Of a stretch of DNA of 37,824 bases, positions 1 through 37,824 are shown piece after piece; the first letter of the stretch is position 1; the number at the start of each line of letters is the position of its first letter. The stretch comes from an uncultured Oscillospiraceae bacterium (lineage in GTDB: Bacteria; Bacillota; Clostridia; Oscillospirales; Oscillospiraceae). Both the position numbers and the translations under genes were made by a program. Under the pieces are notes generated by a model. It was not told the origin of the DNA. It worked only from the letters and a program-made list of their open reading frames with translations, and made no database searches. The DNA lies in the NCBI GenBank assembly GCA_947169975.1, contig CAMVRT010000017.1:1-37824 (forward strand), given 5' to 3'.

Positions 1-170
1 GGATCAAGTCCAACGACGCCGTCAGCGCCAAGCAGGCGGCAGCGGGAACCCAGACCCTGACCGGAATGAAGCTGCTGGTTGTTGATACCAACGGTGACGG
101 CAGGATCCGGATGAACGAGGCCACAAAGGTGGTGCAGGTCGCCGCCGGCAACAGTGCCTACGACTGGTAA
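1..170 (+). CDS. C-terminal end of a dockerin/EF-hand-like secreted protein (5' end outside window)
   Basis: An open frame starts before the window (codons read from base 3) and ends at TAA 168-170, giving about 55 residues. The tail contains DTNGDGRIRMNEATKVVQ followed by AAG. This is the calcium-loop and helix pattern of one dockerin/EF-hand half repeat (D-x-N-G-D-G-x-I then a helix). Such tails usually sit at the end of secreted or surface proteins and mediate calcium-dependent folding or cohesin binding. The main domain is not visible, so the protein's function cannot be stated. A strong hairpin follows 13 bases after the stop. Confidence 0.6.
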   Translation, partial: IKSNDAVSAKQAAAGTQTLTGMKLLVVDTNGDGRIRMNEATKVVQVAAGNSAYDW

Positions 171-183
171 CATTCCAAACTTC

Positions 184-217
184 ACAGGGGTATGCCGCTT
201 CGGCGGCATACCCCTGT
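184..217 (+). terminator. Intrinsic terminator after the dockerin-like gene
   Basis: A perfect 15-bp stem (184-198 with 203-217) closes on a TTCG tetraloop between C and G, the extra-stable cUUCGg loop. A T-rich stretch follows. It ends the plus-strand gene whose stop is at 170. Confidence 0.85.
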
Positions 218-230
218 ATTATCTTTATAA

Positions 231-267
231 AACGCCGAAAGTCTTGTGCCACAAGACTTTCGGCGTT
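231..267 (-). terminator. Intrinsic terminator after queA
   Basis: A 16-bp perfect inverted repeat (231-246 with 252-267, loop of 5) lies just past the queA stop at 285. On the minus strand the stem runs into TTTTATAAAG. It sits back to back with the plus-strand terminator at 184-217, as expected for convergent genes. Confidence 0.8.
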
Positions 268-284
268 TCATTAGTATATTGAAA

Positions 285-1310
285 TTAATGGAAGAAGCAG
301 CAATCTCCGAAGGAGAAAAATCTGTATTTTTCTCTGACAGCTTCTTCATATGCCCGCAGGACGTTCTCACGCCCAGCCAGTGCAGACACCAGCATAATGA
401 GGGTGGATTCCGGCAGATGGAAGTTGGTAATGAGGGCGTCCATTGCCTTGAACCTGTAGCCGGGATAGATGAAAATGTTGGTCCATCCGGCATGGGGATG
501 CATGGTGCCGTCCTCCTCCGCCCAACTCTCTATGGTCCGACAGGAGGTGGTGCCCACACAGATCACACGGCCGCCGTTTCGCTTCGTCTCATTGATCAGA
601 TCCGCCGTCTCCTGGGGAATGACGCAGTATTCGCTGTGCATCTCGTGGTCGGTGATCTCGTCCTCCTTCACCGGGCGGAAGGTACCAAGACCCACATGGA
701 GCGTCACGTAGCCGATGCCTACACCCATGGCGCGGATCTTCTCCAACAGCTCCTCCGTGAAGTGAAGGCCGGCGGTAGGTGCGGCGGCGCTGCCGTTGAC
801 CTTGGAGTATACGGTCTGATACCGCTCGTTGTCCTGCAGCTCCTCCTTGATGTAGGGAGGTAGCGGCATCTTGCCCAGTCGCTCCAGCACCTCCAGGAAG
901 ATGCCCTCGTAGTCAAAGCGTACCAGCCGATTTCCGTCCGGCAGCTCCTCCACCACCTCGGCGATCAATTCACCGTCACCGAAGGAGAGCTTTGCGCTTT
1001 TGCGCATCCGCTTGCCGGGACGCACCAGACATTCCCAGGTCTTCTCACCCCTGTCGATAAGCAGCAGAACCTCGCAGGCACCGCCGCCCGGCAAACGATG
1101 GCCCAGCAGTCGGGCAGGGAGCACGCGGGAGTTGTTGAGGATCAGGCAGTCGCCGGGATGAAGATACTCCGGCAGATCATAGAAATGGCGGTGCTCCCAC
1201 TCCCCTGTCACCTTGTCCACCACCAGCATACGGGAGGCGTCCCGCCGCTCAATGGGCGTCTGGGCGATCAGCTCCGGGGGCAGATCAAAGTAAAAATCCT
1301 TCGTCTTCAT
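285..1310 (-). CDS. queA: S-adenosylmethionine:tRNA ribosyltransferase-isomerase QueA
   Basis: QueA moves the ribosyl part of SAM onto preQ1-modified tRNA to make epoxyqueuosine at the wobble position. The protein has 341 residues, close to the usual 340-356. Recognisable family blocks include [12 protein letters not shown] near the N-terminus, a DASRMLV segment, [12 protein letters not shown] in the middle, and the end block YRFFSFGD. The ATG at 1310 fits the family N-terminus; an upstream in-frame extension would overlap tyrS and adds residues unlike the family. No clear SD is visible. The start lies 7 bases after the tyrS stop, so translation is probably coupled to tyrS. Confidence 0.95.
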
Positions 1311-1317
1311 AGGGCGA

Positions 1318-2544
1318 TCACACCAACACGGCACGGTGGAACACCTTTTTGCCCTTGCGGATCACGGCTCCGTCGCCGGTGAACTGCTCGCACCCGTAGC
1401 TCTCGTCAATAGAGCTTACCTTGACGTCATTGAAGGTGACGCCACCCTGCTGTACCAGACGGCGGGCCTCGCCCTTGGAGGCGCACAGGCCGCAGCGCAC
1501 CAGCAGTGTCATCACGTTGATGGCGCCGCCGCCGAAGTCGTCGCCTGTCAGCTCGGTGGTGGGCATATTTTCGGTATTGCCGGCGCCGGAGAACAGAGCC
1601 CGGGCGGCAGCTTTGGCCTTCTCGGCCTCCTCCTCGCCGTGAACCAGCTTGGTCAGCTCGTAGGCCAGGATCTCTTTGACCTCGTTGAGCTGGGAGCCCT
1701 CCCAGGACGCCATCTTGTCGATCTCCTCCAGCGGCAGGAAGGTCAGCATCCGGATGCACTTGAGCACATCGGCGTCGTCCACATTGCGCCAGTACTGGAA
1801 GAATTCAAAGGGACTGGTCTTGTTGGGATCCAGCCACACGGCGTTGCCGGCGGTCTTGCCCATTTTCTTGCCCTGGGAGTCGGTCAGCAGGGTGATGGTC
1901 ATGGCGTGGGCGTCCTTGCCCAGCTTCTTGCGGATCAGCTCCGTGCCGCCCAGCATGTTGCTCCACTGGTCGTCGCCGCCGAACTGCATGTTGCAGTTAT
2001 AGTGCTGGAACAGGTAGTAGAAGTCGTAGCTCTGCATGATCATGTAGTTGAACTCAAAGAAGCTGAGTCCCTTCTCCATGCGCTGCTTGTAGCACTCTGC
2101 CCGGAGCATGTTGTTGACGGAGAAGCAGGTGCCCACCTCGCGCAGCAGCTCCACGTAGTTCAGATCCAGCAGCCAGTCGGCGTTATTCACCATCTGGGCC
2201 TTGCCGGGACCAAACTCGATAAACTTCTCCATCTGGCGGCGGAAGCACTCGGCGTTGTGATCGATATCGGCACGGGTCAGCATCTTGCGCATGTCGCTGC
2301 GGCCGGAGGGGTCGCCGATCATGGTGGTGCCGCCGCCGATGAGGGCGATGGGCTTGTTGCCCGCCATCTGCAGCCGCTTCATCAGCGTCAGCGCCATGAA
2401 ATGGCCGGCGGTCAGACTGTCAGCCGTGCAGTCAAAGCCGATATAGAACGTGGCCTTGCCGGCGTTGATCATATCGCGGATTTCTTCCTCGTTGGTGACC
2501 TGTGCGATCAGGCCGCGGGCCACCAGTTCCTCATAGATTCCCAT
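1318..2544 (-). CDS. tyrS: Tyrosyl-tRNA synthetase TyrRS
   Basis: Class I synthetase that charges tRNA-Tyr. The protein has 408 residues, normal for the bacterial TyrRS. The N-terminal catalytic domain carries the nucleotide-binding HIGH region, here TAGH at residues 45-48. The second signature is KKMGKTAG, corresponding to the KFGKT/KMSKS loop. A C-terminal S4-like RNA-binding domain follows ([16 protein letters not shown]). The ATG at 2544 is preceded by AAAGGA about 10 bases upstream. Expression is set by the tyrosine T-box leader upstream, and queA follows in the same operon. The first His of HIGH is replaced by Thr, which is worth comparing with close relatives. Confidence 0.97.
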
Positions 2545-2589
2545 TGTTGTTTCGTTCCTTTCTATTTGATGTAGCGCAGAGAGCAATAG

Positions 2590-2870
2590 AAAACGCCCTC
2601 TGCCGTATTGGACAGAGGGCGATCAAAGTCGCGGTACCACCTCATATTCGCCGCCGCCTCACGGCAAACGGCCTCGCGGGGTGCCAGCACACCCCTGCGC
2701 TGTAACGGGCGCACCCGACACACCTCTACTCGCTTTCGCTTTCAAGGGGCTGCTCCGGGATGTATTCGCCGCGTCCGCCCTCTCCCCCTTCCACCTCTCC
2801 GGGGTCTCTCTTGGCAGGTCATGACGTGGGTACTTGTTCCCTTCCTCACAGTGTCAAATATGAAATTACA
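2590..2870 (-). promoter_or_regulatory. Tyrosine T-box riboswitch leader of tyrS
   Basis: The minus strand carries the invariant T-box TGGTACCGCG (2630-2639), which pairs with the free NCCA end of uncharged tRNA. Further upstream is a long Stem I region containing AAGAGAGAC. A GAATACA segment there offers UAC (2762-2764), a tyrosine codon, as specifier. A terminator hairpin follows the T-box. Uncharged tRNA-Tyr should bind the leader, favour the antiterminator and let tyrS be transcribed. The transcript start is predicted near 2870 from the promoter. The T-box and terminator are seen directly; the specifier is an inference from position and identity. Confidence 0.93.
2591..2621 (-). terminator. 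Regulatory terminator of the tyrS T-box
   Basis: A 9-bp GC-rich stem (2594-2602 with 2613-2621) is followed on the minus strand by TTTTCTATT. It lies between the T-box sequence and the tyrS SD, as required for transcription attenuation. Confidence 0.9.
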
Positions 2871-2876
2871 GGCGCT

Positions 2877-2905
2877 ATTATAGTTTGATTTTCACCGTTT
2901 GTCAA
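2877..2905 (-). promoter_or_regulatory. Perfect sigma-A promoter for the tyrS T-box transcript
   Basis: TTGACA (2900-2905) and TATAAT (2877-2882) on the minus strand are separated by exactly 17 bases, a full consensus match. The -35 box is only 5 bases beyond the recN stop at 2911, so the tyrS transcript starts right at the end of the upstream operon. Confidence 0.92.
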
Positions 2906-2910
2906 CGGGT

Positions 2911-4584
2911 TTATACCAGAGAGCTACGGTATTCCTCCGCCTGGTGCAGCAGCTCCTCGGCGCCGGAGAGCATGGTCTCGGTGACATGGCTGCCGCCGGT
3001 GAGCCGGGCCAGCTCCTGCCGCCGCTGTGTGCGATCCAGCAATGTCACCTTCGTATAGGTGCGGCCGTCTCTCTCCCCCTTCTCCACAGAGAAGTGAGTG
3101 TCCGCCATGGCGGCCAGCTGGGGCAGATGGGTAACGCACAGCACCTGCTTTTGACGGCTGATGCGGGCCATCTTCTCCGCCACCTTCTGGGCGGCGCGGC
3201 CGCTGACGCCGGTGTCCACCTCGTCAAAGACCATGGTCCCCACCTGATCCTGTTCGCTGAGCACATTCTTCATGGCCAGCATGATGCGGGCCAGCTCACC
3301 GCCGGAGGCGATCTTATGGATGGGCTTGAGCGCCTCGCCGGCATTGGCGGACATGAGGAACTGCACGGCGTCCATACCGCTTTCCGTCAGATCGGTTTCA
3401 GCAAAGTCAACGGCAAAACGGATCTTGCCCATGTCAAGCTGTGTCAGTTCGGACAGGATCTGACGGGACAGCTCCTCGGCAGCAGCATGGCGAGCCAGGG
3501 ACAGCTTTTCGGCATCGTTACGCGCTTTTTTCTCCGCCGCAGCACGCTGCCGCTCCAGATCGATGAGGGTATCATCCGCATCGGTGATGGCGCTGAGCTG
3601 GGTGCGGCAGCGCTCCAGATAGTCCAGCATATCCTCCACAGAGGGCCCGTACTTCTTCTTTAGGCGGTAGAGCTGATCCAGTCTTCCCTCCACCTCGTCC
3701 AGCTCGTTGGGGGAAAAGTCGAAACTGTCCCTCCGATCCCGCAGCGTATCCGCCAGATCGTAAACCTCGCTGTACACTTCGGCAAGACGGTCATAGAGAG
3801 CGCCGTAGCTCTCGTCCAAATGTCGGATGGCGGACAGCGCGCCCTGGGTCTGGCTCAACAGGCTCAACGCGCCGGAAGATGTATCGTCGCCGTTGAGGCA
3901 GTAATCCGCCTCGGAGACGGCGGAGATAAACTTCTCGCTGTTGCGCAGGAAGTTGCGGCGGGAGGTCAATTCTTCCTCCTCCCCCGCTTTCAGCTCCGCA
4001 CGCTCCAGCTCTGCGATTTGATAGCGCAGGGTGTCCATGCGCCGGGCCTTTTCCGCCTCGTCCATCTGCAGAGACCGGATCCTTTTCTGCAGATCCGTCA
4101 GCTTATGATACGACAGATGATAGGCGTCCAGCAGCGGCTGTACCCTGCCGAAGCTGTCCAGATACTGAATATGCTGCTCCTCATCCAACAGCTGCTGCCC
4201 GTCATGCTGACCGTGAATGTTCAGCAGTGCCGTACCCAGCATACGCAGCTGGGCCACCGTGGCGGGACGGCCGTTGATCCGGCAGATATTGCGCCCGTCA
4301 CTGTGGATCTCCCGCTGGAGCAGCAGCTCATCGTCGGGGCTGATACCGTTATCCTCGGCAATGGCGGCCGGAACACGGGAAAAGCAGGCGCTGACAAAGG
4401 CCTTTTCGCTGCCGGTGCGGATCAGATCACGGGAGGTGCGCTGACCCAATACGGCGCTGAGGGAGTCGATAACGATGGACTTACCGGCGCCGGTCTCACC
4501 TGTCAGGGCGTTGAAGCCCGGCTCAAAGACGATGTCTGCCTGCTCGATGATGGCAATATTCTCAATGTGAAGAAGGTTCAACAT
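2911..4584 (-). CDS. recN: DNA repair ATPase RecN
   Basis: SMC-like ATPase that acts early in repair of double-strand breaks. The 557 residues match the usual RecN length. The N-terminus MLNLLHIENIAIIEQ and Walker A GETGAGKS (near residue 30) are typical. A long charged coiled-coil middle follows. The C-terminal half carries the ABC signature region ASGGELARIMLA and Walker B with VFDEVDTGVSG. GGAGG lies 7 bases before the ATG at 4584. It is the last gene of the OLE-oapA-dxs-tlyA-nadK-recN run. In Bacillus the arginine regulator argR/ahrC sits just before recN; it is missing here. No terminator hairpin is obvious before the tyrS promoter. Confidence 0.96.
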   Translation of the reverse strand: MLNLLHIENIAIIEQADIVFEPGFNALTGETGAGKSIVIDSLSAVLGQRTSRDLIRTGSEKAFVSACFSRVPAAIAEDNGISPDDELLLQREIHSDGRNICRINGRPATVAQLRMLGTALLNIHGQHDGQQLLDEEQHIQYLDSFGRVQPLLDAYHLSYHKLTDLQKRIRSLQMDEAEKARRMDTLRYQIAELERAELKAGEEEELTSRRNFLRNSEKFISAVSEADYCLNGDDTSSGALSLLSQTQGALSAIRHLDESYGALYDRLAEVYSEVYDLADTLRDRRDSFDFSPNELDEVEGRLDQLYRLKKKYGPSVEDMLDYLERCRTQLSAITDADDTLIDLERQRAAAEKKARNDAEKLSLARHAAAEELSRQILSELTQLDMGKIRFAVDFAETDLTESGMDAVQFLMSANAGEALKPIHKIASGGELARIMLAMKNVLSEQDQVGTMVFDEVDTGVSGRAAQKVAEKMARISRQKQVLCVTHLPQLAAMADTHFSVEKGERDGRTYTKVTLLDRTQRRQELARLTGGSHVTETMLSGAEELLHQAEEYRSSLV

Positions 4585-4606
4585 AGCGCAACCTCCGCAC
4601 AGGGTG

Positions 4607-5485
4607 TTACTTTTCGTATTTCGCCGCTTCCTGGGCCATCTTGTTATCCAAAATCTCGCAGAAGCTCTTTTTGGACAAACGCACCAGCTTGGTGCAGTAT
4701 TTGGACTGGCTCACACGGACCCGGTCGCCGTTTTTCAGAGAGAAGGCCTTGCCGCCGTCGGCGGAGAGATAAACGAACTTGCGGTTGGCCTCTGCCGTCT
4801 CCACGGTGATGACGTGCTCCGGTGAGAGCACATAGGAAAAGGCCCGGGTGGAGTGGGCGCAGATGGGGGTAATCAGAATGTTCCGGGCGGTAGGCTCTAC
4901 GATAGGACCGCCGGCAGCCATGGAGTAGCCGGTGGAGCCAGTGGGCGTACTGATGACCACGCCGTCGCCTGTTACCCGTGTCAGACGGCCTTCCTCTGTA
5001 AAGGTTTCCAGCCTTACAACTCTTGCTATAGAGCCCTTTGAGATGACAGCATCATTCAGCGCGATGGTGTTGTAGATCTCACGGCCGCCTCGCAGGATCG
5101 TCACATCCAGCATCATGCGGGACTCCACGCTGAACCGCCAGTCCGCCAGATCCCGAAGGCGATCCAGCTCGTTAGGCTCCAGCTCGGACATAAAGCCGAG
5201 GCTGCCCAGATTGATACCCAGCACCGGGACATCATGTAAGGCCACCGTTTTGGCAAGGTGCAGGATGGTGCCGTCGCCGCCGAAGGCGATGAGCAAATCA
5301 GCGGAACGGATCTCCTGCTCCAGCGGAGACACGGCGATGTCCGGCATCTTCTTCTGTCCTTCCGGCTGGAATGGCAGGCAGGTCACGGTTTCGATGCCGA
5401 TACTTTCCAGAATCTCCTTGGAGCGCTGGGCTACCTGCAGATCATTGTCGCGATAGGGATTGGGACACAGGATCACTCTTTTCAT
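4607..5485 (-). CDS. nadK: NAD kinase NadK
   Basis: ATP-dependent kinase that phosphorylates NAD to NADP. It has 292 residues. The diagnostic GGDGT motif is at residues 69-73. The ALNDAVI block and the DGVVISTPTGSTGYSMAAGGP block, which build the NAD site, are intact. The ATG at 5485 has GAGAGG about 9 bases upstream. An in-frame GTG at 5491 would leave only about 3 bases to that SD, so it is less likely. It lies between tlyA (28 bases from its stop) and recN (22 bases ahead), a common order in Clostridia. Confidence 0.95.
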   Translation of the reverse strand: MKRVILCPNPYRDNDLQVAQRSKEILESIGIETVTCLPFQPEGQKKMPDIAVSPLEQEIRSADLLIAFGGDGTILHLAKTVALHDVPVLGINLGSLGFMSELEPNELDRLRDLADWRFSVESRMMLDVTILRGGREIYNTIALNDAVISKGSIARVVRLETFTEEGRLTRVTGDGVVISTPTGSTGYSMAAGGPIVEPTARNILITPICAHSTRAFSYVLSPEHVITVETAEANRKFVYLSADGGKAFSLKNGDRVRVSQSKYCTKLVRLSKKSFCEILDNKMAQEAAKYEK

Positions 5486-5513
5486 GGTCACATTCCTCTC
5501 TCTTACGTGTGTT

Positions 5514-6317
5514 TCACTCCGTCAGTTCCGCGTGGGATGCTGATACGACGGCATCCAGATCGGGGATCCTATCGTTCTCCCCGGACTTGCGAAGATATCC
5601 GAGATATTCAATGTTTCCCTCCGGCCCACGGATGGGAGAATAAGTAATACCAAGTACTGTAAAGTAGTTTTCCTTTGCATGTATCAGGAAGTTGTCCAGC
5701 ACCTCACGGTGTACGGCAGGATCCCGGACAACGCCTTTTTTGCCCACCTTTTCACGCCCGGCTTCAAACTGGGGCTTGATGAGACAGGCAATTTCTCCGC
5801 CCTCCTTCAGCAAATCATAGAGCGCAGGAAAAATCAGCTTCAGCGAGATAAAGGAAACATCGATGGAGGCAAAGTCCAGCGGATCGGGAATCTGTTCGCG
5901 GGTGAGATACCGGGCGTTGGTACGCTCCAGACAGATCACGCGTTCATCGCTGCGAAGCTTCCAGTCCAGCTGACCGTAGCCCACATCCACAGCATATACC
6001 TTTTGGGCTCCGTTTTGCAGCATGCAGTCCGTAAAACCGCCGGTGGAGGCGCCGATATCGGCGCAGATTTTGCCCTCCAGCGAAATGGGCCAGGTCTTCA
6101 TGGCCTTCTCCAGCTTCCAGCCGCCGCGGCTGACGTAGGGCATCACATGACCCCGCACCTCGATCTCGGCGTCGTTGGGAATGGCGGTGCCGGGCTTATC
6201 CACGCGCTGGCCGCCTACAAACACGCTGCCGGCCATAATGACGGCCTGGGCCTTCTGGCGACTGGTGAAAAAACCGCGGTCCACCAGCAGAACATCCAGT
6301 CTGGTTTTTCCACTCAT
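5514..6317 (-). CDS. tlyA: TlyA-family rRNA 2'-O-methyltransferase
   Basis: Members of this family methylate cytidine 2'-OH in 16S/23S rRNA, and some are called hemolysin A. The 267-residue protein has an N-terminal S4 RNA-binding domain (about residues 4-65, starting RLDVLLVDRGFFTSRQKAQ). A Rossmann methyltransferase domain with a SAM-binding loop ADIGASTGGFTDC (86-98) follows. The FASIDVSFISL segment and CLIKPQFE carry the family's catalytic Asp/Lys region. The ATG at 6317 overlaps the dxs stop by ATGA, so the two are translationally coupled. Direct evidence for hemolytic activity is absent from sequence, and rRNA methylation is the better guess. The same dxs-tlyA neighbours occur in Bacillus. 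Confidence 0.9.
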   Translation of the reverse strand: MSGKTRLDVLLVDRGFFTSRQKAQAVIMAGSVFVGGQRVDKPGTAIPNDAEIEVRGHVMPYVSRGGWKLEKAMKTWPISLEGKICADIGASTGGFTDCMLQNGAQKVYAVDVGYGQLDWKLRSDERVICLERTNARYLTREQIPDPLDFASIDVSFISLKLIFPALYDLLKEGGEIACLIKPQFEAGREKVGKKGVVRDPAVHREVLDNFLIHAKENYFTVLGITYSPIRGPEGNIEYLGYLRKSGENDRIPDLDAVVSASHAELTE

Positions 6318-8182
6318 GACAGCGCCTCCTCTATCAAATTCGCCACAGCAGAGGCGTTCAGGCGATACTTCTCATATAGTTGGGCTACGGTGCCGTGATC
6401 CGGCACGTGACTGCCCAGATTTTGCAGGATCAGACGGGGAGGAACACATCCGCGACAGGCAAGAAGCGACGCGACACGCTGGCCGAAACAGCCGTTTTCC
6501 AGGCAGTCCTCCAGCACCAGCAGGCAGTTCTCCCCAGCCAGTAGTTTCGTGATCTCTTCGGCGTCAAGAGGGGCAATGCGGTTAAATTTAATAACCCGCG
6601 CCTCAATCCCCTTTGCTGAGAGCATCTCTGCGGCTTTCAGCGCATGATTGACCATGGTTCCGTATGTAACTACGGTGCAGTCCTTTCCCTGCCGCAGCGT
6701 CATAGCCAGCTGGTTGCTGCTCCCGTTATCCTGATACTCCCCTTCCCCGCCGCGCGGATAGCGGATCGCCACAGGGCCTTTGCACTCGTAGATCGCCTGA
6801 AACAGCATGGCACGCAGCTCGGCAAAGCTGGCCGGGCACAGGACCGTCATGCCCGGCACCTGGGTAAGGTAGGCGGGATCATAGCATCCGTGGTGCGTCT
6901 CACCATCGGCGCCGACCAAGCCGGCGCGATCCACGGCGAACACCACATGAAGGCCGAGAAGAGATACATCATGCAGCAGCTGATCAAAGCTGCGCTGCAA
7001 GAACGTGGAATACACGGAAAAGACCGGAATCATGCCCTGACTGGCAAGACCGGCAGCCATAGCGGCGGCGTGTTCCTCGGCGATCCCCACATCAAAGAAC
7101 CGCTCGGGAAATTCCCGGGCAAAGCCGCTCAGACCTGTACCGTCACGCATGGCAGCGGTGATGGCACAGATCCTACGGTCGCTTCCGGCAAGCTCCGTCA
7201 ATTCCCGGCCGAACACGCCGCTGAAGCAGGGCGATCCGCTTCCGGTCAGCTTGCCGGTGGCTGGATCAAAGGGGCCCACGCCATGAAAAATGTCCGGTTC
7301 GCGCTCGGCAGGCTCGTAGCCCTTCCCCTTCACCGTCTCCACATGGAGCAGAACAGGCCCATTGATTTCTTTTGCCTCGGCGAGAAGGTTCTCCAGCTGC
7401 TCCACATCATGTCCGTCCGCCGGGCCGAGATAGGCAAAGCCCATGTTTTCAAAAAAAGTACTGTCCGGCAGGAGAGATTTCTTCAGCGCGCTCTTGACAG
7501 AATGGCTGAACTGATAGATCTTCTTGCCGACGGGGCTGCCGCCCATGGCCCTGCGATAGCGTTTTTTCAGCGCATAGTACTTGGGAGAATTACGCAGGTT
7601 GGTGAGATATCCGGACAGGCCGCCTACATTGCGGCTGATGGACATGCCGTTGTCATTGAGGATGACGATGATCTTTTCACCGGAAGCACCGGCATCGCTG
7701 AGCGCCTCGATACTCATTCCCCCGGTGAGCGCGCCGTCGCCGATCAGCGCAAGAACATGATAATCCTTCTGCTGCAGCGTCCTGGCACGGGCCATACCCA
7801 GCGCAACGGAGATGGAGTTGGAGGCATGACCGGCAATAAAAGCGTCATGGATGCTCTCCCTCGGCTTGGGGAAGCCGGAGATGCCGTCCATCCGGCGCAA
7901 TGCGGAAAACGCCTCCCGACGGCCGGTCAGGATCTTGTGTACGTAGCACTGATGGCCAACGTCAAAAACCAGGCGGTCGCGAGAGGTGTCAAATACGCGG
8001 TGAATGGCGACAGTCAGCTCCACAACGCCGAGGTTAGACGCCAAATGTCCGCCGGTGCGGGACACCTGTTCAATGAGAAACGACCGCAGCTCATCACAAA
8101 GCTGCGGCAGGGCCTCCGCATTTATTTTTTTCACGTCCGAGGGATCGTGGATCTGTTCCAAATACAAACAGTTTCGCCTCAT
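6314..8182 (-). CDS. dxs: 1-deoxy-D-xylulose-5-phosphate synthase
   Basis: Thiamine-diphosphate enzyme that condenses pyruvate with glyceraldehyde 3-phosphate, the first step of the MEP isoprenoid pathway. It has 622 residues, the standard size. The N-terminal block GGHLASNLGVVELTVA, the ThDP motif GDGALTGGMSIEALSDAG extending to NDN, and the transketolase-like central domain with VGIAEEHA and DRAGLVGADGETHHG are all present. The ATG at 8182 starts 2 bases after the oapA stop codon. No good SD is seen, so coupling to oapA is likely. Placing an isoprenoid gene directly after OLE RNA and oapA matches the known OLE gene context. Confidence 0.96.
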   Translation of the reverse strand: MRRNCLYLEQIHDPSDVKKINAEALPQLCDELRSFLIEQVSRTGGHLASNLGVVELTVAIHRVFDTSRDRLVFDVGHQCYVHKILTGRREAFSALRRMDGISGFPKPRESIHDAFIAGHASNSISVALGMARARTLQQKDYHVLALIGDGALTGGMSIEALSDAGASGEKIIVILNDNGMSISRNVGGLSGYLTNLRNSPKYYALKKRYRRAMGGSPVGKKIYQFSHSVKSALKKSLLPDSTFFENMGFAYLGPADGHDVEQLENLLAEAKEINGPVLLHVETVKGKGYEPAEREPDIFHGVGPFDPATGKLTGSGSPCFSGVFGRELTELAGSDRRICAITAAMRDGTGLSGFAREFPERFFDVGIAEEHAAAMAAGLASQGMIPVFSVYSTFLQRSFDQLLHDVSLLGLHVVFAVDRAGLVGADGETHHGCYDPAYLTQVPGMTVLCPASFAELRAMLFQAIYECKGPVAIRYPRGGEGEYQDNGSSNQLAMTLRQGKDCTVVTYGTMVNHALKAAEMLSAKGIEARVIKFNRIAPLDAEEITKLLAGENCLLVLEDCLENGCFGQRVASLLACRGCVPPRLILQNLGSHVPDHGTVAQLYEKYRLNASAVANLIEEALS

Positions 8183-8183
8183 T

Positions 8184-8747
8184 TCAGCGATAGATATGGA
8201 GTGCGTGGAGGATCCGCGCCACACGGTGCACCACGTTGGTGCAGTCGTCGATGGCGATATTCTTGCCGATAGCTTTGCCGCCGATGGTGGCGCCGGAGAT
8301 CAGCGCCGTGACAGCGATGGACAAAAGCACGGATTTGGTGGAAAAGCTGTGCTGCAGCTGGGACACGATCACGGCGGCAGTCGTGCCGCTGACGATGCCG
8401 CAGATATCGCCTACCACGTCATTGCAGAAGGAGCTGACGCGGCCAGCGTTGTTCAGAAGCCTGATTGCCTCCCTGCCGCCCTTCTCCTTGTGGGCCGCCA
8501 TGGAGTGAAACGGCCGGGGATCGGCTGCCGTGACGGCCACGCCGATCATGTCGAACACGATGCCAAGCAGAATGAAAAACAGCAGCACCAGCACCGCCAC
8601 CACGTAACCCGCATCGTCGAGGGCCTCGGTGGACAGAAAGCTCAACACGGCAGAGAGCACCACAGACATGAGAATAACGTGGAGAACCCAACTCTTGCCG
8701 CCGGTTTTCTTCTTTGTTTTTTCCTTCTCTTTTTCTTTGTCGCGCAA
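8184..8747 (-). CDS. oapA: OLE-associated membrane protein OapA-like
   Basis: Small integral membrane protein, 187 residues from the TTG at 8747. After a very basic N-terminus (KEKEKEKTKKK) it has four predicted membrane segments, roughly at residues 20-40, 48-73, 109-130 and 138-160. The segment between helices 2 and 3 contains AADPRPFHSMAA, and helix 3 includes FCNDVVGDICG. The layout resembles the DUF21/CNNM-like OapA, the known partner of OLE RNA. Its place directly after the structured RNA and before dxs supports this. TTG 8747 has GAGG 8 bases upstream; an in-frame GTG at 8765 has no SD. The name rests on context, topology and recalled similarity, not on a search. Confidence 0.8.
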   Translation of the reverse strand: MRDKEKEKEKTKKKTGGKSWVLHVILMSVVLSAVLSFLSTEALDDAGYVVAVLVLLFFILLGIVFDMIGVAVTAADPRPFHSMAAHKEKGGREAIRLLNNAGRVSSFCNDVVGDICGIVSGTTAAVIVSQLQHSFSTKSVLLSIAVTALISGATIGGKAIGKNIAIDDCTNVVHRVARILHALHIYR

Positions 8748-8777
8748 GGATAATCCCTCACTCACAGATAATAGTTA

Positions 8778-9435
8778 AACTGAACAGGGCGGCTCCGGAA
8801 GTAAATCTTACGGCTTAGGTACGGGTTGGCTTTCCCCACGGCACACCTCTCGTCGCCGATCAGGCGGTTTCCCTTTCAGTGCCGCGCCACGGTGTTACCG
8901 ATGCGTGGTACCCGACTGCCACTTAGTCCGCACTGCAATCCTCCCGGCGCCCCATCAGGACAGCCTAGGTGATTTCCACGGCAGTCAAACCGTTTCTTAT
9001 CCTCTTTTGCAGACTGGGTTTCAAGGGAATATCATTTCGTCCCTGGCCGGGGAGTCAATGCATCAGCTCCCCTATCCACCCAACCCACGCAAGGCAGGCT
9101 ACTCTGCACACAGCGTTAGGGCGGCAAACGCCGCTTTAGCACCGCATTGCAGGTTCAAATCATCTGCCTCGTACACAGGTCGCTTGACCGCTTGGGGAGT
9201 ACGCCTGTGCACAACAGCAGGTCTCCACAGAGGCAGGGTCGACTCCTCCATGCCATTGGAGGGCGCCCTACGTCCGCAGGCGGCGGCAAATAGCCGCGCC
9301 TCCCTCCAGCACCCACCCCAAACTGGGCGTAAGAAGCAGGCACCAGAGGTTTCACAGTTGTGCCCTTTAAGGGATTTTTAGGCCCCTCTTAGGAAACGGC
9401 AGATCTGACTAGGATACTGCGCCGCTGTTCAGCAA
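8778..9435 (-). ncRNA. ole: OLE RNA (ornate large extremophilic RNA)
   Basis: About 650 bases without a credible gene, with their own promoter, directly before an OapA-like gene and dxs. The two ends pair: CTGAACAG at the 5' end (9425-9432 on minus) is complementary to CTGTTCAG at the 3' end (8780-8787), with a nearby GC extension. Internal helices include 9204-9212 with 9171-9179 (9 bp, one G-U), 9257-9262 with 9245-9250, and 9130-9134 with 9121-9125. OLE RNAs are about 600 nt, sit in isoprenoid operons next to oapA, and form a membrane complex linked to alcohol, cold and magnesium stress. I infer identity from size, folding and neighbours; a covariance-model search would settle it. Confidence 0.85.
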
Positions 9436-9441
9436 TTATGT

Positions 9442-9470
9442 AGTATATCACATTTTTTTTCGCTTGACAA
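9442..9470 (-). promoter_or_regulatory. Sigma-A promoter for OLE-oapA-dxs-tlyA-nadK-recN
   Basis: TTGTCA (9465-9470) and TATACT (9442-9447) on the minus strand are spaced by 17 bases, each one mismatch from consensus. The predicted start near 9435 lies just before the 5' strand of the RNA's closing helix. No other obvious promoter is seen before recN. Confidence 0.82.
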
Positions 9471-9480
9471 CTGTCATTCT

Positions 9481-9522
9481 GTGCAAAGCCGGGCTGTTCC
9501 TGTGCAAAGCCGGGCTGTTCCT
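9481..9522. repeat. Perfect 21-bp tandem duplication upstream of the OLE promoter
   Basis: The unit GTGCAAAGCCGGGCTGTTCCT occurs at 9481-9501 and again at 9502-9522 with no mismatch. It lies 10 bases beyond the OLE -35 box and 10 bases from the engB terminator. It may be a regulator site or a recent slippage product; the sequence alone cannot tell. Confidence 0.95.
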
Positions 9523-9531
9523 GTCAGATAA

Positions 9532-9566
9532 CAGCACACCCCGCGGCATCGCCGCGGGGTGTGCTG
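9532..9566 (-). terminator. Intrinsic terminator after engB
   Basis: A 15-bp perfect GC-rich stem (9532-9546 with 9552-9566, loop of 5) sits 4 bases past the engB stop. The downstream T tract is weak (TTATCT). It separates the lon-engB unit from the OLE operon. Confidence 0.85.
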
Positions 9567-9569
9567 CAT

Positions 9570-10160
9570 TTATTCGCAGGTTCGGGAGATGGCTGCCAGC
9601 AGCTCTGTCTTGCCGATCCCCTTCTCCGCCGAGAACGGGATCAGCGCCGTACCTTCATCAAGCTCAAGCGTTTCGCGGATCCGTGCCAGGTTGGGCTCGA
9701 TTTCGCTCTTTTTCAGCTTATCCAGCTTGTTGGCCGCGACAATCAGCGGACAGCCGGTGCTCTTGAACCAGCTGCACATGGTCACGTCATCCGCCGTGGG
9801 CTTATGACGGGCGTCAACGATCAGCACGCCTGCCGCAATAAGACCCTGCTCGGCAAAGTAGCTCTCCATCAGCGCTCCCCAGCGATCCCGTTCCGCCTGG
9901 GATACTTTGGCGTAGCCGTAACCGGGCAGGTCGGTGAAATAGAGCCGTTCATCTATGAGAAAATAGTTGATCTGGCTGGTTTTGCCGGGGGTGGCTCCCA
10001 CCCGGGCAAAGTTCTTTCTGCCCAGCAGGCGGTTGATCACCGAGGACTTGCCCACGTTGGAGCGGCCGGCAAAGGTGATCTGGGGACGGCCGTCACGGAT
10101 AAAGCCGGATTTCCCCACGGCAGAACGGATGAACTCCGCGCGGTTAAAGTTGATCGCCAT
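9570..10160 (-). CDS. engB: Ribosome biogenesis GTPase EngB (YsxC/YihA)
   Basis: Small TRAFAC GTPase needed for late assembly of the 50S ribosomal subunit. The protein has 196 residues. G1 is GRSNVGKS (32-39), followed by the G2 Thr in the GATPGKT segment, G3 DLPGYG, G4 NKLDK and G5 FSAEKG. The ATG at 10160 has AGGAGG with 6-base spacing. It overlaps the end of lon by 17 bases, so the two are coupled. A longer in-frame extension upstream is only a lon shadow. The lon-engB pair is conserved in many Firmicutes. A terminator follows at once. Confidence 0.95.
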   Translation of the reverse strand: MAINFNRAEFIRSAVGKSGFIRDGRPQITFAGRSNVGKSSVINRLLGRKNFARVGATPGKTSQINYFLIDERLYFTDLPGYGYAKVSQAERDRWGALMESYFAEQGLIAAGVLIVDARHKPTADDVTMCSWFKSTGCPLIVAANKLDKLKKSEIEPNLARIRETLELDEGTALIPFSAEKGIGKTELLAAISRTCE

Positions 10161-12543
10161 GCTGCACCTCCTGGCGGCGATCCGACACGGCGGAGAGTGT
10201 GGCCAGGTGGTCCACTGTGGTCTGGCGGTCGTCGCTGACCAGGGCGGCGGCAAAAACGGCATCCACCGTGTCCACGGTGATAAAACGCAATGCCTTGCGG
10301 ACGGTCTGATCAATCTCCTCCAGATCCTTCTCGTTTTCCCGGGGAATAATCACCGTGGTAATGCCATTGCGCAGGGCAGCCATTGTCTTTTCCTTCAGGC
10401 CGCCGATGGGCAGCACGCGGCCGCGCAGCGTCACCTCGCCGGTCATGGCAACGGTACCGCGCACCTTACGCCCCGTGAGAGCGGAGAGCACAGCCGTGGT
10501 AATGGCGATGCCGGCGGATGGGCCGTCCTTGGGCACAGCACCCTCGGGGAAATGGATGTGGATATCCTTCGTCTGATAGAAATCGGACTCGATGCCCAGC
10601 TCCTCCGTCCGGCTGCGCAGACAGCTGACGGCAGCCTTGGCAGACTCCTGCATCACAAGACCCAGATTGCCGGTCAGCTCCAGCTTGCCTGTACCGGGCA
10701 CCACGTTGACCTCCACCTCCAGGATCTCGCCGCCCACCTCCGTCCAGGCAAGGCCGTTGACAACGCCGATCTCGTCCTTTCCGGTGTGTGCATTCTCCTG
10801 ATAGCGCGGTACGCCCAGATATTCCTTCAGCTGTTTTTCTGTAATGGTATTCTTCTTTACATCGGTTGATACCAAACGCATTGCGGTCTTGCGGCACAGC
10901 TTGCCCAGCTCACGCTCCAGTACGCGGACGCCGGACTCGCGGGTGTAATCGGCGATGATGGCACGGATGGCCCCGTCGGTGATCTGGAGCTGGCTTTTCT
11001 TCAGGCCGTGCTCCTTCATCTGCTTGGGAAGCAAATGGCGCTTGGCGATCTCCAGCTTCTCCTCATCGGTGTAGCTGTTCAGCTCGATGATCTCCATGCG
11101 GTCCAGCAGCGGGCGGGGAATGGTGGACAGGGTGTTGGCGGTGGTAATGAACATCACCTGGGTCAGGTCCACAGGAAGCTCCAGAAAATGATCCCGGAAG
11201 CTGTGGTTCTGCTCGCTGTCCAGCACCTCCAGCAGCGCAGCGGCGGGATCGCCCCGCATGTCGCTGCCCAGCTTGTCGATCTCATCCAGCACCAGCAGCG
11301 GATTCATGCTGCCGGCGCGGGTGATGGCCTCAATGATACGGCCGGGCATGGCGCCGATGTAGGTCTTGCGATGGCCGCGGATATCCGCCTCATCCCGCAC
11401 GCCGCCCAGGCTCAAACGGGCCAGCTTGCGGTTCATGGCCTTGGCAACGGAAATGGCGATGGACGTCTTGCCCACGCCCGGAGGACCCACAAGGCACAGG
11501 ATCTTGCCCTTGGCATCGGGGTTGATCTGCTTGACGGCGATAAACTCCAGTACCTGCTCTTTCACCTTGTCCAGGCCAAAGTGATCCCTGTCCAGCACAG
11601 CTCTGACGCGCTCCACGTCGGTGCGGTCCTTCGTATACTTGCCCCAGGGCAGCTCGAGGCAAACATCCAGATAGTTGCGGATCACCGAGGCTTCGGCGCT
11701 GCCATAAGGCTGCTTGGCCAGACGATCCAGCTCCTTGCGGAGCTTTTTGCGGACATCGTCTGTAAGCTTTGCGCGGTCAATGCGCTGCGCGTATTCGGTG
11801 ATCTCCTCGTCCTCGTCCTCGCCCAGTTCCTGGCGGAGCACCTTGACCTGCTCCCGGAGGATGGACTCCTTCTGCATATTCGCCACGCGCTCACGGACGC
11901 GCTGCTCCAGGCGCAGCTCCATGGAGATCACATTGACCTCACGGGCCAGGATCTCGTTGACCAGCGCCAGACGGCGAATGGGATTGAGTTCTTCCAAAAC
12001 CTTCTGCCGGTCCGTGTGACGCAGCGTCACGTTCTGGGCGATATAATCCGCCAGATAGCCGGGGTCACGGGTATCAAGAATGGTGGAAGCCAGCTCCTCG
12101 CTGATGTTGGGAACAAGCTCACGGTAGGTGGCAAAAATGGAATAGGTCTGCCGTAGCAGAGCCTCCACCCGATCGGTCAGACGGCCGGGAAAGTCCTCCT
12201 CCAGCAGCTCCACGTTGGCCTGGAGGAAGGGGCGGTTTTGCCACAGACGGTGGATCCTGGCGCGCTGCTCGCCCTCTACCACCACGCGCACAGAGCTGTC
12301 CGACGTCTTGATGATGTGGAGGATATGGCAGATCGTGCCGACGGTATAGAGATCCTCCTCCGCCGGCTGCATGACGCCGATCTCCTTCTGGGTGACAAGA
12401 AATACGCGGCGATCCGCCTCCATGGCGTGATCCAGCGCATAGATGGAAATCTCGCGTTCCACGTCAAAGCTGGCGGTCAGCCGGGGGAAAACGGTCATGC
12501 CACGCAGGGCGACGACCGGAAAATTCATCGTTGTGGTTTCCAT
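10144..12543 (-). CDS. lon: ATP-dependent protease Lon (LonA type)
   Basis: Cytoplasmic AAA+ protease that degrades misfolded and regulatory proteins. All 799 residues are in place: N-terminal LAN domain (about 6-200), coiled coil (200-260), AAA+ module with Walker A GPPGVGKT (353-360) and Walker [10 protein letters not shown], and the C-terminal protease domain. The Ser-Lys catalytic dyad is S676 in PKDGPSAG and K719 in GGLKEK, the same 43-residue spacing as in E. coli. The ATG at 12543 has AAGGAG at 6-base spacing. The 250-base leader contains several hairpins. No CIRCE-like heat-shock operator is visible. Confidence 0.97.
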
Positions 12544-12576
12544 GGAATTCTCCTTTCCAAGGGGATGGAAAAAGAT

Positions 12577-12780
12577 GGAGCGGCGTCAACAGGCGCCGCT
12601 CCGGCTGAAGACATAGGATATTTGCATATAGTTTTCGACCTGCATGGGGGATTGTGAAGGGGGATGGGAGTCCCCCTTCACGTGAAATCAATCTAAATTC
12701 GGAAGCATGTTGAATGCTTCCGAATTTTCACATCCGTGTGTTTCAACACACGGAAGTGCGGCGTCAACAGGCGCCGCTCC
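12577..12780. repeat. Array of five hairpins between clpX and lon, with a repeated 23-bp hairpin at both ends
   Basis: The interval 12544-12794 has no gene. It holds five consecutive inverted repeats: A 12577-12602 (9-bp stem), B 12654-12681 (11-bp stem), C 12695-12727 (14-bp stem, loop of 5), D 12733-12754 (9-bp stem) and E 12758-12777 (6-bp stem). A and E share an identical 23-bp segment (12580-12602 and 12758-12780), so the block is bounded by a direct repeat. Hairpin C has A/T-flanked arms and could end the clpX transcript. The rest could be a regulatory leader of lon or small repeat elements. Confidence 0.85.
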
Positions 12781-12794
12781 CCCTATTGTGCCTG

Positions 12795-14087
12795 TCAGGA
12801 GGCGGATGCGCTCTCCTTCTCGGTTTTGCCTGTTTTGATCTTGGCCCGGCGGGTGGGCTTATCGGGATTGCGCTCCAGAATCGGCTCTGCCGTCTTCTTC
12901 ACGCACTCCGCCGTGATCGTCACCTTTTCAATGGTGGGATCGGAGGGGATCTCATACATGACAGGGGTCAGAATACCCTCCATCACGGCGCGCAGACCGC
13001 GGGCGCCGATATTGCGCTCAATGGCCTGATCCGCCACGGCCTCCAGAGCCTCCGGCCGGAACTCCAGATCCACGTCGTCGTACTCCAGCAGCTTTTGATA
13101 CTGCTTGACCAGTGCGTTTTTGGGCTCGGTGAGGATGCGCACCAGGTCTTCCCTGCTCAGGCCGTTCAGCGCGGTGATCACCGGCAGGCGGCCCACCAGC
13201 TCCGGGATAATGCCGAATTTCAGCAGATCGTGGGGCTGAACCTCCTGCAGCAGCGCGCCGGTGCGGCGCTCCGCCTTGCTCTCCACCACAGCGTCAAAGC
13301 CGATACCCTTGCGGTCGGTACGCTGCTCGATGATCTTCTCCAGACCATCGAAAGCGCCGCCGCAGATGAAGAGAATATTGCTGGTGTCCACCTGAATGAA
13401 CTCCTGATGGGGATGCTTGCGGCCGCCCTGGGGCGGCACGTTGGCCACGGTGCCCTCCAGCAGCTTCAGCAACGCCTGCTGCACACCCTCGCCGGACACG
13501 TCGCGGGTGATGGAGGTGTTCTCGCTCTTGCGGGCGATCTTGTCGATCTCGTCGACGTAGATGATGCCGCGCTCGGCGAGCTCCACGTCGTAATCCGCCG
13601 CCTGCAGCAGACGCAGCAGAATGTTCTCCACGTCATCGCCCACATAGCCGGCCTCGGTCAGCGTGGTGGCGTCGGCGATGGCGAAGGGCACCTTCAGCAC
13701 CCGGGCCAGCGTCTGGGCAAAGAGAGTCTTTCCGCTGCCGGTGGGCCCGATCATCAGGATGTTGCTCTTCTGCAGCTCCACGTCGGAGTCGCCGCCGAAG
13801 TAGATGCGCTTATAGTGGTTGTAGACAGACACGGACAGGGCGATCTTGGCCGCCTCCTGTCCGATGACGTACTGATCCAGCACGTCCTTGATCTCACGGG
13901 GCGTGGGCAGCTCGTCCACGCTGGTGACAGTCTCCTCGCCGCCCACGTAGCCGTCGTCCAGTATGGACATGCACAGCTGGACGCATTCGTCGCAGATACG
14001 CACACCCGGGCCCTGGATCATGCGGTGGACCTGGGACTCATGCTTGCCGCAGAAAGAACACCGCAGCGACTTCTTCTCGTCTGCCAT
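12795..14087 (-). CDS. clpX: ATP-dependent Clp protease ATP-binding subunit ClpX
   Basis: AAA+ unfoldase that recognises tagged substrates and feeds them into ClpP. The protein has 430 residues. The N-terminal zinc-binding domain has C10, C13, C32 and C35. Walker A GPTGSGKT is at 114-121, Walker [10 protein letters not shown] follows, and the sensor-2 GARGL block is near the end. The pore loop GYVGDD is intact. The C-terminus is a charged tail ([13 protein letters not shown]). The ATG at 14087 follows the clpP stop by 4 bases, with AGAGG inside the clpP end. Confidence 0.97.
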
Positions 14088-14091
14088 CTGG

Positions 14092-14673
14092 TTACCTCTT
14101 GTAAATGACCTTGTCCACCAGGCCGTACTCCTTCGCCTCCTCGGCGGTCATCCAGCGGTCGCGCTCGGAGTCGGCCTTGACCTCCTCGGGCGTCTTGCCG
14201 GTGTTCTCGGCCAGGATCTTGTTCAGGCGCTGCTTGATCTTCAGGAAATGCTCCACGTCGATCTCCATATCCGTCACCTTACCCTGGGTGCCGGCGGAGG
14301 GCTGGTGGATCATGATCTCGGCGTTGGGCAGGGCAATGCGCTTGCCCTTGGCGCCGGAGCTCAGCAGAAACGCGCCCATGCTGGCGGCCATGCCGATGCA
14401 GATGGTGGACACATCGCACTTGATATACTGCATGGTGTCGTAAATCGCCATACCCGCGGTGACGGAGCCACCGGGGCTGTTGATGTACATCTGGATGTCC
14501 TTGTCGGGATCCTGGGCCTCCAGGTACAGAAGCTGCGCGACAACCAGGCTGGCGGTGGTATCATTGACCTCCTCGCCCAGGAAGATGATGCGATCGTTGA
14601 GCAGGCGGGAGAAGATGTCATAGGAACGCTCGCCGCGATTGGTCTGCTCTACCACGTAAGGGACTAAACTCAT
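14092..14673 (-). CDS. clpP: ATP-dependent Clp protease proteolytic subunit ClpP
   Basis: Serine protease that forms the tetradecameric chamber served by ClpX. It has 193 residues, the standard size. The catalytic triad is visible: S98 in [10 protein letters not shown]123 in MIHQPS and D172 in ERDRWM. The N-terminal [18 protein letters not shown] is typical. The ATG at 14673 has AGGAGGT at 7-base spacing. It lies between tig and clpX, the common tig-clpP-clpX order. A TATAAT at 14708-14713 on the minus strand suggests its own promoter in addition to readthrough from tig. Confidence 0.97.
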
Positions 14674-14707
14674 GGGGAATACCTCCTGTTTCAGATGTGT
14701 GCTACCA

Positions 14708-14713
14708 ATTATA
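14708..14713 (-). promoter_or_regulatory. Possible -10 box before clpP
   Basis: TATAAT on the minus strand lies 35 bases before the clpP ATG in the short tig-clpP gap. No good -35 box is found at 16-18 bases upstream, so this is a weak call. Confidence 0.4.
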
Positions 14714-14740
14714 CCCGCCTGATGTGATTTCTAACGGGGA

Positions 14741-16051
14741 TTACTCCTCGGTTTTCTCCTCTTTCTTCTCCTCAACGGGATCCACAGCCACGGCGCTGTC
14801 GGCCACCAGCTTGATGACCTTCTCGCGGACCACCTGCTCCTTCACATCCTCGGTGCGCAGGTACTTCTTCACGTTCTCCAGATCCATGCCGTAGTTGTCG
14901 GCGATCTTCTTCATCTCGGCCTCGATCTCCTCGTCGGAAGCCTCGATGTTCTCGGCCTTCACAAGGGCCTCCACGGCCAGATCCATGCGGACCTGACGCA
15001 GAGCGGGCTCCTGGGCGTCGGCGAGGATCTTGCTCTCGTCGCCGCCGCTGAACTGCACGTACTGCTCGTAGGAGATGCCCTGGGAGGCCAGCTGGCGCTT
15101 CAGGTTCTCCACCATGCTCTGGGCCTGCAGATCCACCATTTCCTGGGGGATGTCTGCCTCGATGCCGTCGGCCACCTTCTCCATCAGCACATCCTCAAAG
15201 GCGCGCTGGGCAGCGGCGGTGCGATCCTCGGTGAGCTTCTTCTCCACATCGGCCTTCAGCTCATCCATGGTGTCGAATTCGGACACGTCCTTGGCAAACT
15301 CATCGTCCAGAGCGGGCACTTCCTTGACCTTGACCTCGTTGACCTTCACGTGGAAGACTACGGGCTTTCCGGCCAGCTCGGGGGTGTAGTTCTCGGGGAA
15401 GGTGATGTCGATGTCCTTCTCCTCGCCGGCGGTCATGCCGATGAGCTGATCCTCGAAGCCGGGCACAAAGCTGCCGGAGCCGATCTCCAGCTCGTGGTTC
15501 TCGCCCTTGCCGCCCTCAAAGGGAACACCGTTATCAAAACCCTCGAAATCGATGACAGCAGTGTCGCCCTTCTCCACGGCGCGCTCCACGCTCACCAGGC
15601 GGCTGTTGCGGTCAGCCATCTCCTTGAGACGGGCGTCCACGTCCTCAGCGGTGACCTTGACCTCGGCGCGGGGAGCCTCCAGGCCCTTGTACTGGCCCAG
15701 CTTCACCTCGGGATAGACGGCCACGGTGCACTTAAAGGTGACGCCCTCGGGACCCACGTTCTCCAGCTCCACCTGGGGATAACCCACGGTGGTCAGCTCC
15801 TGCTCCTTCACGGCGGCCTCATAGGCGTCGGGCAGGACGATGTTCACGGCTTCCTCATAGAACACCTCTTTGCCGTAGTGCTGCTCAATGATCTTGCGGG
15901 GGGTCTTGCCGGGACGGAAGCCGGGCACGTTGATCTTGCCGCGCATCTTGAAATACGCCTTGTTGACGGCGGCCTCAAACTCCTCGGCGCCCACCTCGAC
16001 GGTCAGCACGACCTTGCTGTTTTCGATTTTCTCACAGGATTTTACACTCAT
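14741..16051 (-). CDS. tig: Trigger factor (ribosome-associated chaperone)
   Basis: Chaperone with peptidyl-prolyl isomerase activity that binds nascent chains at the ribosome exit. The protein has 436 residues. The N-terminal ribosome-binding domain carries the signature GFRPGKTPRKIIEQHYG. The FKBP-type domain (about 145-235) runs from GDTAVIDFEGF to VVFHVKVNEVK. A long helical C-terminal chaperone domain ends in an acidic-basic EEKKEEKTEE tail. The ATG at 16051 has GGAGG about 10 bases upstream. It is the first gene of the tig-clpP-clpX-lon-engB quality-control run. Confidence 0.96.
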   Translation of the reverse strand: MSVKSCEKIENSKVVLTVEVGAEEFEAAVNKAYFKMRGKINVPGFRPGKTPRKIIEQHYGKEVFYEEAVNIVLPDAYEAAVKEQELTTVGYPQVELENVGPEGVTFKCTVAVYPEVKLGQYKGLEAPRAEVKVTAEDVDARLKEMADRNSRLVSVERAVEKGDTAVIDFEGFDNGVPFEGGKGENHELEIGSGSFVPGFEDQLIGMTAGEEKDIDITFPENYTPELAGKPVVFHVKVNEVKVKEVPALDDEFAKDVSEFDTMDELKADVEKKLTEDRTAAAQRAFEDVLMEKVADGIEADIPQEMVDLQAQSMVENLKRQLASQGISYEQYVQFSGGDESKILADAQEPALRQVRMDLAVEALVKAENIEASDEEIEAEMKKIADNYGMDLENVKKYLRTEDVKEQVVREKVIKLVADSAVAVDPVEEKKEEKTEE

Positions 16052-16071
16052 GTTTCTTTTTCCTCCGTTCA

Positions 16072-16112
16072 GCACTGATCGGAATCAGTGCGTTTTCATT
16101 TTCAATCAGTGC
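16072..16112. repeat. Repeated octamer with a dyad in the tig leader
   Basis: ATCAGTGC occurs at 16084-16091 and 16105-16112. Its complement GCACTGAT is at 16072-16079, so 16072-16091 is an 8-bp stem with a 4-base loop. The copies lie downstream of the tig promoter, in the leader. They could be an operator or RNA element. Confidence 0.7.
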
Positions 16113-16115
16113 AGT

Positions 16116-16143
16116 TTTATATAATAACAGAAACAGATGACAA
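16116..16143 (-). promoter_or_regulatory. Sigma-A-like promoter for tig
   Basis: TTGTCA (16138-16143) and TATAAA (16116-16121) on the minus strand, spaced by 16 bases. Each box has one mismatch to consensus. Confidence 0.6.
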
Positions 16144-16161
16144 TTTCCACTGTTTTTTACT

Positions 16162-16851
16162 TCAATCGCAAATTTTTTTAGGGATAAAACGGAGATAATC
16201 CGCTGCCACCAGAGAAAAATCGGTGCCGTACATCTGGCCGATGACGGCGCGGCGCTGCGTGGCGCCGTGGAGGTGACCGTAGTAGCAGGCCTTCACGCCG
16301 TACTCCCGCAAAACACGCAGGATCTCCGGGCAGGAATACCCCTGATAAAGAGGCGGGTAATGAAGAAAGCAGAGCTTCTCCGCAGCACCCGCCGCCTGCA
16401 GCGACATCTCAAGCCGGCCAACCTCCCGGGCAAGCACCTTCTCGTCATGGCTGCTCTGCCCTTCCAGCTCGTAAAACCAGCCGCGGGTTCCGCACAGCGC
16501 CACGTCGCCGTACCACTGACAGTTGTTGTGGAGAATATCCAGCGTGTTCAGCTCATTCTCCGCAAAAAACCGCTTCATCTTGGCGGCGGTGTTCCACCAA
16601 TAGTCGTGGTTGCCCTTCATCAGGATCTTCCGGCCGGGCAGCGCGTCGATAAAGCGGAAGTCCTCCAGAGACTCCTCCAGGCTCATACCCCAGCTCAGAT
16701 CACCGCACAGCACCGTCACATCGTCGTCATTCAATTGTGAAAAGGCGTCACGAATCCGCTCCACGTAGTTCTGCCACGCCTCGCCGAAGACCTCCATGGT
16801 TTTGTTGCTGCCCAGAGACAGGTGCAGATCGCCGATGGTGTACAGTGCCAT
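16162..16851 (-). CDS. Calcineurin-like metallophosphoesterase
   Basis: A 229-residue two-metal phosphoesterase of unknown substrate. The full motif set is visible: GDLHL (D8, H10), GD (D51), GNHD (N81, H82), the LHYPP histidine (H164) and GHLHG (H193, H195). The fold should be a single catalytic domain without signal peptide or membrane segment, so it is cytoplasmic. The ATG at 16851 lies 13 bases after the dipeptidase stop and has a close GGAGG. It is the last gene of the rbgA operon. The substrate (nucleotide, phosphoprotein or lipid) cannot be inferred from the sequence. Confidence 0.85.
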   Translation of the reverse strand: MALYTIGDLHLSLGSNKTMEVFGEAWQNYVERIRDAFSQLNDDDVTVLCGDLSWGMSLEESLEDFRFIDALPGRKILMKGNHDYWWNTAAKMKRFFAENELNTLDILHNNCQWYGDVALCGTRGWFYELEGQSSHDEKVLAREVGRLEMSLQAAGAAEKLCFLHYPPLYQGYSCPEILRVLREYGVKACYYGHLHGATQRRAVIGQMYGTDFSLVAADYLRFIPKKICD

Positions 16852-16864
16852 ACGTCCTCCCTTG

Positions 16865-17836
16865 TTACAATATCCGCATCAGGTTGTTCCAGAAAATGTC
16901 CTCCAGCAATTCTTCGCCGTAGCCGCGGGAGGCCAGCGCTTCATAGAGCCGCGGCACATCCTGCACGCCCTTCATGCCGGCGGCCAGCGTCTCGCAGCCG
17001 TCCAGATCGCCGCCGATGCACAGGGTCTTCTCACCGTCCAGCGCCAGAAAATGCTCCACGTGGGCCACCAGCTCCTCCATCGAGCCGGTCTCCCCCACGA
17101 AGGCACTGTACAGGTTGATACCCACCACGCCGCCGCTGTCCCGAATGGCACAGAACATATCGTCGGTCAAATTGCGGGGATGACTGCAGACGGCACGGCT
17201 GTTGGAGTGTGACGCCACCACCGGCCGGCGTGCCATTCGGATCAGATCCCAGAACCCGGGATCGGAGATGTGGGAAACGTCGGCATAGATGCCGTGTTCC
17301 TCCAGGCAGCGAATAAAGTCTCTGCCCTGTTGGGAAAGGCCGCGATCCGCGTCGTGCTTGTTGGTGCCGCACAGGACGTTGGGATGGTTCCAAACCGGGT
17401 TCAAAAGCCGAACGCCCCAGTCGGACACCGTGTCGATACGTTTCGGATCGCAATCGATCTGGTCGGCTCCCTCCAGAGACAGGAGCGCAGCCATCTTTCC
17501 GTCGGCCACAGCGGCATCTACCTCAGCGGCTGTGCGGCAGTGGCGCACCAGATCGGCGTTTTCTTCCATCTCCCGCAGGAAGCAGTCATGCATCCGCAGG
17601 CACTGGGCCCACAGGCCGTCTGCCGGCGGATAGTAGGGGTCGTGGTACAGGGCAAAAAACTGGGCGTAGCGGCGGAACCGGCTCCCGCGAAGTAAATCCA
17701 CGTGGCCGCCGTTTTGCCGCAGGCTCTCCACCGCAGCGAAATACGCCCGGAATTCCTCCGATTGACCTTCGGTGTCCGCCGGACGGATGGCGCAGCGGTG
17801 GATGGTGTCGCAGTGTGCGTCAAAATACGGGATCAT
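16865..17836 (-). CDS. Peptidase M19 (membrane dipeptidase family)
   Basis: Zinc dipeptidase of the renal-dipeptidase family, 323 residues. The metal ligands are in place: H8 and D10 in DAHCD, E122 in SLEGAD, H189 in DVSH and H210 in ASHSNSR. The GGDLDG block (277-279) supplies the acidic residue. No signal peptide is seen, so it is probably cytoplasmic and cleaves dipeptides or D-amino-acid-containing dipeptides. The ATG at 17836 has GAGGTGA about 5 bases upstream and follows yraN by 9 bases. Confidence 0.92.
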   Translation of the reverse strand: MIPYFDAHCDTIHRCAIRPADTEGQSEEFRAYFAAVESLRQNGGHVDLLRGSRFRRYAQFFALYHDPYYPPADGLWAQCLRMHDCFLREMEENADLVRHCRTAAEVDAAVADGKMAALLSLEGADQIDCDPKRIDTVSDWGVRLLNPVWNHPNVLCGTNKHDADRGLSQQGRDFIRCLEEHGIYADVSHISDPGFWDLIRMARRPVVASHSNSRAVCSHPRNLTDDMFCAIRDSGGVVGINLYSAFVGETGSMEELVAHVEHFLALDGEKTLCIGGDLDGCETLAAGMKGVQDVPRLYEALASRGYGEELLEDIFWNNLMRIL

Positions 17837-17845
17837 AACGTCACC

Positions 17846-18196
17846 TCAAAAAGCGTTTTCCAGATATTCTATGCGTGCTGCGCCGCCGTTTTCATCCACG
17901 TAAACCTCCGCCACGTCAAACCGGGCGGGACAGTCCAGCTCATGCTCGCTGAGATAAAACAGCGCCGTCTTGCGCAGCTTTTCCTGCTTCCGGGCGGTGA
18001 CGGCCTCCCGGGGCAGGCCAAACTCGGTATGGGAGCGGAGCTTGACCTCCACAAAGCAGAGTGTCTTCCCTTTCCGCGCGATCAGATCAATCTCTCCAAA
18101 ACGGCAGTGGTAGCTGTGTGCCAGCAGCTCGTAGCCGCGGCGGCGCAGCCATGCCGCCACCTCCGCCTCACCGCGGATCCCGCTGACGCGACTCAC
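17846..18196 (-). CDS. YraN/UPF0102-family nuclease-like protein
   Basis: Small protein with the restriction-endonuclease-like fold of the UPF0102 family; its cellular role is unsettled. From the GTG at 18196 it has 116 residues, the family's usual size. The core motif GEIDLIARKG...CFVEVKLRS gives the E/D-x-K pattern of the nuclease site (E51-like, D, E, K). The GTG at 18196 overlaps the rnhB stop by GTGA and has GGAGG at 7-base spacing. An upstream ATG at 18211 has no usable SD. The pairing rnhB-yraN is common in Firmicutes and hints at a DNA-processing role. Confidence 0.88.
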   Translation of the reverse strand: MSRVSGIRGEAEVAAWLRRRGYELLAHSYHCRFGEIDLIARKGKTLCFVEVKLRSHTEFGLPREAVTARKQEKLRKTALFYLSEHELDCPARFDVAEVYVDENGGAARIEYLENAF

Positions 18197-18825
18197 CGTT
18201 TGGCCTCCCATTTCCTGAGAAAGGTCATCCGATGCTCGGGACACGGGCCGAACTGATCCAGCATGGCATAGTGGAGCTTGGTGCCGTAGCCCTTGTGTTT
18301 GGCAAACCGGTACTGGGGATAGCGCTTGTCCAGCACCTCCGACACATAGCGATCCCGGCTGACCTTGGCCAGAACAGACGCAGCGGCGATGCTCTCGCTC
18401 CTGCCGTCGCCGCCAACCAGACAGGTGTGGGGCGTAGTGATAGCCGCCGTCTTTCCCTTGTCGCGGTTGCCGTCAATAAGGGCATGGTCCGGCCGGACTG
18501 GCAGGCCGTCGATGGCCAGCTGCATGGCCTTCATCCGGGCGCTCAATATGTCGGTAGCATCGATTTCCGCCGCCTCTATGCGGGCCACCGACCAGGCCTC
18601 GGCAACGGCAATGATCCGGTCATACAACGCCTCGCGCTGCTTTTCCGTCAGCTTTTTGGAGTCGTTCAACCCCTCAATACAGGTATGGGGCGGCAGGATC
18701 ACGGCGGCGGCATAAACCGGTCCCATCAGCGGGCCGGCGCCGGCCTCGTCCACGCCGCAGACGGTCTTGTTCCCGGCGGCAAACAGGCGATCCTCCTCCG
18801 CCCAGGGATGCTGCATCTGTGTCAT
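18193..18825 (-). CDS. rnhB: Ribonuclease HII
   Basis: Cleaves RNA in RNA-DNA hybrids, including single ribonucleotides in DNA. It has 210 residues. The acidic residues are D26 and E27 (GVDEAG), D118 (LIDGN) and the D of SRDRY. The SIAAASVLAKV block is typical. The usual GRG motif reads GAG (residues 29-31), lacking the Arg that is normally conserved. The ATG at 18825 overlaps the rbgA stop by ATGA and has GGAGG 10 bases upstream. It is part of the rbgA-rnhB-yraN operon. Confidence 0.93.
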   Translation of the reverse strand: MTQMQHPWAEEDRLFAAGNKTVCGVDEAGAGPLMGPVYAAAVILPPHTCIEGLNDSKKLTEKQREALYDRIIAVAEAWSVARIEAAEIDATDILSARMKAMQLAIDGLPVRPDHALIDGNRDKGKTAAITTPHTCLVGGDGRSESIAAASVLAKVSRDRYVSEVLDKRYPQYRFAKHKGYGTKLHYAMLDQFGPCPEHRMTFLRKWEAKR

Positions 18826-19691
18826 TCTCTCACATCCTCCACCGTCTCCAGTGTAAAGCGTCCCAGCTTGCCACCTCTGAATTCATCAAGCAAAATGCGG
18901 GCCATACGCTCGGTATCCACCTCCGCGCCGCGCATGAGAAAGCCGCGCTTGCGACCGGCCTTGGTCAAGAGGTCATAGCCGCTGTCTTCCTCCCCGATCT
19001 CCACCTTGTACCGCTCGGTGAGGACGTCGGCGTAGTGTTTGCCCAGATACTCCATGAGGTAGCTGGCCAGCTCCTCGATATCCATCACGTCGTCCTTAAT
19101 GGCGCCGGTGAAGGCAAGGCGCAGACCCACCTGTGTATCGTCAAACTTGGGCCAGAGAATGCCGGGGGTGTCCAGAAGCTCCAGCGTCTGATCCACCGGC
19201 ACCCACTGCTTGGTGCGGGTAACGCCGGGCCTGTCCTCGGCCCGGGCCGTCTTGCGGCGGGCAACCTTATTGATAAAGGTGGATTTCCCCACGTTGGGGA
19301 TCCCCAGCACCATGACGCGGATGGTACGGCCCACCTGTCCCTTGGCCTCCCACGCGGCAATCTTATCCCGCAGCAGCTCCCGCACAGCGGCGGCAAACTG
19401 GGCGGTGCCGCTGCCGCCCTTGGCATTGGCCTCCAGCACGGCATAGCCTTTTTCCCGGAACAAGGCAGCCCAGCGCTTTGTCTGTCGGGGATCCGCCTGA
19501 TCCACCCGGTTCAAAACCACCAGACGGGGCTTGCCCGCGGTCATCTCATCCACATCGGGATTTCGTGAGGACAAGGGGATGCGGGCGTCCAGAATCTCGC
19601 ACACGGCGTCCATCTTGCCGATCTCCGCAGCGATCATCCGCTTTGTTTTCGTCATATGGCCGGGGAACCAGCTCAAACCTTCTATCTGCAC
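18822..19691 (-). CDS. rbgA: Ribosome biogenesis GTPase RbgA (YlqF)
   Basis: Circularly permuted GTPase for late 50S assembly. The protein has 289 residues. The N-terminal WFPGHMTKTKR is diagnostic. The permuted order is visible: G4 as NRVD (normally NKxD), G5 ANAKGG, then G1 GIPNVGKS, G2 PGVT and G3 DTPG. The C-terminal RNA-binding domain ends near RFTLETVE. GTG 19691 has AGGTG at 6-base spacing; an in-frame GTG 9 bases upstream (19700) is the alternative. It is the first gene of the operon, after the rplS terminator. Confidence 0.93.
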   Translation of the reverse strand: MQIEGLSWFPGHMTKTKRMIAAEIGKMDAVCEILDARIPLSSRNPDVDEMTAGKPRLVVLNRVDQADPRQTKRWAALFREKGYAVLEANAKGGSGTAQFAAAVRELLRDKIAAWEAKGQVGRTIRVMVLGIPNVGKSTFINKVARRKTARAEDRPGVTRTKQWVPVDQTLELLDTPGILWPKFDDTQVGLRLAFTGAIKDDVMDIEELASYLMEYLGKHYADVLTERYKVEIGEEDSGYDLLTKAGRKRGFLMRGAEVDTERMARILLDEFRGGKLGRFTLETVEDVRE

Positions 19692-19723
19692 AGCATTCAC
19701 CTACTTTTTTCTCTAATTAATTA

Positions 19724-19732
19724 ATTATATCA
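19724..19732 (-). promoter_or_regulatory. Extended -10 promoter for the rbgA operon
   Basis: TGATATAAT on the minus strand (19724-19732) combines a TGn extension with a perfect TATAAT. No clear -35 box lies upstream, where the rplS terminator sits. The start would be near 19717, about 26 bases before the RbgA start. Confidence 0.6.
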
Positions 19733-19754
19733 TATTTTTCCGCAAAAGAAAAGA

Positions 19755-19782
19755 AAAACCGCCCACAGTCGTGGGCGGTTTT
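19755..19782 (-). terminator. Intrinsic terminator after rplS
   Basis: A 12-bp perfect stem (19755-19766 with 19771-19782, loop of 4) is followed on the minus strand by TTCTTTTCTTTT. It begins 17 bases past the rplS stop. Confidence 0.92.
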
Positions 19783-19799
19783 CGGATCGGCTCGATGGC

Positions 19800-20141
19800 T
19801 TACAGCTTCTCGCGCACCTTGGCAGCCTTACCAACGCGGTCGCGCAGGTAGTACAGCTTGGCGCGGCGGACATAGCCGTGACGCACCGTCTCGATGGTGG
19901 CGATGGAAGGAGAATGGACAGGGAAAACCTTTTCCACGCCGACGCCGTAAGAGATGCGGCGGACGGTGATGGTCTCCTCGATGCCGCCGTGCTTCTTCGC
20001 GATCACGATGCCCTCGAAGACCTGGATACGCTCGCGGGAGCCTTCCTTGACCTTCACGTGGACACGCACGGTGTCACCGACTTCCACCTGCGGCACTTCG
20101 GAGCGCAGCTGCTTTTCATTCAATGCCTTAATGAGATCCAT
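19800..20141 (-). CDS. rplS: 50S ribosomal protein L19
   Basis: Large-subunit protein at the interface with the 30S subunit. It has 113 residues, the normal length. The blocks [27 protein letters not shown] and [14 protein letters not shown] are characteristic, and the end ...[20 protein letters not shown] is typical. AGGAGG lies 8 bases before the ATG at 20141. It stands alone between its own promoter and a strong terminator. In many Firmicutes it follows rimM-trmD; those genes are not here. Confidence 0.97.
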
Positions 20142-20185
20142 GGATATTTCCTCCTGATTTATAGGTGTTCATGCCGTCATTTCTA

Positions 20186-20219
20186 GGCGCAGCTTTGGCG
20201 CCGGCGACAGAGGACCGCC
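20186..20219 (-). promoter_or_regulatory. Two short hairpins in the rplS leader, possible L19 autoregulatory element
   Basis: The leader between the predicted start and the SD holds two adjacent small hairpins: GGCGC/GCGCC (20186-20202) and GGCG/CGCC (20203-20219). Ribosomal protein L19 leaders are known in low-GC Firmicutes. Whether this matches that family was not tested, so the call is tentative. Confidence 0.4.
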
Positions 20220-20237
20220 CTTTTTTCATGCCCGAAT

Positions 20238-20266
20238 AGAATACCATACATTTTATCGGAATGCAA
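20238..20266 (-). promoter_or_regulatory. Promoter for rplS
   Basis: TTGCAT (20261-20266) and TATTCT (20238-20243) on the minus strand, spaced by 17 bases, with a TGn extension directly before the -10. The hexamers are imperfect; the extension and the spacing support the call. Confidence 0.6.
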
Positions 20267-20283
20267 GCATTATTTTACTTTTT

Positions 20284-20946
20284 TTAGCGGAAATCGTCGC
20301 CGTTGGCATCCAAAACAGCCTTGCGGCGGACGCGGATGAAATCCGGCGTCAGCTCCGGGAGATACCGCTCGATGGCCTTGCCCAGCAGCTGGGGATTGAG
20401 GCCGGGGTTCTGGGCCTGCACAATGACGTCGGCCCGGATAACCCCCTCCCCCTCCGTCAATGCAACGGATCGGAGCATAGGGGCAATGTCTACGTCCGCC
20501 AGATCCTTACGCTTGGTGCGCTTCTGAATCACCAGCTCCGGCCTTGCAAACAGCTCCTGCAGCGCATGCACTGCTCCGGCGGGCACGCCGCCGTCATATT
20601 CCAGCTCCACCTCGGCACGCAGATCCGCCAGCTCGCGAATGGGACGCACAGCGCTATAGCAGTCCAGCACACGCAGCCCCATGGGCATACCGGTATTCAG
20701 CTTTTCAGCGATTCCGGCGCCGTCTGTGTCCTGTGTCACCTCGAAGTCCAGCAGCTCGCAGTCGCTGGACTGGCCCACAGGCAGGGGCAGAACAATGGAC
20801 ATGATGGGATGAGGGTGATAGCCTTGGGTGTGTTTGATCTCCAGCTCTGTGCGGGGAAAGGCCCGCTGGAAGGTACGGATCAGATCCAGATGGGAGATGT
20901 AGGAAGCCTGGGCCTCCTTCACGAACAGAAGCCGCAGTTTAGACAT
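20284..20946 (-). CDS. TIGR03936 / DUF2344 radical SAM-associated protein
   Basis: A 220-residue protein nearly always encoded next to, or fused with, the TIGR03960 radical SAM protein that precedes it here. The N-terminus LRLLFVKEAQASYISHLDLIRTFQRAFPR and the GYHPHPIMSIVLPLPVG block are typical. Its activity is unknown; the pair probably acts on RNA, as clostridial homologues neighbour RNase G and ribosomal protein genes. The ATG at 20946 overlaps the upstream gene by 8 bases and has a GGGG-type SD. It is the last gene of the operon. Confidence 0.87.
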   Translation of the reverse strand: MSKLRLLFVKEAQASYISHLDLIRTFQRAFPRTELEIKHTQGYHPHPIMSIVLPLPVGQSSDCELLDFEVTQDTDGAGIAEKLNTGMPMGLRVLDCYSAVRPIRELADLRAEVELEYDGGVPAGAVHALQELFARPELVIQKRTKRKDLADVDIAPMLRSVALTEGEGVIRADVIVQAQNPGLNPQLLGKAIERYLPELTPDFIRVRRKAVLDANGDDFR

Positions 20947-22771
20947 CGCACTTCCCCCCTACCAGCTTGTTTGCGCCGCAGCCGTTGCAGTGGGTGCGGC
21001 AGTCCGGCGTGGTGACGCCCTCCCGGGCGCGCTCATTTTCCCGCCAGAGATAGGCCTCCGACACGCCGCTGGAAATCATGCTCCAAGGCATGAGCTCGTC
21101 CTTTTCCCGGCGGCGGTTGGCGTAAAACGCAGGATCCACGCCGCACTCGGCAAAGGCCTCCTGCCAGCGCTCGAAGGAGAAATACTCCTCCCAGGCGTCA
21201 AGTGTTGCCCCTTTACACCACACTGTTTCCAGTACTTTGCAGAGCTTTCGGTCGCCACGGGCCAGCACGGCCTCAATGACGCTGGTGGCGCTGTCGTGCC
21301 AGTTGTAGGTGACGGTCTTGGTGGTGATGGCCTCACGGAGCAGCTTGACTCTCCGCTCGTACTCCTCCCGTGTGATCTGGGGCTCCCACTGGAAGGCCGT
21401 GTGGGGCTTTGGCACAAACCAGGAGGTGGACACGGTGATGCGGACCCCCCGGTTCTTGTTGGGCGCCGCCTCCCGCCACTCGTGCATGACCCGGGCCGCA
21501 ATGTCGGCGATGCCCAGCACGTCCTCGTCGGTCTCCGTGGGCAGGCCCAGCATGAAATAGAGCTTCACCGCGTTGTATCCCCCGGCAAAAGCCGTATGGC
21601 AGGAGCGCAGCAGCTCCTCCTGGGTGACGTTCTTGTTGATGACGTCACGAAGGCGCTGGGTGCCGGCCTCCGGGGCGAAGGTCAGGCCCGTCTTGCGGCC
21701 CCGGGCCAGCCGCTGCATGAGATTCATGGAGAAGTTGTCCGCCCGGAGAGAAGGGAGAGACAGGTTCACATGACGATGCTCACAGAAGTCCTCCAGCTCG
21801 TCGCACAGCTCCGTCAGCGGCGGATAGTCGCTGGTGCTGAGGGAGGAAAGGGTAACCTCCTGATAACCGGAATCATTGCAGGACTCCACACCGTATTGGG
21901 CGCAGAGCTCCCGGCTGCGGTTGCGCACCGGACGGTAGACATACCCCGCCTGGCAAAACCGGCAGCCCCGGATGCAGCCCCGGAACAGCTCCAGCATGAC
22001 GCGGTCCTGCACGATCTCCGTAGAGGGCACGATGGTCTTCACCGGGAAATAGGACTTGTCCATATCCCGGACGATCCGCTTGGTGACCACGGCGGGAGCG
22101 CCGTCCAGCGGCGTAATGGCCTTGACGGTGCCGTCGTCTTGATATGTCACATCGTAGAGGCTGGGGACATACAGGCCCGGCAGCCGGGCGGCCCGGCGCA
22201 GGAACTCTGCCTTGCTCCACCCCTCACGGCGTGCCTGACGGTGGAGCTCCACCAACTCCACGGTGATGTCCTCGCCCTCGCCCAGAGAGACGATGTCAAT
22301 GAAGTCTGCGATAGGCTCGGCATTGTACATGGCGGTGCCGCCGGCAATCACCAGCGGCGTCAGTCCCGGGCGCTCGGCACTGTGAATGGGGATGCCCGCC
22401 AGATCCAGCATATTGAGGATGGCGGGAAAGGCCATCTCGTAGCCCACGGAAAAAGCCACGATGTCATAATCCGTGATGGGATCGCCGGACTCCAGCGCAA
22501 AGAGGGGCATGCCCGCCTTGCGCATCTCCTGCTCCATGTCGCCCCAGGGCGCAAAGACACGCTCGCACCACACGCCGGGGATCTGGTTCATGACGCCATA
22601 GAGGATCCGCATGCCCAGATTGGACATGCCGATTTCATAGGTATCGGGAAAGCAGAAGGCGATGCGGGTATCCACCTCTGCCTTGTCCTTCATCACTGCG
22701 TTGTATTCTCCGCCCACGTAGCGCGCCGGCTTCTGCACACGGGGCAGGATGCGTTCCAATCTCTTATCCAC
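20939..22771 (-). CDS. TIGR03960 B12-binding-domain radical SAM protein
   Basis: Radical SAM enzyme of unknown reaction, 610 residues from GTG 22771. The N-terminal part resembles a B12-binding fold (about 45-170: AFCFPDTYEIGMSNLG to IVSLGEGEDI). The 4Fe-4S motif CxxxCxxC is C266, C270 and C273 (CIRGCRFC), followed by the TIM-barrel segment with FAPEAGTQRLRDVINK. A cysteine-rich end (DCRTHCNGCG) may hold a further cluster. The GTG has AGGAG at 8-base spacing; upstream ATGs at 22789 and 22804 have none. MDKRLERILPRVQKPARYVGGEYN agrees with the family N-terminus. Confidence 0.9.
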   Translation of the reverse strand: MDKRLERILPRVQKPARYVGGEYNAVMKDKAEVDTRIAFCFPDTYEIGMSNLGMRILYGVMNQIPGVWCERVFAPWGDMEQEMRKAGMPLFALESGDPITDYDIVAFSVGYEMAFPAILNMLDLAGIPIHSAERPGLTPLVIAGGTAMYNAEPIADFIDIVSLGEGEDITVELVELHRQARREGWSKAEFLRRAARLPGLYVPSLYDVTYQDDGTVKAITPLDGAPAVVTKRIVRDMDKSYFPVKTIVPSTEIVQDRVMLELFRGCIRGCRFCQAGYVYRPVRNRSRELCAQYGVESCNDSGYQEVTLSSLSTSDYPPLTELCDELEDFCEHRHVNLSLPSLRADNFSMNLMQRLARGRKTGLTFAPEAGTQRLRDVINKNVTQEELLRSCHTAFAGGYNAVKLYFMLGLPTETDEDVLGIADIAARVMHEWREAAPNKNRGVRITVSTSWFVPKPHTAFQWEPQITREEYERRVKLLREAITTKTVTYNWHDSATSVIEAVLARGDRKLCKVLETVWCKGATLDAWEEYFSFERWQEAFAECGVDPAFYANRRREKDELMPWSMISSGVSEAYLWRENERAREGVTTPDCRTHCNGCGANKLVGGKCDV

Positions 22772-22810
22772 GTTGGACTCTCCTGTCATAAGTAAGCTTG
22801 ACATTTTATT

Positions 22811-23428
22811 TTACCGTGCCGGCGGCCTTTTGACAAGCCCTTTTTCACGCAGTACAGCTGCCAGAACGCCAAAAGCAGCCAGCAGAAGAAAGGGGCTCTT
22901 CCCCGTTCGGATCAGAACTGCCGCGCCGAGGATCAGCAGCGCAGCGGCAAACAGCACGCTGGTGAAGAATACGACCCGGTCCGCCGTAAACGGCTCCGTG
23001 ATCCAGGCGATCACGAGCCACAGGATCCTGCCCCCGTCCAGCGGCCGCGCGGGGATCAGGTTGAAAAGGCCCAGCACCAGCTGAGCCCCCGCAAACACAT
23101 ATGCTTCATCCCACCTTGCCCCCAGCAAAGACAGGATCAGCGCAAAAGCAAGATTGACTGCAGGCCCTGCCAGTGTGGAGAGGATTTCCGCCCCGTAGGA
23201 AAGACGCTGTCCGTTTGCCACAGTCAATTCCGCGCCGAAGGGAGAGATCGAGAGGTGGGAGACACGTCCTCCAAACAGCCGCAAAACAGTCAGATGGCCC
23301 AGCTCGTGGAGGATTGCAGCGCACAAAAGGGACGCAAGCAGCAGAGGGGACGACAGCCAAACAAACAGGATCAAAACTGTGGCAGTCACCGGCGGCAGAT
23401 CGAAAGATACCCTCCTACCCCGCCACAT
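22811..23428 (-). CDS. Site-2 protease family M50 metalloprotease, SpoIVFB-like
   Basis: Polytopic membrane metalloprotease of 205 residues. Zinc motif HELGH at 41-45 lies in a membrane helix, and the second motif NLIPARPLDGG (123-133) brings D131 as third ligand. Five to six hydrophobic segments are visible. In Bacillus the M50 protease SpoIVFB cleaves pro-sigma-K, held by the LytM-type protein SpoIVFA. Here an M23/LytM-domain protein is directly upstream, with its end overlapping this start by 14 bases. The pair therefore looks like SpoIVFA-SpoIVFB. GGAG is 10 bases before the ATG at 23428. Orthology is inferred from pairing and motifs. Confidence 0.8.
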   Translation of the reverse strand: MWRGRRVSFDLPPVTATVLILFVWLSSPLLLASLLCAAILHELGHLTVLRLFGGRVSHLSISPFGAELTVANGQRLSYGAEILSTLAGPAVNLAFALILSLLGARWDEAYVFAGAQLVLGLFNLIPARPLDGGRILWLVIAWITEPFTADRVVFFTSVLFAAALLILGAAVLIRTGKSPFLLLAAFGVLAAVLREKGLVKRPPAR

Positions 23429-24314
23429 AGTACATCGGCTCCAGATAGTCGCTGTCGTGCATCAGCTCAAAGTGGAGGTGCGGGCCCGTCGTCATCCCCG
23501 TGTCACCCACCTCGGCTATAGGATCCCCCAGCGCCACCTGCTGTCCGGAAGAGGCCGTAATGAGACTGCAATGGGCATAGAGCGAGGTGAATCCGCCGGG
23601 GTGACTGATGATCATATATTTCCCATAGTCCGAGGACTCCGCCACCACGCTCACCGTACCGGCGGCAAAGGCGCGGATGACGGTGCCGCTCTCGGCGGCA
23701 ATATCCATGCCGTAGTGGAACTTCTCCTCGCCCAGGATCGGATGTGTCCGGTAGCCGAAGCCGCTGGTGATCTCGCCGTCAAGAGGCGCTGCGTAGGGAA
23801 ATCCCAGCACCTGCTGGGTCAGGCAGACCTGCTGCGGCGTGGTTGCCGCGGTATAGATCACCTCTCCCTCCGGCGTGGTATGGGCGATCTCCTCCTTCTC
23901 ATCCGGCTGCGCTTTTTCTGCGGGGATCTCCTCCGCGCCGAATACCGCTGTGTAGGCGTCGTTGATGGTATTTTTTATGTTTCCATTGGGTGAAACCGCA
24001 CGGCCGGCAGAGGCAAAGGTGGACACGATATCCGTGTCCTCTCCCAGCAAATGCAGCATCTGCCGGCGATAGCGATTCATGACGCCGGGAGCGGCCAGCT
24101 TCACTGTCACCACCAGCATCAGAAGCACGGCACTGATGACCATCTGCCACATCCTGCGGCGTTCGCCGCGGCGGGGCGTTTGTTCCGCAGTTTTTCCCGG
24201 CCGGCGGGTGCCATTCCCCCGCACAGGCGTAACGACAAGGCGTCTGCCCGTCTTTTTGACCTTGTCTTTCCACGGCCGCACGCCGCGTTTCCTGTTCCAG
24301 CGCAGTCCCTCCAT
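23415..24314 (-). CDS. M23/LytM-domain membrane protein, SpoIVFA-like
   Basis: A 299-residue type II membrane protein. A highly basic cytoplasmic N-terminus (1-55) is followed by one membrane helix (56-76), a linker, then an M23 peptidase domain (175-295). The metal/catalytic residues are H200 and D204 (HYGMD), H248 (YAHC) and H279 with H281 (HLHFE), so the site looks complete. The next gene is an M50 protease. In Bacillus the SpoIVFA LytM domain controls SpoIVFB. A sigma-E-like -10 element lies 34 bases upstream. The alternative is a plain cell-wall endopeptidase. The ATG at 24314 has AAGGAG about 11 bases upstream. Confidence 0.8.
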   Translation of the reverse strand: MEGLRWNRKRGVRPWKDKVKKTGRRLVVTPVRGNGTRRPGKTAEQTPRRGERRRMWQMVISAVLLMLVVTVKLAAPGVMNRYRRQMLHLLGEDTDIVSTFASAGRAVSPNGNIKNTINDAYTAVFGAEEIPAEKAQPDEKEEIAHTTPEGEVIYTAATTPQQVCLTQQVLGFPYAAPLDGEITSGFGYRTHPILGEEKFHYGMDIAAESGTVIRAFAAGTVSVVAESSDYGKYMIISHPGGFTSLYAHCSLITASSGQQVALGDPIAEVGDTGMTTGPHLHFELMHDSDYLEPMYYVAG

Positions 24315-24347
24315 GCTCCCTCGCTCCTTGTCCCATCGTTTGTTTTC

Positions 24348-24355
24348 AGTGTATG
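24348..24355 (-). promoter_or_regulatory. Sigma-E-like -10 element before the M23-M50 pair
   Basis: CATACACT on the minus strand matches the sporulation sigma-E -10 consensus CATACAMT exactly. TCTAATT, 12 bases upstream, is a partial fit to the -35, but the spacing is about two bases short. No sigma-A promoter is evident. Start predicted near 24341. Confidence 0.5.
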
Positions 24356-24495
24356 CCGGGCAGGCTCAATTAGAACGGGCATCCGGAAGCCGGACAGAAA
24401 AAGGGATCACATTGTCTCCGGTATCATGTACAAGATAGCCGTCTGGGAGAAGCACATTTCGGTGTTCTTTCAGAATCTGCCGGATCTGGAAAAAG

Positions 24496-24529
24496 AAAAA
24501 GCAGAGCATCCGTCGACGCTCTGCTTTTT
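24496..24529 (-). terminator. Intrinsic terminator after tRNA-Pro
   Basis: A 12-bp stem (24496-24507 with 24518-24529, loop of 10) with A5/T5 arms is followed by TTTTTCC-like sequence on the minus strand. It begins at the last base of the encoded CCA of the tRNA. Confidence 0.88.
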
Positions 24530-24604
24530 GGTCGGAGTGGGGGGACTTGAACCCCCGGCCTCTTGGTCCCGAACCAAGCGCGCTACCAGCTGCGCTACAC
24601 CCCG
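24529..24604 (-). tRNA. tRNA-Pro (anticodon CGG)
   Basis: The minus strand folds into a standard cloverleaf. The acceptor stem pairs CGGGGTG with CACTCCG (one G-T). The D arm holds AGCTGGTAGCGC. The anticodon arm CTTGG/CCAAG encloses TTCGGGA, giving anticodon CGG. The T arm is GGGGG TTCAAGT CCCCC. The discriminator is A, and CCA is encoded. A perfect sigma-A promoter and a terminator flank it, so it is a single-gene transcript. Confidence 0.97.
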
Positions 24605-24615
24605 AAAGCTTTTCT

Positions 24616-24644
24616 ATTATATGCGCTAATTAAATCTGTGTCAA
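24616..24644 (-). promoter_or_regulatory. Perfect sigma-A promoter for tRNA-Pro
   Basis: TTGACA (24639-24644) and TATAAT (24616-24621) on the minus strand with 17-base spacing. The tRNA begins 12 bases after the -10 box. Confidence 0.92.
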
Positions 24645-24737
24645 GCCTAAATATGTTTGAACGCTCTGTCGATTTTTCCAAAAACCACCCTGCATATTTG
24701 CCGTTTCGACACAAATGCTAACAGCGAGGTGATGAAA

Positions 24738-24917
24738 ATGGAGAACAATAATTTACCCGTTGGATTCGGCATGGCACTGGCGCAGAACGCGCCTGCTCTG
24801 CGTTCCTTTGCCGCCATGTCAGAGTCCGAACAGCAGGACGTTCTGGAGCGTGTCAAAACGGTGCGCTCCAAAAATGAGATGCGCCAGCTGGTGGAGCAAC
24901 TGGCCCATGAGAATTGA
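24738..24917 (+). CDS. Small conserved clostridial protein of unknown function
   Basis: A 59-residue soluble protein beginning MENNNLPVGFGMALAQNAPAL. I recall similar short proteins starting N(N)LPxGFGMALAQN in many Clostridia, all uncharacterised. The middle is helical, with the segment MSESEQQDVLERVKTVRSKNEM and no Cys or membrane segment. The ATG at 24738 is 6 bases from GAGGTG; the ATG at 24732 touches that SD and is unlikely. Two further small genes follow on the same strand. No function can be assigned. Confidence 0.75.
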   Translation: MENNNLPVGFGMALAQNAPALRSFAAMSESEQQDVLERVKTVRSKNEMRQLVEQLAHEN

Positions 24918-24930
24918 CGGGGGAAAGAAC

Positions 24931-25182
24931 ATGAACCATAACGATACCAAGGGGCCTGAGACGCCCCGTCCTCCCCACTGGATGGGAGATGAACCCCTGG
25001 CGACCGTTGGCGATCCCATTGTGGAGCAGGGCACCCTGCCCCATTACGGTACCGGCGGCAGCATTGGCTTCTGGCAGATGGAACGGCCTGTCCACCGTGG
25101 CGTCTATCCCGTGATCGACACCGATCTCGGCCGGGACAATGTGGAAAACGACATCCCCGCCGCCGACCGGCAGGATCTCTGA
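24931..25182 (+). CDS. Small hypothetical protein, Pro/Gly-rich
   Basis: An 83-residue acidic protein that I do not recognise. It begins MNHNDTKGPETPRPPHWMGD and is rich in Pro, Gly and Asp, with repeated loop-like pieces (GDPIVEQGT, GTGGSIGFW). No membrane segment or Cys is present, so it may be largely unstructured. The ATG at 24931 has a GGGGGA SD about 7 bases upstream and follows the preceding stop by 13 bases. The good SD and the position inside a three-gene run support it being real; there is no family evidence. Confidence 0.6.
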   Translation: MNHNDTKGPETPRPPHWMGDEPLATVGDPIVEQGTLPHYGTGGSIGFWQMERPVHRGVYPVIDTDLGRDNVENDIPAADRQDL

Positions 25183-25252
25183 TCTCCGGCGGCATAAAAC
25201 GGTTTAAAGCGGGGCATCCTATGACCAATATCAGGAAAGGATGGGTTGCGCC

Positions 25253-25687
25253 ATGATCGAACAGGATACCGTTAAGCTGCTGCGGGAGTGTGACGCCGGC
25301 GTGAAGATGGGTGTGTCGTCCATTGACGACGTACTGGGCTACGTCCATGCCCCGGAGCTGAAATCGCTTCTGGAGCGGTGCAAGAAGGAGCACGAGGAGC
25401 TGGGCGAGGAGATCGGAAAGCTCCTGAACCGCTATCAGGATGAGGGAAAGGAGCCGAACCCCATTGCCCAGAAAATGTCCTGGCTCAAAACCAATGTGAA
25501 GCTGGTCATGCACGAGTCGGACAAGACCATCGCCGATCTGATGACGGACGGGTGCAACATGGGGGTCAAGTCCCTGAACCGCTACCTCAACCAGTACGAG
25601 GCCGCCGATGAGGTGTCCAAGGACATCACCAAGCGGCTCATCAATCTGGAAGAGAAGCTGACCGTGGACATGCGGGAGTATCTGTGA
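25253..25687 (+). CDS. DUF2383-like four-helix-bundle protein
   Basis: A 144-residue all-helical protein. It resembles clostridial ferritin-like/DUF2383 proteins: DTVKLLRECDAGVKMGVSSID at the start, KKEHEELGEEI in the middle, and ADLMTDGCNMGVKSLNRYL toward the end. Conserved Glu/His positions (for example in CKKEHEEL) could bind metal, but no clear di-iron motif is seen. The ATG at 25253 matches the family start; an in-frame ATG at 25241 would add four residues. An 11-codon reading frame (25221-25256) ends on its start codon. A strong terminator follows the stop. Confidence 0.75.
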   Translation: MIEQDTVKLLRECDAGVKMGVSSIDDVLGYVHAPELKSLLERCKKEHEELGEEIGKLLNRYQDEGKEPNPIAQKMSWLKTNVKLVMHESDKTIADLMTDGCNMGVKSLNRYLNQYEAADEVSKDITKRLINLEEKLTVDMREYL

Positions 25688-25723
25688 AAAAAGAGCCGGG
25701 GGCGATTGCCTCCGGCTCTTTTT
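25688..25723. terminator. Bidirectional terminator between convergent genes
   Basis: A 12-bp stem (25688-25699 with 25712-25723), extended by GGC/GCC inside, has A5 and T5 arms. It can stop both the small-protein run on plus and the reductase operon on minus (its stop is at 25737). Confidence 0.92.
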
Positions 25724-25736
25724 GCCACTTGATGCA

Positions 25737-26921
25737 TTACTCGATGGGGATCCTGATCTTCACGTCGCTTGTGGGATAGGCGGCGCAGGCGTGAACGTAG
25801 CCAAAATCGCGGTCAGCGCCGCGGCGTCCGTCATTTTCCGGGCAGATATAGACGCTGCCGTAGAGGACCTTTGTGCGGCAGAAGCCGCATTCGCCGCTGC
25901 GGCAGCCGGTCTCGATGCGGATGCCGGCCCGCTCCAGCGCCACCACCAGACTCTCTGTGGCCCTGGCGGGGATCACATCCTCGTGGATGCCGCGGACAAC
26001 AGTGAGCTGATAGGTCTGATCCTTGCATTCCATGGGGTAGCCCGGGAAGGTGGTGATATCCTTGGCCTGTCCGAACACCTCAAAACGCACGCGGCGCTTG
26101 GGGATCTCCAGCTTGGCAAGCTCCCCGTGGAGGAAGCGGTACATCACCTGGGGACCGCAGATAAAATAAGTGGTATCAGGCGCGGAATACTTGCGGATCA
26201 GCTCGGCGGTCAGGAAGCCTCTTTCCCCTTTCCAATCCGGCTCATCGCCGGAGAGGACGTGGATCACGTGGACGTGCTCGCCCTCCAGCGCGGCCAGCTC
26301 ATCCTTCAGCGTGATGTCATCGGAGGAGACGGAGCCGTAGAGAATGGTGAGGTCCATGTCCAGCGTGCCGTTGGCAACCTCCCGGGCCATGGAGGCAAAG
26401 GGGGTGATGCCCACGCCGCCGGCCAGGGCCACCACGTGTTTGGCGTCGCGCAGCGGCTCATAGTAGAACTGGCCGCAGCCGATCAGGCCGCGGAAGGTGT
26501 CCCCCACCTTCACGCTGTCGTTGATATAGTCGCAGATGAAGCCGTCGCCCTTGGAGCGGCGGACGGTGATCTCCACAAAGCCCTTTTCCAGCCTTGCCTG
26601 CCACGGCGCGGAGGAGATGGAATAGGGGCGGGAGATCAGGCTTTCGCCCATGGGAAAGTCCAGCACCATGAACTGACCGGCATAGAAGGGCGGGAGCTTG
26701 CCGCCGCCCACCTTCTCAAACCGGATCGTCTTGGCGGTTTTGGAGGCAAAGCGGATCTGCGTGACCACCAGATCCAGCTTGCCGGGATGCCACTCCCTGG
26801 CCACGTCGCCGATGGGATCCTCACGGACAGGCTGGGCGGATGCGGTCTCAAACGCCCGGAGACGGGCCTTGGTGACGCGGGAAGCGCCGCCAACATCCTT
26901 GATAAAGCCTTTTACCTTCAT
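25737..26921 (-). CDS. NAD(P)H-flavin reductase with C-terminal [2Fe-2S] ferredoxin domain
   Basis: A 394-residue electron-transfer protein that should carry electrons from NAD(P)H through flavin to an iron-sulfur cluster. After a 50-residue N-terminal extension comes the flavin domain (about 50-155) with RPYS at 98-101. The NAD(P) domain has GGVGITPF (168-175) and CGPQVM (255-260). The plant-type ferredoxin domain has C340, C345, C348 and C379. The ATG at 26921 overlaps the stop of the CrtI-like oxidoreductase by ATGA and has AGGAGG at 7 bases. Coupling suggests it supplies electrons to that enzyme. The partner is an inference. Confidence 0.88.
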   Translation of the reverse strand: MKVKGFIKDVGGASRVTKARLRAFETASAQPVREDPIGDVAREWHPGKLDLVVTQIRFASKTAKTIRFEKVGGGKLPPFYAGQFMVLDFPMGESLISRPYSISSAPWQARLEKGFVEITVRRSKGDGFICDYINDSVKVGDTFRGLIGCGQFYYEPLRDAKHVVALAGGVGITPFASMAREVANGTLDMDLTILYGSVSSDDITLKDELAALEGEHVHVIHVLSGDEPDWKGERGFLTAELIRKYSAPDTTYFICGPQVMYRFLHGELAKLEIPKRRVRFEVFGQAKDITTFPGYPMECKDQTYQLTVVRGIHEDVIPARATESLVVALERAGIRIETGCRSGECGFCRTKVLYGSVYICPENDGRRGADRDFGYVHACAAYPTSDVKIRIPIE

Positions 26922-28447
26922 TTCGCCGCCTCCTTTGCCATGGTGTCAAGCACGTTCTTGGCGGCCTTGCGGCCGTTGGTCACAGCGGGACCCATGCCGT
27001 CGCCGCTGATCTGATGGGCGCCGGAGAACTCCAGGTGCCGGATAAAGCTCTCCTCCTCCGCCGTCTGGAGCCGTGCCACGATGTGATCCTCCATGGTGTG
27101 TGCATAGCCGTAGATGCAACCGTTCCACATACCGGTGTAGTGGGCAACAGTCATAGGCGTCTCAATGGCGATCTCCAGCACGTGGTCCAGCAGGTTGAAG
27201 CCCAGATACTCGCTCATATAGTCGATCATCTGCCGGGCCACCTCATGCTTGACCCGGTCATAGTCATCGGCGGACACGGTCTTCCAGCCGTCCACCCGGG
27301 GCAGCGTGGTGATGGAGTAGGAGCAGGTGCCGGCGGGCGTGGCGTCGGGGTTAGCCAGATTGTGGCAGATGCAGGTGAGGTAGCGATAGGGGCCAAGGCC
27401 CTTCAGCTCGTCATAGAGCTTGTCGGTGTCCATAGTGTCGCCCCGGAACACGCTGTAATCCTTGATGCCCAGTTCCTCGGCGCTCTTGTCCAGGATCATC
27501 ACCACGGAGAAGGCCGTCAGGCTCAGGCGGCGGCCGTTCACCATCTTGATGGCCCCGGCGGGTACAGCGTCCGCCGGCTCGATCATAGAGGTGTAGACCT
27601 TGTTGGGATAGGCCGAGCAGATCACGTAGTCGGCGTAGATCTCATCGCCGCGGGCAGTGCGGACGCCATAGGCCTGCCCGTCCCGCACCAGGATCTTGTC
27701 CACGTGCTGGCGGTACTCGATCTGAACGCCCATGGCCTCGGCGCGCTCGGCCATCTTCAGGCTCATCTCGTGGGAGAACTTCCGGGGAATGTAGGAGCCG
27801 TATCCCACATAGTCCGCCATCAGTACAGAATAGATGGTAAAGGGCAGCTCCCTGAAGCCGGAGCCCACGTAGATCCAGTAGGGCGCCAGCAGATCCAGCG
27901 CCTTCTGGGGCAGGTCGAAGGTGTCCAGCACCTCCTGGGTGGAGTAGCCGGCGGTCTTGACAAACGCCTCATGCTTAAGCAGCATCTTGGCCTTGCTCAT
28001 GGGGTGGATGGACAGCTCGTTGACACTGTTGAACACGGTATCGCACAGCTTCAGCAGCCGCAGCACCTTGTCATAGGTGCCGGGCACCGCCGCGTCCACC
28101 TCTTTGGCAAAGGTCTCCAGGCCGGGGTGCAGCGTGACCTCCAGGCCGGGCAGACTGGCGTGGTACGCCTCGGGCACCCGCAGCCAATCGATATCCACAC
28201 CCATATCGTCGAAAAACTTGCCCACCTTCAGGCGGTTTTCTTTGGAGCCGATGGACATCATCTCATGGAGCGTCGCCTCGATCTCGACGCCGCCGCGGAC
28301 GTAGCTGGTGGCCAGACCGCCGGGCAGGTTGTGGCGCTCCAGCACCAGCACGTCCTTGCCCTTGTCGGCCAGCATCAGCGCGGATGAAAGACCTGCCAGC
28401 GCACCACCCACCACGATGACGTCGTAGTGGTCTTTATAAAACTTCAT
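26918..28447 (-). CDS. CrtI/retinol-saturase-like FAD oxidoreductase
   Basis: A 509-residue flavoprotein of the phytoene desaturase / retinol saturase family (COG1233 type). The N-terminal FAD motif reads VIVVGGALAGLSSALMLA with an LERH Glu binding ribose, then the PGG block. The C-terminal region GDGMGPAVTNGRKAA is the family's second FAD-binding patch. Relatives oxidise or saturate carbon-carbon double bonds in polyenes. Here a fatty acyl or polyene substrate is suggested by the upstream isomerase and the divergent acyl-ACP genes. The ATG at 28447 has AAAGGA at 9 bases. The direction of reaction cannot be read from the sequence; the coupled reductase favours reduction. Confidence 0.82.
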   Translation of the reverse strand: MKFYKDHYDVIVVGGALAGLSSALMLADKGKDVLVLERHNLPGGLATSYVRGGVEIEATLHEMMSIGSKENRLKVGKFFDDMGVDIDWLRVPEAYHASLPGLEVTLHPGLETFAKEVDAAVPGTYDKVLRLLKLCDTVFNSVNELSIHPMSKAKMLLKHEAFVKTAGYSTQEVLDTFDLPQKALDLLAPYWIYVGSGFRELPFTIYSVLMADYVGYGSYIPRKFSHEMSLKMAERAEAMGVQIEYRQHVDKILVRDGQAYGVRTARGDEIYADYVICSAYPNKVYTSMIEPADAVPAGAIKMVNGRRLSLTAFSVVMILDKSAEELGIKDYSVFRGDTMDTDKLYDELKGLGPYRYLTCICHNLANPDATPAGTCSYSITTLPRVDGWKTVSADDYDRVKHEVARQMIDYMSEYLGFNLLDHVLEIAIETPMTVAHYTGMWNGCIYGYAHTMEDHIVARLQTAEEESFIRHLEFSGAHQISGDGMGPAVTNGRKAAKNVLDTMAKEAAK

Positions 28448-28465
28448 AGGCAATTATCCTTTCCG

Positions 28466-28494
28466 AAAAACAGAGGGGCGGAAGTCCGCCCCCC
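28466..28494 (-). terminator. Hairpin between the isomerase and CrtI-like genes, possible attenuator
   Basis: A 7-bp GC stem (28475-28481 with 28486-28492, loop AAGT) is followed on the minus strand by CTGTTTTT. It lies in the 60-base gap within the operon, so it may reduce readthrough and give the first gene more transcript. Confidence 0.55.
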
Positions 28495-28507
28495 GTTTCT
28501 GCATATC

Positions 28508-29896
28508 TTAGAAGAAGCGGTCAACCAGCTCGCGGGAGTACTCGGCCGTCTCATCCATGTCGCCGAAGGACATGACCTCACCGGCATAGTAGGTGTCGTA
28601 CTTGCCCTGCATGGCCTCCACCTTGTCATACCAGCCGGCGGCATAGTCGTCGGAGAAGACATGGGGGAAGTAGTACACGGACCACTCGTTGATGACTTCC
28701 TTGGCGGGGTTCTTCATGATCTTCAGGTCATCCTGCACCATCTGGCGGCACTTCTCATAGGGGATCTCCTTGGAGTTCTTGTGCTTGCGCAGAGCGTAGG
28801 TGGTGATGACCTGGTCGATCTGATCCTTCCAGCGGCGATAATAGACCATCAGATGACCCAGCTTCTCGGGCACCATGTTGTCAAACACGTAGTAGGAGAT
28901 CTCGGGATGGTTCTCCGGCGTGGTCAGGAAGGCCTGAACATCGTAGCGCTCGTAGTCGATCTTGGAGAACAGGGCCTTCTCGTCCTCGCGGGCGTCGAAG
29001 TAGTCCACCATGCCCTTCTGACCATCGGCGCGGGTGCCGGGGATATACAGCGGCGCGGTGACGATAATCTTGTCATACTCCTCCACCGTGCCGTTGACGG
29101 TGACGTACACCTTGCCGTCCTTGCGCTCCACCTTCTCGATGGTGCTGTTCAGACGGGCGGGGTTCTTCAGGTGGGCGTTCAGCTGCTCCCAGATGTACTG
29201 GGTGCCCTCTTTCCAGGTCCACAGGTTGACCTTCACGAAGTTCATGCAGGTCTGATAGTCCAGATACTTCAGCACGTAGCCGGCGGGGATCTCATCGAAG
29301 TAGCCGTAGCCGAAGGAGGTAAAGGGCCCGATCCAGATCTTCTGGACCAGAGGCACGCCGTTCATCTCGCAGAACTCCTTGAAGGGCAGGGCCAGATCCT
29401 TCAGGTTGGGGTTGACGCCCTCCACCTTCTCGCGGCCCGGGGTGACGGCATAGCCGTCATAGCGGCCCTCGGCCACGCCGCGGTGACCGTTGACGTCGTA
29501 GCCCTTGTACTTGGTCTCCAGCAGCTCGCCGAACTTCTTGAGCTGCTTCTTCATCTTCAGCATCCAGGGGTTCTTGATGATGTTGCCGAGGGTGCGGGCA
29601 AAGGGCTCGATGACCTCGCCCTTGGCGTTCTTATAGTTGCGGTTCAGTTTCGGGCCGTCGTGGGTGATGCCGCAGAACTGCTCCACGTCGTGCACAGCGT
29701 AGTAGCTGGGCACGCCCATGATGGCACCCATCTCATAGCGGCGGCCGTTGTAGTGGGGGGACCAGCACTTGCCGCCCACGCGATCCTGCCGCTCCAGAAT
29801 GGTGTAGTTCTCGTAGCCCTTCTGCTCCAGATACATACCGGCAGACAGACCGGCGGGACCGCCGCCTACGATGCAGATGCGAATGTTCTTGTCCAT
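28508..29896 (-). CDS. Polyenoic fatty acid (linoleate) isomerase-like flavoprotein
   Basis: A 462-residue FAD protein of the amine oxidase fold. The dinucleotide motif GGGPAG is at 11-16, with ILER and RVGGKC following. The block RRYEMGAIMGVPSYY (52-66) and the C-terminal YYFPHV, AGWYDKVE, MQGK and YAGEVMSFG segments closely match my memory of the Cutibacterium acnes polyenoic fatty acid isomerase, which turns linoleate into trans-10,cis-12 conjugated linoleate. That enzyme is 424 residues; this one is slightly longer. Identity was recalled, not computed. The ATG at 29896 has GGAGG at 7 bases. It is the first gene of the minus operon. Confidence 0.85.
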   Translation of the reverse strand: MDKNIRICIVGGGPAGLSAGMYLEQKGYENYTILERQDRVGGKCWSPHYNGRRYEMGAIMGVPSYYAVHDVEQFCGITHDGPKLNRNYKNAKGEVIEPFARTLGNIIKNPWMLKMKKQLKKFGELLETKYKGYDVNGHRGVAEGRYDGYAVTPGREKVEGVNPNLKDLALPFKEFCEMNGVPLVQKIWIGPFTSFGYGYFDEIPAGYVLKYLDYQTCMNFVKVNLWTWKEGTQYIWEQLNAHLKNPARLNSTIEKVERKDGKVYVTVNGTVEEYDKIIVTAPLYIPGTRADGQKGMVDYFDAREDEKALFSKIDYERYDVQAFLTTPENHPEISYYVFDNMVPEKLGHLMVYYRRWKDQIDQVITTYALRKHKNSKEIPYEKCRQMVQDDLKIMKNPAKEVINEWSVYYFPHVFSDDYAAGWYDKVEAMQGKYDTYYAGEVMSFGDMDETAEYSRELVDRFF

Positions 29897-29946
29897 TTGT
29901 ATACCTCCATCTAATGAATTGTTGCTGGAATCAGTTTTCTGATCGT

Positions 29947-29952
29947 ATTATA
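29947..29952 (-). promoter_or_regulatory. -10 box for the isomerase operon
   Basis: TATAAT on the minus strand lies about 50 bases before the isomerase ATG; no good -35 is seen, which suggests activator dependence. The divergent gap 29897-30078 is AT-rich and also contains the short palindrome CAAATTATTTG. Confidence 0.5.
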
Positions 29953-30048
29953 CACCACATGGCAAAACATTTCACTATATATTTTCCCATTCTACCAAAT
30001 TATTTGTATATATCGTTGAATTCGCTTTCAAAATCGGCGTGTCTGTGG

Positions 30049-30054
30049 TAAAAT
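30049..30054 (+). promoter_or_regulatory. Extended -10 box for the ligase-ACP-thioesterase operon
   Basis: TGGTAAAAT (TGn plus TAAAAT at 30049-30054) lies 24 bases before the TTG start of the ligase gene. The -35 is weak (TTTCAA at 17 bases). Confidence 0.45.
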
Positions 30055-30078
30055 GAATCCGGACAGGAGGTGATGACC

Positions 30079-31419
30079 TTGCGATTCGACCATTTTGCGG
30101 ATTTGCTGGATTATTGGGCACATGAGACGCCCGATGCCTGCGCTCTGCGATACGGAGAAAAACGCTTCTCTTACGCGCAGCTTCGGGAGGCAGCTCATGC
30201 CCGCGCAGCGGAGCTGCGCCGCAGCGGGAAGACCTGCATGGGCATCCTGTCCGACGGCAGTCTTGACTGCGTGGTGGAGCTGTTTGCCGCGAATCTCGCC
30301 GGGATGCAGATCGTCATGCTGGATGAAAACGCCCCGGAGGAGCTTTTGCGGCGGCTGATCGTCTATACCGACGCGGACGCGCTCTGGGGAGACCCGGATC
30401 TGGTGGAGGAGCTCTCCCCTGCCCTGACGAGGGGCGCGGAGAACGGCTGCGGCCGCATCCTCTTCTTCACCTCCGGCACCACGGAGCAGGCCAAGGCCGT
30501 GGTGCTGACGGATCACAGCCTTTGTCAGAGCGCGTGGAACGGCTCGGCGAAGCTGCCGCTCTCCCGTTCCGACACGCTGCTGTGTCTGCTGCCGCTGGGC
30601 CATGTGTTCGGCTTTGTGTGCGGACTGTTATGGGGCCTATCCTGCGGCGCCTGCGTAGCTCTGGGGCGCGGTCCACGGCACTATACGGACGACTGCACAT
30701 ATTACGCACCCACTGCAGTTTCGGTGGTGCCGCTGCTTTTGGGCTTCCTGCTGAAAAGCGGCGCCGTGAATCCCCAGCTGAAGCTGATTCTGGTTGGCGC
30801 CGGCGACTGTCCACCCGCCCTGCTCACCGCCGCCGCGGCCAGAGGCATCCGCGTCAGCTTCGGCTACGGACTAACGGAGACCAGCTCCGGCGTGGCCATC
30901 AGCGTGTCCGGCGATCCCTATGCCATGGAGATCTGTCCGGACGACGCCGTTACGCTGGCAGAGGACGGGGAAATCCTGATCCAAGCCCCCACCTGCATGA
31001 TGCAGGGCTATTACAAGATGCCGGAGGCCACGGAAGCCGTGCTGAAGGACGGGGTGCTGCGCTCCGGCGATCTGGGCCGCTTTGACGAGGCGGGCAAGCT
31101 CCATATCACCGGGCGAAAAAAAGAGATACTGGTGCTCTCCGACGGTACGAAGATCTTTTTGCCCGAGTACGAAGGCCGTATTATGGCAGTGTTGGAACAC
31201 ACCGAGCTGGCCGTGATCGCAAAGGACGGACGGCCTGTGCTGGTGTTCGCCGGCGAGGCCACGCAGGAGGAGCTGACGCGGCGGCTCAAGCCGCTGATGG
31301 CGCAGCTGTCCCGCGGCCAGCAGCTGGCCGGGATCTATATTACTGACGAACCCCTGCCCAGAACGGCAACGGGGAAAATCAAGCGCTGGGAGCTCCAGCA
31401 GAAAGCAGGTACGCCATGA
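30079..31419 (+). CDS. AMP-forming acyl ligase (acyl-ACP synthetase-like)
   Basis: A 446-residue ANL-superfamily adenylating enzyme that should activate a carboxylic acid with ATP and pass it to the thiol of CoA or an ACP. Motif A3 reads FFTSGTTEQAKAVV; the usual GxPKG is EQAKA, with the Lys kept. A5 is GYGLTET, A7 SGDLG, and the C-terminal catalytic Lys sits in PRTATGKIKR. It is shorter than typical acyl-CoA synthetases (500-560). The start is probably TTG 30079, with AGGAGGTGAT at ideal distance; ATG 30073 and GTG 30070 overlap that SD. An ACP gene overlaps its stop, so the ACP is the likely acceptor. Confidence 0.88.
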   Translation: MRFDHFADLLDYWAHETPDACALRYGEKRFSYAQLREAAHARAAELRRSGKTCMGILSDGSLDCVVELFAANLAGMQIVMLDENAPEELLRRLIVYTDADALWGDPDLVEELSPALTRGAENGCGRILFFTSGTTEQAKAVVLTDHSLCQSAWNGSAKLPLSRSDTLLCLLPLGHVFGFVCGLLWGLSCGACVALGRGPRHYTDDCTYYAPTAVSVVPLLLGFLLKSGAVNPQLKLILVGAGDCPPALLTAAAARGIRVSFGYGLTETSSGVAISVSGDPYAMEICPDDAVTLAEDGEILIQAPTCMMQGYYKMPEATEAVLKDGVLRSGDLGRFDEAGKLHITGRKKEILVLSDGTKIFLPEYEGRIMAVLEHTELAVIAKDGRPVLVFAGEATQEELTRRLKPLMAQLSRGQQLAGIYITDEPLPRTATGKIKRWELQQKAGTP

Positions 31420-31667
31420 CAAGACAGGAAATCCTTGACAAGACCAAGACCGTGATCTACGACTGCTTCCCCGACATGATGGGCACGGAGCTGCGGGAGG
31501 ATTCGGTCATCAACACCGAGACCGCCATCGACTCCATGGGCTTTGTGCTGATCATCTGCAAGCTGGAGGCGCTGTTTGACGTGCGCATCCCGGAGCGCCA
31601 GTGGAAAAAGCTCTCCACCCTGGGCGATGTGGTGGACGCCATCGAGAAGAGGCTGCCCAAGGCATGA
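31416..31667 (+). CDS. Dedicated acyl carrier protein
   Basis: An 83-residue acidic carrier protein. The phosphopantetheine site is S40 in the motif AIDSMGF. The N-terminal and C-terminal helices (MTRQEILDKTKTVIYDCF; LSTLGDVVDAIEKRL) have ACP spacing. It differs from the usual fatty-acid-synthase ACP, in which the motif reads DSLD, so it looks like a pathway-specific carrier. The ATG overlaps the ligase stop (ATGA), and its own stop overlaps the thioesterase start in the same way. This tight coupling suggests the three proteins are made in fixed proportion. Confidence 0.9.
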   Translation: MTRQEILDKTKTVIYDCFPDMMGTELREDSVINTETAIDSMGFVLIICKLEALFDVRIPERQWKKLSTLGDVVDAIEKRLPKA

Positions 31668-32377
31668 GCATCTACCGCCAGGAGCTGCTGCTGCGCAGCA
31701 AGCATGTGGATATGTACCGCCGGCTGCGCACCTCGGAGCTGATGAGGCTGCTGCAGGAGGCCTCTATCCGCCACACGGAGGAGCTGGGCATGGGGCGTGA
31801 CAGGACGCTGGATCGCGGCATCCTGTGGATGCTGGGACTTCAGCGTATGGAAATCACACGGATGCCGGAATACGACGAAACCGTGGTGCTGAAAAGCTGG
31901 CCGGGGAAAACCATGCACGTTCTGTTTCCGCGCTACTACAGTCTGGAGACAGCAGACGGCGAGCCGCTTCTCCGTGCCAGTGCGCTCTGGACGCTGGTGG
32001 ACGCTGAAAAGAGGAAAATGGTCTTCCCGGAAAAGGCGGGAATCGTCATCGATGGCGTCGTCACCGGCGAGGAAATCCCTCTTCCCTCTCCCCCATCTCG
32101 GCTCAACTGCGATCACAGCAGCCTGTTCACGGTGCCCTACAGCTATGTGGATCTCAACGGCCACATGAACAACGCCCGCTACTTTGATCTGGCGGAGGAC
32201 GTGACCGGCGCAGCTGCGGACGGCAAAACGCTGGCAAGCATCCAGATGGAATATGTCAGCGAGGCGCGGCTGGGACAGGAGCTGAAGGTCTTATGGGGAC
32301 AGGAAGGAACTCGCTATTATGTGACCGGCGAGGCGGATCAGTGCGTATTCCGCATGGGGCTTACATATAGTAAATAG
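31664..32377 (+). CDS. Acyl-ACP thioesterase (double hot-dog, FatA/FatB-like)
   Basis: A 237-residue thioesterase that should release a free acid from acyl-ACP. The N-terminal hot-dog (about 5-125) begins YRQELLLRSKHVDMYRRL; the C-terminal hot-dog (150-237) has DLNGHMNNARYFD with D163, N165 and H167, the catalytic Asp/Asn/His pattern of this family. Length and two-domain layout fit bacterial PF01643-type enzymes. It ends the ligase-ACP-thioesterase operon. It may instead hydrolyse off-pathway acyl-ACP. No membrane segment or signal peptide is seen. Confidence 0.88.
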   Translation: MSIYRQELLLRSKHVDMYRRLRTSELMRLLQEASIRHTEELGMGRDRTLDRGILWMLGLQRMEITRMPEYDETVVLKSWPGKTMHVLFPRYYSLETADGEPLLRASALWTLVDAEKRKMVFPEKAGIVIDGVVTGEEIPLPSPPSRLNCDHSSLFTVPYSYVDLNGHMNNARYFDLAEDVTGAAADGKTLASIQMEYVSEARLGQELKVLWGQEGTRYYVTGEADQCVFRMGLTYSK

Positions 32378-32407
32378 GAAGCCGATGCTTACCTGCCGAA
32401 AAAAATT

Positions 32408-32450
32408 ACCCCCCCGATACAGTACTATCCATGTACTGCATCGGGGGGTA
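32408..32450. terminator. Bidirectional terminator between the thioesterase and GGGtGRT genes
   Basis: An 18-bp near-perfect stem (32408-32425 with 32433-32450, one A/C mismatch). On plus it runs into TTTATT, on minus into a run of T (AATTTTTTTTC). It serves both convergent operons. Confidence 0.9.
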
Positions 32451-32479
32451 TTTATTGAATGCTTTGACCGGGGTTTTGT

Positions 32480-33478
32480 TTATTTGCAGGCCTCTTCCAC
32501 GGCAACAGCCACGGCGACGGTGGCGCCCACCATCGGATTGTTGCCCATGCCCAGGAAGCCCATCATCTCCACGTGAGCGGGCACGGAGGAGGAGCCGGCG
32601 AACTGGGCGTCGGAATGCATGCGGCCCATGGTGTCGGTCATGCCGTAGCTGGCGGGACCGGCGGCCATGTTGTCCGGGTGCAGCGTGCGGCCGGTACCGC
32701 CGCCGGAAGCCACGGAAAAGTACTTTTTGCCCTGTTCGATGCACTCCTTCTTATAGGTGCCGGCCACAGGGTGCTGGAAACGGGTGGGGTTGGTGGAGTT
32801 GCCGGTGATGGACACATCCACGCCCTCATGGTGCATAATGGCCACGCCCTCGCGGACATCGTCGGCGCCGTAGCAGCGGACGTTGGCGCGCTCGCCCTCG
32901 CTGTAGCGGATCTCGCGGACGATCTTCAGCTCGCCGGTGTAGTAGTCGAACTGGGTCTGCACATAGGTGAAGCCGTTGATGCGGCTGATGATCTGGGCGG
33001 CGTCCTTGCCAAGGCCGTTGAGGATGACGCGCAGAGGCTCCTTGCGGGCCTTGTTGGCGTTCTTCACGATACCGATGGCGCCCTCGGCGGCGGCGAAGGA
33101 CTCGTGGCCGGCCAGGAAGGCAAAGCACTTGGACTCGTCGCTGAGCAGCATGGCGCCCAGGTTGCCGTGACCCAGACCTACCTTGCGGTCCTCGGCCACA
33201 GAGCCGTCGATGCAGAAGGCCTGGAGGCCCACGCCGATCTTGCGGGCGGCCTCGGCGGCAGTCTTCACGCCGGACTTGATGGCGATGGCTGCGCCTACGG
33301 TGTAGGCCCAGCAGGCATTCTCGAAGCAGATGGGCTGGATGCCCTTGACGATCTCATAGGGGTCAAAGCCCTTGGCCTTGCAGATCTCGCGGCACTCCTC
33401 CACGGAGCCGATGCCGTACTGGGCGAGGACGCCGTTGATCTTGTCGATTCTTCTCTCGTAGCTTTCAAACAGAGCCAT
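32480..33478 (-). CDS. GGGtGRT protein
   Basis: A 332-residue protein of the family named after its motif, here SVASGGGTGRTLHPDNM. Function is unknown. It is almost always paired with a scaffold-like Fe-S protein, as here. Alternating helices and Gly-rich loops (AIMHHEGVDVSITGNSTNP, GHGNLGAMLLSD) suggest a nucleotide- or cofactor-binding fold, but no known motif fits. The ATG at 33478 has GGAGG at 7 bases and follows its partner by 17 bases. It ends the two-gene operon. Confidence 0.9.
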   Translation of the reverse strand: MALFESYERRIDKINGVLAQYGIGSVEECREICKAKGFDPYEIVKGIQPICFENACWAYTVGAAIAIKSGVKTAAEAARKIGVGLQAFCIDGSVAEDRKVGLGHGNLGAMLLSDESKCFAFLAGHESFAAAEGAIGIVKNANKARKEPLRVILNGLGKDAAQIISRINGFTYVQTQFDYYTGELKIVREIRYSEGERANVRCYGADDVREGVAIMHHEGVDVSITGNSTNPTRFQHPVAGTYKKECIEQGKKYFSVASGGGTGRTLHPDNMAAGPASYGMTDTMGRMHSDAQFAGSSSVPAHVEMMGFLGMGNNPMVGATVAVAVAVEEACK

Positions 33479-33495
33479 TTTCTCGTCCTCCTCCC

Positions 33496-34188
33496 TTATT
33501 CCTGGCGCGGGTCAATGTACTTGACCGCGGCGTCCCACTGGCCGTAGTGGCCGGTGGCCTTCTTCATGGCCTCGTTGGCGTCGTCGCCCTTCTTGATGAA
33601 GTCCATCATCTTGCCCAGATTGATGAACTCATAGCCGATGACCTCGTTGTTCTCGTTCAACGCCATCTTGGAGCAATAGCCCTCGGCCATCTCCAGATAG
33701 CGGGGGCCCTTCTCGCGGGTACCGAACATGGTGCCCACCTGAGAGCGCAGGCCCTTACCCAGATCCTCCAGGGATGCGCCCACAGCCAGGCCGTTCTCAG
33801 AGAAGGCGGACTGGGTGCGGCCGTAGACGATCTGCAGAAACAGCTCGCGCATGGCGGTGTTGATGGCGTCGCACACCAGATCGGTGTTCAGCGCCTCCAG
33901 CAGGGTCTTGCCGATGAGGATCTCGGACGCCATGGCGGCGCTGTGGGTCATGCCGGAGCAGCCCAGCACCTCCACCAGTGCCTCCTCGATGATGCCGTTC
34001 TTCACGTTCAGCGTCAGCTTGCAGGCGCCCTGCTGAGGAGCGCACCAGCCGATGCCGTGGGTGAAGCCGGAGATGTCGCTGATCTCCTTGGCCTGAACCC
34101 ACTTGCCCTCCTCGGGGATGGGAGCCGGGCCGTGATACGCGCCCTTGGCAACGGGGCACATATGCTGTACTTCGGTCGTATAGATCAT
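33496..34188 (-). CDS. Iron-sulfur cluster assembly scaffold-like protein (partner of GGGtGRT)
   Basis: A 230-residue protein with an IscU/NifU-like region. Candidate cluster ligands are C49 and C56 (GWCAPQQGAC), C77 (LGCSGMTHS) and C172 (GYCSKM); the LGCSGM block is the scaffold-like part. It is longer than IscU (about 130 residues), with an extra C-terminal part, so its cargo may differ. The ATG at 34188 has AAAGGA about 11 bases upstream. It is transcribed from a TATAAT promoter 52 bases away. The role of the pair is unknown. Confidence 0.87.
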   Translation of the reverse strand: MIYTTEVQHMCPVAKGAYHGPAPIPEEGKWVQAKEISDISGFTHGIGWCAPQQGACKLTLNVKNGIIEEALVEVLGCSGMTHSAAMASEILIGKTLLEALNTDLVCDAINTAMRELFLQIVYGRTQSAFSENGLAVGASLEDLGKGLRSQVGTMFGTREKGPRYLEMAEGYCSKMALNENNEVIGYEFINLGKMMDFIKKGDDANEAMKKATGHYGQWDAAVKYIDPRQE

Positions 34189-34240
34189 AATGACGATGTT
34201 CCTTTCTATCGTATTTTTTACTCAAATGTCAATCGCGCCG

Positions 34241-34269
34241 ATTATACCAGACACGATGGCCTTTTGCAA
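34241..34269 (-). promoter_or_regulatory. Promoter for the GGGtGRT/Fe-S scaffold operon
   Basis: TTGCAA (34264-34269) and TATAAT (34241-34246) on the minus strand, 17 bases apart, with a TGn extension before the -10. It lies just past the trpS stop, at 34282. Confidence 0.82.
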
Positions 34270-34281
34270 GGATTTCTCCCG

Positions 34282-35277
34282 TTACCGGGCCACAAAGCCG
34301 ATCTTGCGCTGGACTTTGCTGAGGGTCTTGTTTGCCAGATACTGGGCCCGCTGGGCGCCGGTCTTGTACACGCTCTCCAGATAGGCCTTATCGGTGGCAA
34401 TGCGCTCGGCCTCCTCCCGGATGGGACGCAGCAGCTCCACCACCGCCTCGCCTACGGCGGGCTTGAACACACCGTAGCCTTGTCCGGCGAACTCCGCCTC
34501 AGATTCTTCCATGGATTTGCCGGTGGCGGCGCAGTAGATGGTCAGCAGGTTGGAAATGCCGGGCTTGTTCACCTTGTCGAATTTCACCGCCGTCTCGCAG
34601 TCGGTAACGGCGCGCTTAAATTTCTTCATGATGATCTCCGGCTTGTCCATCAGGTTGACGCAGCCCTCGGGCATGGACTTGCTCATCTTGGTGGTGGGAT
34701 CGTCCAGCGACATAAGCCGGGCGCCCAGCTTGGGGATGAAGGGCTCGGGCAGCACGAAGGTGTCGCTGTAGACGCCGTTGAACCGCTGGGCAATGTCCCG
34801 TGTCAGCTCCACGTGCTGCTTCTGATCCTCGCCCACCGGCACCAGATCCGCCTGATAGAGCAGGATATCCGCCGCCATCAGCACCGGGTAGGTGAAAAGG
34901 CCGGCGGTGATGTTGTCGGCGTGCTGGGCCGACTTGGCCTTGAACTGGGTCATGCGGCTCAATTCGCCGAACTGGGTATAGCAGCCCAGGATCCACGCCA
35001 GTTCCGCGTGCTGGGGCACGTGGCTCTGGATAAACATGATGTTCTTCTCCGGGTCCAGACCGCAGGCGATATACTGGGCCAGCTGGGCAACGGAACGCCT
35101 GCGCAGCAGCGCCGGATCCTGCCGCACGGTGATGGCGTGCTCGTCCACGATGCAGAACAGGCAGTCGTACTCGTTCTGCAGGGCCACCCAGTTGCGGATA
35201 GCGCCTACGTAAGAGCCCAGGGTCAGCTCACCGGAGGGCTGGATGCCGCTGAAGATCCGTTTCCTTCTCTCCTCCAT
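34282..35277 (-). CDS. trpS: Tryptophanyl-tRNA synthetase
   Basis: Class I synthetase that charges tRNA-Trp. It has 331 residues. The first signature is TLGS (in IQPSGELTLGSYVG), standing for TIGN, and the second is KMSKS. The blocks MTQFKAKS and PVGEDQKQH are typical. The ATG at 35277 has AGGAG 10 bases upstream; the GTG at 35286 is too close to that SD. No T-box-type leader is seen in the short upstream region; it starts from a simple promoter, unlike tyrS here. Confidence 0.96.
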   Translation of the reverse strand: MEERRKRIFSGIQPSGELTLGSYVGAIRNWVALQNEYDCLFCIVDEHAITVRQDPALLRRRSVAQLAQYIACGLDPEKNIMFIQSHVPQHAELAWILGCYTQFGELSRMTQFKAKSAQHADNITAGLFTYPVLMAADILLYQADLVPVGEDQKQHVELTRDIAQRFNGVYSDTFVLPEPFIPKLGARLMSLDDPTTKMSKSMPEGCVNLMDKPEIIMKKFKRAVTDCETAVKFDKVNKPGISNLLTIYCAATGKSMEESEAEFAGQGYGVFKPAVGEAVVELLRPIREEAERIATDKAYLESVYKTGAQRAQYLANKTLSKVQRKIGFVAR

Positions 35278-35321
35278 ATGGTTCACGCTCCTTTGCGGGA
35301 AATGAAAATGAAAACTATGTT

Positions 35322-35350
35322 ATTTTACCACGCGCCGCGCGGGATTGCAA
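35322..35350 (-). promoter_or_regulatory. Promoter for trpS
   Basis: TTGCAA (35345-35350) and TAAAAT (35322-35327) on the minus strand with 17-base spacing and a TGn extension. It lies back to back with the gltX promoter. Confidence 0.72.
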
Positions 35351-35367
35351 GAATCGGATCCCCTTCA

Positions 35368-35396
35368 TTGACATTTTAACAGATATAAAATATAAT
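35368..35396 (+). promoter_or_regulatory. Perfect sigma-A promoter for gltX-spoIIM
   Basis: TTGACA (35368-35373) and TATAAT (35391-35396) on the plus strand with exactly 17 bases between. The start is near 35403, about 32 bases before the gltX ATG. No T-box is present. Confidence 0.93.
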
Positions 35397-35434
35397 ATAC
35401 GGGAAATTTTCGCGGATCGCAGGAGGAATTATCC

Positions 35435-36922
35435 ATGACCGTTGACCGTTCCTATTTTGCCGAGATGGAGGCAAAGATCCCCCACGGGAAGGTGCGCACC
35501 CGTTTCGCTCCCTCCCCTACCGGCTACATGCACGTGGGCAATCTGCGCACGGCGCTTTATACGTGGCTTATTGCCCGCTCCCAGGGCGGCACATTTATTC
35601 TCCGCATTGAAGACACCGATCAGGGCCGTCTGGTGGACGGCGCGGTGGACGTGATCTACCGCACCATGGCCGAGTGCGGCCTCACCCACGACGAAGGCCC
35701 GGACGTGGGCGGCCCCGTGGCCCCCTATATCCAGTCCCAGCGCCGGGACACCTACGGCAAATACGCCCACCTGCTGGTGGAGCTGGGCCACGCCTACTAC
35801 TGCTTCTGCGAGAAGACGGAGTCCGAGGAGGACAGCGGCGAGTTTGACCGTGCCGCCGATCCCTGCCGGAATCTCACCGCCGAGGAAGTGCGCTCCCGGC
35901 TGGACGCCGGCATGCCCTATGTGATCCGTCAGCGGATCCCCGAGGGCACCACCACCTTCCACGACGCCATCTTCGGCGACATCACCGTGGACAACGCTAC
36001 GCTGGACGATCAGGTGCTTCTTAAGCGGGACGGCCTGCCTACCTACAACTTCGCCAACGTCATCGACGACCACCTCATGGGCATCACCCATGTGGTGCGC
36101 GGCAGCGAGTATCTGGCCTCCGCGCCCAAGTACAATCTGCTCTACGAGGCCTTTGGCTGGGAGGTTCCTACCTACGTCCACTGCTCCCCCGTCATGCGGG
36201 ACGCTCAGAACAAGATGTCCAAGCGCCACGGCGATCCCAGCTACGAGGACTTGAAGGCCGAGGGCTATCTCACCGAGGCCATCCTCAACTACGTGGCCCT
36301 GCTGGGCTGGAGTCCCAAGGGCGAGCTTTCCGAGCAGGAGATCTTCTCCCTGCAGGAGCTGGTGAAGGCCTTTGACATCACCGGCATTTCCAAATCCCCT
36401 GCTATCTTTGACCGGGCCAAGCTGGATCACTTCAACGCCGTGTATCTGCGCGCCCTGTCGCCGGAGGATTTCCACAAGGTGGCTCTGCCCTACATCCGTC
36501 AGGCCGTCAAGGGCGAGCAGTTCGACACCGCCGCCATTGCCGCCCTGCTGCAGGCCCGGTGTGAAAAGCTCACCGATATCCCGGAGAAGCTGGACTTCTT
36601 TGATGTTCTGCCGGAGTACGGCATCGAATTCTTCACCAACAAGAAATCCAAGACCAACCCGGAGATCTGCCGGGACATGCTCCGCGCCGCCATCCCCGCG
36701 CTGGAGAAGCTGCCTGAGTGGACGGACGAGGCCATCCACGACACACTGATCGCTCTTGCCGAGCAGCTGGGCGTGAAGAACGCCACCCTCATGTGGCCGG
36801 TGCGCATCGCCGCCGCCGGCAAGCTGGTGACCCCCGGCGGCGCCGTGGAGATCTGCCGGATCCTTGGCCGCGAGGAGACGCTGCGCCGTCTGGCGGCAGG
36901 CCTTGCCAAGCTGGAGGCGTGA
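35435..36922 (+). CDS. gltX: Glutamyl-tRNA synthetase
   Basis: Class I synthetase that charges tRNA-Glu. It has 495 residues. The first signature is HVGN (33-36, in GYMHVGNLRTA), the second KMSKR (260-264). The Asp-rich EDTDQ and the cysteine cluster CFCE plus a later C suggest a zinc-binding insert. The C-terminal helical anticodon domain is complete. The ATG at 35435 has AGGAGG at 8 bases. It is transcribed with the spoIIM homologue, whose ATG overlaps its stop by one base. Confidence 0.97.
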   Translation: MTVDRSYFAEMEAKIPHGKVRTRFAPSPTGYMHVGNLRTALYTWLIARSQGGTFILRIEDTDQGRLVDGAVDVIYRTMAECGLTHDEGPDVGGPVAPYIQSQRRDTYGKYAHLLVELGHAYYCFCEKTESEEDSGEFDRAADPCRNLTAEEVRSRLDAGMPYVIRQRIPEGTTTFHDAIFGDITVDNATLDDQVLLKRDGLPTYNFANVIDDHLMGITHVVRGSEYLASAPKYNLLYEAFGWEVPTYVHCSPVMRDAQNKMSKRHGDPSYEDLKAEGYLTEAILNYVALLGWSPKGELSEQEIFSLQELVKAFDITGISKSPAIFDRAKLDHFNAVYLRALSPEDFHKVALPYIRQAVKGEQFDTAAIAALLQARCEKLTDIPEKLDFFDVLPEYGIEFFTNKKSKTNPEICRDMLRAAIPALEKLPEWTDEAIHDTLIALAEQLGVKNATLMWPVRIAAAGKLVTPGGAVEICRILGREETLRRLAAGLAKLEA

Positions 36923-37551
36923 TGGAGCGGTCATCCGGTGCATCAAGGTTTTTCCCCGCCATCTATCGCGACGGGGTGTTCCTCCACTGGCTGCGCAACA
37001 CCGCCGTTGCCTACGGCGTGCTGATCGTTGTCAGTTACGTGTTGGGACTGCTGAAGGGCGATCTGGCCGCCTCGGTCTATCAATGGATGGCGGAGAATGC
37101 AGCATCCTCCGGCGTGCAGGATGAATCGGGCGGCATCAGCGCCTTGACGCTGTTCCTCCACAATTTCCGTGCCATGATGTCCATCATCCTGTACGGCGTT
37201 ATCCCCTTCCTTCATCTGCCGGCATTGCTGCTGGGCATCAACGCCATGAGTCTGGGCTTTGTGGGTGCACACTGCGTCAACAACGGCCTCTCTCTGTTTG
37301 TCTATCTGGTGGGCGTCCTGCCCCACGGGATCTTTGAGCTGACAGCCGTGGTGCTGGCGTTGAGTGCGGGCTTCTACGTCTGCGCCTATGCCACAAAGCG
37401 TATCCGCACAAAGGAAAAGGGCATCTTCATGGCCGCTTTTTCCCGGGCGGCGCAGCTGCTGTTCCTGCACATTGCTCCCCTGCTGCTGATTGCCGCGCTG
37501 ATCGAGGCCTACGTCACGCCCTCGATCCTGCGGGCGGTGATGGGAGCATAA
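36922..37551 (+). CDS. spoIIM: Stage II sporulation protein M family membrane protein
   Basis: A 209-residue membrane protein of the SpoIIM/DUF95 family. SpoIIM joins SpoIID and SpoIIP in the mother-cell complex that drives engulfment. The sequence shows four to five hydrophobic segments: near 27-44, 88-105, 112-125, 130-155 and 175-195. GVLPHGIFELTAVVLALSAG contains the conserved PHG-E-A pattern of the family. The gene starts at an ATG sharing one base with the gltX stop, so it is co-translated; this is odd for a sporulation gene, and an internal sporulation promoter was not seen. A paralogue with another role is possible. Confidence 0.82.
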   Translation: MERSSGASRFFPAIYRDGVFLHWLRNTAVAYGVLIVVSYVLGLLKGDLAASVYQWMAENAASSGVQDESGGISALTLFLHNFRAMMSIILYGVIPFLHLPALLLGINAMSLGFVGAHCVNNGLSLFVYLVGVLPHGIFELTAVVLALSAGFYVCAYATKRIRTKEKGIFMAAFSRAAQLLFLHIAPLLLIAALIEAYVTPSILRAVMGA

Positions 37552-37566
37552 ACTATCCCTATTATA

Positions 37567-37609
37567 AAACAGCTCCGGAGTGTGTGTAAAACACATTCCG
37601 GGGCTGTTT
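37567..37609 (+). terminator. Terminator after spoIIM
   Basis: A 19-bp stem (37567-37585 with 37591-37609, two G-U pairs, loop of 5) with AAA/TTT ends, 15 bases past the spoIIM stop. Confidence 0.85.
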
Positions 37610-37660
37610 CTTATATGTTCAGGCAGAGAAAGCACTCTTGCGAATATGCATGGGGAGAGC

Positions 37661-37696
37661 GCGAGAGGGGAGGGTATGCCCCTCTCGCCTTTTTTG
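37661..37696 (+). terminator. Second plus-strand terminator
   Basis: A 10-bp stem (37661-37670 with 37679-37688, loop of 8) is followed by CTTTTTTG. It is stronger than the one just upstream, with only about 50 bases between, so it may be a backup stop or the end of an unseen short RNA. Confidence 0.82.
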
Positions 37697-37721
37697 AGCG
37701 GAGCGGAGCTATCACGCGAAG

Positions 37722-37772
37722 CGTGCCAAAAACACCCGATACCGTGACACGGTATCGGGTGTTTTTGGCACG
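37722..37772 (-). terminator. Long perfect inverted repeat, terminator after tRNA-Arg
   Basis: 25 bp pair perfectly (37722-37746 with 37748-37772) around a single central base. The stem carries A5/T5 near its base, so it should end the minus-strand tRNA transcript. It reaches seven bases into the tRNA acceptor strand. Confidence 0.85.
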
Positions 37773-37824
37773 CCGTGAGGGATTCGAACCCCCGGCCTTC
37801 TGGTCCGTAGCCAGACGCTCTATC
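37766..37824 (-). tRNA. tRNA-Arg (anticodon ACG), 5' part outside the window
   Basis: The minus strand shows the end of the D arm (GATAGAGC), the anticodon arm TCTGG/CCAGA around CTACGGA (anticodon ACG), the T arm GGGGG TTCGAAT CCCTC, the 3' acceptor strand ACGGCGT, discriminator G and an encoded CCA (37766-37768). The first about 18 bases lie past the window's end. Confidence 0.95.

What the first reader, a model, noticed from the sequence alone, without database searches (positions are those of the whole stretch)
25737..32377. Candidate self-contained module for isomerising and reducing unsaturated fatty acids on a dedicated carrier
Two divergent operons share one 180-bp control region. The minus operon has a linoleate-isomerase-like flavoprotein, a CrtI/retinol-saturase-like oxidoreductase and an NAD(P)H reductase with a [2Fe-2S] domain. 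The plus operon has an acyl ligase, an ACP and an acyl-ACP thioesterase. Seen: the motifs, ATGA couplings and divergence. Known: the isomerase family makes conjugated linoleate, and the saturase family reduces polyene double bonds. Inferred: ligase loads the acid on the ACP, isomerase shifts the bond, saturase plus reductase hydrogenate it, thioesterase frees it. I know of no description of this combination.
Basis: partly seen in the sequence, partly recalled or inferred. Interest (0 to 1): 0.88.

Follow-up and report, generated by a model that had tools for sequence, protein, structure and literature searches.

The report
Rumen gene set for hydrogenating fats
Six neighbouring genes, shared by many bacteria of ruminant guts, look like a kit that handles unsaturated fatty acids, shifts a double bond and then probably hydrogenates it, which may help explain how trans fats arise in cattle, sheep and goats.

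Summary
Three minus-strand genes (PAI-type isomerase, CrtI-like flavoprotein, FNR-[2Fe-2S] reductase) diverge across 182 bp from a ligase, an ACP and an acyl-ACP thioesterase. The set is conserved: 57 of 58 loci with enough flank have all six in this order. Of 200 family genomes 12 have the isomerase; the ligase occurs in 11, all of them among these 12. Three genomes without the cassette beside the isomerase hold the ligase elsewhere. The isomerase is 53% identical to Cutibacterium acnes PAI. CrtI and FNR coevolve (distance correlation 0.95), and FNR follows CrtI in 16 of 17 diverged CrtI loci, the 17th being cut off.

Best reading: a biohydrogenation module in which PAI makes a conjugated diene and CrtI-FNR reduces it, while ligase, ACP and thioesterase handle the acyl chain. 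Order of steps and ACP-bound reduction are inferred.

Corrections: a conserved terminator-like hairpin splits isomerase from CrtI-FNR (45 of 78 loci). CrtI-FNR also occurs without the cassette. High isomerase identity reflects constraint more than recent spread. No activity has been shown. PAI genes in rumen MAGs were already reported; my searches found no description of the module.

The parts
28508..29896 (-). [quoted passage not shown]
   Evidence: PDB search: C. acnes PAI 2b9w, E 4.2e-135; 53.1% identity over 416 aligned columns; PAI R88, F168, F193 = R86, F195, F220, invariant in 22 of 22 aligned sequences
28473..28494 (-). terminator-like hairpin between isomerase and CrtI-like gene
   Evidence: similar hairpin in 45 of 78 related loci against shuffled mean 3.25
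26918..28447 (-). CrtI / carotenoid isomerase / retinol saturase-like FAD oxidoreductase, 509 aa, proposed reductase subunit
   Evidence: best NCBIfam carot_isom TIGR02730, 106 bits, below its cut-off of 586.9; model pLDDT 79.6, best PDB match 4rep, query TM 0.80
25737..26921 (-). FNR-type FAD/NAD(P)H reductase with C-terminal [2Fe-2S] domain, proposed electron donor of the CrtI-like protein
   Evidence: Pfam NAD_binding_1, Fer2, FAD_binding_6; FNR follows CrtI in 16 of 17 diverged CrtI loci, the other being cut off; distance correlation with CrtI 0.95
29897..30078 (.). shared divergent control region, 182 bp; promoter-like sites 29975-29947 (-) and 30027-30054 (+)
   Evidence: ATTATACA (TGTATAAT on the other strand, like an extended -10 box) in 37 of 72 homologous intergenic regions, commonest 8-mer of one shuffle in 7
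30079..31419 (+). AMP-forming acyl ligase (proposed acyl-ACP synthetase)
   Evidence: Pfam AMP-binding E 2.6e-37; TSGT, GYGLTET, GD and the C-terminal GK (K435 of the aligned row) invariant in 18 of 18 aligned sequences; motif roles recalled
31416..31667 (+). acyl carrier protein, an additional and divergent carrier of the genome
   Evidence: Pfam PP-binding and NCBIfam ACP matches; D39-S40 invariant in 20 of 20; higher-scoring carrier matches elsewhere in G000
31533..31535 (+). codon of ACP Ser40, expected phosphopantetheine site
   Evidence: invariant DS in 20 of 20, codon TCC; role from general knowledge
31664..32377 (+). acyl-ACP thioesterase (FatA/B type), 237 aa from ATG 31664
   Evidence: Pfam Acyl-ACP_TE 4.6e-19 and Acyl-ACP_TE_C 2.7e-10; no NCBIfam match up to E 0.01; ATGA overlap with ACP

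Best explanation
The six genes form a fatty-acid biohydrogenation module of ruminant-gut Clostridia. The PAI-type isomerase moves a double bond of free linoleic (or linolenic) acid with its FAD to give a conjugated diene, most likely trans-10,cis-12 as C. acnes PAI does. The CrtI-like flavoprotein, reduced by the FNR-[2Fe-2S] partner with NAD(P)H, then saturates one double bond of the conjugated diene, giving a trans-monoene (expected: trans-10 18:1). The ligase, ACP and thioesterase activate the acyl chain on a carrier separate from that of fatty-acid synthesis and release it as free acid, which keeps toxic PUFA and their products out of the cell's own lipid synthesis or presents the chain to the reductase. 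Shown: gene content, homology, conserved linkage, genome-level co-occurrence, coevolution of CrtI with FNR and of ligase with ACP and thioesterase, and a hairpin that could lower CrtI-FNR expression relative to the isomerase. Inferred: substrates, reaction order, direction of CrtI (reduction), product isomer, and acylation of this ACP.
For: Isomerase = PAI homologue, E 4.2e-135, recalled gate residues invariant. Canonical six-gene order in 57 of 58 loci; in one distant relative (isomerase 64% identical) the six genes are still together but all on one strand (L168). Ligase in 11 of 200 family genomes, all among the 12 with an isomerase; the 12th has a 51% isomerase; Fisher p 3e-17, genomes not independent. 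G505, G600 and G733, where the ligase is not beside the isomerase, hold it elsewhere. Distances correlate 0.95 for CrtI-FNR, 0.90 for ligase-thioesterase, 0.82 for ligase-ACP; 0.38-0.57 for the isomerase with the others, 0.53 for CrtI-ligase, 0.59 for FNR-thioesterase (60 loci). Two CrtI/FNR clades (37 and 27 of 66 loci) are exchanged as pairs. FNR lies downstream of CrtI on the same strand in 16 of 17 diverged loci, the 17th cut by the contig end, which implies that electrons flow from NAD(P)H to CrtI. GntR/FadR-type regulator genes (acyl-CoA sensors, recalled) lie near CrtI in 5 of the 13 stretches, which carry CrtI-FNR without the isomerase. 70 of 80 loci are from ruminant gut sets by title. 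[quoted passage not shown]
Against: No activity, product or expression data. CrtI relatives include desaturases and isomerases as well as saturases, and its best NCBIfam score is far below the cut-off. CrtI-FNR without ligase in the genome (G438, G549) shows that the carrier is not needed for that pair in general. The CrtI paralogs may have other substrates. In one rumen study Oscillospiraceae fell, not rose, from low to high trans-10/trans-11 ratio (4.56 to 1.69%, P 0.074), though Lachnospiraceae, Olsenella and single OTUs rose (PMC9853040, section 8). In the genomes with a 51-54% isomerase (G411, G672, G684) the ligase is missing and another flavoprotein lies near. Some copies look damaged or misassembled: the ligase hit of G646 has an internal stop and is partial, that of G733 is partial, and ligase of L006 and CrtI of L071 and L079 come in two pieces. 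The loci were chosen by identity to a rumen-type query, and such MAGs are numerous in the collection. The genome searches score only the best few candidates per genome, so absences are not absolute.
Confidence: 0.66

Rival explanations
1. The module isomerises and detoxifies only: PAI makes a conjugated diene, and CrtI-FNR acts as a second, reduced-flavin isomerase (as carotenoid isomerase does, recalled), so no double bond is removed.
For: Closest named family of the CrtI-like protein is carotenoid isomerase TIGR02730, though below its cut-off; carotenoid isomerases need reduced FAD (recalled), which FNR could supply.
Against: A dedicated, coevolving NAD(P)H reductase fits a stoichiometric reduction better than a catalytic one; saturation is a main fate of these acids in the rumen (recalled).
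Confidence: 0.17
2. Ligase, ACP and thioesterase are a salvage route: an acyl-ACP synthetase loads dietary acids for membrane lipid synthesis and the thioesterase is only an overflow valve. The isomerase and reductase act on free acids beforehand. (This rival concerns the cassette and can be true together with the biohydrogenation reading.)
For: The cassette is an evolutionary unit separate from isomerase and CrtI-FNR and can lie elsewhere in the genome (G505); acyl-ACP synthetases for exogenous acids are known (PMC11271967, search listing only); PAI acts on free acids (recalled).
Against: A thioesterase next to the ACP would undo the loading; among 200 family genomes the ligase is found only where an isomerase is (11 of 11), although salvage would be useful without it.
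Confidence: 0.35
3. The isomerase makes 9,11-CLA (the trans-11 route) rather than 10,12-CLA.
For: 47% of aligned residues differ from C. acnes PAI; trans-11 is the more usual route in the rumen (PMC9853040, abstract).
Against: The residues recalled as gating the substrate are unchanged in 22 of 22. Product specificity cannot be read from sequence here.
Confidence: 0.3
4. The neighbourhood is an accident of one lineage, with unrelated genes side by side.
For: None found.
Against: Order kept in 57 of 58 loci, some with silent sites at chance level to the window; co-occurrence in whole genomes even when unlinked.
Confidence: 0.02

Closest known systems
[quoted passage not shown]
   Same: Homologous along nearly the whole isomerase, 53% identity over aligned columns, recalled key residues kept.
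   Different: C. acnes monocultures made trans-10,cis-12-CLA but no trans-10 18:1 (PMC7339423, passage); here the isomerase is linked to a putative reductase and a carrier cassette. The C. acnes gene neighbourhood was not examined.
CrtI / carotenoid isomerase / retinol saturase flavoproteins (fold: 4rep gamma-carotenoid desaturase)
   Same: Family matches and fold, query TM 0.80.
   Different: Far below the cut-offs of the listed carotenoid families; coupled to its own FNR-[2Fe-2S] protein.
Rumen biohydrogenation by Butyrivibrio: CLA reductase (Hughes 1982, Fukuda 2007; seen only as cited)
   Same: Same overall chemistry: isomerise, then reduce a conjugated acid.
   Different: The sequence of that reductase was not held, so homology is untested. 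A Butyrivibrio genome paper found no linoleate isomerase in its strain or in the other Butyrivibrio species compared (PMC6249431, passages).
Lactiplantibacillus plantarum cla system (hydratase, short-chain dehydrogenase, decarboxylase, enone reductase)
   Same: Several enzymes together convert and partly saturate linoleate (PMC13365329, passages).
   Different: Chemistry by hydration; no such family is among the listed matches of the six proteins (lists capped at 25 per protein).
Enterococcus faecalis AcpB, an auxiliary ACP (PMC6509188, search listing only)
   Same: An additional ACP linked to exogenous fatty acids.
   Different: There it serves regulation of synthesis; here it sits with a ligase and a thioesterase.

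Membership tests
PAI-type fatty acid double-bond isomerase | Homology to C. acnes PAI over both domains | tested here: met
   E 4.2e-135, two aligned stretches; 53.1% identity over 416 columns
PAI-type fatty acid double-bond isomerase | Substrate-gate/carboxylate residues Arg88 and Phe193 (recalled from the structure paper, which is not held) | tested here: met
   R86 and F220, invariant in 22 of 22
PAI-type fatty acid double-bond isomerase | Conversion of linoleate to trans-10,cis-12-CLA | not testable with these tools
   needs enzyme assay
CrtI / carotenoid isomerase / retinol saturase | Sequence score above a curated family cut-off | tested here: not met
   TIGR02730 106 bits against 586.9; TIGR02734 84.1 against 238.1
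CrtI / carotenoid isomerase / retinol saturase | CrtI fold with dinucleotide-binding motif | tested here: met
   4rep query TM 0.80; G14, G15, A16, L17, A18, G19 invariant in 18 of 18
Two-component flavin reductase (CrtI-like + FNR; my own grouping) | The two genes are adjacent and coevolve | tested here: met
   16 of 17 diverged loci, the other cut off, plus 2 of 2 close ones without isomerase; correlation 0.95
Acyl-ACP synthetase + dedicated ACP + acyl-ACP thioesterase cassette | Catalytic motifs of each protein present and conserved | tested here: inconclusive
   ligase motifs in 18 of 18 and ACP Ser in 20 of 20 are met; the thioesterase was tested only by Pfam, its relatives were not aligned (one search failed)
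Acyl-ACP synthetase + dedicated ACP + acyl-ACP thioesterase cassette | Ligase acylates this ACP rather than CoA | not testable with these tools
   needs assay
Butyrivibrio CLA reductase | Sequence homology with the Fukuda 2007 protein | not tested
   sequence not held
L. plantarum cla system | Oleate hydratase, SDR, decarboxylase and enone reductase genes | tested here: not met
   no such family among the listed matches of the six proteins

The most novel reading that the evidence does not exclude
This is the genetic basis of the trans-10 branch of rumen biohydrogenation: a PAI isomerase coupled to an anaerobic two-component CrtI-type saturase that works on a dedicated acyl carrier, shared among uncultured rumen bacteria that supply the trans-10,cis-12-CLA and trans-10 18:1 tied to milk fat depression.
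Probability: 0.3. Interest if true: 0.9.

Novelty: new variant of a known kind. Interest (0 to 1): 0.74.

Why it matters
Rumen biohydrogenation shapes the fat composition of milk and meat. A 2020 study states that the rumen bacteria forming trans-10 intermediates were not unambiguously identified and that C. acnes is unlikely to be the only or predominant one (PMC7339423, abstract and passages). This module gives candidate genes and hosts for that question, so it can be tested by expression in a laboratory strain or by metatranscriptomics. The CrtI-FNR pair, if it reduces isolated or conjugated carbon-carbon double bonds, would be an unusual anaerobic ene-reductase with several paralogs of unknown substrate.

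Tried and rejected
Rejected: chance neighbourhood. Not supported: phage or plasmid carriage. No relative in viral contigs (two peptide patterns, 23 pattern matches, none confirmed); in plasmids only a 28% match in Photobacterium. Rejected after a test: recent horizontal spread as the main reason for the high isomerase identity. Between the window and L021, L067 and L054 fourfold silent sites agree at 66.9, 55.3 and 17.1%, against 55.6, 56.1 and 20.3% expected by chance: L067 and L054 at chance, L021 somewhat above. So constraint explains most of it. Old transfers remain likely: the genome of L021 has GltX 46% but isomerase 89% identical, while same-genus G433 has 84% and 84%. The GltX hit of L021 is partial, and wrong binning of MAG contigs is possible.

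Led nowhere: the isomerase model was poor (pLDDT 57.9) and was not used for a fold search. Comparison with G521, a same-genus genome without the isomerase: only the nifU/GGGtGRT pair matches, so no empty site was seen. No shared perfect 6-mer dyad in 72 intergenic regions (commonest in 3). The 940-aa flavoprotein was considered as a seventh member: a hit in 31 of 80 loci, but relatives occur in 20 of 20 genomes tested, so it is treated as an occasional neighbour. Paper searches were for single points (PAI residues, acyl-ACP synthetases).

Dropped before counts: one search uses 58 of 80 loci (the rest have too short flanks) and hits of at least 60 bits (35 for ACP); one search uses 60 loci, after leaving out 6 duplicates from the 66, which had near-full-length hits without stops; the clade counts include those duplicates; one search uses 78 loci with an isomerase-CrtI gap of at most 400 bp; the intergenic set has 72 regions under 500 bp, the window's included.


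Full report
WHAT IS THERE. The window lies in a 2.16 Mb genome of 46 contigs with one copy of the isomerase. Minus strand: isomerase 28508-29896; CrtI-like 26918-28447; FNR-[2Fe-2S] 25737-26921. Plus strand: ligase 30079-31419; ACP 31416-31667; thioesterase 31664-32377. The divergent gap is 182 bp, and the three ATGA overlaps are real. The likely ligase start is a TTG eight bases behind AGGAGG, and the thioesterase start is ATG 31664, not the upstream GTG of the raw ORF list.

CONSERVATION. One scan of one genome each for 84,980 species found 259 stretches encoding relatives of the isomerase; the best 80 (83-96% identical) were kept. Of these, 58 have at least 2.7 kb on the ligase side and 2.95 kb on the CrtI side; 57 hold all six genes in the same divergent order, and L045 lacks ligase, ACP and thioesterase there. 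In 53 of the 57 the gap between ligase and isomerase hits is 91-296 bp; in four it is 617-7424 bp. Counting each gene wherever its side is long enough: ligase 72 of 73, ACP 72 of 73, thioesterase 70 of 71, CrtI 73 of 73, FNR 66 of 66. By title 70 of 80 come from ruminant gut genome sets (RUG, RGIG or a named ruminant host; meaning of RUG and RGIG recalled) and 10 do not say. This is biased, because the query is a rumen-type sequence and such genomes are numerous.

CO-OCCURRENCE IN WHOLE GENOMES. In a phylum sample 1 of 398 genomes has the isomerase, the window's own. In the window's family 12 of 200 do, in 8 of 106 genera by the tool's tally; within the own genus 3 of the 4 sampled. The ligase profile hits 11 of the same 200, all of them among the 12. 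The odd one, G411, has a 51% identical isomerase, no ligase, and none of the other five genes in the stretch fetched. CrtI hits above 870 bits occur in 13 of 200: the same 11 plus G438 and G549, which carry CrtI-FNR without isomerase or cassette nearby and no ligase in the genome. In G505 the ligase-ACP-thioesterase cassette lies on another contig; G600 (genome of L045) and G733 also hold the ligase elsewhere (the G733 hit is partial). In the family of G598 (L043, labelled Lachnospiraceae) 6 of 200 have the isomerase. There L168 has all six genes on one strand with an isomerase of 64% identity, and L167 the usual order at 67%; L166 shows isomerase, CrtI and FNR only. The ligase hit in L167's genome, G646, is partial and has a stop inside. 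Every genome searched whole for the ligase that has an isomerase of 64% or more holds it (11; G600, G733, G646, G712); the three with 51-54% (G411, G672, G684) do not. These searches score only the best few candidates per genome, so absences are not absolute.

THREE EVOLUTIONARY UNITS. Among 60 non-duplicate loci with all six genes, pairwise distances correlate 0.95 for CrtI-FNR, 0.90 for ligase-thioesterase and 0.82 for ligase-ACP. They correlate 0.38-0.57 for the isomerase with the rest, 0.53 for CrtI-ligase and 0.59 for FNR-thioesterase; none of 999 permutations reached any of these values, so all genes share some history. Two clades of CrtI/FNR, 37 and 27 of 66 loci, are exchanged as pairs under nearly the same isomerase. 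So isomerase, CrtI-FNR and ligase-ACP-thioesterase look like separate parts that selection keeps together. This is what a pathway would show, with enzymes that need each other in pairs or triples.

THE CRTI-FNR PAIR. Sixteen diverged CrtI relatives in the family search (28-35% identical) and one from another family (L180) were examined. Sixteen of the 17 have FNR directly downstream on the same strand, 8-248 bp on, and one, L122, is cut by the contig end. Five of the 13 stretches fetched, which carry CrtI-FNR without the isomerase, also hold a gene of one GntR cluster near CrtI; the two scanned match GntR, FCD and FadR_C. A dedicated NAD(P)H-[2Fe-2S] donor argues that the CrtI-like enzyme runs in the reducing direction. 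CrtI desaturases pass electrons on to quinones or oxygen (recalled). The model fits the carotenoid desaturase fold best (4rep, query TM 0.80; the other 49 listed hits 0.65 or less). Family scores stay far below cut-offs, so it is not filed under any named family.

THE ISOMERASE. It matches C. acnes PAI over both domains, with 53.1% identity over 416 aligned columns. Arg88, Phe168 and Phe193 of PAI (roles recalled; paper not held) are kept in 22 of 22. It evolves slowly: against L067 and L054 silent sites are at chance level while 84-85% of residues stay the same. This points to strong constraint over a long time. The mismatch between GltX and isomerase identities points to old transfers between families.

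REGULATION. A hairpin with a T tail stands between isomerase and CrtI in the window (28494-28473) and in 45 of 78 relatives, with differing stem sequences in those printed, against 3.25 expected from shuffles of single bases. It may make isomerase transcripts exceed CrtI-FNR transcripts. In 72 intergenic regions the commonest 8-mer is ATTATACA, in 37, which read on the other strand resembles an extended -10 box.

MECHANISM. Most likely: free linoleate is isomerised by PAI, and one double bond of the conjugated acid is reduced by CrtI with electrons from NAD(P)H through FNR; the ligase charges the acid on the module ACP, and the thioesterase frees the product. Each of six genomes examined has at least one other, better-scoring carrier match, so the ACP is an extra one. 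Whether the reductase acts on ACP-bound acid is open: CrtI-FNR exists without the ligase in some genomes, but the ligase goes with the isomerase.

WHAT IS KNOWN. [quoted passage not shown] C. acnes made trans-10,cis-12-CLA without trans-10 18:1, and the bacteria behind the trans-10 route were called not yet unambiguously identified (PMC7339423, abstract and passages). In another study, from low to high trans-10/trans-11 ratio, Lachnospiraceae, Olsenella and the Eubacterium nodatum group rose and Oscillospiraceae fell (P 0.074) (PMC9853040, section 8). Some module loci bear Lachnospiraceae, Coriobacteriales or Mogibacterium labels, which is a lead, not a test. No linoleate isomerase was found in the Butyrivibrio genomes of PMC6249431 (passages). 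I found no description of the six-gene module in searches (listings, and passages of the papers named here) of an open-licence library. That library lacks most subscription papers and holds no bioRxiv preprints, so absence there is weak evidence.

VERDICT. A real, conserved gene module of ruminant-gut bacteria whose parts fit PUFA isomerisation and reduction. It is a new arrangement of known enzyme kinds, untested at the bench, and directly relevant to an open question.

Noticed in passing
L076:4299-7118 and 30 other module loci; L105:4972-7824: A GltD-like 4Fe-4S flavoprotein of about 940 aa lies near the module in 31 of 80 loci, within 150 bp downstream of FNR in 15. It is the only one of the genes sought that lies near the diverged isomerase in L105, L169 and L170. 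Relatives occur in 20 of 20 genomes tested. It may be an alternative fatty-acid reductase.
   Followed up: partly
L117-L134, L180: CrtI-like + FNR gene pairs without an isomerase beside them, several per genome (G505, G565), some near GntR/FadR-type regulators: possibly a family of two-component anaerobic ene-reductases with unknown substrates.
   Followed up: partly
window 32480-34188: GGGtGRT protein and a NifU-N-like protein next to the module. The pair is kept at 87% DNA identity in G521 and at 75-78% protein identity in L067 (there cut by the locus end), so it looks like a conserved two-gene unit.
   Followed up: no
window 25241-25687: A 148-aa protein with a sub-threshold DUF2383 match (22.0 against 30.8 bits) sits beside the FNR gene.
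   Followed up: no
window 32410-32448: Long hairpin (16 pairs) with a T tail on the minus strand, downstream of the thioesterase. It lies on the 3' side of the convergent GGGtGRT gene and is its likely terminator.
   Followed up: no
L071, L072: A second ligase-like gene (37-38% identical) directly beyond the thioesterase.
   Followed up: no
PMC9853040, section 8: Taxa that rise with the trans-10 shift there (Lachnospiraceae, Olsenella, Eubacterium nodatum group) resemble some labels of module-bearing MAGs (Lachnospiraceae, Coriobacteriales, Mogibacterium). The labels may be wrong and no link was tested.
   Followed up: no
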